DNA of 64,000 nucleotides. Origin: Dryococelus australis (taxonomy: Eukaryota > Arthropoda > Insecta > Phasmatodea > Phasmatidae). The position numbers were made by a program, and so were the translations under genes. Shown piece after piece: positions 1 to 64,000 of the stretch (the stretch's first letter is position 1; each line of letters begins with the position of its first letter). The notes beneath the pieces were generated by a model that was not told the DNA's origin, did no database searches, and saw nothing but the letters and a program-made list of their open reading frames with translations. The stretch is from the NCBI GenBank assembly GCA_029891345.1, contig CM057002.1, positions 62,610,777-62,674,776 of the forward strand, written 5' to 3'.

Positions 1-754
1 GTGCACGGGCTGAGGTTGCAGTGACCAATATTATATGTGTGAAATGAGAATTTTTGAGTAATACTACATAGTTCAAACCGCCGTAGGGACACAGTTCACT
101 GTTTACTTAAATAAAAGCTTTGAAATTTTTGCAGGTTTTTTTTTCTTTCGATTTAGAGTCCTACTAGGATAACTCTATTCATATAGAACGTGATACACAT
201 CTTTACCGCCTTCACGAAGCGTGAACATCACGGAAGCTGACACTGATTTAGGCAAGGTATAGAGATGTCGTTCTGGCCTGCCCAAAGTATTGGCGAAAAG
301 GTAGTGGAATAAGATGAAATGGGAGTACTCCGCGAAAACCCTCTCGCCACGGCAGTGTCCGTTACACTTCATGTCCACCGAGCGTGGGTTTTGAAGCGGG
401 AACTACAAAAATAGGAGGTCAGAACCGAAACGTAAGTCATCCGAGGGTATGTAATTCGACAAAGAAATGGTTTACGAGACTCCTTGTCTGCTGGAAAACC
501 AAACGTAAACCAAATTCCAGTGTTTGAACTGCGTGACCTTGAAAGTTCTGTTGGCATTCCGTGAACCATTAGCTGGACACAATCGCAGAAAACAAGAATC
601 AGCGCACCTCTTATTTTGTCTATGACATTATATAGATAATTAACGGACAAATAAAAATTTTCAAATCAATCACTTGAAAAAAAAAACAGCAACCAAACAT
701 AGACGTATTCTTGGCCTTGTTTCATTCAAAATTAATTTTTTAAGCTTTTCAGAT
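1..754. other. No feature recognised
   Basis: AT-rich DNA. The open frames of 67-93 residues on the minus strand show no recognisable domains or splice-flanked coding pattern. Confidence 0.5.
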
Positions 755-1013
755 CTATGGAGAGGAGTAGGTGACTCTTGACATGGAGGGTTTTGAGAGC
801 CGATGAGGGTGAAGAGAGGCAAGAGTATATCAGAGCCGGAATGTAAGGGCGGGGGAAATGAGAGATCCTAGAGAAAACCCACCGACCAGCGGTATCGTCC
901 AGCGCTATTGCCAAGTGCAAAAATACGGGAGCGACCCCACCGCGAATCGAACTAGGGTCACCTCGGAAGGAGGCGAGCGCTCTAGCCACTGTTCCACCAC
1001 TGCATCACGATGT
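755..1013 (-). mobile_element. tRNA-derived SINE, family 1 (copy 1)
   Basis: On the minus strand the copy runs from a tRNA-like head with a B-box-like ggttcgatt region (about 940-960) through the family core ccgctggtcggtggg to the conserved tail ending near agccgatgaggg. It is diverged from the other copies in the window and lacks a visible target duplication. Confidence 0.7.
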
Positions 1014-2099
1014 CGTGGGCAGGCCTTCGTTCGACGGCCCCCCTGAACACGCCATAACACTTGAGCAGAGTCAGGACATATGCAGTTGACGCAAACGGGG
1101 CTTGCTTTGCCAAACCCCGGTGAGCAAGAATCCTTTATACCAGCCAGGGAACCAGCCCAGGCTGTGCTACGCGACGCCGATATGAGGGCAATGTAGAGTG
1201 GCGGAAGGCGTCCTTCTCCATGTGACGCCGGCTGAGATGGACGTCACAACAAGCCTTCTGTTGCTTAACCCGCCATACTTCAACAGCCTCCGGGTACTTC
1301 TCAAGACGGGAAAAACACAGTGCACTAAATGGCTCTCAATACGGTAGATAATATAGTTACAATAACAATGCTCCCCCGACCTTTCAGTATTTCATGTAAC
1401 GTCAGGATATCCAATTATATAACCAGATAGTAACCCTATAACACTTTATATTTATTTACTCAATATTTCTCTACCGTCATGAGTTACCCTCTAAGTTAAT
1501 AACTTCATGTGAGGAGTCAGTATAATATAAAATAGAACAGTAATATTACAGAAGTGAAACAGCTACTTCTATCTCAATCTCAAGTAGCACACGCCAGCGA
1601 AATGGCATCACATGCCAGCAATGTGTTTGGACGCTGTTCGCCATTCAGCGATTGATAACTTACTCGACTGAGTCCGTTCGCGGTTTCTTCATACTTTTTG
1701 AATCAAACCCTTGAGAAATCATTTCATGTACGGCGTGTTTGGTTATTTCATTAACATGCCATGTAGAGTATCACAAGCCTTTTAAACTTGTGTTAACATA
1801 AAATTGTTAAATTGAGGTTTTGCTTGTACTTTATATATATAGATAATAATATTTCATTTATAATTAATATGAATAACCAAAACAGGGTGAATGTAAGCGT
1901 GTTGGTAATGCATAGTACGAAATAGTTCTCATGTAAAATATTATTACATTAAGTGCGCATAAACACGGAGCATTGTCCCTTTGGTGTAATTTTATAGACA
2001 CGGATAGCTAAGCTTTGTTTGCATGAGGCAGAGGGATATCCAGGAAATAAAACTTGAGCAGGGCTTCAGAAATGTTGGAAGTAACCGCTAATGGGCTAT
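1014..2099. other. No feature recognised
   Basis: Unannotated AT-rich DNA. I see no coding signal or repeat shared with the rest of the window. Confidence 0.4.
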
Positions 2100-2606
2100 A
2101 CAGAATGTAAACGATAAGTGTTTACAACTGTACACAGCAGTGTACAGGGTCGGGCAATTACCGTAAAATCGCTTGACAAATGTGTACTAAGACACGTGCA
2201 GCGTGCCGCTGTGGGCCCGCCCTTAATCGACCTGCTGGTCAGCCGAAGCTAGTGTGTACAGAGGTCAAATCGGGCAGGAAACGTTTAGTAATTGCTTTTG
2301 TTTGAAACACATGTGGCAATTTCATACATATTTTTCTGATTTCTGTAACTTGGTTGTAGTATTGTGACAATGCAAAATGTGTTTCAAACAAAAGTTATTA
2401 CTAAACGTTTCCTGCTCGATTTGACCTATGTAAAAACCGGCTTCAGCTGACCAGCAGGTCGATTAAAGCCGGTCCCACAGCAGCGCGCTGCAAGTGTTTT
2501 AGTACACATTTGTCAAGCGATTTACTGCTATTCCCCGACATTCTGGACCACAAGTGTCCTACATCAAATTGTTTACAGTTGTAACACTTATCGTTTACAT
2601 CCTGTA
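2100..2606. repeat. Large fold-back (inverted-repeat) element
   Basis: The left arm (about 2100-2320) and right arm (about 2378-2606) are near-complementary over about 210 bases. For example, gtaaacgataagtgtttac on the left pairs with gttgtaacacttatcgtttac on the right, and the cgacctgctggtcag segment recurs inverted as ctgaccagcaggtcg. A loop of about 60 bases separates them. Such structures are typical of Foldback-type or long-TIR MITE insertions. A MITE of another family begins 3 bases after its right edge. Confidence 0.8.
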
Positions 2607-2608
2607 GG

Positions 2609-2868
2609 TAGAGACCCGATAAATTCACGAGTTCAATTACCTGTAGGCTAGACTTCACTGTCTTATATACTCTCACACATATATCAACTGTTTATAGGTT
2701 GATTGTTGTGGTGGTAAGAAGCGGTGGTTGGGCGCACAATTTATTGCATGTTTGTTATTGGGTCATTTATCCCCAGGAGGAGTAAAACAACACGTCGACC
2801 AATTACAAACGTAGTGTGTGAATTCCAACTTGTCTAGAAATGAACTAGCGAAATTCTCGGGTCTCTAG
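2609..2868 (+). mobile_element. MITE family C (copy 1)
   Basis: About 260 bp with terminal inverted repeats: left tagagacccgataaattc, right the inverse gaaattctcgggtctcta. The body matches 37911-38189 along nearly its whole length, including gtggttgggcgcacaattta and caacacgtcgacca. No coding capacity. Confidence 0.8.
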
Positions 2869-3644
2869 CTATAGGCAGTGCCACCCGATTTTCGCGAAAA
2901 GAATTCTTCGAAAGTTAGATTCCAATATCCTACTGGCACACTTGCAGTTTGCCTCCCGCTGCTTGCCGCGCGCCCTTGTCGAAGACAGTGCGGCATTCGA
3001 CTGGGCCAATGAGACTTGAGTTACTCCGCGTAAGACTAAGACGCGTTGCAGTTGAAACTATCCAATCGCGAAAGTGGATCTGAGTTACAGTGTATTGAAA
3101 TACAACTTGACATGAATTCTCCCCGCGAAAATCGAGTGGGCCTAGGTATAGGCAGCAGCCCAACCAGTAATGAATCTTTCGCAGCGTGCAGCAACAAAGC
3201 GGATCTAAGGTCTGTTTCGGAGGCTCACGCAGCCAATCAGAGAGCGGGCGTGCCTACATAAACAGGAACCGCCACACAATTTCACTTCCGTATACACACC
3301 TGTTTTGTGACCTACAGCTGTAACACGGTTCACGAATCGGTCCCCTACGAGGAAGGTTATTGCCCGATTATTTCACGAATTCCTTCTGTGACGAGGTAGA
3401 CTTCATACACTTGTTATTTTCTCCTGCCACTGTGATTGGACGGCAGTGGTTTGTAAACGCCCCGTTTAAATGTGAGCCGGTAATAAGCAGGCAGTAGTAG
3501 TGTGAGTGAGCTATGAGCAGCCCTGTACGAAGGACTCATTTGATCGCAGCAAAAAAGACGATAGTTTCTCGAGTGTATAGAGGACTGTGCAGTTTAGTCT
3601 GCTGCCAAATAAATTCATGAAATACTCGGGGCTCTAGTCATCAG
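2869..3644. other. Moderately CpG-rich stretch, possibly part of a MITE-like element
   Basis: Contains several ccaat-type motifs and two similar segments, ttttcgcgaaaa near 2890 and cccgcgaaaatcgagtggg near 3121. It ends in aaatactcggggctctagtc (about 3621-3640), which resembles the right terminus of MITE family C. The phrase gtttagtctgctgccaaata near 3591 resembles the right part of MITE family D. Borders are unclear, so this may be another related element or nested pieces. Confidence 0.35.
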
Positions 3645-3839
3645 TCTTTGAGGCTCCCAGGGTACAGTGCCGGAATAATGTAATATTTTCTTTTTCGCAG
3701 TTTGCACACAATCGTGTACTCTGAGTGTGAATGTGTTAAACTAGTGGCCTCTGAAACATGGGTGGACTGGAGTGGCTCGGGCCTCCGTTGATAAGTGGTG
3801 GATCAAGAATTTAGTTTATTTTTTTTAGGGTTTGTGTTG

Positions 3840-4106
3840 GAGTGGACGGGTGAAGTGAGTGAAGAGATTTGGGCGGCTCTGAATAGCGAGGTCTTCAGAG
3901 CCGATGAGGACGATTGAAGTAAGTATGAAGCGGCGCCGGAATGAAGGGGGCGGTGAAAATGGGAGATCCCAGAGAAAACCCGCCGACCAACGGCATCGTC
4001 CGACACGATTCCCACATGCGGAAATCCGGTGACCTGGCCGGGGATTGAACCCGGATCGCATTGGAGGGAGGCGAGCGTGCTAATCGCTCGGCCACCGCGG
4101 CCCCCT
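3840..4106 (-). mobile_element. tRNA-derived SINE, family 1 (copy 2)
   Basis: One of the better preserved copies. Read on the minus strand, the head has an A box (gtggccgagcgattagc) and B box (gggttcaatccc), followed by the family body with the ccgttggtcggcgggtttt core, and a tail ending tctcttcactcacttc. Pol III-transcribed tRNA-derived origin follows from the two boxes. Confidence 0.85.
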
Positions 4107-4972
4107 GGTCGCGTGAATGATGATCATGAGGGGGAGGGGGTAGTGGGAGACCTGAGGTTATGGAACATCTCTGGAATGAAGTTAGAATTTAAAACGTAAT
4201 AGTGGCATTTTACATTTGTCAAGGCCTTCTGGAAATTCGATATTAGGCTACAGTTGAAACCCAAGCCCAACTAAACATTTTTTGCTCATCACGTTCGTTT
4301 CGTTTTATGCAACTCTCTTATTTCATGGTACTTCATTTCACTCCTGCTTTTTAACCATCTCTTTTTTTCATGGAATTAAAAGGGAACTCTGGTTACGAGG
4401 ATGTTGGCCTGTCTACCGTTCTCTGCAATAGGCTAAATATTATTTTATGTTCATGGTACTGGAGTAAGGATTAGCGTGATGGTAAAATACTAACGTTTAT
4501 AAGAGTTTCACGTTCTCACGTGACCGTGCATAGATACTAGACATGACTTCAGCGTGGTGGAAGAATGGCGGGCGAATACGCCGCTCTGTTGATTATTACT
4601 ATATTACTAGAGATGGTGGTTTATCGCGGGAAAAGTTGACTGTTTGCTAGGATTCAACATACTGTACACATGTTAGACAGTTTTCTTTCCTTATCGCCTG
4701 TCATGTACGTACGTAATAAGCTACTACCCCATTTCACTGCGCCGATGAGGATTCTGATGCTATAAGGCAGAACGTTCGTGATTGGTCTGCAAACAACCTA
4801 GCCGTGTCAGAACCTTGTTCATCCAATCATGAAAGAATAAAATAGTTAGAGTGTTATAGAAGATATGTTGGCTCAAAAATTTTCGCGACTTTCCATCATC
4901 TCTAATTATGGCAAAAACCGTTGTGGTGTGCACGCGTCGTAGGCTCGCCTTCGGTGTCCACTAAAAACTCAT
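4107..4972. other. No feature recognised
   Basis: Unannotated non-coding DNA with no clear repeat shared elsewhere in the window. Confidence 0.4.
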
Positions 4973-5256
4973 CATAGAGACACCTGCAAAATTCGCGTTA
5001 TTATTAAGGGACACATTAAACTTCAACCACGTGTACCTTTACAATAAGTTTGTCATTGGGCCGTACTCAATTTGACACGCCCTGAGTAACTCTGCGCCAA
5101 TAAATCAACTCGTCACAATTGTGCAATACAGTCAGAAAGCGAGACGCTATGCAGCAGCCAATGGAGAAACGATGCCGGCTCGAGTATATATAACTATAGA
5201 ACTGTGAAGTTTAGCCTGATGCCAAACAATAACGCGGATTTTGCATGGTTCTAAAG
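4973..5256. mobile_element. MITE family D (copy 1)
   Basis: Terminal inverted repeats: left atagagacacctgcaaaatt, right aacgcggattttgcatggtt. About 285 bp, sharing body phrases with 6881-7179 such as gcgttattattaagggaca and gcggccaat-like motifs. It has a TATA-like tatatataac in the middle but no open frame. Confidence 0.75.
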
Positions 5257-6880
5257 TCATTTAAGAACAATTTATTGCTTGACGACTAAAATTTCAGAAA
5301 AAAAAAAACACTGTTACATGTTATTCTGCATAGAGGTCTAAACCTAAAACGATACATCCATACGTATAGTCCTGGGTCGATGTTTCCTAATTTGTTTGTA
5401 GAAATGTTGGTGTAATGCACCCAAGGAATTCATTGTTCCCCAAAGCTTTCAGTGAACGACTGAAATTATTCTAAGCGTACAGATGTACGTGCCTTAAGTT
5501 GTTAATAGGCGGGTTGAGCATGACTTATGGAAATTGTTATGGCGTGGGCAAGCCTTGGTTATACCTCTTGTCTGAACGCGCCGTCCCACGTGTAAAGAGA
5601 GCGAGGACACTAGCCGCCGGAGTTTGATAATACGCAGAGCGTTTTAGATACAAGCGCCATGCTGAAGGGGACTATGTATCTGCGCGTCCAAAGTCAAGAA
5701 GCGAGGAAGCGATACGGGTGACAGTTACACGCACGTCTACCACCTCATCGCCCCTACGCACAAGGTGTGCAGTGTTTCCGTCGGAACACTGTACTGTGCA
5801 AATTAGATCTGTAATATAGGGTTTTTTTTTTACACGCGATGAAAGCCCACAGATTAAACTACGTCCGTAATTTTGCGCTTTAAAAATGAGATATTTGACC
5901 ATTTTCTTGATTTTTTTTTCTCAATATGAGAAAAGTAAAAAACTAGGGCCATAGATAATTGTTTTTTTTTTTCTTTTCTGACAAAAAGTCATATTTCCAG
6001 AACTTTTATTTACCGAGATACGCGTTTACGCGCAAACAATGATTTCAGAGAAAACGTTTCAGTACCTAGTACCCTTAAGGCTGGCGGGGCATCGAGCGCG
6101 GCCTTGCCACAGCCAGCCGCTGACAGAGCAAGCTGGGTAGAAGACATTGGTTCCGTCCGCCGTAGCAGCAACAATGATCAGCCTTCGGCATTATTATTAA
6201 GGCGAAGACGATCCAGTACTTCCAAAATGCATTTAATTAATTGCGCTTGGCTTGAATAAGTAACTAACTATAATACTAAAGTATTTGGATATAACTAAAT
6301 AATAACTAACTAACTTCACGCTCCTCCCGAAGTAACCAGAGTAATTAATATAACTGAATGTATAGAGTATTTTATAACATAATGTAAACTCTGTACGTTT
6401 ATCTATTTTAAACACACGACGTGGTAGAGTATTACGCGTCATATCCATCTGAACACGCTACCCCACATCTTGGATGGCCCACATGGGCCCATTACATTCG
6501 TGCTGGCTAGGATTTCCACCCCCCCCCCTCACTTCATTTAGCATGCCAAGCTTAGAAGCTCCACCAATCCCCTTAAACAACTTTAGAATAACTCCAAAAC
6601 TTAAAATTATAATAAATTCCTAGATTTTTTAAAGTTTAGCGGGATGAATTTCCGCCTTCCGTATGCATCGTTATTACCATGATAAATTACACTTGGAACT
6701 TTTTTTGTTTTAAGCTAGTGTGAATAACGCGGGCCAGCCCTGACACGTGGTAACTAATGGAGCTTTTATAAATTAAGACTTATCACTAGAAATTTAACTA
6801 CTATATATCTGTGAAACTTGCTATTCAAAGACAGGATGCAAACGAGGAGGTGGTGTCAGTATTGAACCAACCAAGTTATA
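5257..6880. other. No feature recognised
   Basis: AT-rich, with a few short homopolymer runs (for example c near 6520). The minus-strand frames 5672-5902 and 6233-6448 show no recognisable domain. Confidence 0.4.
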
Positions 6881-7179
6881 ACTAGAGACATGCAAATTTC
6901 GCGTTATTATTTAAGGACAGACTGAACCCCAAGTTACTATGCTTTTGGCCAACTTCGGTCATTGGCAAAAAATACGTTTGGCACGCCTCGGGGAACTCTT
7001 GAGCCAATAATACAAGTTCAGCGGTGGAGTGGCCAATCTCTTTTGAGAACATTTGGCATATTAATGACGTTGATCACAGTGCAGCGGCCAATTAAACTAC
7101 GAACTGTGCTCTATTATTTACAAGGCAGTGGAGTCTTTAATGCCACAGTAAGATAACACGGATTTTGCAGGTGTCTAGT
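6881..7179. mobile_element. MITE family D (copy 2)
   Basis: Left terminus actagagacatgcaaatttc and right terminus gattttgcaggtgtctagt are inverted repeats. The flanking ttata/ataa sequence on both sides may be part of a longer terminal repeat or of the target. The body resembles 4973-5256. Confidence 0.75.
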
Positions 7180-8493
7180 TATAAGTTATCTTTTACAAGT
7201 CACGTACACAGTATATTGAAGAGTGATCAGGGATTATGAAGGTAAATCTAGATGAGGATGGGGGAACTATGGCAGAAGGTCGGTATACCTCGTGCGTATA
7301 CTCCAAGGCTGGAATTAATGCAGTACAACAAAATTAGAAAAAAAAATGGCATAGAAATTTAAAGATATGTGAATTTTGGTTCAATTGTTAAGAAGAATGT
7401 TTATTTTCACGCAGGCTACTGAAGTCTACGAATTTCTGGAATGAGCTATCGCCACTTTCTTCAAAACATGAACGCACAATGTAATTTTTTTTTTAGAACT
7501 TCATTACAGTTTAAATTATTAATGGCGTAGTTCTACACAGAAATGACGCAGTAACTTTGTATTTTAGGATACATTTTTTTGTTCTCTCCTTTAGCTCCGT
7601 GGCTGTTACCGACGTAAATGTAGGAACCTAAGACATGTCCAATGTTAAAAAAGAAACTTTTTTTTTTGAAGCAGCAATACTCTGTTTTCTAACACACGTG
7701 CCAAAATTCAGCTTCATTCTGTTTTCTTCCCCAGCAATTTTGTCAAAAACTGCATATTTTGACTGCGCCAATAGAGACAGCTAGACACATGAACAGCGGA
7801 GAATATTCCTTGAAATCTTACACTTATTTATTGACTCCCCCCCCCCCCCCCCCAATAAATAAAAATGGCATCTCTCTAGATAAAGCGCCAACTCTGAGTA
7901 TAAAATAGAGGATTATTTCTAGCGTCTGCGCGACGTGAGGTAATTTTAAAAGTGTCTGCCTCATTTATATTGCGGATGCTATTACCACCCTCCTTACTGG
8001 CTCCGAGGCGAAGGTTTCTCTCCAACTAGTCTTCTTATCTGAGGAGTGTTCACGTTGTATTTGTAATAAAACATGAGAAAGGGAGGCACATTGTGTGTGT
8101 AGGTGATGTTGGCAAATACGATGTAGTTTCTGAACATCTTCACTGAAGAAAGTCTGCAGTATTTCTTTGGACAATTATGCAAACTTTCATCATTGTCGCT
8201 GCGTGTTTCTGATTAGTGGAATTATTGTAAGGCTGAGCAAAGTTGGTTTTATAACAAGCAAATAAAAATCTAATATTTATCGTATTACGCTCACGGATTT
8301 TGTATTTATGTTCTCCATGATACTTGTATGGCATTTAAAATTCGATCGAGTCATTTTTAGGAAAAGTGGACGGAACTTAGAAAAAATGAATGTGAAGAAT
8401 TAATGATTCAACCGTGAAATACATGACATATATTGACTAATAATTTCTTGAAAATACGCTTAATTTAATGCAACAAGCTACAGACTGGAACAG
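7180..8493. other. No gene recognised; contains a poly-C tract
   Basis: AT-rich non-coding DNA with a run of 17 C at 7837-7853. No repeat relation to other parts of the window was seen. Confidence 0.4.
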
Positions 8494-8750
8494 AGAGCCA
8501 CGGTAGCTGAGCGGTTAGTCTGCTCGCCTCTTACCAAGGCGAACCGGGTTCAATCCCCGGCAGGCTCAATTCGGATTTTCGCAAGTGGGAATCGTGCCGG
8601 ACGATGCCGCTGGTCGGCGGGTTTTGCCGGGGATATTCCGTCCCCCCCCCCCCTTTTCATTTCGGCGCTGCTCCGTACTCATCTCACTTCACCCTCATCG
8701 GCTTTCACGACCTCGCTGTTAAGAACCGACCAAATCTATTTACTTACCTA
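8494..8750 (+). mobile_element. tRNA-derived SINE, family 1 (copy 3)
   Basis: Head gagccacggtagctgagcgg with A box and cgggttcaatccc B box, then the body with ccgctggtcggcgggtttt and a C-rich patch, ending near caaatctatttacttac. The retroposed insert at 8767-9349 lies immediately downstream. Confidence 0.85.
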
Positions 8751-8751
8751 C

Positions 8752-9364
8752 AAACAGGAAAGGCTAAAAAAAAAGGGGGAGCGTAGGAGAGGAGCTCCAT
8801 TTCCTCGTCCACCGGGAAACGAAGGCGTGGGTGTCCAGAAGGGGTACTTAGATTTCCTGGACGATGCTTAGGTTGGAGCAGAGTGGTGGGCGAGGAAGAA
8901 TAAAATAGAATAGTACAGATAGGGAGGGGGCTGGACGTCTTCGGGTTCGTATACGGGGGGCCATTCGACCGTTGGGTGCCATGGTGGACCCAGCCGAAAG
9001 GCTAGTTAGCTGTGTGCGGGCCCGACGGCGTCTGGTCGCGCGGGCGGATTCGTGGGAATCCCGGTCCCTGGTCTGTTCCGGCGGGGGCGGCCGAAAGGAT
9101 ACCCGTAGGGGAGCTGTCTCTGTCTGGGCAGAATAGCTCACCACCTTCCTATGAAGTGTGTGAATGATGCTTTTGAATAGAAATAGAATTTGTAGCTTAA
9201 ATTACGGGCGCCCAGACGAACAGTCGCCCTCCAAAAAAAAATGTGAATTTATATAACTTTTATTCTGTTTGTTAAATTGTAGTAGTCATTATAGAATTGA
9301 ACTCCCTGGATGGCTGTACTGCTAAGCAGGGTTAATGAAATAAAAAAAAAAACAGGAAAGGCTA
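8752..9364 (+). mobile_element. Retroposed LINE-like 3' fragment flanked by 15-bp target duplications
   Basis: The sequence aaacaggaaaggcta occurs at 8752-8766 and again at 9350-9364. The 583 bp between them end in gttaatgaaataaaaaaaaa, a poly-A tail. The insert has a GC-rich left part (about 8780-9120) and an AT-rich right part. This is the signature of target-primed reverse transcription, probably a 5'-truncated LINE or a processed transcript. I do not recognise the source element. It sits just past the end of a SINE. Confidence 0.8.
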
Positions 9365-10242
9365 TTATAACCCAAACTAATATGGAGAAAGAATTCAGCA
9401 CATCCCAGAACTTTAATGATAAAGAGCCTCACTTAATGGGAACACATTTCATGACCTACATGATATGTATATAGACTTATTATAATCGGCAAACTATTAG
9501 GTTTCAGCTGGTAGGTTTATAACCTCAATGAAGGTATTTTACATTGTTACAAAATAGATACGCTTATTCAAGATAAGTTCACCGAATCACTTATTCGTAC
9601 CTACGCCATTCCAACAATTTACTGTAAGTCACACGATACAGATATGATACAGAAATACCGCAATATGATACAGAAACTTCGACACGAAACAAATAATAAA
9701 GTAAAAATAAAAAAACGGGCCTGTTTTAGCCGTTATCAACAAATGTGCGAGTGTCGTATATATTATTTTATGGGAGGAATATATCTAGGCAGATATCACA
9801 AGATAAACGAGACAGTAAATTAATTTCATTACTTAATGTATTACTTAAGTATTTCAGTACCAGTGCCTTATATTTGAAACGTTAGAGTGAAATTGTCTTT
9901 AATGGGCTGCACTGCACAAGGAAGAAATAAGCGATCATTGTGAAAAGTTTCCCACGTACGGAAAATATAATTCGCTGTTGATAGTATATTATTTATTCCC
10001 ACAAATAGCTCCGCCAGTTGACATAAAGCACAAACATAATTTGATATTGTACAGTTCCGAAAAAATAAATTGTTGCAGCGCCTAAAACGAAATATTCATC
10101 TGCAGCTGAAATGATAAAGTATCACACGCATTGCAGGAATCATTCAAAGATCGCTTGGAGAAACGCACACGAAACGACCGGACCGACAGAAGAGGCGTGA
10201 ACGGAACGTGCAGTAGTTGACAAAGGTCAATAATGCGCCTAT
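9365..10242. other. No feature recognised
   Basis: AT-rich DNA; no open frame or shared repeat of note. Confidence 0.4.
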
Positions 10243-10574
10243 AGGCTGTTCACGGTAAAATGAGCACTTTTGAAAGCCCTGCTTAGGTTCTACTTGTATA
10301 CACGCTGTGGTCGGTCAAGTGAAACTGTGAAATTATTAGAAAAGTAAATAGTTAACAAATCTGCTAATGCTTACACACCGAGGCGTTAAAAAAAAAACCC
10401 AGAAGGCATAAGAAGTAAATTAAATGATCATTAATGGTTACAACACTCCATCGCTACCAACTTTACCGGGCGCATGTCACTCAGCGTGCCCGTTTAAAAT
10501 ACATGCAGGCAGGAGCAGTGACATTTTTCTAACGTTGATTTCAAAAGTGCCCACTTCATCGCGAGCAGGCTTTA
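10243..10574 (-). mobile_element. MITE family A, long form (copy 1, internally deleted)
   Basis: Starts aggctgttcacggtaaaatg and ends with the inverse form ttcatcgcgagcaggct. The interior keeps ggtcggtcaagtgaaactgtg and accgggcgcatgtcactcag, both shared with other copies, but part of the left third is missing. Confidence 0.8.
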
Positions 10575-10900
10575 ATGACACCGTCTCGCCGATGTCTCCT
10601 CCGCACGCTCGGATGGCCGGCTGTGGATGGTTGCGTGTTCCGACGTCACGCGCGATGGCGCTAAACTCCGTGCTGCTGGAATCCGCAGCTCCGGTGAAGT
10701 ACATTCCTGGCAGGGACTCTCGGGAGTGCGCGGGCGAGCACAGCAGAACATTCGGGCGGAGGCGACGACGCTGCGAAACAAGCGGCACTCTGTTGCGGGA
10801 CAATGCAGCGCGCGGGGAGTCAGGTGTTTATGCGAGGCATGTCAGGGAGCTGGATCTAGGGCGGCTGCCTTCGCGAACTGGAACTGCTGGAAAGCTTCGA
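10575..10900. other. CpG-rich block of unknown nature
   Basis: GC- and CpG-rich DNA with long overlapping open frames on both strands (169 aa plus, 108 aa minus), as expected from lack of A/T stops. It contains a CRE-like gacgtcacgcgc and is bordered by a MITE. No domain is recognisable in any frame. It could be a promoter/first-exon region or a transposon fragment; nothing decides between them. Confidence 0.35.
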
Positions 10901-12132
10901 GCTGGAAAGAGAATTTGCAACAAATATTATTAAGCTAGTTGAGCGGCATGGCAAGACCTTGACGTAATGTTAATTTAGTTTGTTATTTAAAACGTACACT
11001 GTAAAAAAAGTTTCTTGTAAACTTCCCAGAGTGTAATGGAAGTTTTTAACCTATACAGTGTATGGAAATAATACTACATGTCAGGCTGAAAATATGGGAT
11101 TATTAGCATTGCTACCATACAAAGTAGGGAACTTCCTTATGCATTTGACTCTTAGCTGAGCAACTGTAGGAACATTACCATGAATGTATGGGGAAATAAT
11201 TTACCATCCGTGCTTTGTCACTGTTAATATACACTGATATGGTATATATACAAATAATTTCTTTGAGTGTAGAGCTGACTCATTGTCTAAACGCTTATTT
11301 TAAGTGTCTCTATTTACTATCAAGATTTGTTTTATTCCACCTTTTATTTTCTCGTTGGTGTATTTAACTTTTATTAATCGTGTAGAAACTAAAATTGGAA
11401 TAAATAAGACCGTTATACAACTGCCCTTGTTCACATTTTCTCTTATTGTCTGGAAATAGTTTGTCGAATGTAAACTAAATTGATTAGTGATTTAACCCCA
11501 TCAATTTCTGTAGAAGGTTTACCGGCAGAAATACGAGTAGAGCCTTAACGAATATAATATTTGTTAATTTTTGAGTGTGTGTTCATAGCTACCTTCTATA
11601 AAGTACTCGCAAAAGTTGTATTTTGGAATCTATACTTTCCTGAAGTCACGTTTGTTGAACTGTTAACACCAATCATGAATTACTCAAGTTACGAAGCCGT
11701 AGCCTAGATGCCAACCCACTTACGTCATGATGATATGAACAACGCTGCGGTAGCTAACCCGGAAACAAAGCGCCTATCGATATGCTAGAAGGAATCCTCT
11801 TATCACCAACTGCAAAAATTTTGATATCGCTACAACACTCCGCATAGCGCTACGAGTTGATTGCACTCGCCAAATACAAGAACTTGTCGAAGAAAGTAAT
11901 TCTTTTGTCCAATGTGAAGTTGAGGGTCATAAATAACAAATCGTTTCATTTTTTTTTCATGAAGATAAAGTTATTATTAATATAAAATCTATTCTAATAC
12001 ACATGCCAGTAAGTTTGGTGAATCACAGACAAGTATTTAAAAGGGGTTGATTTTTAAAATCGGTTTTATTATATACTTCTTGTGTACACAGAAAGTGTAA
12101 CCACGCATGAGTGAGCCATCACTTATATTATA
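10901..12132. other. No feature recognised
   Basis: AT-rich non-coding DNA. No repeats shared with other parts of the window were identified. Confidence 0.4.
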
Positions 12133-12368
12133 GGATATTCACGGTAAAGTGAACACTTTCAAAGACCCTTCGAAATTTTTCCTTTCATCCAATTTCCATC
12201 TTCCTGCTGCTTCTTAATATAAGCATTGTAATGTGACCAATAAACACAGTGTATACATTTCACCACCCTCGAAATTTAATGCTCGAGGCTGCAATAAGAT
12301 ATATTTATTAATGGATAATGCCTGTTGGGAGGGCCTTAAAAAGTGCTCACTCTACCGTGAACAGACTA
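12133..12368 (-). mobile_element. MITE family B, short form (copy 1)
   Basis: Starts aggatattcacggtaaagtg and ends with ctctaccgtgaacagact. The interior (ataaacacagtgtatacattt, ccaccctcgaaa) matches in inverted orientation the copies at 17689 and 26506, and in direct orientation the one at 44071. Confidence 0.8.
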
Positions 12369-12383
12369 TACCGTTGTATAAGG

Positions 12384-12491
12384 GGCCTCAGTAACTGAGC
12401 TGATAGCTCACAGGCCGCTATGTTCGATTCCCGGCAGAGGCGATCCCGGATCTTCGCACGCGGGAAACATGGCGGACGGTGCCGCTGGATA
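12384..12491 (+). mobile_element. tRNA-derived SINE, family 1 (copy 4, head only)
   Basis: Head with tagctcac-type A box remains and gttcgattcccgg B box, then cggatcttcgcacgcggga and ggacggtgccgctgg of the family body. The copy stops there, 3'-truncated. It begins only about 15 bases after a MITE. Confidence 0.7.
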
Positions 12492-14950
12492 GTAGTTTTT
12501 TTTTTTGCTCCTGTATTCTCCGCTCTTGCATTCTGCCATTTTCACTGTGTTTATTGTATATATCCCACCAAACTGACTTTAAGTTATGCAAATAACAAAC
12601 ATAAAAAATTGACTTAGGGAATAATAAAATATTGGGATGAAATGTACTCGCCAAGAAACTTAATCTCAGTTTCCTCGGGGAGGTAAAAGTCGCAGAACGT
12701 CAAAAGCGCTTATCTAATGGTGAGATTTATTTCAGACTAAAAACACTTTGATCACGTAAATTTCCTTTATGTATCGCCCAATAAAATAGCTAAGGCACAG
12801 CTACAACAGAGCCTCTACACTGCATTCGGCCACGTGTTTCGAATGAGACTTAACCAGTCCCTGGTGTGACACGACCTGCTGTGCCCTCACGTGATACTTA
12901 TTTACAGGTTGCGCGCGCATCTTTGAAAGTCCATATTGCAATCCTCCGCAGTAATATTACGGCGAACCCTGTCATATTATCCATACGCCGAACAAACGTA
13001 AGTTTGCAATTCTCTGGAAAAAGTATACGTCACAAATATGAAAATTCTTACTCTTATCAGCATAATAATAGGAAATAAATGACATAATATTCAGAAACTA
13101 GAAAAAAAAAACCATAACGTTGTTAACACGACGTTAAAATATTGAACTAATTTTTTAATTCACTGCCAGTTTTGACATGAGTATGACGTCAGTGCTTACG
13201 TTAAAATGTATGCAGTTATGGGTGGAGACTTTTCTCATTTGCTGTTTTCAAAAGGGTTCAATTAACTCCCTGTTTAAAAGTACACGACTATGTTCACTCA
13301 ATAAATGAAGCTCGCCCTTAACGGGAAAATTTATTCTGTGAACTGTAACCTACTTGCGAATCAGTGGGATGCACTGACGATTTAGAACCAGGCTATTATA
13401 ATTCATTAGGAGTCAGTACAACTCACCGTTAAATCGGCGGATAACAGCGACTGAGACCACCAGCAATATTTTTACTGACTCTAGTGGAGCAATTTCAAAA
13501 TGTGTGCAGTCAAGTTAACTATTTGGGGCAGTTTCAACAATTTTAATTTTTTTTTTTTGGTATGTGCTCAAGCTACGCTGCAATGAATTTGTAATTTTCG
13601 CTTATAGACAAATCTTCGGAAAGAATATTCAATCTAGACGAGCTGGGAATCCACCTTTTAAAACATCACGAAGCATGACAAAAAAACGGCAGTTTCGGAT
13701 TTCTGTATTCAAAACTTACACTTACAGGATACATCCGGGACTAGAATAGACAAACGCAATGAAGTTAACTCCAGATTTCTCACCAACGAAGCGACAGGGC
13801 CACAGCCTACGTACCACAGTTGTACACTGTACAACGAGAACACTGTACCATAATTTTACACTGTACAACGACAACGCTGTACCCGATTACTCTACGTTAG
13901 CAGTGTCGCCCTTAGGGCTTCAATGAAGATGTCCCTCACTGATAGAAACCTCCCCCTTCACGGAGTCACCAGTGCGGCAGATGCTGTGGTTTCCGAACTT
14001 CCCCCTTTGGGGAAAACTCGCCGAGCTCCAAAATTGTGCGTGCCACAGCATTCAGTTAAAACACCCCACCTCACACATATCCACATAGATATTTACAAAT
14101 TTTATATACTGTATCTGAACTGCAGTAAATTAAATATATTACTTCATTTTTCGCCGAAGGCAGAAAAATAAACGATCGTATTTTCTCTCTCATAGTTTCA
14201 ACCATAGTCCGTAGGCTCACTTGCGCTGGGACGAGGCACGCGATCATAAATAAGTTTGCGACGAACCTTGGGATAAGTTCAACCACATTTCTTCATTCCA
14301 AGTTTTCAGTTTGCCACGTTTTGGTGTTTCAGTACTGTTCATCACGAAATAAAAAAAAAAAAAAAATAACACGCTTCAAGGGAATACGTGTTCGAAATTT
14401 GCAACAAACCAACGAGTACTCGTGCAGCCAGATGTGAAGAGACTTATTGATGTGAAATTTAGCATTCGACAAATGTGAGTTCCGTTGAACAAAGTTATGA
14501 GAAATGTTTCTTCGAAACATACAAAAAATATTTTAATTGGTAAGTTACCTATCAGTTCATGCTATACCAAACAAAATGAGGCGACATCTCTAGGTGTCTT
14601 GTCACATTTTGGAAAGCACTGCCATAATGTTTCCGATATCTACCTTTGCACATAGTCGTGTAAATAGGCAACAGGCGTAAACTACGTCTGGTTATTAAGA
14701 CCGCAACGCGATTCCCGGCGGCTCAAAGTGTTTACTCATTGTTTGAGGCATAAAAACACCCGCTGAGGTCCCGGGTTCGAGTCCCCGATAAGTAATAAAA
14801 GATTGCGTGTGTCACTTATAAAAGTACGTTACGCAAGTTCAGTGGGTAACCCGGCTTGCCAGTTAGCCCTTCGGAATAAAAGCGAAGCTGCTTTAAAAAA
14901 ATCCTTAAATGGCCGTTCGCGTAAAATTAAGTCAAAATTATGCGCCCCTA
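12492..14950. other. No gene recognised; short duplication near 13.8 kb
   Basis: Mostly AT-rich. A short direct repeat (acactgtacaacgagaac / acactgtacaacgacaac) lies at about 13824-13876. A B-box-like cccgggttcgagtcccc at about 14769 may be the remnant of a tRNA-like sequence. No coding frame is convincing. Confidence 0.35.
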
Positions 14951-15352
14951 AAGACTGTTCACGATAAAGTGACCACTTTTGAAATCAACCTTAGAAAAAA
15001 CTCATTGTCCCTGCCTGCATACATTTTGACATGCGCACAGTAAAGTTGGCAATGAGAGATGGGAAATAGTTCCATATCTTAATGTCAAATAGTGTTAGGC
15101 AACCATTTGTGAAAAATGAAATAATTTATTTTCCTCTCTATTATTTTTTAAATCGTCTATGTATAAGAGTGAGCAGAATTGTATCATATTTACTTTTCTA
15201 ATGATTCCACAGTTTTGCTTGACCGACGCATGAATAAAGTGATAAGGCCCATCGCAATGTTAATTTTACATAAGGCGGAGGAATACACAACGTGCGTTCA
15301 AGTATATCCTAAGCAGGGCTTTCAAAAGTGCTCATTTTACCATGAACCACCT
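14951..15352 (+). mobile_element. MITE family A, long form (copy 2)
   Basis: About 400 bp. Left end agactgttcacgataaagtg, right end ctcattttaccatgaaccac as an inverted match. Interior phrases ttgaccgacgcatgaataaa and taattttacataaggcggag recur in the other copies. The open frame inside it is only an incidental reading of the MITE. Confidence 0.85.
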
Positions 15353-15484
15353 ATAGGAATCTTGCAGTTGCATGAAAATCTATAGTATGGCCAGAATTTA
15401 TCTTAGATTATTTATAACGGGATATCATATCCAGTCCAATTATGGCTACTTCCAACTTTCCTGAAGACTTACTAAAGTCAAAGT

Positions 15485-15536
15485 CATACTTACAGGCTAG
15501 TACAACTCCTCATACTTACAGGCTAGTACAACTCCT
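15485..15536 (+). repeat. Perfect 26-bp tandem duplication
   Basis: A 26-base unit beginning catacttacaggctag occurs at 15485-15510 and again at 15511-15536 with no mismatch. It looks like a young slippage or repair duplication in otherwise unremarkable DNA. Confidence 0.95.
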
Positions 15537-16394
15537 CATCAAATAAAGCTCAACTAAGTCTAGAAAATTACACCAAGAGGACAACGTACCGCATTGGTTT
15601 GCACTCATTTTAATACCATTTTGCATAAGAACTATTTATTAGTGGGCATTACTGAAATATATTTTCTCTATGTTTTTATTCATATTAATTAAAAATATAA
15701 TATTTTAGTTTGTAGATAAAATATAAGTAAAATATCAATGTAGCTAAAAATACGGTACTTTCATTTAAAACGACGTATAAAACGCTTGGGACAGTGACAA
15801 GTTTAGGAAACAACAAAACACGTTATGTACGAGGTTATTTTTCTTATGCAAATAGACTATTATATCTTTCAAGAAATTACAAGAAAAAACCTTGTTTTAT
15901 TGCGCAAGAAATAATACCGCACTGAAAATACCAGCCGGTAGCGGCTTAGCAGAAAAAATAAGTCATTTTTTCCATTACTATAATAAAAAAGATAATTGTA
16001 CACAGTATATCTGGCATTACTGTAATAAATAATAAAACTAGGGCAGCGATCACGATTGATGTTGTAGTTTCGCAAAAAAATAAACTCGCACAGAATATGT
16101 ACGGAGCGATATTCTGAAAATGTATTACTCTTGCTTATCGGATAGAGTCAGCGGGATATTGACGTTGTGGTAATTCTCCACGAGCTCGACACACGCGATT
16201 CATCTGTGAAACTACAGAACGGCAAAGAAATTACGATCCACCGTAACCATTTCAATACATTACAAATATTAAATTTATTTTTTACGAAGTTTAGATATTG
16301 CTCACGGACTGTAGTGTAGATCATGATACGTACCATAAAAACAATGAAAATATACTGGCGGGAGTTTAACTTTCAAGGGGAAAAATCTTTGTAT
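15537..16394. other. No feature recognised
   Basis: Strongly AT-rich DNA without a recognisable gene or shared repeat. Confidence 0.4.
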
Positions 16395-16780
16395 AGGTTG
16401 CTCACGGTAAATCTATCAGTTTTGAAAGTCCTGGTTAAGATATACTTGCATGCACGTTGTGTATTCTTCCACCATATGTAAACTAAACATCGCCATGGAC
16501 CTAATGACTTTATTTACGCGTCGGTCAAGTAAAACTCTGAAATTATATTTTAAAAAAAAATAATTTTTTTAATGTGCTAATTCGTTCACACATGTGCATA
16601 AAATTAAATCACAATAATACTCACAAATGTTTACCCATCACTTTTAATTCAACACTGTTTCATGGAACTACTTTGCCTCCGTCGTTGTCAACTTTACTGG
16701 GCGCATGCCAGTCAAGAGTGCCCGTCAAAACACATGAACGTAGAGGCAGTGGCATTTTTCAAAGGTTCATTTCATAGGTT
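16395..16780 (-). mobile_element. MITE family A, long form (copy 3, right end lost)
   Basis: Left end aggttgctcacggtaaat, interior cgcgtcggtcaagtaaaact and ctttactgggcgcatgcc. The right terminal repeat is replaced by other sequence after cattttcaaaggttcattt-like DNA near 16775. Confidence 0.8.
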
Positions 16781-16818
16781 AACGAACGAACGTATGTACA
16801 TACGCACACATCATGCAA

Positions 16819-17232
16819 CGGCTGTTCACGGCAAAGTGAGCACTTTTTAAATCAACCTTATAAAAAAAATCACTGCTCCTACTTGCACATATTTTAACGG
16901 GCGCTCTGAGTGACATGCGCCCAGCAAAGTTGGTCACGCTAGAGGGAAAGTACAACTACGTCGAAAAAAAACGTGCTAGGCAACCATTTGTGACTACTTA
17001 AATTACTTATTTAGCTTTCTTTTTTTTAAAATGCATCGCAGTGAAAAATGAGCGCATTTTAGAAGTATTTACTTTTATTATAGTTTCACAATTTCACTGG
17101 ACCGAAGCATCAATAAAGTGATGAGGCCCCTTGACAATGTAATTTTACATAACACGTAAGACTACACAACGTGTATACAAGCAGATCTTAAGCAGGGCTT
17201 TCGAAAGTGATCATTTTACCGTGAACAACGTA
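16819..17232 (+). mobile_element. MITE family A, long form (copy 4)
   Basis: Complete copy from cggctgttcacggcaaagtg to atcattttaccgtgaacaac. It lies only about 40 bases after copy 3, in the opposite orientation. Confidence 0.85.
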
Positions 17233-17239
17233 TAGATCA

Positions 17240-17462
17240 TCAATTGTGAATACTGAAATAATGTATTTTATTTTAAGCTTTTTTTTAATGCCTATAGTTG
17301 TAAAAACTAAAAAAAAAAAGTAGTGCAATATTTACTTAGATAATAATTTGACAGTCTGACTTGACCGACTCATGAATAAAGTGATGAGACCCATGGCAAA
17401 GTTGATTGTACGTATAATGAATGAATACAAAATGTGCATACAAGCAGATCTTAACCAGGGCT
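17240..17462 (+). mobile_element. MITE family A, long form (copy 5, both ends truncated)
   Basis: Carries the family's right half: gacttgaccgactcatgaat, gatgagacccatggcaaag and gatcttaaccagggct, without either terminal repeat. It is placed directly after copy 4 in the same orientation. Confidence 0.7.
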
Positions 17463-17688
17463 ACTCAGGTTAGGAACAAAACGTGATTCCTTATGGGAGA
17501 GTTTGGAATAGAGACTATTTCCGCCGTTAAGTGCGCAGCGTTCCAAAGGTAACTTTCAATAAAAATTTTAAGCTACGTGAATTACGAAAGGGAAATATTT
17601 TACTTAATTACGAAGTTATTGTATGCTTTATTTATGATTATTGCAATTACCCTCATTTTGAATGTAGATAATAGAGAAAATCTGGCAT

Positions 17689-17928
17689 AGGCTGTTCACG
17701 GTAAAGTGAGCACTTTTGATTGAAAGCCCTCTGATTTGGAATGATAGTAAAAATATACATATAATTTTTAGCCTTAGACGTTTGACTTCCGAGTTCGATG
17801 GAATATACGCACTGTGTTTTTACTTACTTAGCAATATTTATTCTAAAATGTGGTTTAAGGATAAAAAATGGCCGAAAGAAAGAAGTAACGAGGGGCTCAA
17901 AGGTGCTCACGTTACCATAAACAACCTA
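17689..17928 (+). mobile_element. MITE family B, short form (copy 2)
   Basis: Starts aggctgttcacggtaaagtg and ends ctcacgttaccataaacaac. The interior includes ttagacgtttgacttccgag, also found at 26506-26740. The open frame 17716-18123 is a chance reading across this MITE. Confidence 0.85.
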
Positions 17929-18019
17929 TACACATGTGACACTAGTACTTACCTATTGGCAAAAGTTTCGGTTGTCAACCTTTTTAACATTGATAATCCC
18001 AACTTGAGTAGAAGCAACC

Positions 18020-18063
18020 CTACCAGGGCTTTCAAAAGTGCTCAGTTTACAGCGGACAGCCTC
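18020..18063 (+). mobile_element. MITE family A right-end fragment
   Basis: Only the last 45 bases of the family remain (ccagggctttcaaaagtgct, then cagtttacagcggacagcc). Confidence 0.7.
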
Positions 18064-18481
18064 TACACATCTGTGTTCAGCGGGTTAGATTGTTCGATGA
18101 GAGCGAACGCGGGGCAGCTGTAGGTCTGCGGCTGCTGGGAGTAGCTAAGCCTGGGCGTGGCTTGCAGACACGCCTGGGAGACACCTAAGTCAGCCGCAGG
18201 GCGACACGACACCGATGCGCCCCTACTAATGGTTTCGCGTCGCGGCGAAAAGTGCTCTGGTTGTAGTGGACCTTCCCCCCGCTGAGACGTGATACCACTT
18301 TTTTCCACCCCCTCTGCTGCGCTAGGGATTCAACGTCTTCGTGTCACACAGGGGAAGAATATGTGTCGTGAATGCCACTTAGGGCGACATTCCAACTTAA
18401 AGGAAAACAGGAGGGAAAGGGCGTCTAAAAGAATTATTGAGGCTACAGATACTTTTTGATAACACAAAGAATTATTGTTAA
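18064..18481. other. No gene recognised; locally GC-rich
   Basis: Moderately GC-rich non-coding DNA lying between MITE copies. No domain in any frame. Confidence 0.35.
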
Positions 18482-18893
18482 AGGCTGTTCACGATAAAGT
18501 GAGCATTTTTGAAATCAACCTTAGAAAAATGTCACTGCATATATTTTGACGGACGCAATTAGTGACACATACCCAGTAAAATTTGTGACGATGGATTGGA
18601 AAGAATTTCCATGTATTAAGGTCGAACAAAAATTGTTAGGTAACCATTTGTCATTACTTAAATTATTCCTCTCGATTCCTGTATTATTTAAAGCATTGAA
18701 GTGTAAAAATTAGCAGATTTGTACTATATCTACATTTTTAATAATTCCACAGTTTCACTTGACCAACGCAGGAATAAAGTGATAAGGCCCATGGCAATGC
18801 TAATTTTACATAAGGCGGAAGAACACACAACGTCCACGCAAGTAGATCTTAAGCAGGGTTTTCAAAAGTACTCATTTCACCACGAACAGCCTA
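18482..18893 (+). mobile_element. MITE family A, long form (copy 6)
   Basis: Complete copy: left aggctgttcacgataaagtg, right ctcatttcaccacgaacagc. Interior closely matches copy 2 (gataaggcccatggcaatg, ttacataaggcggaagaac). Confidence 0.88.
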
Positions 18894-20096
18894 TACAATT
18901 ACATGGGTGCTAGGAATTGTTATGAGAGGAAGGGGTGGGGACTACTCTCTTTCCCCTTGCACCCACCCCTGAATAGCCGGAGATCGGAGCCCTGCCGTCT
19001 AGAGTCTGCTTCGTGTCGCTCATACCCCACGAAGAGCTTCTTTCCTGGTTCGCCCCCCCCCCCGGCCACTCTTCTCGCCCTACTCCACTGAGTGTGTTGC
19101 AGTTAATTCCTATTCGCCGACCGCTTGCCGTGGCAGGAGTTATTGTTGTCTGCTCAGGGCCGTCCTTCGGTGTCAATCAGGCCTAATTAATACTTCCCGA
19201 CATGCAGGTTTTTTTTTGCCTTTAGTTAATACTTTCGCAGAGCTACTCGTGTTGACCCAGTCTCCTTAGTAGGCTACCGCCGACCGCCTTTCTCCCGAGC
19301 GCACTGCGTGGCTGGTGTTGCAACCGTAACAAGGTCCTGCGCGAAGTCCTACTTAAAGGCATTGCAGATGCAACATTTAAATAGGAAATCCCGTGTTAAG
19401 GAAATTTCCCCTAACTGCGTTGATTAAAAAAAAAAAATAGGCCTTTTCAAACCAAATACAGTCTTCACAAATATTTTAGGAGATGAATAAGACCGAATAT
19501 TTTAAACATATTTTGGCAGTATGTACTTTTTTGTAAAACATACATTAAAGAAATTCTTTTCAGTGTTTTAGCCGCACTGCGTGAGGTACATGAGGAGTGG
19601 CAACCGGAATGTTTGTCCATAACGGGGCAGACTCGAAAGCTTTTGACCTGGCCCTGTCGAGACCGGTAGAAAAGATGACTGCTTTTGAAAAAGGAAGCGT
19701 GCTATGGAAACATCTCGCTGTGGGGAAGTTCTAAAAAATTTGCGAAGAATACATTTTGTTTGAAACGATTACCGTTGAGATTAATGCACTGAGGCGAAAT
19801 TTCCCAAAGATGGGATTTCCGTTTTAAATGCCGCAGCTGCCAGCAGGTAGACAGGGTCCTTAAGGCTCCTGCTTACCTGGAGTTTGTTTTATCTGCGTTT
19901 GGGACCGAGAAGTGCGGTAGCAATAAGGAAAGACTGTCATGTGCATCAAGTTCGCCATCGCCGCTAACCGCAAGGCTCTGAACTGACGTGCAGTATTCTA
20001 GTTGAGCTGAGCTGAGAGATTTGGCCGGCTCTCAATAACGAAAGTAGTGGGATTTTGCGAAGTCTGGGCCAAGGGCATAGGATCGTAGTATTGGGG
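18894..20096. other. No gene recognised; SINE tail fragment near 20012
   Basis: GC-rich in the first 400 bases, then AT-rich. At about 20012-20045 the words gagagatttggccggctctc match the 3' end of SINE family 1 read on the minus strand, but the rest of a SINE is missing. No convincing open frame. Confidence 0.35.
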
Positions 20097-20097
20097 A

Positions 20098-20700
20098 GCC
20101 GCCATCTTGTTACGTCACCCCTCCGCCACCTTGGATGTCATTGACCTTTTACTCATGACCTGTGTGACTTTTGACCGTGACCTTGACGACATTTGACCTA
20201 AAAAAACCTCTAAAAAATCTTGAAAATTCTAAAAAATTTTCAAAACTGCCAAAAAATTATAAAAGTCTTTACAAAATCTACGAAAAAAATGTATTATTAA
20301 AATGGCTAAAAATTACTTAAAAATTAATAAAAAATAATTGAAAAGGTCCTCAGAAACGACCCATTTTTTTCTTCAGAAATGCCCCATTTTTTTTTCAGAA
20401 ATGCTGACAGGGATCAGTGACCCAGGATCAGATCCAGGTGACCGGGATCAGGACATTTTCCCTTGACCTTTGACCTTTAACCATGGAAATAAAATAACAC
20501 AAAAATCTAAAAAAAACCACAAAAAATTCAAATAAATTCATAAAAAATTAAAAAATCAATTAAAAAATTTATTACTAGAAGTTTAATCCAAAGAAAATTT
20601 TAAAAATAAAAAACCATTAAAAATTTATTTTTATATAATTGTTTTAAACATATTTCTTAGTTAAAATGTCAGTAACTCCGGCGGCCATTTTTCCCTTTTA
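20098..20700. repeat. Low-complexity A-rich DNA with TGACCTT motifs
   Basis: A block of aaaaa/taaaa-type low-complexity sequence (20210-20340, 20490-20650) alternates with short motifs: gccgccatcttg at 20098-20109 and a cluster of tgacctt words, including the perfect direct repeat tgacctttgacct at 20465-20477. No coding capacity. Confidence 0.5.
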
Positions 20701-20884
20701 TTATCGGAATTTCTCTTTTTCCCTAAAAAATTTCCCTTGAAAAAATTTATAAACTTTTCAATTAAAAAACATACATTCCCTGTGATCTCCCCCCACACCA
20801 CCACAAGTCACATTCGTTCCATCTCCAGCAGACGATTGACACCCTCGCACCTTACCTATACTCATTCCGCCATCTTGTTTTTTT

Positions 20885-21085
20885 TCGTTCGTCAATTGTT
20901 TACATGCTACTGGAGGCAGGCATTTTTTTTATATTACTGGATGCCACCATATTTGCTTATCGTTCGTAATTTGTTTACATGCTACTGAAGGGAGCCATTT
21001 TTGTTTATATGTTACAGGATGCAGCCATATTTGTTTTTCGTTTGTAATTTGTTTATACATTACTGGAAGCCACCATCTTGGTAGG
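20885..21085 (+). repeat. Diverged tandem repeat, period about 77 bp, three units
   Basis: The word cgttcgtcaattgttta at 20885 recurs as cgttcgtaatttgttta at 20961 and cgtttgtaatttgttta at 21039. Spacings are 76 and 78. Each unit also carries one or two tactgga-gcagccat words. The minus-strand open frame across this region reflects the repeat. Confidence 0.75.
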
Positions 21086-21640
21086 CAACCACCACCTTGG
21101 TAGACGTCACCCATCCGCCATATTGGATGCAGACTACATTTACCTTGACCCCATGACCTTGAGTGACATAAAAACTAAAACTTGTAAAAATTGATCAAAT
21201 TCATAATACATCAGAGTCTATCACCGCCATATTGGATGTAGACTAACTTTACCTTGGCACCATGACCCTGAATGACCTTGAAAACAAAAGCTTGAGAATA
21301 AATTTGTGAAAGTAAGCATACTGGAAACCAAGCGAACTGTCGGCTCATATGTATAGGCATAAAAAGACTTGAAAATTGCGACCCTATTTAAAACAGAAGT
21401 TTCCAAGCAGCAGTATACCTGCAAGCATAATGTGAGATTTAAGTATGTTTTTGTGATAGTGAAAATTGTTCAAACGGGTGTTTTCACAGAAATTGTTAGG
21501 TATTAACATTCAGGGGAAAAACATTTAAAAAGGAATAGGGACGTGCACGAAACGTTTATCTTTATTACTACGTCATAAAATGGAAGGGTCTCCGCTGAAA
21601 ATCTTGTAGAGGCGTGTTATCGACTACAAGACTGCACGCC
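21086..21640. other. No gene recognised; short repeated words
   Basis: Continues the gccatattggatg / taccttgac motif pattern (21118-21145 and 21226-21255, a diverged duplication of about 110-bp spacing), then AT-rich DNA. Confidence 0.4.
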
Positions 21641-21930
21641 AGTTCAGTGCTTTGCGTGTGGAGGCGATGGGAGAGTTGATGCGCATGTATGTCTCGGTCG
21701 CCCCTAGCGCTGCCACGCTTTCAGGCCTCAGAAGTGCGAAATACCTCCAGCAGCTTGTACGCTCCTGCAAAACGGCGTCATTGGTCAGAACAGCTACTTT
21801 GTCGGAATGCCGCTCGCCCGTCAGCGCGTGGTGACCTACTCCCCAGCCCGACAGCGCAGCCAATAGGGAACGTTTCGCACCACGCGCTACCCAATCAGAC
21901 ATAGCGCCCATTCGCAGCGAACCTTCACTC
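21641..21930. other. CpG-rich block with CCAAT motifs
   Basis: Higher GC and CpG than the flanks, with overlapping open frames on both strands and several ccaat or attgg words (21778, 21857, 21890). A short inverted pair (tctccgctgaaaa near 21591, ttcactccgctgaaaa near 21926 as direct words) may mark element ends. It could be promoter-like or a MITE body. Confidence 0.3.
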
Positions 21931-22969
21931 CGCTGAAAAAATACTCGGCGTCTATGTAATCACCGACTGTGTGTACCTCAACCCTCGGTTCATGTGCATC
22001 AGCCACAATAGCCATTGGAAACTTGGGCGGGTTCACACACATGCAGAGTTCCTACAGTGCAGTAGTTTTAGGTTTCGAACCGAACAGAATTAGTAACGAA
22101 ACGAGTACTCCCTCGTCAGTTTTAAAAAATTCATGAATTTTCATGCCTCAGCAAATACGCCATTTTAAAATCCCCCACCCCCATTTTAGCAGGGTTTTAC
22201 AAACATTTCTATACATCAAGAACGGTAACTCTTAGAAAAGCCTAACTCATGTCATTCTATTCGATCTTTAAAGTTTATTTAATAAAAATGTAATATCTTT
22301 TAAACAGACAAATATTTTATAAAACTTTTATTTGGTGAAGAATTACTCTTTTTAAAAATAAATTAAACTTTTTAGTAGATTCGCAAAATTTTTCTTTTCA
22401 AAAAAAATTTATACCTATTAATGGTGTATCGGATTCATGTATTACATTTTGTACATTCTTGAACAACAACAGAGAAAATAGCCTTCAAAATGCAGTGTTC
22501 CCGTTGAGACGGGGTGTCTCGATTTTCTCAACACCCCCTCCCCCCCTTTTTTCCCCTTTTACCGACATGATCAAAATGAATTTTGCTCACTATGTGACTT
22601 TTAAAATGTTGGTTCTTTTTGAAGCACGAACTGAATTTACCGTTTTCTTTGCTCTGCTGTTAAGAGTAAAAACGTAACCTGCCATTTGTTTTAAACAAAT
22701 TTATTAGCACGCTTGTAGATGCAGTAAATGTAATTCCGACGCACGTTTCTCTGGTTGAAAACTTTATTAGACATTATGGAAAGTTGTTCAAATAAATTAT
22801 GAGGTAATCGCTGTTAAGAAATTTCGGCTGCCCTGTTTGGACAGAGATGGCGCGTGCTATAAAGCTTTGTCTTTTTTAAAAAAATATATCTTTAACTAAG
22901 TTAATATCTTCGTTGATTCCTTACTTACTTGCATTTTGTCGTAATCTGGAAGAATTCTGCTGCGTTCCC
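21931..22969. other. No feature recognised
   Basis: AT-rich DNA; no shared repeat identified. Confidence 0.4.
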
Positions 22970-23340
22970 ACAACGAACGCAAAGGTGTAGTTCAACTGAA
23001 GAATTTGTTGCCCGTGCGTATGGCCGGCGCGGTCATTGCCCGGAGCGACGTGGATTCAGCGCAGCAGGCCTCCCCAAGGCCAACTGAGCAGCGAAAGTCG
23101 GCTCCCACCTGATGCTACTTGGCGTATGCGCGCTAACCAAATTATCCTGGCGGTTTGGCGCGCAGCTCGTCGCTGCTTGCGGGCGGCCGACTCCCACGCG
23201 CTCTGCGATTCGACGAGGACTCGCGACTCCAGGATGCGTGGTGGGAATAAATCGTCGTTTATTGGAGGCGCCCCCTGAATTAACCCCACGATGGAGATTT
23301 TGTGTGCTGGTGGCGTCTATTAGACGCGCATGGAAGAGAC
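22970..23340. other. CpG-rich block
   Basis: A GC-rich island in AT-rich surroundings, with several overlapping open frames of 77-85 residues but no recognisable domain. I cannot tell whether it is a promoter region or an inserted element. Confidence 0.3.
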
Positions 23341-26300
23341 AGTTCTTATTGGCCGAGGCTTGTGTGTAAAAATTTTGGTGACTTTTATAAATGCGTGTCC
23401 AGGAGAGCCACTCGAGAGAGGTGGTTCCTCCACGATGATCAGACGGTCTCGTCAGTTAAGTACTTTGAGAACATTTATTGAAGATTTGAACTTTAAGCCT
23501 TTCGGGCATGAAAATCAGGTTTGACCAAATGGGAGGTACTAGTAGGAGCTTTGTAGAGATAGTAATTTTTGCTTTCATTATTCAGTTAAGCATTTTCGTA
23601 AAAAAAATATTAGGAGATTTATAAGAAAATAATGAAAATTTCTGTTGAAATTTTATGAAGTTTTAAAATGATGGCCTTAGGAAAATAGTTTGCTATCTAT
23701 CTCCTTTCAAGCCACTATCAATACTGTTATGGAGCATAAGGTTTCAAAAGGTAGTAAATTTAAACATGCTTCCATTAAAGTTTTTAAAGAGGGCTTAAAA
23801 TCCAAGATTGCAATAGAATAATTTAAGGATGAGTTAGTAATGTTAATGAAAATGGGCATCTTTCCATTTGTGGCTATTGCCAGTTTTAAATATTTGCTTG
23901 TGTAACACTAAATTATTTGCGTATTCCAGTATTTTGTTTCCTTTGCATCTAATGACATTTAGCATTGTGGTTATGGTCAAGTAATGAAAATATTGCTTGT
24001 ATAATCTATATATATATAGTATTTGTTTGCTGGCCTTTAAGTAATGGCCCAAGATAAAAGTTTCTCATAATTTTATATATATAATTCAACCTGTTACAAT
24101 TTTCCAGTATAAATGTTTGCAATGACAGTGGGAACTGTCCAGTTCATAGGCAAGAACTGCCTAGTTGAAGAATTTTGCCATGGGCAATAAACGAATAAGT
24201 AGAGTAAAGTACTTATTTATTTTTTACATTTTTATTATATTTAAAAATCTATGTGTAAAATTTAAAAAAATTAATTTATATTCCACCTTGTTATTAAATG
24301 CTGTGGTGTTTACAGTTCAGTATATTACATGTTCAGCACAGTACATACTTTCGGAAGATGTTGCCAGTATGCATAATAAAAGTATATTTAATACTGTTTT
24401 CTGATTACTGTTATTTAAAGCAGGTTACTTTGCCTTTTTAGCTTGTGGTAAATTCTGAATATAACTCAGAGATATACATAAATGTTGGATTTGAAAAACC
24501 AATGATAAGTAAGATAAAATGTGCAATATTATCTACAGTAAAGTGTTAACTACAATTTTAGTAGTTGAGGTATGGTCACATTGCAAAACAGAAAGTGGAG
24601 TAAAATACCAACTGATTAGTATTTTCCAATCACAGTTCAGGCTCATTGCTATAGTTTAGCTTTGAATGGGCGCCTCTTTGCTATATCTCTGAACCACTCA
24701 CTTCAGGGCAACTTACGGCTTTTGGATAGCCGCCTTGTTGCGTCCTCTGGACATAGAGGGCGCCTCACCGTGTCAGACGCCACCCGCACAAGTTCAACTT
24801 TTCCAAGAGTTTCCGTTAACGACATACACATTTTCGAATGAAAGGCTGTTTTGAGGTGGGTTTTTCCAAGATGGTGGATTTTATAAAGTGGGAAACTTTT
24901 GGATTTGTCAAAAAATTACGAGGGGACACTGCTGAACTTATTCCAGATGTTTCACTTTGTTAATAATTTTGTCCGGATTGTACCTATTTCTTATCCAAGT
25001 GCCCTGAGCTATAAGCATACCAAATTATCAGATTTTCTTTACTGACCGTTTCCCACACTGAGCGACTGGTCATACCTTAGGACAACCACCAAGGTATTCC
25101 GTGTTTTTTTTTTTTTCCTTGAGGATTTCTCACTGATTGAAGAGAGTCCTCGACGGTGTAAATTATAAACTGCGATCCAACATTAAACACAAGCTAAAAG
25201 TAAACGTTTTGGATTTAAATACAGCTGGTCAGTAAATTTATTCACTGAATTTAATAATTAACTACTGCCCCAGTTTTGCCGACTAAAACCCAGAATGTAT
25301 CTAATTAACTAGGACACAATTGCGATAGTAACTGCAATATAAAATACGTTTGAAGTATATATTTTCATCAAATGAATTTGTGATGTTTTCCAATCTTTAA
25401 TACTGAACAAATTAACGGATTGAGCCTGAAACTTCACCGGGTTTTTCCTCCTAGGCATAGCGATTACCAGCCAGTCTTCTGTTATAAAACACTATGACTA
25501 CTCCACAAGATTCATTATCGTGATGTAGTATAGTAAAGTTTTTATTTACTGGAAGTGGCTGGTTTTAAACTCTTGAACAGAAAGCAATGAACAAACTGAG
25601 TAGCTTAGAAAAAGCACTATAGTGTACGTTCAGACGTGAATGTAGAAGAATTTGAATTATTTCCCCAATTTATAAATCATAAAAAATTACGACATCCAAG
25701 TTAACGTAAACTTCAGCTCCTTCATAAAAACACAGCTAAGGATTCAGCTGTAACACTATAGTAAGATGATCAGGACATTTAAATGAAGTGTCATGTTATA
25801 GTGAACGGTCTATATGCAATACATGTCGCGCTTGTGTTTTTATCCCTCGCGACACACACATACGCACAGTAGTATCACGAGATGCTCCTACAGCATCCCG
25901 CGCTGTACCAACGGTCGGCAGAAGGGAACAAACTCCCTTCAGTTGCGGTGAGCCGAGTTTCTATGTTGTCTACCCTCCACTCCTCTCCCGTGCTTCACAG
26001 CCACCAACAGTGTGTGCTATTTATTACCTCACGCACTAGGCACAGTTGCAGATTTATAAGAAATAAATCCGCAGGGAAACACGAGCGCTCTCTTCTCCTT
26101 TCTCGCAAATACAGCCCAAACGCATTTACGAACGACGAAGGGACGAAAAAAAAGTCGTTCCAGACGACAAAGCACGACAATTTTCAGCTAACATATGTAT
26201 TAATTTCACTTTTATTTCCTTTCTCGTTCTAATAACTCACTTCTAAACACTAGCGTTTTTTCCTCACGTGTCCACGGCGGAACGGCAGGATTTACAAGCG

Positions 26301-26505
26301 GCTTTGAATATATCTTTCTGGAAATCAAACATACATTTTTTTTTGGCAGGGAAAATTAATGACTGCAGTGTATGGAAGTTGTAAATCTCTTATTTAAATT
26401 AATATTTTTTCGGGAATAATAGAAATATAGTAGACCGTAGGAACTATAAATTCCGTGAATTCATCTTAATGGTAGGCAGGTATTCATAATTTGTATAACT
26501 GTTAT
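23341..26505. other. No gene recognised
   Basis: About 3 kb of AT-rich DNA. The frame 25882-26232 and its neighbours show no domain. A short repeated word (gagggcgcctc / gggcgcctctttg) lies near 24668 and 24757. No transposon termini were seen. Confidence 0.4.
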
Positions 26506-26740
26506 AGGCTATTCGCGGTAAAGTGAGAACTTTCTAAAGCCTTCTAATTTGGAATAACAGTCAATAAATAAATTATATTTCAGCTTTAGACGTCAACTTC
26601 CGAGTGCGGTGGAATGTACACACTGTATTTATTACTTACATGGCAATGTGTATTTTAAAAGATGGTTAAAGGATTAAATATGGCTGAAAGGAAAAAGTAA
26701 CCAGTGCCTCAAAAGTGCTCACTTTACCGTGAACAGCCTA
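26506..26740 (+). mobile_element. MITE family B, short form (copy 3)
   Basis: Starts aggctattcgcggtaaagtg and ends ctcactttaccgtgaacagc. Flanks are tat on the left and tat on the right, consistent with insertion at TA. Interior matches 17689-17928. Confidence 0.88.
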
Positions 26741-26833
26741 TATTTGTGTAATGCATCTGCTGTTTATTTACCGCTATCTGGAAGTCTCGCAGCCTGCAAC
26801 CTAGCAGCGAGTAAGTTTAGACTTCTTGTGGCA

Positions 26834-26890
26834 CAAGTAGATCTTAAGTAGGGCTTACAAAAGTGCTCATTTTACTGTGAACGGCCTGTA
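26834..26890 (+). mobile_element. MITE family A right-end fragment
   Basis: Only the terminal 57 bases of the long form remain: caagtagatcttaagtaggg, then aagtgctcattttactgtga and acggcctgt. Confidence 0.75.
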
Positions 26891-27083
26891 AATGTTATAA
26901 CTTTGTGTTCGTACGAAATATTATTCCATTTGTAGACAATACGTAGAAGTACTTTTTACTCACATAAAATAATATTACACTGCATATTTCTTCCATATGG
27001 TATGTGAAGATCAATGTTTAAATGTTTTCTGAAATGTACAAATAACGTAAACTAATTAACTTACCGAAATGAGATGTTGACAT

Positions 27084-27499
27084 TGTTACGCGCGGCCAGT
27101 CTCGGCCCGGTGGTAGGTGACTCGTCACGTTTAGTCTCCTACAGGCGGAACCTAGCTGCCGCTACGTCATCAGGACGGCTGGAGAGCTGACCTGGACTGA
27201 CGTCACTACGCCACCCTACTGGAGGAGTCAACGACTTGAGAGCACGTGCCAGAACCTTCCATGCAACACCTCCCTCGGCGTGTCCCGAGTTGCGAAGAAG
27301 GTTCTGAGTCGGGCCACCTACTATATAAATACGGCCGCAGCCGAAGGGTCGGAAATCTGTGATAGCCATCTGGCATGAATGTGACAGATGACTAGCGAAT
27401 ATCGGGACATCGAGTGACTTGGGTGAATAGTCCTGGCGGCAAACGAGGGCGTGAGAGACTGCGGCCTAGTGTGTGTGTGCGACGGCTAAGAACGAGAGA

Positions 27500-27532
<33 letters not shown>

Positions 27533-27665
27533 CTTCGGAGGGCGAGGTGTCCAACGAGTGGCGGGCTACTGTGTGGGAGCATTCGGGGCGCTGCAGAACA
27601 TTCCAGACAGGAAATACTGGTGGTAATTAAATTGAAACGAGGTAGGACTGAGTGGACGAGTGGTA
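27084..27665 (+). promoter_or_regulatory. TATA-containing promoter-like segment, possibly a solo LTR
   Basis: GC-rich segment beginning tgttacgcgcggcc. It has two palindromic GAAnnTTC words (27252-27259 and 27297-27304), which fit the heat-shock-factor binding core, followed by ctatataaatacgg with a TATA box at 27323-27330. Downstream is CpG-rich DNA and a gt/ga microsatellite. A TG start and a compact promoter fit a retrotransposon LTR; a host heat-responsive promoter is the alternative. No primer-binding site, paired LTR or polyadenylation signal was found, so the class is undecided. Confidence 0.4.
27501..27532 (+). repeat. (GT)n(GA)n microsatellite
   Basis: Eight gt units followed by about eight ga units. 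Confidence 0.95.
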
Positions 27666-27708
27666 TAGACTTGTTTCTTAATACTGGAAATGCCGGATAA
27701 CAAATATA

Positions 27709-28260
27709 TAATTATTAGCTATTCCCGCGACTTCGTTTGCGTGAACTTTAGGAATTGTTTATTGCTTCGCCCAGGTTTTATGAAGTTATGTAAATACATA
27801 GCTATATAATTTGTTTGAAAGACTGTTACTTTATTATCGGAAACAGTTTTATCGTCGCGTTAGTGTTGGTTGTTTGATAATATGTTAATTAACTATTTTT
27901 TCCCAAAAAATAATGCATCTTTTTCTATGATGCGTATTATAGCTGATCCCGGCGAACGTTGCTCCGCCTCTTGAAATGATATCCATCCTCTCCTTCCCAG
28001 AATATAAGTGGATATTGGAAAGCGTCGTATGATCGATGTGTGTCTTGTATGGTTTGAACTATGTTGTTTCTGCGCATAATCATGTATTATATCCTGTCTG
28101 GCGTGCTCGTAATTCTTTTATGATCGTGCTGTGTGCTCCTCTATTTTGTGTTCGTGCCTCTTCAGTTTGAGCAGCGCGTGTTCATGTTCTATTTTGCTTT
28201 CTCAGTGCGTCCACTCTATCTGATTGTATTAATTTTTGTTAGAATAGCAAATTATAGCCA
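27709..28260 (+). mobile_element. Two LINE 3'-end fragments (RTE/CR1-like tail type)
   Basis: The word agctattcccgcgacttcg (27714) and, 230 bases later, agctgatcccggcgaacgtt (27941) match the start of a 3'-UTR motif common in insect LINE ends, of the kind agctgttacccgcggcttcg. The rest of each copy is decayed. No reverse-transcriptase frame is present. Compare the better copy at 45742-46017. Confidence 0.5.
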
Positions 28261-28379
28261 TTAATAACAAGTTACTAAATTTGGAATATTTATTTTGTGG
28301 GATGTTTTATTTAATTAAGGCCTCCATATCTTAAGAGACTGGCTATGCTCAGAGATTTTGAAAAGTTATAACAATACAT
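28261..28379. other. Junction between LINE debris and the Polinton remnant
   Basis: AT-rich bases with no resemblance to capsid coding or to a Polinton terminal repeat; the break of the element lies at or near the right end of this stretch. Confidence 0.4.
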
Positions 28380-28945
28380 TTAACCGTGTGTAAATTGCCC
28401 AGGACCTTCTTTTCTGTTTTTCTGAAAACCAACAATGACTATGTCTGGCATATCGAATTGGATTGAATTGAACTGATCTTTTATATCAAACTGAAATGAG
28501 TTTGCATTAGTAGGTACTGGTTTTTCAAGACATTGCCAACAATTAAAAAGAAAAACAATTATATTTCCTAACATATTTACCTAATTCTATACCCGACATT
28601 TGGAAGTATGCTGATTCTGATTCTGAAACCTAGCAATGTATGCATCATTGTTGAAGTGATGCCAGGGTTGTCAATACTTTCGATTATACAACCATATTTA
28701 GAGATCTCTAATCTTGAGAACTGGAATGGGAAGAAATTCTCACAAAAATCAATGGTTGAAGTTTTTTCATAATCTGCATTTGTATCTCTTTTAGTTAGCT
28801 TATACTGTTGGTATACATAAGCTTCATTCGGATGTGAAAATGCATCGCCAATAGGAATATTAAACTCAATGAGCTTGTTGTATTCATTCAAATTATTTTT
28901 CTGTTTGGTCGTTTGGAGGAAATGACTGACACTCATAACTTTCAA
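28380..28945 (-). pseudogene. Double-jelly-roll major capsid-like protein, truncated
   Basis: The first frame (28577-28945, 122 aa, start MKVMSVSHFL) is followed after a stop by a second open piece (28380-28574). The first piece carries a segment ending DNPGITSTMM after a hydrophobic/aromatic stretch FPFQFSRLEI. The second carries DIVIVGFQKNRK. Both resemble conserved blocks I associate with the capsid-like proteins of insect Polintons, where a G-[IV]-T-S-T block lies in the N-terminal jelly roll and an F-Q-x-N-R-K block further on. About 190 codons remain against roughly 500-650 for a complete capsid protein. Translation beyond 28380 loses all resemblance, so the element is broken here. The region between the two blocks is shorter than expected, which implies an internal deletion as well. 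The assignment is from motif memory and is less secure than that of the integrase, protease or ATPase. Confidence 0.55.
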
Positions 28946-29009
28946 TTTTTTGTTGATCCTTTTATTATATAGAAAACAATTTTTTCTTAAACTACACTTT
29001 TCTTATCAA

Positions 29010-29885
29010 CCAAAGAATTATGACTACTATCAAAACGTAACTATTTAATTAGCAGCTTATTTCCTTTTCTTCGCAAAACTTTTTCCATTAAGTAGTCTTA
29101 ATCATATTTAGTCTTAAGCAGCTCTGGCTCATAAAAAATACCTCAAATAAGTTCATTTTTTAAATCTTTTATTCTATATGCCGTGGGGTCTGTGCGCAAT
29201 ACTTCACACACCTCAAATACTTCAGTGAACCAATTTGGCGTGTATCCTTTTTCAAACAAATTTTTCTTTTATTTATACGAACTTTATCTCCAATTGCAAA
29301 CTTTGGTTTAACCATTTTCCTTCTCCTCTATACATATTGATTAGAATTGAACCTTCATTCTTTGCACTTACATTGGTGGGTTTCATACCGATTGTACTGT
29401 GAACAGTGTTATTGTATTCACTTATTAATTTAGGTAATATAGCCATTCATTTATAGCTTCCCTGCACAGTAAATATCTTCCACATTTTCTCCTTCAATGT
29501 TGTATTAAATCTTTCTACAACACTAGCTTTCTTTTCACTGTATGTTGAATAGTGTGTTATGTTGCTATTGGCCATTAATGTCTTAAATTATTTATTGTAA
29601 AATTCTTTCCCTTCGTCTGTTTGTAAATGCATGGGTTTGCGATCATTCAAAATAGTTTTAAATGCTAACGTAACATTTTCATCGCTTTTATCTTTGATTG
29701 GTATTGCCCAAAAACATCTATCACGGTTAACATATATTAAAACCCTTTGTTAATTCTGTGTATACCTTTTAAAGATCCAGAACTCATCTAATCTAAATCA
29801 GCTTGCCAAAGATCATTGATGCCAAAAGTAAGAACAGTTCTTCTGGGAAAGTTTTTTCGCATTGGTTTGTAATTTCATTAGCAAT
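29010..29885 (-). pseudogene. Polinton retroviral-type integrase with C-terminal chromodomain, decayed
   Basis: Translation in all minus-strand frames gives, in order: a basic lead-in containing NFPRRTV, the first catalytic aspartate in DLWQADLD (about 29793-29813), a core strand LTVIDVFG, the second aspartate in LQTDEGKEFYN (about 29604-29623), and the glutamate in SVVERFNTTLK (about 29505-29520). There are 33 codons between the second Asp and the Glu. Downstream are the SH3-like DNA-binding region (VRINKRK, GYTPNWFTE) and a chromodomain (YLMEKVLRRKGN, FDSSHNS, about 29010-29110). The family inserts the element by DDE strand transfer; the chromodomain is thought to guide target choice. At least six frameshifts and several stops interrupt it, one lying within the catalytic core after FYNK. 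The three acidic residues are still encoded. The N-terminal zinc-binding region is missing and the gene abuts the zinc-ribbon gene, which suggests a deletion. Confidence 0.88.
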
Positions 29886-30052
29886 ATCGTTTTTTATATC
29901 CCCACCAGTGAATATAGAGTTATTGGTAACACAACATCTACAAACACATTTAATTCTTACTTTGTTATTATTTGTAAGTTCATATGAATTTTATCACTGA
30001 GTGTATTTTTCGCATAATTGAGATAGTATACATTTAAGTTATCATTGTTCAT
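29875..30052 (-). pseudogene. Small zinc-ribbon protein of Polinton type, decayed
   Basis: The frame opens at an ATG at 30052 (MNNDNLNVYYLNY...), then continues after a one-base shift near 29965 as VRIKCVCRCC...TGGDIKNDIANEI. The layout, with a Cys pair near the N-terminus, a basic linker, a second Cys pair and then a GGDI block, matches a small zinc-ribbon protein often next to the integrase in arthropod Polintons. Here the first pair is read as YYLNY where family members have C-x-x-C, so both cysteines appear to have become tyrosine through TGY to TAY changes. The reading then runs straight into the middle of the integrase, consistent with loss of the DNA between the two genes. Its role in the element is not established. 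Recognition rests on the second Cys cluster, the GGDI block and position. Confidence 0.55.
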
Positions 30053-30072
30053 TTTATTTATTTATATAATAA

Positions 30073-31115
30073 ATGAGACAACAACAAATTGTAAGCGATA
30101 TAGAGAAGAATTTAGAGAGAAGAAGACAGCTAATTGAAAAGCTTAAAACTTTTCGAAAATTTCGCCAAGATGAATATGATAAAAAAAAAAAAAAACACGA
30201 TCAACCATTAATAGATGCGATAGAAGATTTGGAACATAAAATTGGACATGTAACAAATGAGAATAAGAACTTAATAAAAAAACTTGTTCCATTTGCTGTT
30301 AAGAATTTAGACTACCCACAGACACCAACAGAAACTTCTTTTGAAAGAAAACTGTTTGGTAAAATAGCCATTGAACGCATTGACGATGACGATGAATGCT
30401 ATGACGATGGTGTTAGATGCATTGACGACGACGATGAATGTTATGACGAAGCATTGGGGCGTTTGAAAACTGATATCTCACAGTTAACTAACTACAAAAC
30501 TAAATTTATTGATTATAAAATGGCCGAGTTCTTAATTGACTGCAAAGACAATGTTTATGGACTAAAGGCTGATAAAGGTAGATTGTATGTTGGTGATAGC
30601 GAAGTAACATTCAACAATGTCAAATTTACTGTAGAAGGCCGAACATACACTGGAATTGATGGTTTGATGAAATGACTAACAAGTTTGAAAGTAACAGAAA
30701 GTGACTACACTGCAACCAACTATGGACTCTATAGTTGTATCCTAGCAGATACAAACACAGTTTTTCAAAACTATGATCCAAACTTGGGAATGCAAAAATT
30801 GAGTAAAGGGAATAAATGGAAAATTATTGTTAAACCTATTTACTATTCGATCAAAAGGAAACGGAAACGTCTCTTACCTAAAAAGGGGAAAGGTATAAAG
30901 AAATATACAGACTACCCCAAAGAATAAATATGGATGGATGATGTTAGGATGCTTATTGATCGACTTCTCATTATTTATGGCGAAGAGAATGCTGGAAATG
31001 ATAACTATTACAATGAAAAAGTTGGAATAGTGACTTTGTTGTGAATAATCCAAAAGGTATACCATGTCTGATACGAGTGTTAAACACAATACCACATACT
31101 TTTTGGGAGTTGGAG
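30073..31115 (+). pseudogene. PX-like Polinton protein, broken by nonsense mutations
   Basis: Three open pieces lie in one frame (30073-30675, 30685-30927, then to about 31042), separated only by stop codons. A fourth piece (VNNPKGIPCLIRVLN, to about 31110) is in another frame. The first 75 residues are strongly charged and likely helical or coiled-coil (ERRRQLIEKLKTFRKFRQ). An acidic block IDDDDECYD occurs twice, at residues 103 and 117, from a 42-bp duplication starting at 30378 and 30420. The blocks YTGIDGLMK, LYSCILADTN and KWKIIVKPIYY resemble a conserved protein of unknown role in insect Polintons, usually called PX-like. A basic stretch KRKRKRLLPKKGKG could bind nucleic acid or direct nuclear entry. 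It directly precedes the PLA2-like gene on the same strand, as in known elements. Function unknown; a virion or genome-associated role is only a guess. Confidence 0.6.
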
Positions 31116-31715
31116 CTGCACGGAAAAGTACTTAGGTTAGGGTGCCAGACTAAAAGAGAGAATTTTGCATGGTGAAAAACCCATTAATCCACTAGATACG
31201 GCCACAATGGAACATTATATAGCTTATCATCATCAAAAAGATCCAGCTGAAAGGCATGTAGCTGACAAAGAACTAGAAAAGAAAGCATTCAAAAGATTGT
31301 TAAGTTCAGATGCTGATCTCAATGAGAGATTGTGGGCTGGTGTTACTGGATCTGCGATGAATATTAAACGTAAGCTTAGCTGGGAAATTAACTGGACAGT
31401 AAAAACAAGAAATTAATTGAGGACAAAGGGATGACTATCACAATTTCAGTTCCACAGCTTAAGAAAATGTCCAAAGAAATGAAAACTGGAAATGGTTTGA
31501 CAGTTCACATGGGTGGATTTTTACCCTTAATTTTTGTAGCATTGGGAGCTCTAGGGATGTCATCTATCGCGACATCAGTAATTAATGATAAGAAGAAAAA
31601 CCAAGAATTGGAAGAACAACACAGACATAATTTAGCTATGGAGGAATATGGAAAGGAATTGAAGAAAGTTAAGTGGGGTAAGAATATTAAAAAAAAAAGT
31701 AACTCAACTCAGTAA
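31115..31715 (+). pseudogene. PLA2-like domain fused to glycine/hydrophobic minor virion-type protein
   Basis: The open piece 31165-31416 and the same frame upstream (ARLKERILHGEKPINPLD) carry the hallmark of parvovirus-type phospholipase A2-like domains found in Polintons: a G-x-G-x-x-L-like lead, then PINPLDTATMEHYIAYH, then ADKELEKKAFKRLL. The catalytic His-Asp pair (H-D-x-x-Y) reads H-Y here, so the presumed active site is damaged. The second piece, 31431-31715, has GGFLPLIFVALGALG (a hydrophobic, possibly membrane-active segment) followed by NDKKKNQELEEQHRHN. In family members both parts belong to one protein, and the frame of the second piece stays open upstream to about 31390, so a single frameshift near 31385 separates them. 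By analogy with parvovirus VP1 and adenovirus pVI, an entry or membrane-penetration role is plausible but unproven. It sits directly before the protease, a typical order. Confidence 0.68.
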
Positions 31716-31719
31716 CTTT

Positions 31720-32065
31720 GATATTAATCAAATGGTAAAAAATTAAACATTATAAATTTTCGGGGTGTATTTATGATCGATGAGCTACTTAACTCACCAC
31801 TCGATAATGAATGTGGGATTGTTAATCTAGATGTTTGAACAAACTCTGGTACACACTGGGTATGCTATTGGAAAAAGCAAACAACAAATATTATTTTGAT
31901 TCATTAGGTGGAAATCCACCACGACAATTAACAGCATACCTCGGAAGTAATATTTTTACATCGATGATAGAATTCAAAAATTCAATCAAGTAACTTGTGG
32001 TCATTTGTGTGTAATTGTGCTAAATAACTTTTCACATAATTTTAAATTTCCAAAAATTATTTCAG
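31720..32065 (+). pseudogene. Adenain-like cysteine protease (C5/Ulp1-related), decayed
   Basis: Split over frames, the segment encodes in order FRGVFMIDEL, ECGIVNLD, then SGTHWVCYWKK with the catalytic His (about 31847-31885), YYFDSLGG with the catalytic Asp region (about 31890-31915), a PPRQLTAYLGS block, and VTCGHLCVIVL containing the presumed catalytic Cys (about 31990-32025). This H...D...C order and the GTHW and FDS motifs define the adenovirus-protease family that Polintons use to mature capsid proteins. There is a stop after VNLDV, a frameshift after CYWKK, another before the Cys block, and one in the A-rich start region near 31735-31745. All catalytic residues remain legible. At roughly 110-115 residues it is shorter than adenain (about 200), but fits the compact Polinton versions if part of the N-terminus was lost. 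It follows the PLA2-like gene on the same strand. Confidence 0.85.
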
Positions 32066-32077
32066 TATCAATAAACA

Positions 32078-32539
32078 ATGGATATATGTGGATATGCATT
32101 AATGACCTTTTGGATTGAAGATCAAATTAAAGAAAACAAGGACAATGATACAACTACTGAGAAGATCAATCCTAATGATTTTGTTTCCTACACGCAGTTC
32201 AACGACTTTGTAGCCACACTATCAAGAAATAAAAGATCATTGGATGAAGCCTATCTTATTTACTTGGAAGTAGATAATAATATAGATTTTGAACAAAAAA
32301 GACTAAGACGTGTGAGATCCCATTGAACCGATGGATGCAATCAATTTAGAGTATTATCAGAAAAAAACAGAATTAACATTATTCGTTTAGTTGGAAAATA
32401 CAGTTCAAAAGAAAAAGTATTTAACTTTGATAATCAAATAGAATATTTTTTTATGAGAGATGGAACTATAGTTGAAATAATAATAAAACCAGAAAAATAT
32501 AAAAGTGTTATCAACTTATACTATCAATGGAAAAAATAG
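32078..32539 (+). pseudogene. Unrecognised Polinton-associated protein with one in-frame stop
   Basis: An ATG at 32078 opens 82 codons to a TGA at 32324-32326. The same frame then stays open to a TAG at 32537-32539, for 154 codons in all. The first part is hydrophilic and mixed-charge (DQIKENKDNDTTTEKINP, then TLSRNKRSLDEAYLIYLE). The part after the stop (NQFRVLSEKNRINIIRLVG, then IEYFFMRDGTIVEIIIKP) alternates hydrophobic residues in a way that suggests beta strands. I do not recognise a family. Its place between the protease and the packaging ATPase is where virion proteins often sit, so a structural role is possible. The uninterrupted frame on both sides of a single stop argues that this was a real gene and not chance. 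The start could be further upstream, but that overlaps the end of the protease. Confidence 0.5.
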
Positions 32540-32541
32540 AC

Positions 32542-32664
32542 ATGTATAAAACTTTTGAAGTATACCCTGATGATATGATATATTTTAAAATACCAAAAGC
32601 CCACAATGTACCCGAAGGTACAATTGTGTTTATTGAAATAGTTATAGTATATGAATACATTTAA
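32542..32664 (+). CDS. Small open frame of unknown role (40 aa)
   Basis: An ATG two bases after the preceding stop opens a 40-residue frame (start MYKTFEVYPDDMIYFKIPK) ending in TAA at 32662-32664. It is in a different frame from the gene before it. The composition, with alternating hydrophobics (IVFIEIVIVYEY), looks like a beta strand pair. It could be the frameshifted C-terminus of the preceding protein or an independent mini-gene. Nothing in the sequence decides this and no family is recognised. It ends about 60 bases before the 3' end of the convergent ATPase gene. Confidence 0.35.
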   Translation: MYKTFEVYPDDMIYFKIPKAHNVPEGTIVFIEIVIVYEYI

Positions 32665-32725
32665 AAAGATATTATGTTAGTTTTTAATGGAAACACTTTC
32701 ATTAAAAACAAAACTTACTTATAAT

Positions 32726-33424
32726 CTAAGAATTAAAAAAGTATTTAATTTTATTATGGTACTTACAATTATTTAACTTACGAGTCATATATATCTTAAC
32801 AAAACCGTATTCATTATTCCAACATTTTGAACAAGTCTCCCTAAATTTCTCAAACGACATATCACCACCAACAAAATCACTATGAATATGCTTAAGATTT
32901 GTATCATCTTGTCTGAACATGCAAAGAAAATTGGCATTGTCTCTTATAAGCTGCTTAGTTACTTTTGAGTATGTCTGGGCTAAATATAAACAATCAATAT
33001 CTTTGTGTCTACCACGAATAAAGTAATCCCTTACCATATTTTGATTTTCAAGTATGATATCATCGAAAACAACTACAGATTCTTTATGGCATTCATTTAC
33101 ATCAACCATTTCTTCATTTGATAGAAAGAAGTATGCTATCGTTTCATTAAATAATTTTGATGCTACATCTATATATTTCTTTAAATTGATATATTTTGGT
33201 TGGTCCAGACTTTTTGAACATACATAGAGTACCAAATCCAATCATCCCTGAGAATATATAAAATTATCTATCATAAGTGTAGTTTTTCCACAGTTACTAG
33301 GACCCACTATCGAACATATAATATTATTAAGTAATAATTATCCTTGACACTTTGTCGATGCAGTCTTGTCTGGTATTCTTATTTTAATATCCCTGTCTAC
33401 ATGTTTCATGTTTTTCTTACTCAT
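32726..33424 (-). pseudogene. A32/FtsK-HerA-type genome-packaging ATPase, two nonsense mutations
   Basis: From an ATG at 33424 one frame runs 232 codons to 32726 with two internal stops: TAA at 33338-33340 and TGA at 33242-33244. Walker A reads IVGPSNCGKTTL (about 33262-33313). Walker B reads SVVVFDDII (about 33050-33080). It is followed by the sensor/arginine-finger region YLAQTYSKVTKQLIRDN and the C-terminal block FRQDDTNLKHIHSDFVGGDM. This pattern is that of the DNA-packaging ATPases of Polintons, virophages and large DNA viruses, which pump the genome into the capsid. The length is close to the 230-250 residues usual for Polintons and no frameshift is visible, so apart from the two stops the gene is well preserved. 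The second stop separates Walker A from Walker B, so no single product could be active. Confidence 0.9.
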
Positions 33425-33454
33425 TTCTTAATAGATTTTTTCAATAATATAATA

Positions 33455-34187
33455 AATTAGTAAAGTATTCAAAATAACAGATAACAAATCAGTGTTGAAG
33501 AAAAGACTACTTTACCCTTCAGAGATAGAGGTGCACTCATTGACTTTAGTTCAGTTCTATACTACTTATCTAACGCATAACATTATCTCTGGAGAAAATA
33601 AGATATATTTTGTGGGCCAGAATGATATGGAATCAGCAGTTGAAATTCCAGTTGGCCAATATACATTAAAAGATCTTGAGAAAACTATGAAAACGATTTT
33701 TTTTTCATTTAGTGTAGATTCAATGGATGGGAAAGAAAATGATATATCTTTCGAGCTGAATAAAATAACAAACCGAGTGAAAATAAAATGTATGCTTAAA
33801 TTACAGCTTGGAAAATGGGGTTCAATTGGATAACTTTTGGGTTTCGTAGAAAATAAAACTCTGAAAGCAAATGTGGATCATTAATGCGATACAATTCCAA
33901 AATTTGCTCCATTTGAAACAATAAATATACACTGTAATATAGTAAATGGTATGATATTAATACATGATGAATATAATCATAGCGAAACTAATATAATTAC
34001 CACTTTTAAACCAAGAACATCATTTGGATTTGGCGACACGATCTATTACGAACCAGCTTATCCATTATTTTTTCCAGTGCAAACAAATCAAATTATTGAA
34101 ATAATAGTTGAAATTAAGGATGAAAAAGGTAAGTTAAATAACTTTGATTTGTCCGAAAGAACAGTGGTATTAGAGATGAGACCATAG
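33455..34187 (+). pseudogene. Penton-like minor capsid protein (PY-type), two nonsense mutations
   Basis: One frame is open from just after a stop at 33453-33455 through to a TAG at 34185-34187, broken only by stops at 33831-33833 and about 33894-33896. Recognisable blocks are YPSEIEVHSLT near the start, AVEIPVGQYTLKDLE in the middle, FETINIHCNIV, a GDTIYYEP block, and PLFFPVQTNQI near the end, followed by NFDLSERTVVLEMRP. This is the order in the Polinton minor capsid protein, a single jelly-roll that forms the vertices of predicted virions. About 230 codons fits the family. No ATG precedes YPSEIE in frame. The piece beginning at 33492 starts with GTG, and the true start may have been lost. 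It is divergent to the ATPase, with a short shared AT-rich gap that probably held both promoters. Confidence 0.75.
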
Positions 34188-34514
34188 ATATTTTTTTTTG
34201 GGTTGGAAGTATCATATTCTATATATATAATAACTTTAATAGTTTAAAAACTATTAAAGTTTCACGTGATAAAGATGAATAATATTTCTATAGAAAGTGT
34301 AATGAAAGATTCAGAAAAAGAATTCAATGTTTCGACTACTTTAATATGTCGAATTTGGAGATGCGTATCTAAATTTTTAATTAGACTATGTAGTAGCACA
34401 TTGCCGAAGTCAGAGCGATAATCGTGTTTTAATGATTGGATTACCATTAAAACTTTATAGAGATATGAGCACAAATAAAAATCAACTAATGTCTAATTTT
34501 ACGACGACGGTCAT
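34188..34514. other. AT-rich stretch inside the Polinton, no gene recognised
   Basis: A short perfect-looking inverted repeat (ttaatagtttaaaaactattaa) lies at about 34232-34253, directly after the penton-like gene, and could act as a transcription end signal. Beyond it, the plus strand has an open piece beginning MNNISIESVMKDSEKEF and, in another frame, LPLKLYRDMSTNKNQL, but I recognise no family. The minus-strand open frame in the same place (34262-34474) is hydrophobic and probably a shadow. Confidence 0.35.
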
Positions 34515-34823
34515 TTACTCTTTTAAAAACTGAATAGAATGCATTTGTTTAACACCATAATCCACCATTCCATCATATGCAAAACTTATACCTCCACGAT
34601 TAACATCATTTAAAACTGTTTCACTGAAAATCTGTACATATCTGTCTGATAAGGTTACTTTAAAATTTCCAGAAGTAATTATCACTTTGTATCCATGCCG
34701 TGTACCATTTATTTCAGCATGGTTTATGGGATAGGACTGCCCAATTGTAAGTTCGGAAAGTTTATTAAATTGTTTGGTTCCGTTTAATACATTTAGCAAC
34801 TGATCCATCTTTATTATATGCAA
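34515..34823 (-). CDS. Intact 102-aa Polinton-associated protein of unknown function
   Basis: A complete frame from ATG to stop with no lesion, unlike most of its neighbours. The sequence starts MHIIKMDQLLNVLN; a second ATG five codons in (MDQLLNVLNG) may be the real start. It contains a GQSYPINHAE turn, an alternating strand segment (YKVIITSGNFKVTL), then SDRYVQIF and FAYDGMVDYGVK. The pattern recalls a small uncharacterised protein family that I have seen repeatedly in insect Polinton-type DNA, with a strand-rich core like an OB-fold; that fold guess is inference. It is the last gene before the right-end repeats and points inward. Survival of the frame could be chance given its short length, or recent constraint. 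Confidence 0.55.
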   Translation of the reverse strand: MHIIKMDQLLNVLNGTKQFNKLSELTIGQSYPINHAEINGTRHGYKVIITSGNFKVTLSDRYVQIFSETVLNDVNRGGISFAYDGMVDYGVKQMHSIQFLKE

Positions 34824-34845
34824 TATTTTTTTTTACGTTTTCAAA

Positions 34846-35013
34846 TTTTTTGAGCCACTTTTTTGCAACTGCGCCCAAACGCAACTTTTTACGCGTATTT
34901 TTGCAGATGCACTCAAATGCAAAGTTTTACGCAACTTTTGTTCTAAAGACTACGATCTAACCAATCAGAACTTTTTGAGTTACTTTTTTGCAATTGCTCC
35001 CAAACCCAACTTT
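34846..35013. repeat. Subterminal direct repeats at right end of Polinton
   Basis: Two diverged copies of a unit of about 44 bp, starting tttttgag and containing tttttgcaa and cccaaac, lie at 34846-34890 and 34972-35013, 126 bases apart. A shorter related piece (cactcaaatgcaaag) lies between them. Polinton termini often contain such short repeats within long inverted repeats. The matching left end is not in the window, so the exact border (about 35056) is an estimate. Confidence 0.5.
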
Positions 35014-35056
35014 GAGCCATTTTTTTTTTGCGTTTGAGCTCAAATCGGCATTTCTG

Positions 35057-37910
35057 TACTACTGATACTGATTTTCCAACGGTACCCTACTTGTTGCAAA
35101 ATTATTACGCCAAATTTTAGGCTTTCACTGATTCGCGAACAGGTACACTGACCACGGTTAAGTCTAACTTGCAGGTAATTGAACTCGCTAAAATTTCCTG
35201 GCGCTATTGATAGGCGTGGTACAGGGAAATAAAATGAGAATATTTCGCTTGCAGACTTACGTCTGGAAATTCAACGCGTTCGCGGTCAGGTTGCACTGGA
35301 AACGCCTGCCAATACGCGAATATCCGCACGCCAGAGTCAAGTCCTTTACTGCAATATACAGTAAACCATACTGCTCGTTTCGGGATAGACATTAGTTTCA
35401 TTGAAACAAATACAGAGGCGGTCGGCTTTCTGACGGCCACGACCTGGGGAGTTGCGTTGCTTTCATCACGTACTAAATGTATGTCTGCTACGGTCATGTG
35501 TAATGCTTAGTCATGGCTGAGGGAAAATTAAAACATTTTGTTATCAAACAGATCTAATGTTTGTATTATAGATAAGACAATAATCACGCTATGCTGTACC
35601 TAGTGCAACTTCCTGCAGCAAAAAATATTATTAATAATAATAATATTTACGTGACGCTGAACCGCCTGATATATCTGCAATCATTACTGCACTTGAATTG
35701 CAGTACGATTACTTTGAGAGGCGTTGTGGGTCACATTCTTCAAAGTACTACATACTCTCAATGCTGAACCCCTACAGTTTGTGACGTGTATTTGTGGATG
35801 AAAGATGTTTATTAAGTCCCATGCACAATACTCTAATGCGTTTAAATAGTTATAGAATGACTCAGTATGTTACAAAACGTTCTCTCCCTCTCTCTCTCTC
35901 TCCATTTATCTTAATCATCCATAAATTATTTTAAAGTATTGAATTAGTTCAGCTATATGATTATACACATTATACTTCCATGCCGAATTCAGCTATTTAA
36001 GATACATAGTAGTATGACTTTAATATTTACGCAAGTCTGCTAATGTTTTCTAGTAATCCAACTGATGAATGTATATACTATTGGCTCTGACTTCTCCGGG
36101 GGGGATTGGGGGGGGGGTGTGGATTGGCAAAGGTTATGGAATGTGACTTAGTGACACTTCCTAATAGCACTGGGTCAATTTATCCGAGTTTACGGGTGGA
36201 GTCGGGAATACACGACATAGTCCAACTTCTGCACACACTATACAATTTCCGTCAAATTACGATCGAAAAAGTGTCAGAAAAATTTGTCCGTAAGTATTCG
36301 CAAAGCATAAATTTCGCGGAGATTTTTGCCTGAATTAACGGAGAGCATTATGTAAATCTCCCAGTTTTATTTATTTTTTACTGCATTCGTGTTTTTATGA
36401 AGTGGCATTACAAAACACGTTTATTCTTGTTACGCGGATACTCCACTTGTAAAAATATAGACTGAAGTCATTTCGCTTTAGAGTGATAATTGAACATGGC
36501 CAAGGATTCTATAAAGGCTGAAAACAATAACATTCACCCATCGGTGGTACACACTGCTTGTGTTGAATAACTATTTTTCACATTTAAGTTATATATAAAT
36601 ATTTTAGTTTACTATGTGACTGAAGATGTTGAAAAGTTGCCGACAGGTAGATCTAAGATCTTACTTCTTGTGACCAGTGGCGCTTATTCCATAGACGCAA
36701 GGTACATATTGCAAATGTTCGACTCTTTATAGTTTCTGCCTTAACTTTACACACATTTAATTCTGAGTTTCCTGTTTCCGAGCCGAGAAACAGAGTTTTG
36801 GTAGTTCCCGTACTGTACACGCATTGCGCTGCTATCTAGTATTCATTTCCCCAAATAGGAGCGACTAGCGATGAATCGAACTCACAAGTAACCACATGCC
36901 ACTCGCTCGAGGGTAAGCAGTCGTTCTGTTTACGTCATCCAGTCCTACATTGTTCCTTGGAAAGTGGATGAAAGTGCTCGGGAAAACGGGAGTTTTCTTA
37001 CAATTTGTAACATGCTCCCTAAATAATATTCAGTTTAATTATTTTTACATTAATTTCGTTTCCGTTTTTATAACTAATGCTAGGTAACATGAAACGGTAA
37101 ATACACGTGGTGGGTAAGCAGAGTTGGAAGTTGCGTTTGTTAGTAGAAATTGCAAATAGAACCCCAGCCCTGCACTAGAAAGACTGAGTGTTAAACACGC
37201 GACCTTCTGAAGCGTAAGTTCTAATTTCATTTAAGTAAATGTTATCTAAAAGACTCAAATATACGCGGAGACATTACATTGCTTACCCTGTAAAAAAAAA
37301 CCTGCTACACGCCGCTGCTTAAAACAGTTGAAGTTTCAGGTGTAGGTGGAGCGAGTATCCTAATTGCCATAGGAATTATCATTTCCGTACCACAACGGCC
37401 AATAAAACTCTGTACATCAACATTATTTCTCGTTCCGGACACTCGAAGCTACGAGAAAACCATTGATACTCCACTTTCTTTACTGCATGCTGATCAATTA
37501 CTTTTTTCCATCCTTACGGGTTGCGCTTTCTTGTGTTAATTACAAATTCCTGTAAATATTTCAGTTAACTTACGTTAATTCCAACGGCGTGTTTAGTTCC
37601 TCCAGAGTCGACCGGCCAGATTTGACGACGAAAGTCGAGCAGTATCCCCCGCCCCGCGTTGGCGAAGCATGGGACGTAAAAGACGAGAATTGATAGCTCG
37701 CGAAGACGGCGGACATGACCGTTACTTCCGCGTCGGCGGGCCACGACGTCCATTTCCGCCTCTTGATTTTTACAGCCGGTACTTCGGACGTATTCACGGT
37801 TGAAATTCAAATACTGCTGCGTTTTGAGCGCGTAACACGTTTTGCCCCGTGGCGTTATTGTCGCGCGTGGCAGTGTCAAGGACGAGTCCCAGACATGACA
37901 ATAGGCTATG
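35057..37910. other. No gene recognised; CpG-rich block at 37580-37890
   Basis: Mostly AT-rich, with a tctctc run at 35881-35903 and a G-run at 36100-36118. The end is a CpG-rich block with overlapping open frames on both strands (104 aa minus, 66 aa plus) and no recognisable domain; it stops exactly where a MITE of family C begins. Confidence 0.35.
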
Positions 37911-38189
37911 ACTAAAGACCAGAGAAATTCGCGAGTTCAACGACCCGTGGGCTAAACTTCACAGTCTTATGTTCTCTCATACAGATATCAATTCTTTATT
38001 GGTCGATCGTTACGGAAGTAAAGGACGGTGGTTGGGCGCACAATTTATTGAATGTTTGTTATTGGCTCATTTATTTCCAGGAGGTGTCAAACAACACGTC
38101 GACCAGTTACAAACGTAACATGAACGCACGTGTGTGTGAATTCCAACTTGCCTAGAAATGAACCCGCGAAATTCTCGGGTCTCTAGTTA
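37911..38189 (+). mobile_element. MITE family C (copy 2)
   Basis: Left actaaagaccagagaaattc and right gaaattctcgggtctctagt are inverted repeats. The word tatgact stands at both borders (37907-37913 and 38188-38194), either a target duplication or part of the termini. The body matches 2609-2868, with about 15 extra bases (acatgaacgcacgtg) near 38119. Confidence 0.85.
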
Positions 38190-38321
38190 TGACTGTGGGG
38201 ACCCAAGAATATCGACGTCCCAAATAGAATGCCTAGAGCAGTGGTTCGCAAACTTTACTTCACCACGGAGCACTACACGCTAGAAGAAACACTTTGCTTG
38301 CTGCAGTCGGGTCGCGGCGTG

Positions 38322-38400
38322 GTTCTGCCCTCATAGCTCAGGGGCAGGGTGGTCGACTTGTAGTCGAAGGTTCGAGAGTTTACGCCCCGGTTACTCCGCG
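38322..38400 (+). repeat. tRNA-like sequence, possibly a SINE head
   Basis: A-box-like catagctcaggggcaggg, an anticodon-stem-like gtcgacttgtagtcgaa and gttcgagagttta with a weak B box suggest a decayed threonine-type tRNA-like head. The acceptor stem does not pair well, so it is not called a tRNA gene. Confidence 0.35.
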
Positions 38401-38551
38401 GCAGACTTTCAGTTCGCATGTCTCGGACATGTGTACTGTGAATTTGCCATCAAGTCGGTCTAATTTGAGCTCGTCACACGTCACAAACACACCCTGTCAA
38501 ACGTCATACATGCTCTTTCCAACGGCAGATGTATTGGTCAATACGTCAATA

Positions 38552-38800
38552 CGGCGATGTAGTGGTTAGACTAATCGTCCCTCACCTTTGCGAACCGGGT
38601 TCGATCCCCCGTGACGTCGCTCCTGGATTTTCGCACCTGGGAATCGTGCCGGACGGTGCCGCTGGTCGGCGGGTTTTCTCTGGAATCTCCCGTTTCCTCC
38701 CGCCCTTGTATTCCGGCGCTCCTCCATACTCACGTCACTTCTCCCTCATCAGGTCTCAAGACCTCGCTGTTAAGAGCCGCCCAAATCTCTTCACTCCACA
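38552..38800 (+). mobile_element. tRNA-derived SINE, family 1 (copy 5)
   Basis: Near-complete copy: A box tgtagtggttagactaat, B box cgggttcgatccc, then gaatcgtgccggacggtgcc, ccgctggtcggcgggtttt, and the tail aagagccgcccaaatctct. One of the best matches to the family. Confidence 0.88.
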
Positions 38801-39840
38801 CCATCTTTTGCTGCAGCTTGCGATTTGTGATTGCAAAGACAATTTTTCGATTAAACAGGTTTGCAATAAATCATAATTTGTTTGACGTATTTATTAATGG
38901 CAGCGGTAACGTTGCATTATTGTTATAATGAGTGCGCAGTACTCTTTGTAGTAGAATTGCTCGATTTTCAAGGTTAAATCAATCTGGCAAAGACCTAAGA
39001 GATCCGTTATTTGTTAACTTTTCATTTATTAATTTTTGTTGCGTTCTAAGAACTAGAATGTTCGAAAAAAAAAAGTTTAACACCATTTACTTGTTTTTTA
39101 TTGGCGTACAAAAATATCTATATTCTGTAAATGGAACAACATCATCATATGAGATTTTGTCTTCGTCATAAAGAAATGTTCTATTGCCATTAAACAAAAT
39201 AAATGAATAAAACATAAGAACAACCACCATAAGTTGTTTTAACCTACATTTGGAATTTAAAAAAAAAATATTTTGTGTCTGTGGACAAAACAGTCTCAAA
39301 GAAATTCTTTACTTTACTATATACAAAAAGTTTTGCACACATTATATATATTTTTTACAGTTTAGTTGTAGACTCTCAGCCTAACACGAGCAACCTACAC
39401 TTTGTCTTTCCAACAAGTACCAAGTTTTTGATATAACTGGTTATCTTCCTAATAATACACATTATCATAATAAGCATTTATCATTACCGTCGTAAAAATG
39501 TGATATTATAAATGTTTTACTGTGGAAAAGTATCAGGCATGCTTCCAAACCAACACAATTTGATGCGTCTATAATCATTCCTCCCACATTTTCCCACTAT
39601 GTAGGTATTATTGCAACTAGCGAGGAGGCACATTCAACTGACAAACGTTGTTTAAGTCAATAGCAACAATATTGTTTCGCTTTGCCTTGGTACCCACGAA
39701 AGTCATCGGAAACTGCACGGCCCTTTCCCTTCCTCGCCTCTTCTCCATTTGCCAAATTATTGTTCTTGATGGTTTAGCCTAACGAATATTTGGCACTTCT
39801 CACTTTGCCAGCAAGGAGCATGGAGGGAGCGAATATGTCG
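38801..39840. other. No feature recognised
   Basis: AT-rich non-coding DNA. Confidence 0.4.
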
Positions 39841-40096
39841 AGTGGAGTAGAGAGATTTGGGATGATTCTTTATATCGAGGTCTTAGATGAGGGTGAAGTG
39901 AGGTACGGAGCAGCACCGGAATACAAAGGCGGGGCGAACGGGAGATCCACGAGGAAACCCCGCCGACCAGCGGAAACGTCCGGTACGATTCCCACATGCG
40001 AACATTCGGTGATCAGGCCGGGATCAGGCCGGGGATTGAACCCGGGTCGCTTTGGTGGGAGGCGGGCAGGCTAACCGCTCAGCCACCATGGCCCCC
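39841..40096 (-). mobile_element. tRNA-derived SINE, family 1 (copy 6)
   Basis: Minus-strand copy with head gccatggtggctgagcggtt and B box gggttcaatcccc. A short internal duplication (gatcaggccgg twice at 40011-40032) lies next to the B box. Its head directly abuts a MITE A fragment at 40098. Confidence 0.85.
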
Positions 40097-40097
40097 G

Positions 40098-40215
40098 CCA
40101 ACTTGACTGGACGCTTGCCAGCCAGAGTACTAGTTGAAATACATGCAGGTAGGAAAAGTGACATTTTTCGAATGTAAGATTTCAAAAGTGTTCAAATAGA
40201 CGTGAACAGTCTATA
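40098..40215 (-). mobile_element. MITE family A right-part fragment
   Basis: Keeps ccaacttgactggacgc, atgcaggtaggaaaagtgac, and the terminus tttcaaaagtgttcaaatag followed by acgtgaacagtct. The left part is missing; the break coincides with the neighbouring SINE, suggesting one inserted into the other or a shared deletion point. Confidence 0.75.
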
Positions 40216-40984
40216 GTAGAAAAGTCTTCAGAATGTATCTGACACTAGTGTAGGTACATACGTGTCTCGTCCATGACTATCTGCACGACCTTGAAGCCAC
40301 TGCGTTGATGAAAAAGAATGATGTTTGGGAAAGGTGGAATGGCAAGTGATGCACATACATATAGAAGCTACTCTTGATATTCGCTGAGAAGTACCTACTG
40401 TCTTTAGGCTGCTACCCGTCGTAAAATACATTATTTAATATTCGTACGAATTACTCTTCAACCTGTACACATTACTTACAAGTGCTACTTCCTCGCACCT
40501 CATATACTTGCATAATGGCATGCCAAAATTTAATTTTAGTTTTTCCTGAATGTACAAAGAGTAAAAACTAATTGACCGAAACGAAATATTTCAAATTGAA
40601 ATATGGCATCAGTACCATTGGTTACTTCAAGAAATCTTTAAAGTCACGCTATGAAATTTTTCTTTTGTAATTTTTTAAATATTGCATATAATGACATTTT
40701 TGTATGTTCTTTATTTTTAGCAGTATGTGCTTTTTAGGAAAATTAATTTTGCAAAAAATACCTTAAAATGTACATTTGAGACAACTCCATCGGAAACTAT
40801 GTGATTTGTTGTCACTTGTCCCGCCCCGTTAAACACATCAACATACGGAGTACGTTTCTGCATACACAGAAAATTACTGGAAGTTCATCGATTGAAAATT
40901 ACATTTGGGTCTTATTAAAAATACCTAAAACTTACTTAAATTAAAACCTGGTTGCACATTTATAAACTGGAACTACGCACGGCG
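40216..40984. other. No feature recognised
   Basis: AT-rich non-coding DNA. Confidence 0.4.
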
Positions 40985-41600
40985 CCCACGCAACAGGTTT
41001 TCTGTGGCTGGCTCCTGCGAGTGTTGCTCAGCATCGTGCGAGGCAAGGTGCAGAGCGACCTCGGCCAGCCGAGCCTTGTTTCAAATAACACATACCGGGG
41101 GATTTGGCGCGAGGTCAGGAAGGTACTATATAAGCTCAGAGCAATGGCGGCTCTGGACGCCATCTTGCCAGCTGCTGCCGGAGGCTCTACCCGAGGACAA
41201 CGAGACGAGAGGACCGCAGCCCATGGTCCGCCTTCGACGCCTGACGAGCCCGCTGTCGAAAGAGCTGCTGCGAGAGGGTATTTATCAAATCCATGTTAGG
41301 GCAACTTAAGGCATTCTAGGGCGTGGTACTTGTGACGGCTTTAAGCTCCCTCTGAGCATGGTTCGCCTCAATTACGTTATGCTACCTTGAGCTTGATTAA
41401 GGGCATCAGCATTCCTTGTGAAACATAACTGTCGAGATATATTTGCTACTTGTAACTGCATTGCTGTATAACCTATTTGGAGATTGAGATGCCTACTTGA
41501 TGCATAATTGTAAAATTATCATTTAATAAAAGTAGTCTTTTGTATCCTTTGAGATACTCTTGTTCCCTCTTGTTAATGCTTGTCCTGATTCATCCTCAGG
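40985..41600 (+). mobile_element. LTR-like segment (TATA box and polyadenylation signal)
   Basis: A GC-rich upstream part with a TATA box in actatataagctc (41125-41137) is followed about 400 bases later by an aataaa signal (41525-41530) and a T-rich end. This U3-R-U5-like order fits a retrotransposon LTR, and a possible primer-binding region lies near 41598. No gag or pol frame follows, so a solo LTR is the likeliest reading. Alternatively it is a small host promoter plus terminal exon. The open frames within (115 and 101 aa) have no recognisable domain. Confidence 0.4.
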
Positions 41601-44070
41601 ACAGGTCACAGCAAGGTGTAGGTCATGGCTCGCTTGTTACTGCCAGGGGTAGAACAGGCAGCCGCATACGACCGTCGTGGAACGCTGGTGATCTTTCCCC
41701 GCCGACTGGCGGGTGTGACGTCACGCTGCTCCCTGGGCACTGCGCAGCTCAAAGTGAGGTTCTTTCCGCTGATGTGTGATGCAGTGCTCACCATATTTGG
41801 ACCTTTTTGAAGAAAACGACAGTGATAGGCTGGAGAAATGAAGATCCCCCTAGGCCTAATTGATTTCTCAACACCCCAGTTCCAAGAAAATGTATGCCGT
41901 TGCCATATTTGGTAACAAACACCTCTATCGATTGATTTATTAAAAAAAAAAAATGAAATATTGTGTTTCTATTGGGGAATTAATTCTTCTCACCCGCTAA
42001 CATTTAATTGAGATTGTCTTGTATATATACCTGCTGTAAATGTTCAGTCGAGGTCAGATGTTTGGCCTCGAGGGAGCATTCATCACCTAAGGTATGTATT
42101 GGTAAACAACGTCAAACTTTAAAATGGCAGGCTCTTAAAGCAATGAAATGTAATGACATCATTTTGACGTAAGGGTAGGTGTCTGAAATGGCTTACATTT
42201 TCAATATTTGAGCTATTTGCACATACTGATTTCTGAAGAAATCTGCCAGCGACTTAGATTTTTCAATTAAAATGGTTTTGTTAACAGTCGCTTGGAGCAG
42301 GACGCTAGGGGTTTTCACATATAAATTTTCTCTTTGAGGTTAAGGCTGCTACTTACAAGCAGTTGCCTCACGTCACTTTTGGACATGAGGATAATAAAAA
42401 CTGCATTTGTAATGTAAAAGTTTTAAAAGGCAGGCATGTCAACTTAGGCTTGAGTTACAATTTTATTTAGGGTCTTTGCTCTTGTTTGAAATTAAATCGT
42501 TCGATATAAAACGGCAAACATAAAATTACAAACAGAACCACAATTTTTAATAAGGACCTTCTGCTCTAGTTATGTACAGTTCAACTAAGAGAGATAATTA
42601 CAGGTGTCATTGTAACCCTAATGAACCGAGTTTTTATGACTGGACTTTGTGGGATGGCCTGTTAGCCAGAAGTTCTGGCAAGTTAAAAGTATAAAAGTTT
42701 ACAACACTTTCAAATCTTTTATGAAAGTTGTGTGGTTTTAACCAGAAGAAATATACTGTTTGATGATGCAGCTTTAATGTACTTGAAATATTTCCAGTTT
42801 ATTATGGATGGAAAAATAATTGTCCAGTATTTAGCTGTGTTTGGCAGTAGAGTTTGTTGTAATATTTTTATCTTGTTCTTATGCCAACTTTTTTCCTTAA
42901 TGGAAAAAGTACTAAATGTTTCTGAAAATTTGATGGAGAACTCTCTCCCTCCCTCCCTCCCTCCCTCCCTCCCTCTATATATATATTTGGAACAAAATGT
43001 TATAATTAAAATGCAAACAAACAAATGAAAAGAATGAATAAAAATTGTAGATATGCATACTTCATTACATTCTGTGTAGTTTTGAAATTTCACTTAATAA
43101 TTGTCCTTAACTGCTTAACGGATTTTTACACTGCTGGCACTTTGTGCCATTTTCTGGTTCAGACTTTTCAGCTGGGATTTGTAGTAATTCCAGCTTGCTG
43201 CGTCCTTGGGCTCAAGGGCGTAGCAAAGGTCTGACATTTTTTCTGCCAACCTTGTTAAATTTTTTGTATACGCTTTTGATTATTTTATTAATTTTGTAAA
43301 ACACTAAAATTATGATGTTTACATGCCATAATGCAAATATCATGTGATCTAAATTTTTTTAATGCCAGGAAACAGTGCTTACGAGTAAATTTTTCAAGTT
43401 GAATAGTGTAACGTACAAATACGAATATTATGAATTTTTATTTACTAACCGCTCGACATGCCTCCTTTGTTAAATGCTCCCCTATAACAAATCGCGACTA
43501 CTTTGCAACGTGCCTCAACTCCGCTTTATATGTTTTCCTGCAAAATCAACGAACAATCCCCACGGAAGTAGAGCTACAGAGTTAGGAGAAATCATCGCTG
43601 CAAAATGAAATATATTAAATGTTTATATCCGAAAAACACACTTCCCGTTCATTTGCAATATTATTTTATAAATATTTGCAGTTTATAAAAGTGATTTACG
43701 AATAAGAAGTTATAGTTTTGTTTTACTAGCTTTTTTTACTGTGTATATACAAGAACAAAAAGTCAAATAAATTTTGTAATGAAACGGAATTCGTACACAA
43801 ACCAATATAGCGATAGCGTTCTTGATTCAAGCTAATATATTTTGAAGAATTTCTTGACTTGTTATCATTTCATCAGGTTTCAGCTTTTGCTGAGTTTAGT
43901 GACACATTTGAAATCAGGGCGAATAAAGCAGAGAACCGTAGACAAATAGGAATTTACACTCACACATTTATCCGAAACTCAACCCCGTTACCCCCACGGC
44001 TTAAGCCGGCAAATAACCTTCTACTTTATAGAGGTCGTGCTACACAACTTAGCAGTTTCAGACAAAGTAT
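41601..44070. other. No gene recognised; microsatellite at 42943-42986
   Basis: After a GC-rich 200 bases the region is AT-rich. It contains a (ccct)n run at 42943-42974 followed by (ta)n to 42986. Frames of up to 124 residues (42719-43093) span the microsatellite and are not convincing. Confidence 0.4.
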
Positions 44071-44312
44071 AGACTGTTCACGGTAAAATGAGCACTTTTG
44101 AGGTCCTAGTTACGTTTTATTAACAGCCATTTTTACCCTTTCCACCACTTTTTTTTTTTTAAATAAATATTGGCATGTAGATAATAAACACAAACTACTT
44201 ATATTTCACCATACTCGAAAGTTAATGTCTAAAGATACAATAAAATTTATTTATTGACTATTATTCAAAATGAGTGGGCTTCAAAAAGTGCTCACCTTTC
44301 CGCGAATAGCCC
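44071..44312 (-). mobile_element. MITE family B, short form (copy 4)
   Basis: Left agactgttcacggtaaaatg, right ctcacctttccgcgaatagc. Interior ataaacacaaactacttata and ttcaccatactcgaaa match the copy at 12133-12368 in the same orientation. Confidence 0.8.
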
Positions 44313-44486
44313 ATAGCTAGTTTGAAGAAATGATTCGTATGCTATCATATGGCACCGCGAAATTTCCGTTTCTGGTGATGTCGAAGTTTCTGAAGTGATA
44401 ATGTCTGCCAAAAGTGTTTTTTTTTTTTGTGTTTGAAGGAACAGGTACAATTGAAGTGAATTTCCTAACTGCTGTAAGAGAGATTA

Positions 44487-44907
44487 ACTATGTTTAAGAT
44501 AAAGTGAGCACTTTTGAAATCAACCTTAGAAAAAAGTCATTGCCCTTGTTCGCATATATTTCAACGGGCGCACTGAGTGACATTCACCCAGTAAAGTTGG
44601 TAACGATGGATTGAAAGTAGTTCCATATCTCAACTTCGAATAAAAAGTGTTAGGTGACCATTTGTGGAAGCTTAAATTATTTTTTTTCGCTTTCTGTTTT
44701 TTAATGCCCCGGAGTGCAGAAATTACCACATTTGTAAAAAATTTATTTTATAATAATTTCACAGTTTCACCTGACCGACTCACGAATAAACTGATGAGGC
44801 CCTTATCAATGTTAATTTTACATAAGGCGGAAGAATACATAACGTGCATACAAGTATATCTTAAACAGGGCTTCCAAAAGTGCTCATTTTACCGAGAACA
44901 GCCTGTA
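44487..44907 (+). mobile_element. MITE family A, long form (copy 7)
   Basis: Left end decayed (gtttaagataaagtgagcac), right end ctcattttaccgagaacagc. Interior includes atttcaacgggcgcactgag and gactcacgaataaactgatg. Confidence 0.85.
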
Positions 44908-45741
44908 ACTTTCTGATCACAGAGCCCAAGGACTCTTCGTGGAGCCCCGGGCATCGGAATCGTTTGTCCCTGAGACCGTCTGTAATTTACATGCACGAAG
45001 CTAATTTCGAGTTTTTATGTGGTAACGAATTGTTTTTAGGTTTATCGTTTGTACATTTACAAAAAAATATTGTTGTGCATGTTGTAGCGTCTCCCTTCTG
45101 CCTGTCTATTCACTACTAGGTTCTCAGCTAGGTTAACTCTGCGATGAAGGATTGCTATGATATTTACGTTAATGCAGCATGAGGGGAAAACACTCAAGGG
45201 GTAACGTAGTTCGTCGGTAAATGAGAACAAGCAACCCGGGCATTCTCTAAATACGAAACACATTTGCTTTCACAAATCTTTACAGAAATAGGAACAATAC
45301 ATATCAATCACGATTACCCTAATCCTTATACTGAATCCACATACTCGTACTGAATGACTAAGGATTCATCAGCGACCTGCCTACCCTTGCCAGTAGTTAA
45401 CTGATCACTTTTTAAGTCTGAATAACGGATCTCGATAGACAGGCTTACGCCCTACTGCCAACTGGAACTGAATTATGCTCGACCTCAGTCGTAGATGCAG
45501 TCGGCTATGAGCTCCTCAAGGCTTGGATAAGAGTGGTGTCTTCGTCTTCAGCCTCGCTGTGACCTCGGCGTCGTCGGCTCCGAAAATCACACGTATTACT
45601 GCTTCTGATCGTCTGAGCGCGTCTGAGGGGGGGCTCGGCTGAGTGGGTCAGACACCGCTGTTCATAAAATATTGTGTGCGGCCCATCTCTGGACGCTACA
45701 CTGTGTAGAATTTTTGAACTGTGTAGGTTCAAGTAGATGTA
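44908..45741. other. No feature recognised
   Basis: Mixed composition, with a CpG-richer part around 45500-45660. No domain in any frame. Confidence 0.35.
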
Positions 45742-46017
45742 TACTAGCTGTTACCCACGGCTCCACCCGTGTGCAATATATAAAAAAACAGACCACCAAG
45801 CAGCGCCTACTTAAATGGTTGGTGGCATATTTTATATATTCCCTAAGAGACTGTTGGTTTTTCCGGAATCAAAAGTACCCTATGGGGTAATCCAGAATAT
45901 AATGTACCCCTGTAACAAATTTCATCCAAATCCGTCGAGCCGTTATGAAGTGATTGAGTGAGTAACAAACAAACAAACAAACAAACAAACTTTCGCATAT
46001 AAAATATTATAAGATTA
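45742..46017 (+). mobile_element. Truncated LINE 3' end with CAAA microsatellite tail
   Basis: Starts tactagctgttacccacgg, continues with ccggaatcaaaagtacccta and aaatttcatccaaatccgtc, and ends in (acaa)n followed by ctttcgcatataaaatatta. These blocks are a familiar insect LINE 3'-UTR pattern. There is no reverse-transcriptase coding, so the copy is 5'-truncated. Confidence 0.7.
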
Positions 46018-47099
46018 GGATAAATAGTCACTGACTACAATCATAAATGCATAGCTTAAACCGCCAGACCTAAAAACATCAAGTTTTAGGATAAGCATCC
46101 ATTTAGGGCGTAGGCACACACCAAGAATGGATTTTCAGAAATTCAGCCGTTGCGGGAAAAGGTGTAAAAATGCATTTTTATGGATTCTTCAATATACCTT
46201 AAAGCACTTGATGTAGATACTGGGGGTGCTTCCTACTAAAGAACTGTATCGATACAGCTAACAAAATAAATTCAATACATAACAAAAAAAAATTGATTTC
46301 CATTAGGGGTGGGTGAGTGTATAGCCGGGAGAAAAGCTATGGATAATTTTCATCTGCCACGCATTTATTTGATTACGAATACAAATTTCGGGAAAGGGTA
46401 GCCTCAGGAGATAATTAAGTGGTTTCAGTCTGTAGCAAGCAAAATTACAAGCGGGCAAAGCCAAAGGGGAGAAAAATTTCCCCAACCCAATCTGCCAGAC
46501 AAAAATTAAATTAAATTCGGGGTGAGCGAAGCTGCCATTACAGTCAGCCAGACATACAAGAAACCCTTCTGGAACTCTTCGAAATAGATATAAACGTCCT
46601 TTCAAGATCGCTGTCAAAATATAACATGCTGAAATTCACCTACAGATCAAATAAGTAGTGTAGGCTACATAACTTAGGTAGAACAATTCTTTTAACATTT
46701 TTAATCGACTTTACATTGACAATACAGCATTATCCCCGTAACAACACTTTCCCAAGTACAATACTTAGTTTGTGCACGTTAGGTTGCCTAATAAGTAAGT
46801 ATTATGCCTATGGTAAGTGCTGCGCAGTGTCACAAATTAATAACAATGCAGACATAGCCATTGTTCAATTGAATGAAAAAATTCCGCTGAAACAAACCGA
46901 GATTAGAGGTCATCAACATTCCAGAACTGAAAATAATCCCGCAAGGAATCAAGTAACATTCCTTACGAACGAGAAAAAATCAATACAAGTTAAAACCACA
47001 ATTTACTGATATAACTAATGAACCTACTTTCCTCAACATGGGTGCAAATAATTTTTAAACAATTTCTTAAAATTTGAGTTAGTAGGTAGAACTCGACTT
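46018..47099. other. No feature recognised
   Basis: AT-rich non-coding DNA. The frame at 46303-46617 (minus) is open but has no recognisable domain. Confidence 0.4.
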
Positions 47100-47383
47100 G
47101 ACTGGATGGAGATTTTCGGACATTCGCCATTGCAATGCAGATGTCTCTCATGGGGAAACAGGACTGAATACGAAAAAAAAACTTAAATAAGACAAGTAAC
47201 GTCGCATTATGTCTGTTCTGGAAAAAAGTACTGTGTTGGCGCGAGTTTCTTCGTTGAGTTTGCTTTATTTGTTTAAGTATATAATGTTTGTCATATTTAA
47301 GTAATTTTTCGTGTTCAGTCCTGTTTTCCCGTGACAAGACATCTGCATCGCAATGGCGAATGTCCACAAATCTCCATCCAGTC
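47100..47383. mobile_element. MITE with long (about 95 bp) terminal inverted repeats
   Basis: Left arm gactggatggagattttcgg through acttaaataagacaa (47100-47203) pairs with the right arm (about 47287-47383), which is its near-perfect inverse and ends aatctccatccagtc. The arms share cattcgccattgc and cagatgtct. The interior is about 80 bp. It is not related to families A-D. Confidence 0.85.
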
Positions 47384-48110
47384 AGTCATCGCCATTGCAA
47401 TATTCATTGAAAGCTCACAAGGACTTGAATTCTCTTTGAAAGCAATAACTCCATAAACGAAACGAGAAGCTTATAAACGACAGCGGCGAGACAATGACAA
47501 ATACACACGTACCGTAACAGGGACTTGAACCCAGAAAACCTAGTACAATAAGCTAGCGTGCAATGCACTGAGATAAAACTTGAAATATTTGTTTGCACAC
47601 GTTGCTCAATATTTGTAGTATATCAATTCAAAAACTTTCCGGCGTCATCAGTTGTCACATTAGCTGAGATTACTGTGGTGTAGCGCCCGGACGCTGGTGA
47701 TCTTGAAACTCGTCGAACTTGTAAACATTTTCGGCCCAAACCGTTTAATGTACGTGTGGCCAAACAAATCTTTAGTTGCACCAACCAAATATTACAGTTT
47801 GGGGCAACCAAATGAGAACACAATAATTTGGTTTCGCCAACAGAATTTTTCATTGCCCCTATGCAAATCTTGTTTGATACAACAAAACATTTTTCTCAGT
47901 GTATTGTATCGATTGATAGTGTTGGTTACATCATTATAAGAAATTATTCGGAAATTTACCATACCAGTGTATACGCTTAGTGAAAAGCGGGATTAGCAAT
48001 TATAACAAGTATAAATATTCATGGGTGCGTCCACATAACTGTAAATGTAAAGTGCTCTTAATACTCATGTCATTATGTTTTGATATTTCTTGTTTTTGTT
48101 TTTCCCCCCT
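47384..48110. other. No gene recognised; tRNA-like remnant at 47515-47580 (minus)
   Basis: On the minus strand ctgggttcaagtccctg (B box) and atctcagtgcattgcacgc suggest an old tRNA-derived SINE head. Otherwise plain DNA. Confidence 0.35.
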
Positions 48111-50499
48111 AGTAGGGCTTTGTGGGTGCTACAGTGTCAACTTCCGAAAATGAAAGAAAATTAAAAAAAAAAATTAAAATATATTTGTAACCTTTTATTT
48201 AAAAATTTATAAATTTTTAAAATAAATAAATAATTAAATGAAGATAAGTGAATTACCATAGTAATTTCTTGTTAACTAGCACAAAGTTTCATATTTGATA
48301 ATATTATTAAAATTATTAAAATTATTAATTATTAAATTATTAAAATATGGGCTCGCTGTACGTAAATGTAGGGGCTCGATGTAGTAGAGATGCTAGTTAG
48401 ACTGGGATAAATTCTGTGGTAGTTTGAGAAAGATAGATAAAGGCTTAGCCTGGAATTGTGTGTGGCAGAGAGGAGTGTGGATAACATTTACCAATGGAAC
48501 TTACTCTCCACTTCAGCTTCTGTAGCTTCAGGAACTCTGCTAGGGCATTCTCATACACTGGCATTCATAAAACATAGAACCCTCGGTATTATTAAGTAAT
48601 TTGGATATTTACATTTGTAAAAGAGAATTAGACTTGTGTAGTTCAACATTAGAAATAAAAGAAAACAAAATACTTTTAATGATCTTTAATTCAAAGTAGA
48701 AAAAGAAAAATTAAAACGAGAATAAAACTGTTTGACTGTGTAGAAAAATCAAATCAATCAAGTAAAAAATTCTGTTCTGCAAGTATAAAAAAAAAGTATT
48801 ACCACCATTCAAACAAAAGATTACTTAAATTGAAAATAAAATATAATTAAAGGTCTTTGAAGCTGCTTTCAAAATAATTAAATTAAATACAGATTAATTA
48901 AACTGTTTCCAAATAAAAGTGTGTGTAATCTCAGCACTTCCTGACAAGGTTTTATATTGAGATCAATTAAATATATCACGTTACTAGTTCAATTCACTGT
49001 CCCACATATCTAACTCAGGTTCGCAATATCTTCAAAACTAGAAAAAATTTCAGTGTTCTCCAAACCAAGTTAAGTCCAAATTAAAAATAAGAAAATAGTC
49101 CTTCACTCAAAATTCATATTCAAATTAATCTAAAGTCAATATGTTTGTTGCGGCCACTAGCTCAGTCGGGTAGCGTGGGACCACTGGGGTGATTTAATAA
49201 GTGACACTTAGTACTGCAACTAAATCTTCAAAAACCATATTATCTGTCACTAACATTTCAGGAGCTATGACATATTTGCATACAACGCTACCAAGCTTAA
49301 GTCTGTTTGCCAAAAGTTAGATGACGTCACCTTAAGCTGTAGGTACTGCTGACTTTCCCAGCATGGCGTTGTGACGTCAGTGTAGATTCCTCCACGTCGA
49401 CTGCGTCCACTAATAAATCCAAACTATTTTAGCTAAATTTGGGCCTCTTCTTAACTTGCCAAGCCAGCCCTCAATTAAAATAACTTTGGGTACTAAAAAC
49501 GCTGATATAAATGAGATAGAAGCCGGGGATTTCGCCGACGATATCCCCGGCTATTAAAAACGTGTCTGTGGATCTACAGATCGGTACCCAGAAGCCCTTG
49601 ACTTCCGGCAACAAAGTCCTATCAATGGAGCTCAGCTACATCCGGTGAAGTAAGACACAAACATAGCTTAACACAAAATAAAATAAAAAACTGCAAATAA
49701 AATAAAATAAACAGTGTTAAAAATAAAAATAATGAATTCTGAGACTTGTGAAATTCTGAAAAACCATTAAGTAACATACTTAATTTAAGTTGTCAAATAC
49801 TCAGAATAACGCGCTTACTTACCATAGAGTAACATGAATTAACATACACGAATAGAAAAGAATGGTGGATCCTAACTCATATTACACATTTGAAATCATG
49901 AAATAAAATATGTAAAATTGCAGAAGGGTTCCAAATAAAATAAGAAAATGCTTGAAAATATGTAGGCGTCATATGGTGCAAAACAATATACGCGTTAATC
50001 TGCATACTAGTTCGGGGGCATGTAAATGAGAGTACGTGGATATGTCACAGTAGCATTCCTAAATTTGCTCAGGAAACGGTCAAATGCGCAGGGAAGATCC
50101 CAACTATGTATAGTAGCGACTCTAAACATTCTTTTATTTACAAATTTACGTGTCGTATTATTCCCATGCTGTGTATAGGTTCAAAACTTCCATTACAGTT
50201 TAGCAAGTTTACCAGAAGATTTTGTACAGTGTACAATATTTACAGGGACATCATTTCGAAAATACGTGACTGAGCCACTTAAAACGTGAAAGTTTACATT
50301 ATATACCATAGCGCTACTTGTGTGAATAATTCGGTTGAAATACGTTTTTTGATGAAGATATAACACATAAAAAAACTAATTTTTTCATTTGATGCTATCA
50401 TACAAAATTGACAAAAAAGAGACGACTATATACGATGCTTCTAATATATGTTGTCTACATGCCAATTTTGGTTTAATTTAGTTAAATTTTTTAATATAT
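48111..50499. other. AT-rich, no gene; simple ttaaaatta repeats near 48300
   Basis: A run of attattaaaattattaaa type lies at 48300-48346. A tRNA-like head fragment (ggccactagctcagtcgg) is at 49152-49170. Nothing else is recognisable. Confidence 0.35.
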
Positions 50500-50765
50500 G
50501 TGGCAAATATACCTAAATTATTTTTGACACCGCCATTTTGAACATTTAAATCATGAATGTTTACATGGACTTCTGTAGCATTTATGCTGTGCACAATTTT
50601 CTAGAGATTCGTGGAAATGTTCCAGTGTAACATTTGGTGGGAATCGGTTGATTGGTCATTGAGATATAACATACAATCTCTATACTTTTCATACAGTGGT
50701 CTTTATAAATGGAGGACAAAAAGTCCATTCACGACTGGAACAGACTTATGAAAATACACCATTAA
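50500..50765 (+). repeat. LINE-tail-like repeat related to the 59.7-61.0 kb array
   Basis: Contains ccgccattttgaacattt, ggtgggaatcggttgattgg, gagatataacatacaatctc and cataaatggaggacaaaaag-type words that recur in the same order at 59730-59999. This is one diverged unit outside the array. Confidence 0.6.
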
Positions 50766-50943
50766 AAAAATACCCTAGCCATTAGCTGCATGCACAGCTA
50801 GTAAAAAAAGTGGCGGGGGCGGGTACAGTATAGTAGTATATTCGATGATTGTAGGGTGCCAATATACAATGTTAGGTTAAAATAGATGCTTCGTAGATAG
50901 AGCACACAAAAATTTAATAATTGTCAAGGCCAAAGTTTACTGC

Positions 50944-50972
50944 GTCAAGGTCAAAGGTAAAGATCAAGGTCA
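50944..50972 (+). promoter_or_regulatory. Cluster of nuclear-receptor-type half sites
   Basis: Two tcaaggtca words (the FTZ-F1/ERR-type extended half site) and a DR1-like aggtcaaaggtaa within 29 bases. In DNA of this kind it may simply be part of a repeat; no gene is near. Confidence 0.35.
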
Positions 50973-53217
50973 CAAACATCCAACATGGGCGGATAAAATG
51001 GCCGCCGGCCGGCCGGAATGCCAGAGCATGAACAGCTCGAACTCTCCACACCAGGCGCCGATGCGCCAAAGTCGGAAAAATCATTCTACATTTATTCAAG
51101 ATAAATAAATATCAACGGCATACACTTTATATATAATATTATTTCGTTAACGTCACGACAAATTGTTTTGGAAAGCTTACCATTTTTTCGTTTACACCCT
51201 TAAATTTTCGCAAATGTTTGGCAATTTTAAAACAGGAAATTTTAGTCTATGTAATTAATTGGTGTATTCCGCACACGCCATATTGTCAATACATATAACC
51301 CAACCAAAATATACCAAGTAGTTCAAATTCAGTTCTTTATTTTAGTTTTCGAAAATTCGAGCACTGCAAAACCTTTTCATACCCCTTAAAGTTAGATTAA
51401 AAAGTAATTTAATAGACAGAAAATCTTATATACATTTGATAAATGCATCTGAGTCGCTGAAAAGGAGTACTTGGAGTTCGTTGCTCCAAGCATCACAATT
51501 TTAACTTCAGCCGAAAAATAATAATTGAAAATTTTCTCTACTTGAATATTGTCAGAAATGTGAAAATGCCAAATTAAGGGATTAAAACTTTTTAGCTTCA
51601 ACAATTAATTTTTATGGAGAAATAAATTGTTATTTTACTATTAGAAGGAAACTTTCTCCATTATATCTCACTAATGAGATCATATAAAGTGACATACAGC
51701 GGACTTAATAAGTTCAAACTAACGTAATTGAAATCTGGATTAGTAATTGCTGTTAAATAAATCGGGAATAATATGTTCAAATTAATCCTTTTAAAGAAAT
51801 TGTCAGAACTAAGTGATAATCTGAAAACGTAAATGATTTGTGTGACAGAGGAAAAAGAGCAATTTTTCTACTTTTACATAAAAGTATTACGGTTCTTATA
51901 TATTGAAGAACTGCTGTTGAAGTGACCACAAGGAAATACTTTTGTTGAAACCCAAAGATCAATGCATTATTTGTAGCTGCTAATTACTGCGTGTATTGTA
52001 GTAATTCCAGCCATTTTAATGCTTCCTCAATTAACATTTCAGATCATCCGAAAAAGCGATATGAATAAGTAAAATATATTCATAAGAAACCACAACTAAA
52101 GGGAAATGCAAATAAATGTTCATAAGAATGTTATTCTTTTTAAGGCTTGGCACCTAATGTTTAGACGAATTTCGTTATGTATTTAATTTTGAAGCGAATT
52201 ATGTCCCAGTATAGTTGTTTTGAATAAGCACAATTAAAAATCTGTTATTTTTAATAACCCAACACATAGTCGTACTTATGGAAAGTAGAAACTGAAGTGT
52301 TTTAAAGTTGTAATTAATTTTAATTTACTACTTTAAGTAATGATTTAAGTTTAATGTTTTGTGCAGTGCCTTTTACTTCCACCAAAGTTTATTTTAAATT
52401 TGTAGCTTCATACGAAAGTTTACATTCATAGCTGGCTGTTGACGAAGCACGCTTATTTTTAAGGTGGACATGGCGGTGAGTATTCAAAGCTGAAAAGATA
52501 AATCTAATAGATTTTAAATCAGTCGTATAAACTTCCAGGGCGAAATATGGGACTTACAAAAACACGGTATAGAGAAATCGTTTCAAAAAGACAAACGAAC
52601 GAAACTTCTACATGTGATCGTCGTGAGGATCACGCAAAATAAAATATTACGGCTTCAATTTCGTGGGGTTGAAAGGTGTAAAAAACTAAGGGAGTTAACT
52701 CCTAATCACAGACTATATGTCGCTGTAAATGGGCGCTTGAAACTTCGGGCACGAGAGAGAATCACAACTTGCCGCTGGATAACCGGTGAAATACAGCGTA
52801 TTTGAGGGAGCGCAGAGAAAATGTATCATACGACAGTAAAAATCGCAGTGGAAGAGAGGAGAGAAGGCAAAATTGCCGCTTTAGTGCCCTTACGGGCAAG
52901 CAGAAATTGCAGCGGGGCTCAGAACAGTTTGAAACACAGTGCCCAGAGCTAAAAGTTTGGGTACTTTAGTTATCCAACAGGGAGACTGGTGACATGGACT
53001 AGACGTGGAAGGGCGAAAGTGGTTTAAAAATTGGAACCAGGGGACATACGTGCATTTCCTAAAGTGAAATTTTAAAACCGTTTGGTAGTAGAAAATTCAC
53101 TGCATATTAATTTAATCAAACGTAATCCAAAGTATATGCGTTTTTGTTGAATTGCACTGACAAAAAAAAAAAAACAATTTATGTGTGCAAAGCTCTCGCA
53201 TTGTTGTCAAAAGCATT
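50973..53217. other. No feature recognised
   Basis: AT-rich non-coding DNA. Confidence 0.4.
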
Positions 53218-53642
53218 GGCTGTTCACGGTCGGATAAATTGAGCACTTTTGAAGGCCCTGTCTAAGATCTACTTGTATGCACATTGTGCATTCTTCCGCC
53301 TTATGTGAAATTAACATTGCCATGCATTGCCATGCATCATTTTATGCATGCGTCGGTCAAGTGAAACTGTGAAATTATTAGAAAAGTATACATCTTCTAA
53401 ATCTACTATTTTTTTTACACGCTAGTACATTAATAAACAGAACACTACATATAAAAGTGAAATAATCACAAATGGTTTCCTAACACTCTTTATTCGACTT
53501 TAAGATATGGAACTACTTTCCATCCATCGTTACAAACTTTACCGGGCGCATGTCATTCAGTGCGCCCATTAAAATATATGCAGGTAGGAGCAAACTTTCT
53601 AAGGTTGATTTCAAAAGAGCTCACTTTATCGTGAACAGCATC
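53218..53642 (-). mobile_element. MITE family A, long form (copy 8)
   Basis: Left ggctgttcacggtcggataa (a 4-base insertion in the terminus), right ctcactttatcgtgaacagc. Interior tgcgtcggtcaagtgaaact and ttaccgggcgcatgtcattc. It has a small cattgccatg duplication near 53310. Confidence 0.88.
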
Positions 53643-53852
53643 TAGTCATATGTATGCTACTTATTACCCTAGTAAAAACTAAACAACCTACAGAACTATA
53701 TAACGGAGAGCAAAACGTACCCTACTTATTCGACTTAAGGCATACTTAGAAAACTTCGTTAAAAAATTGATTTTAATATTAGAAAGCGCTATGCGTCGAA
53801 AAAAAAAATGAAAAATGTCTTCTTACTTTTAAAGAATTATAAAAAGAAAATT
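53643..53852. other. Spacer
   Basis: AT-rich, no feature seen. Confidence 0.3.
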
Positions 53853-54098
53853 CTCTTTCTTACGTACCGATCGAGGTCGCGCAGTGGTAACTCACTGGTC
53901 TCGCATTCTCAAGGACCCGGGTTCGATTCCAGGCGAATGCTGGGATAAGTCCCAAACAAAGGCAATGTACGATTCCTTGCCAATCATTCCCCAATCCCTT
54001 TACCCTGCGAAACTTGCACCGTCTCTAATGATCTCGCTGTTGACGAGACGTTAAGCCCACTTACCTACCTACCTACCTACCTGCCTCTTTCTTACGTA
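53853..54098 (+). mobile_element. tRNA-derived SINE, family 2, with 14-bp target duplication
   Basis: The SINE body is 53867-54084: A box gcgcagtggtaactcactgg, B box cgggttcgattcc, a middle part with gggataagtcccaaac, a conserved end gatctcgctgttgacgagac and ttaagccc, then an (acct)n tail. The 14 bases ctctttcttacgta flank it on both sides (53853-53866 and 54085-54098). The perfect duplication marks a comparatively recent insertion. Confidence 0.92.
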
Positions 54099-57000
54099 AG
54101 TGCGACATGTGTGTTAATGTAGCTCATTAAAGTTTGTGTACATGTTTTATTTATATGGGCCATTGAGAAAGGGAACCATGTTTGACTCTTTTGTAAAGAA
54201 ACATTGGCTTGCAATAGATATTTGTCTGCCTGCGCGATGACGCCACGAGCAGACGAAAGACACCACAGAGATACCTAGTGACAGAAATTTAACTAAGCGT
54301 CAAAAACGAGGAGAAAGCAATGCTCTTGTCACTTATGTTGATGTTTAGTAATACAAACGCAGAGAGAAGAAATATAAACGTTCGATTCAGAGAAGTCGAA
54401 ATGAGCGTCAAATCTAACGTAACTTAAATTGTTCGAAAAATCGGCGAACTCTTCATTCATCTATCGGCCCAACGTGTCCAAACTTTAATCTCTGAAACTC
54501 TGAAGTAAGCTCCGGAAAGGCTAATCAGTGGCTATTATTATTATTCCAGTTTCATTAACTAACTTATAACTTATTTTCCAGGATACTGGAGATTTAACCA
54601 CAACAAGAATATAAGCAGTAAATTTAAATTGTTATTACGATACGCTTCAAAAATTTCGGAATTGTAATAACTGGCATATATTGTAACTGTTAGGACAGAA
54701 TTACATAACCAATTAGTTCAAAATAACTAAGTACTAGTTTTTCTGTCACTGTTTGTATATGTGGTTTGCACGATTTTAATTATTTTTCACTCTGTGTAAG
54801 TTAATGCGACTTTTATCATAATTAAACGTAAATTTTATTTGAAATACTTGTAGATGTCCTACTCCGGTGAAGTTAACATAATTCATACTATTAATTTTTC
54901 ATTGAAGTATTATTCTGTATGTGTAAGTCTGCCATTTTCCGGACTTGAAAAAATTTTCAAGATCAAATAAGGTTCGAATTTTTTTTTCATGTGTATACGT
55001 TTGTGGCAACTCTTTTTTTGAAAGAAAGAAAGAAAGAAAGAAAAAAAACGTGGCATACTTCTTATTTTTAGTTATCGCCACAGTCACACAATTTTATTTC
55101 AATTTATCTGTTTTTTTTATACGAATTTCCTGACTTCTCCATACTGAAAGTGATGCAAAGAGCTGAAAGAATGAGTTCAACAATATGACCTACTATTTAA
55201 CCCTGCCATTCCACATTTGATACGGAACGAATGGAACACAATAATTATTTTGCTTCATGATTAGGAATGAGAGAAGTATTAATATTCAAGGCCACATTGC
55301 GAATATAAAGTATAAAATTTATGTTGAAATGAGAGGGAATTGAACCGTAGGCATGTTAGCTTAATGGAGACCACTAGTACCGCAATTAAACAACGCAACG
55401 CTAGGAAATCTCTTCAATGAGGTACAACTGGGCTTCATTGCTCGGTCTGAATGCATGCGATTTATTTCAGCAATCAGAGTTTGAAACATGTAGAATGAAT
55501 TAAGCAAAATGACGATGAACTTGGACCTTTCATAATAGTCTAGAGGATAAGAGACCAAATTTGCTAGAACAATGCATGTGTTCATAAAAAGGTGGCAATT
55601 GACATGATGGTTTATTGGGCCCTCTGAAGCATCTATAGGAACAGCGCCAATCGATATTCGCTTGTAGAGGGTTAGAGGAGTATTTGATAACTAGCAGTCG
55701 CATTAGTCGTCTCATACACATTCAAAACACAATATCTCCAAAATGAAGCGTCGCACTGGGAAAATACAAGAGATACATAAAATGTCCTAAACATTCTGAT
55801 AAAAAAAATAGCTTCGTAAACTTTTTTTCGTATTTCAAACGATTTCCTCAATACTCGTGAAAAACAACTCCAATCGAGCTGTGCACCAATGTCCTGATCG
55901 TCTTTCGGGCGCCATATCTTACAAACAGTCAAATATACAGAAAACCCACAAGATACATAAAATATTTAAAATTTAATTGTGAACAAAAATGTGTCTTAAA
56001 CCTTTTACCGTCTCTCTTGCGGTTTAATAGCTGTGGACGAAAAACCATTTCATAACTGTATTTGCGTAGTCCAACAATGACTTCCAGCTTCCTCGCAGAC
56101 ATGCTTGCAAGGGTTGAACATAGATGGCACCACTGGAGCACGCTTGCTAATCACTCTACGTAGGTAGTTGATGTGATGTGTGCAAAGTGAATTGTTCAAG
56201 TGGCCTATGTTGTGTGAACAAATGATAGTGAAAGGAATGTTCTGCGATCGGAGAAGAGTAGGCGTGACGCGTAGAGAAAAAGCAGCTCTCTCACAGTAAG
56301 TTCTGTGTTGTTATAACCTTACTTCCAATTACTTTGTCCCAATCTGTACTGATACAAACTTCCGTAATCTAACGAAAATATGTTTACGGATTAATAATAA
56401 TAGCAACAGCCATAGTAATATTAGCAATAACGAAACGCGAATCCACTTTCCTTGCAGTATTTGAAGAATAGGGAGCTTCACTTTTATTTTATCAAAAAAC
56501 GTTTTAGGACATACTATTTTACCAAACGAAAATTGTGTACAGACTGCCACAAAGCCCCGCGTAAGGCTCCAATATGAAATATAGCTTAGATTTAATATAA
56601 ATATGTAATATAGTGTGTAGGGAGCTGTGAAGAACACACACTAGGTCTCCTCGTTGCTATAGCCAATATGAGATATAATCATATTATATCCAAATAGATA
56701 TGTGCTGTGTGTGTGGTGTAGAATTAGCATACGCAACAATGGGACAACACATATTACACTTGAACGACCACGCTGCACAGCTGACTTACAATAGATCAGT
56801 GGGAAAGGATGTGATCTTACCTAGGCTGCCTCTGTATAATTGTCCGGTGCAGTCCTGGGCCGGTAGGGGAACAAGTTTATTACCATAGCACCCTCTAAAA
56901 ACTAGCATTTGGCACGTACATCATTTATGTGCGTACGTCAAAATAAGGCAGACAATTGGAAACTCTAGTAAACAAATATGTAAGAACCTGGGTAAGAAAT

Positions 57001-58388
57001 AGGTTAACTTGACAGTACAGTAGAGAAAACGACAAAGCAGATACCCACTTTGAATAAATTTCGTTTATTTTACTTTTCATTTCCTTTTGTATTGCAGTTT
57101 TTTAAATTAGAAATACTTAAAAACCCTGATGGCAATATGAGAAAAGCTATAAAGACAACACACTATCCTAACAACGCTTAAAGTGGTCATGCCTAGCCTA
57201 CTTGAACCCTTTTACGGTTACGTGACATAGCTTGCCAGTGTCTGAATATACTGATTTCAAAATAAAATTAATTAAACTGTTCTCTGTAGTAAATATTACG
57301 TTAAAACAAATTGTGCTCTCACTAAACTGTCTAGTTCTGGTAGAAACTACTCTTATCACAGGTTTTACAGTGGGCGTATGTGTGCTGGAAATTTACGTAC
57401 TTATAAAAGTCAAGATGGCGTCGCTTGTGTACTAACGCTAACGGACATCGAGCTGAATCAAACTGTAAATAAAATTAGGTCTAGATGAAAATGTCGGATC
57501 TTTTGGGAGGACTTATCTTTTAATCACCAAGCGGATTGAAGGTAGGATGCTCTTGCAGGATTTGGCGTAGCAGGATTAAGATGGAGATACGTGGAGCTCC
57601 GCTCTACACGTACGTAGACGGCGTGTTTAAACTATCTAGCTCCTGACCACTTAACCCCGCGAATGGGCGACCATTGACACAAGCTCCATTGCTGGTTACA
57701 AATTTACTTAAAAGTTGGTTCAGGGACACGTCTACACGCCCTAAAACTAATTTAAAGTCCTACCTCTCCGTCCACTTCAGACGGGAGGTCCTGCCCTACG
57801 TCTGACGCCGTTGGAGACTGCTAGCGAAGAGAGCGTTAGTCTCTGCAGTTAGTCTAACGATCTAAATGAAGAAAAACCAAAGAATACGTGATCTCAGAAC
57901 TGAGATGTAATACGATAAAAAGTATGAAGACTTTCAAAATTGAGATCACACCAAAAATAAATATTGATTATAAACAAATAAATACACACTGAAAAATGAA
58001 CTAGCCTATCAAAATTACACATAAATATTATTGCCACCATACATCTAAGTTTTAAAAATCTTACGTGATAAAAGAAATAAAATTAATAAAAATAAATAAA
58101 ATTTACATATGCAGTTGAAATCATATAAGTGACATGTGTGAAAAATATTAGATAAAATCTCGCATGACAATATGTGTAGCAATAAGAATAGGAAAAATAA
58201 TATAAGTTAATTGTATGCATAAAAACCATATTTTCCTGGGTGTTACAGGTAATTTTCCCATAATTTATTACAAAAATTAAAAGCGACTTTCAATGTCCGT
58301 AAAATTGGGAACAACCTGCAACTATTTACTTATGTAGAACAGGTGGCATGCCATCTGGTCCATGCTTGTCTCACTGAAATCTAATATA
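54099..58388. other. No gene recognised; scattered simple repeats
   Basis: Mostly AT-rich. A (gaaa)n run lies at 55019-55042. A tRNA-like B box on the minus strand (acggttcaattccctctc near 55332) may be an old SINE head. The block 57530-57850 is somewhat GC-rich. No convincing exon. Confidence 0.4.
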
Positions 58389-58634
58389 TAGAGACCAGAA
58401 GAATTCGCGGATTCATTTGGGACAAGCTAGAATTCAAACCACGCGTGTTGATATAAATTAAGCCATTGAGCCACGCGGTGTGTGACACCTCGTGGAGAAT
58501 GGTGCCCAATTGTCGCCTTCTACCGTGCCAGCAGACAACCAATGTGCAGTCTACATCGGCATATTTGTACCCAAGACTGTAGATTCTAGCCTGCATGTAT
58601 TTGAACTCGCGAATTTCTCGCGTCACGTGTCTCC
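58389..58634. mobile_element. MITE-like element with family-C-type termini
   Basis: Left tagagaccagaagaattcgc and right gaactcgcgaatttctcgcg ... gtgtctc are inverted matches of the kind seen in MITE family C. The interior differs. A tRNA-like A/B-box pair on the minus strand (ggtttgaattcta near 58434; gtggctcaatggc near 58467) lies inside it. Confidence 0.5.
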
Positions 58635-58720
58635 GTTTATGCTCAGTATTGTCTAGAGAGTCTGATAAACAGACGCCAAGCTGAAGAGAAAGGGGAAATA
58701 ATAAACTGACATACCTATAT

Positions 58721-59139
58721 ATGCTGTTCACGGTAAAATTAGCACATTTGAAAGCCCTGCTAAAGATCTACTTGGAATACACGCTCTGCATTCTTCCGCC
58801 TTATGTAAAATTAACGTTGTCATTGGCCTCATAACTTTATTCATGCATCGGTCAAGTAAAATTTGAAATTATTACGAAAGTAAATATACAGATCTGCTCA
58901 TTTTTACACTTCGATGCATTTTGAAAGAAAAATAAAGCGAAAGTAAAGTTTAAGTTATCACATATGGTTACCTAACACTTATATTCGACGTTAAAAATAT
59001 GGAACTATTTTCCATTCATCGTTACCAACTTTACTGGGAAATTGACACTCACTGCGCCTATTAAAATATACGTATTCAGGGGCAGTAACACATTTCTAAG
59101 GTTCATTTTTAAAGTGCTCACTTTTTCGTGAACAGCCTT
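58721..59139 (-). mobile_element. MITE family A, long form (copy 9)
   Basis: Left tgctgttcacggtaaaatta, right ctcactttttcgtgaacagc. Interior tgcatcggtcaagtaaaatt and atcgttaccaactttactgg. Confidence 0.88.
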
Positions 59140-59690
59140 TACATGAAATCTATATCGATCTCGAATGAACTTCCAATATTATTCTCTCGTACACTTGGGC
59201 CGTAAGAAGTCAGGCGCATTTCCCAAAGTGCTACACCCTCTATATGTGCAGCTGTATCACTTCTCTCACTCCTGATATCTGCTCGGGCGCTGTTGATAGT
59301 TTCCCCTAATTTGGTTTATTTGTCTGCGACTCTACACGGTCGAGCGGCTGTCTTGTAATCGGTTATGCGAACTTCGGCAACCTGCCGTGCAAAGTTAGTT
59401 CGCAGGAAGATGTATATGTTTCGTAACTACCTTATTTAGTTTTCCCGAATCTGTGTGTATGTGTGTTGTGCGGCCTCACTGTTCGGCATTCTCTTCGAGT
59501 TTGTGAGGAGAGTTAAACATAACGTTACCTTTAAAATTCATCCTTGAGAGCCACCTTCCCCCACATTATGTGCATGTTCTATTTGACACATTTTATACGC
59601 ATGCTTTTTATTCAGAATATTTCTAATTAAAATTTTCCTATTAATAGTTATGTTTTTAATAATTAACGTCAGCATAAAAAGCCTGATTGA
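59140..59690. other. No feature recognised
   Basis: Plain non-coding DNA. Confidence 0.35.
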
Positions 59691-61010
59691 AATTGTTTAA
59701 TAGATATACCAAGAACATGAAAATATTTATATGGCCACCGTTTTAAAATTTTTTGTCTGACCCCATTTAAATCCGTAAATATACTTGGAATTCTGCACGC
59801 ATGCAAAATTTTGTGGAAATTACTCGAATTATTCCGCAAATGTGACAAAATGTTCAGTTTACTCACCTGAGATTATTTTGCAAACAATCTGACCAAAGAT
59901 GATCTCTGCATGCAAATCTGTTGATTTGATTGGCCCTCGAGATATGGCATACAACCTCCATCGATCAAGGGACGATCTTCATAAATGGAGGGCGAAAAGT
60001 TATATATTAGCACATTCGATTATTGTCATAGACAAAATATACAAAGTTAAATTAAAATCGGTTACATAGGTTCGTAAATATAGCACATTAAGGTAAAATT
60101 TTTGTTTACGCACCATTCAAAAATAAGAGACTTACATACTTAAAACATGTAAATTAATATAGCCAACCTCAGTACAACTTCTTCGCCTAATTTGAAATAC
60201 ATTGGTTGATTGTTTCCCCAGATACAGCATAAAAACTATATTATTTAATGTGGGGCTATTTTACAAGATGGCGGAGAAATTAGGATTCGCATAGATAGTT
60301 TTGATGGATATAACTGATGCTGCCAGCAAACAAAATTAAGTTTAATTTTTTTGTGCAGTTTCATAGATAAAAAAAATACGGAGCTGAAATATTTATATGG
60401 CCGCCATTTTGAAAATATCAATGTCTGACAAACTCAAAAATTTATCAGGTTACATAGCCTGCCATAGTGATAATTTTTTTGCCAAATTTGGTAGAAATCG
60501 GTTGTTTTTTTGAGATTACATAATTTCAGTTTGTCAAGTGATACTATTTTACAAAATGACAGAAAAACGAGATTTTGTGTGCACATATATGATTGTTATA
60601 ATATAAACAGCCATTATACAAAGATTAATTGAAATTAATAACATGGTTTCGACGATATACCATACAAAACTAAAGTACATTTATGGCCGCCATTTTGAAA
60701 ATAAGTGTCTGGCATACTTGAAACATATTTGTACATATCAACTGCGGCATTACTACTTGATTACCAAATTTGGTAGGAATCTGTCAATTGTGTCTCGAGA
60801 AATTACACAAAAGCTTGATTAATTCGTGTAGCGCTATTTTACAAAATGGTGGACAAAAGTGTTTTTTTTGCGTATTTTATGCTTGTAATAGATACTGCCA
60901 ACGTAGAAAATTTAGTTGAAACTGGACAAATGCTATGGTAGTTATAACGAATAAACCTAAAATATTTATATGACCGTCATTCTGAAAATAAGAGCCTAAT
61001 ACATTTTAAT
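59691..61010 (+). repeat. Diverged tandem array, period about 287 bp, five units
   Basis: The landmark atggccgccattttgaaaat (or close variants) occurs at 59731, about 60106, 60397, 60683 and 60970. The last three intervals are 291, 286 and 287. Each unit then has ccaaatttggtaggaatcgg- and acaaaatggcggacaaa-like words. The words resemble LINE 3'-tail sequence. No coding. Confidence 0.75.
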
Positions 61011-61021
61011 TACTAATTTTA

Positions 61022-61072
61022 CCCTGACTTGGTGGGAGGCGAGTAGTCAAACCACTTCACCACCGCGGCTAT
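61022..61072 (-). mobile_element. tRNA-derived SINE, family 1 head fragment
   Basis: On the minus strand gccgcggtggtgaagtggtt and gactactcgcctcccaccaa form the start of the SINE; the body is missing. Confidence 0.65.
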
Positions 61073-61151
61073 CCCTTATTCGAAATATGAAATCTAATCT
61101 CATATACGACGTAACTGAGAATGTTCGTCGTTTTATTTATTCTGACTGATA

Positions 61152-61497
61152 CAGGCTGTTCACGGTAAAATGAGCCTTATCTAAAATTAACATTGTCATG
61201 GGCCTCGTCACCTTATTCATGCGTCGGTCAAGCGAAACTGAGAAATTATTATAAATGTAAGTATTTTACAAATCTGCCCATTATTATACGTCAACACATT
61301 AAAAAAAAACAGAAAACAAAAGATATAATTTAAGTTACCACAAATGATGACTTAACACTTTTTATTCGATGTTAAGATATGGAACTACTTTCCACCCTTC
61401 GTTGCCAACTTTACTGGGCTCAGGGGCAGGCAGGCAGGGGCAGTGACTTTTTTCTAAGGTTCATTTTAAAAGTGCTCACTTTATCGTGAACAGGCTT
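61152..61497 (-). mobile_element. MITE family A, long form (copy 10, internal deletion)
   Basis: Left aggctgttcacggtaaaatg, right ctcactttatcgtgaacagg. A deletion near the left end removes the part between gagc and cttatctaaaattaacattg. Confidence 0.88.
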
Positions 61498-62117
61498 TAG
61501 TCGAGATGCTTGCGACGGAGATATTTTTAACTTGACTACTGTGCTGCAGTCAACATGTGGAAGAAATAAAAATAAAAAAGATACTCGGAAACGCAGCGAA
61601 TTTCCTCCAGATTGAATGGGAATGGAGGGACATCGAGAAGGATGAGGCCACGTCAGCGAACTCGGGGCAACGAACGACCTTGACACGATTCCACCCCGCG
61701 ACGGATGCGATCGCGAAACCGAGGGGTGGGATGAAGGGAGGGAAATTTCGACGGATGTGGGAAGGGAAGTTTGCGCGGAGGCAACGTGGTCGTAAAACAA
61801 GCTCAGGGCGTGAGGCCTCTCTCCGCGGAGGGATCTTCTGCAGCACATGCCGTTGCATCTCGTTGGTCTTCTTTCGACGTCGGCAGGAGCCCGCCTCGTT
61901 TGACTCCTCGCCGCGACACGCCCTGGAAGTAAAACCCTCCACGGGAGATACGACCGACTGATACAAAACATAGGACGTCTCTCCGCTTACCCGCTATGTG
62001 AGCTGAAACCGCCAGACGACCGATCGGGGCAGTACGTATTTCGCTTCCTCCTCGGGGACGAGCGAGTAGATCTGCGGCCATCGGAATCCAACACTCTTGA
62101 CTGCTATCGAGTGAGCG
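61498..62117. other. CpG-rich block between a MITE and a SINE
   Basis: GC- and CpG-rich, with frames of 130-190 residues open on both strands. Those frames also run into the flanking MITE or SINE, so they are not genes as they stand. Arginine-rich translations and absence of a domain argue against coding. It may be a promoter-type island or an unclassified element. Confidence 0.35.
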
Positions 62118-62352
62118 GAGTGTGAGTGAAGAGATTTGGCCGGCTGTTAACATCGATGTCTTGAGAGCCGACGAGGCCGAAGCGGGGCGAGGAGTAGAAG
62201 AAAGACGTAAACGGGAGATCCCGTAGAAAAAACCTACCGACCAGCGGCATCGTCCGGCACGATTTCCACTTGCGAAAACCCCACCGAGAATTGAGTTCGG
62301 TTCTCCGTAGTGGGAGGCAAGTAGTCTAACCACTACACCACCGTGCTGCCCT
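62118..62352 (-). mobile_element. tRNA-derived SINE, family 1 (copy 7)
   Basis: Minus-strand copy: head gcacggtggtgtagtggtta, then the body with ccgctggtcggtaggtttt and tail agatttggccggctgttaac reading back. A poly-C/(ca)n tract (62351-62376) is directly at its head. Confidence 0.82.
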
Positions 62353-63736
62353 CCCCCCCCCCCCACACACACACACAAAACTGAAGGTTATAGGGTTTCT
62401 GCTAGTATGCATTTAAAATAAACTTCGTTTTATAATGCCACGGTTTTCATTACAGATACGGCGATAAATTTATTTGAATAAATGCAATAAAGTTTTATAA
62501 TTTTATCGGCTCATGAGTTATGCACACAGACCGAAGATCAGCCATGTTAACACTTGCTTATTTTCTGGAAACTGGAGCCTATTCCGGACATACATCCAAG
62601 ACGGACAGACAGACAAAAATTTTAAAAACCGTTATTTATGCTTCAAAATCGTTTGAATAGCATATTACTCTTAGATATTGGTATCAATTTTGATATAACG
62701 GACAGACACTTGAATTTTGTTTATTAAATTGAAAGTGTTCGTTGATTCACGAAGAGCCAAACTCTGTCACAGAATACTTAGAGGATCAGAAGCAAACTAC
62801 TATTTTTGTTTCGCGAACTCCAGCCGCACACGCCGGGAAAATGGCGGTGACTGGCCAGAATTATTCTGGAACGCCGTTGGCCGAACAGAGGTCGGTAAAA
62901 TCTTCGCGAGCCGACAGCCCAGCCAATAGAGTGCATTTCTCAGCAAGCAGTGGTTGGTTAGTCATACGCCAAATCCGTTCCTGATCTTCGCGCAGCCGAT
63001 CAGAGAATGGACAAGCCCACATCAAGATATCGTGACTAACCACCCTCAAAGGTTATGGAAAGGAACGTGAGACCGCAATCCATTGTGGCTTGTCGTTTCA
63101 ATTTTGTGGTTCTAAGCTTGATATTATTTACAAAGCTTGACATTCAGACAAGTGAGAAAATTGCATAACATCCAACGTAATCGAAGTAAGTTTAATTTGT
63201 ACAAACTGAGAAAATATATACAGTTACAATTTTATATACAAAAAAAATTTAAATCTAAAGCAGTTATTATGCCATAAATTACTTATATTTTTGTGAAAAG
63301 GAGAGAAAAATGTAAGTCCATTCAAATTACGAAAGTTCAATGATACATTTAAGCTAAATAACATAAGAACATGTCCACGTGAGCTATATAGTGCTATATC
63401 CGGCAAGGTAAATAATTATTTAGTCGTTCATGAATGTAATAACTATAGATACATTATGTAATATATTTTTTGTAAATGTACTGAAAATTAATACGTTTGG
63501 TCAAGCAATAATTCCTGAGCTCTGTGTTGCAGTCACGTAATATTTTGGTCTGCACTTAGGCCTGCTCTGTATCGTGATTATTTTTGGAACTAGTGAACAA
63601 TACGCTGTGTTGGATTGTATCTCCACTGGCCATTTATAGACAAGAGTTGCGGTTCATTCAACAAACCAGTTCATTCACAAGGAAGTCACTCAGAGCATTG
63701 CACTTTGACTTCTCGCTCTTCGTAGCCTTCATTTGC
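62353..63736. other. No feature recognised
   Basis: AT-rich, with a slightly GC-richer part at 62820-63060 that has no recognisable domain. Confidence 0.35.
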
Positions 63737-64000
63737 AGCACGGGTACAGCGGTTAGACTGCTCGCCTCCCAACTAGGCGAACCGGGTTCGATTCTAGGGG
63801 GGGGGGGGGTTGCCCCTGGATTTTCGCATGTGAGAATCGTGCCGGGCGATGCCGCTGGTCGGCGGGGTTTTCTCGGTTATCTTCCGGCTCCCCTGTCCTT
63901 GCATTCCGACACTGGTCCATACTTACCTTCCTTCATCCTCATCGGCTTGCAAGACCTCGGTGTTAAGAGCCGACTATATCTCTTCCCGCACCCTCTAAAT
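63737..64000 (+). mobile_element. tRNA-derived SINE, family 1 (copy 8, runs to window end)
   Basis: Head gcagcacgggtacagcggtt, B box cgggttcgattct, a poly-G run (63797-63810), then gaatcgtgccgggcgatgcc and ccgctggtcggcggggtttt. The end of the copy lies beyond or at the window edge. Confidence 0.85.

Follow-up and report, generated by a model that had tools for sequence, protein, structure and literature searches.

A broken, left-truncated Polinton/Maverick of Dryococelus australis and the numerous family that likely spread with it in one past burst

We analyzed a stretch of 64,000 nucleotides from the stick insect Dryococelus australis (contig CM057002.1, positions 62,610,777 to 62,674,776; hereafter termed the window), in which the initial annotation had placed a decayed Polinton/Maverick remnant from 28380 to 35056. 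The locus raises the question of whether such a virus-like element is present, how much of it is left and how it relates to other copies in the genome. We consider it very likely that the window carries a broken, left-truncated Polinton/Maverick copy whose family likely spread in this genome in one past burst.

That the remnant is a decayed Polinton/Maverick was borne out by homologs of its ATPase, by sibling copies, by Polinton-type termini and by 6-bp duplications. The measured ends, 28376 and 35063, were at most 10 bases from those first read. The GC content of the remnant was 30.7%, compared to 38.6% in the left flank and 41.0% in the right flank. From left to right the remnant holds a partial capsid gene, the integrase, an unnamed gene, a phospholipase A2 (PLA2)-like gene, a predicted protease, a second unnamed gene, the packaging ATPase, a predicted penton, a small protein gene and the right terminal repeat. 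The gene order listed initially was not recovered, since capsid and integrase are located at the left end while protease, ATPase and penton are located at the right. Every gene that was compared to siblings by tblastn was found to have stops, frame changes or losses (the small frames 31392-31715 and 34515-34832 were outside this comparison). Searches gave no Rfam match at gathering scores and no tRNAs, and both PHROGs, compared to window pieces, and NCBIfam gave weak matches only. Contamination was considered and rejected: the contig that holds the window is 130.6 Mb long, siblings were found on many contigs, and the cuticle domain PF00379 was found at E<=0.001 in 139 of 143 scored places in the assembly and in none of 14 control genomes.

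Features of the window copy (positions in the window)
Feature	Position	Strand	Description
Whole Polinton remnant	28376..35063		6,688 bp; truncated on the left with the right end retained; from junction, terminus and GC drop
Major capsid gene, middle part	28376..28548	-	Cut off at 28376
Major capsid gene, N-terminal part	28558..28951	-	One frame change; tblastn 82.7% and 95.7%
Integrase	29113..29737	-	Aligned part has 3 stops and a frame change; 84% identical to a sibling ORF by tblastn
Unnamed gene	30073..30927	+	One stop; open frames; 71% to sibling ORF over 30277-30765
PLA2-like domain gene	31053..31389	+	Frame change and stop
107-aa open frame	31392..31715	+	No Pfam match
Predicted C5 (adenain-type) protease	31663..32118	+	Broken over several frames; tblastn with sibling pieces
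Unnamed gene	32075..32661	+	One stop and a frame change; 74-76% to sibling ORF
Packaging ATPase	32729..33415	-	One frame, 2 stops; tblastn with siblings, homologs
Predicted penton	33456..34187	+	One frame, 2 stops; 84.6% to 234-aa sibling ORF over 33483-34184
105-aa open frame	34515..34832	-	No Pfam match over cut-off
Right terminal repeat	34844..35063		Copies of ~38-bp unit, then terminus 35046-35063; inverted match to a sibling's left end
Candidate right copy of 6-bp target duplication	35064..35069		Left partner lost; position by analogy with siblings

Judged by homology, the presence of a packaging ATPase in the window copy is certain. A search with a 171-aa piece (32726-33241, minus strand) gave 99 candidates, of which 85 proteins matched at E<=1, the best with 62% identity, and 68 of these 85 carried the PF04665 Pox_A32 label. 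The relatives align over 33406-32732 in a single frame. When scanned directly against Pfam, the 171-aa piece did not match the A32 family, and a sibling ATPase ORF matched PF04665 over the cut-off. A scan of a viral contig collection for a virus relative, made with the ATPase alignment, gave 28 pattern stretches, none of which was confirmed.

The capsid gene is left in two parts, and about 295 bp between them are gone compared to three siblings. The middle part had 90.8-92.5% DNA identity to three siblings and a tblastn match to a sibling ORF with PF21738; overall, the window capsid pieces were 74-96% identical to sibling ORFs by tblastn. Sibling capsid ORFs matched the Pfam DJR-like_dom (PF21738) at E 1.4e-11, which is over the cut-off, and at 2.5e-5 and 1.4e-4, both under it; a window capsid piece was 74% identical to the first of these ORFs. 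Of the window's own capsid pieces one reached E 0.027 in Pfam and the others gave nothing. No convincing PDB match was found for the capsid, and a homolog search with the N-terminal piece gave 5 candidates, none at E<=1. The predicted double jelly-roll major capsid protein was confirmed through the sibling copies, as was the predicted retrovirus-type integrase. The N-terminal part of the integrase could be read by eye on to about 29960. The rve domain was found on the window integrase at E 0.13 in one piece and at 0.0013 with X at in-frame stops, both under the cut-off. A sibling integrase ORF had rve at E 2.1e-4, again under the cut-off, and PHROG transposases at E 5.1e-5. In the PDB, 11 chains matched this ORF at E<=0.1, ten of them named integrase and one Pol protein, with E 1.7e-4 for the best; one other integrase piece had no convincing PDB match.

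The protease region has adenain-type motifs when read by eye. Of two sibling pieces scanned, one gave PF00770 at E 0.0049, under the cut-off, and the other gave nothing; a PDB search with the predicted protease gave no convincing match. The penton is predicted from its position and our reading: neither window pieces nor the sibling ORF convincingly matched a family, a PDB chain or a homolog, the homolog search with the sibling ORF giving 171 candidates, none at E<=1. A single-sequence fold of a penton piece had a pLDDT of 34.6 and was useless as a model. Altogether, of the five genes first described as legible the ATPase, capsid and integrase were found as claimed, whereas the protease and penton regions could be located with weak support. 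In profile searches with sibling ORFs, the ATPase and one capsid ORF were over the cut-off, the integrase was under it, the protease match was weak and under it, and the penton had no match. The window's own sequence matched the PLA2-like domain PF08398 over the cut-off (E 1.9e-5), and a sibling matched it at E 8.8e-14. Compared to siblings, some 90-115 bp are absent near 31390, with both sides of the gap visible in 9 of 19 sibling loci.

The right terminus of the window copy has two mismatches in 15 core bases. The termini of siblings read AGTAGTATA...TATACTACT, with the ends AGTAGT...ACTACT, and the right end of one copy (L023) is without the last ACT. In end stretches from 14 copies, scanned once with at most 3 mismatches and once with at most 4, both ends were recognized in six copies, and one or both were missed in the other eight. 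The hexamers flanking these six agree at six of six positions (L019 and L023), five of six (L022 and L026) or four of six (L021 and L024), which is 30 of 36 positions pooled, with imperfect duplications in four of the six copies. For Mavericks, (AGT)2//(ACT)2 ends and 6-bp duplications are described in PMC8097293.

At the left, sibling sequence runs about 5 kb further than 28376. The left terminal repeat, the polymerase region and the second half of the capsid gene are thereby gone from the window copy. Neither blastn with the missing part nor tblastn with the polymerase pieces recovered it anywhere else in the window, and on these results we rejected the idea that a nested insertion had moved it to another place there. 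The 28375/28376 junction was crossed by the window alone among the 40 places scored of 1,616 first-look candidates; in 36 of the other 39 the match begins precisely on the element side, in two 5 bases before it and in one 20 bases before it. Therefore, the truncated form probably did not spread.

A search of the assembly for relatives of the window copy, as the initial annotation had proposed, found them in large numbers. In the assembly of 3.415 Gb and 646 contigs, a 23-base ATPase word had exactly 716 occurrences and its reversed control none, and siblings had Polinton-type termini. A search with the ATPase piece gave 22,151 first-look candidates, 150 of which were scored; all 150 had E<=1e-90, and those other than the window were 84-92% identical. 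We kept 19 sibling loci (L010-L028), and in 16 of them the ATPase match was without a stop. DNA searches with two pieces, the ATPase of L015 and the junction, gave 1,982 and 1,616 first-look candidates, respectively, 40 of which were scored for each. From these counts we infer a family size between about 700 and 2,000 copies.

Three siblings with both ends measured 10,648, 12,334, and 14,108 bp. As read from stretches of sibling copies in the orientation of the window, the family layout begins with the left terminal repeat, after which come three long frames on the plus strand, capsid (minus strand), integrase (minus), an unnamed gene, the PLA2-like gene, the predicted protease, an unnamed gene, the ATPase (minus), the predicted penton, a small gene (minus) and the right repeat. 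Repeat units in these terminal repeats are about 38 and 35 bp long. From polymerase-like motifs we take the three long frames to be a predicted polymerase; the sibling pieces scanned had no profile match and no PDB match to a polymerase. Three copies were compared between the polymerase and capsid regions: L029 and L031 have some 1.4-1.5 kb there, which L030 is without. The insert of L031 has a BRO-N domain over the cut-off (E 1.5e-13), which is traceable in L029 and has short matches in L027 and L044. Direct repeats are located at and inside this BRO stretch. Three copies are a small basis for speaking of a general cargo slot. A tentative description, to which we give rather less than even weight, is a single-burst family of 700-2,000 copies with minisatellite terminal repeats and, between polymerase and capsid, a slot for exchangeable cargo, which may hold a BRO-type gene with direct repeats or be empty. 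Our literature search, which was not directed at the host species, met no description of this Polinton family.

Distances over 2,173-2,304 sites were determined between 20 copies: the window copy and the 19 siblings, which had been selected for similarity to the ATPase of the window. The K2P distance of the window copy was 0.074 to its nearest neighbor with a median of 0.084, and the sibling medians were 0.068-0.092 in 17 of 19 copies and 0.151 and 0.184 in the other two. Distances between the window copy and the siblings are similar to those among the siblings. Because the pairwise differences are even, at about 8%, they suggest a star-like burst in the past from which each copy is about 4% away. 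Since the copies were picked by ATPase likeness and two lie farther out, other or older waves may exist. The insect substitution rate is near 3e-9 per site and year, which as a rough figure only would place the burst some 10-15 million years ago. The best other copy was 96% identical to the ATPase of L015 among the 40 scored of 1,982, hence no recent pair was seen among these 40. Differences at ATPase codon positions among siblings were 0.080 for the third position versus 0.044 and 0.048 for the others; this excess suggests that the ATPase was under selection while the family spread.

From the gene content and from known Polintons, a complete member would copy its own DNA with the predicted protein-primed polymerase, and the retrovirus-type integrase would join the element to a new site and leave a 6-bp duplication. 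The ATPase could package element DNA into the capsid. At some time the window copy lost about 5 kb at the left and two smaller pieces, and stops and frame changes built up. Alternatively, the copies could stem from an infecting adintovirus-like virus that integrated into the germline repeatedly, and not from transposition inside one genome. The siblings have genes for capsid, ATPase and PLA2-like protein and for a predicted protease, which counts for infection, and a PLA2 domain of this kind is reported to matter for entry of parvoviruses (PMC4061559). The third-position excess of the ATPase, as a sign of selection during the spread, counts for it too. However, star-like even distances and hundreds of copies fit amplification within the genome at least equally well, and the failure to find a virus relative in the viral contig collection argues against infection. 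We regard this origin as somewhat unlikely.

Two further explanations concern the window copy itself, and both are very improbable. The left-truncated form keeps its right end and is broken within one gene, which would agree with a mobile non-autonomous derivative, but the left terminal repeat is missing and the junction was seen in the window alone among the 40 places scored of the 1,616 candidates. Slighter still is the chance that the copy was taken over by the host with one gene working. The frame 30073-30675 is open for 200 codons and could be taken as a trace of this. Against it, the ATPase has 2 stops, the penton 2 and the integrase 3 with a frame change, the other compared genes are broken too, and the window copy is about equally distant from siblings as they are from one another. 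Our preferred reading is a decayed copy of a family that likely amplified in one past burst.

The family shares with animal Polintons/Mavericks the ATPase, an rve-type integrase, a double jelly-roll capsid, (AGT)2//(ACT)2 ends and 6-bp duplications, as these are given in PMC8097293. The siblings are 10.6-14.1 kb compared to about 17 kb for vertebrate Mavericks in the same source, and the window copy, unlike a full Polinton, is without the left repeat and the polymerase region. Polinton core genes and the roles of their capsid are treated in PMC3671162 and PMC4028283. Adintoviruses have the same kinds of genes, and in our own reading the C-terminal part of the integrase resembles a chromodomain, as in that group. 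For Adintoviridae, PMC11071296 gives a polymerase with an OTU-like N-terminus and a hexon recognizable by BLASTp.

High Maverick abundance has already been reported for stick insects (PMC5691397): in Timema cristinae Mavericks are the most abundant repeat type, at 3.13% of the genome, and in Clitarchus hookeri they rank third in repeat abundance. Those figures are repeat-library counts, and the likeness noted here to the present family is one of abundance. Elsewhere, Mavericks are given as 1.45% of the genome in Nasonia (PMC6035795) and as 408 fragmented copies in Mayetiola (PMC8504770). Vertebrate genomes carry 22 on average with a maximum of 287 (PMC8097293), compared to at least 716 places here, counted another way.

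Taken alone, the window copy is ordinary and matters little. The numerous family to which it belongs matters more, as the distances among its copies record when the family moved. Since selection can be examined separately for the capsid genes and the replication genes, such a dense fossil series could be used to test whether Polintons spread as transposons, as infectious agents or in both ways.

Three sibling Polinton copies of the same genome assembly were examined on the polymerase/capsid side. Two of them, L029 and L031, have a BRO-N gene (baculovirus repeated ORF type) lying between the polymerase region and the capsid region; the third, L030, has none there. The terminal repeats of sibling copies were built from arrayed minisatellite units of ~38 bp and ~35 bp (L030 and L034), and the number of units differed from copy to copy.

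Coordinates of the BRO-N genes, terminal-repeat arrays and other repeats
Feature	Stretch	Positions
BRO-N gene	L031	4409-4888
BRO-N gene	L029	4745-5277
Terminal-repeat minisatellite array	L030	1252-1983
Terminal-repeat minisatellite array	L034	194-785
~214-bp direct repeat	window	15142-15355, 17021-17234, 18682-18895, 44694-44907
Foldback-like repeat	window	3854-4088, 8510-8740, 38560-38792, 39851-40079, 63748-63991

Overlapping open frames of 188, 147, and 194 aa were located on the minus strand of the window (61420-62387); a Pfam scan of the two longest gave no match. The dispersed direct repeat in the window was 72-83% identical to its reference copy. The foldback-like repeat, whose two arms are inverted and ~200 bp long, occurred several times in the window and also beside sibling L010. 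An inverted repeat was also observed at window 2166-2523, having 159-bp arms that were 87% complementary and separated by 40 bases.
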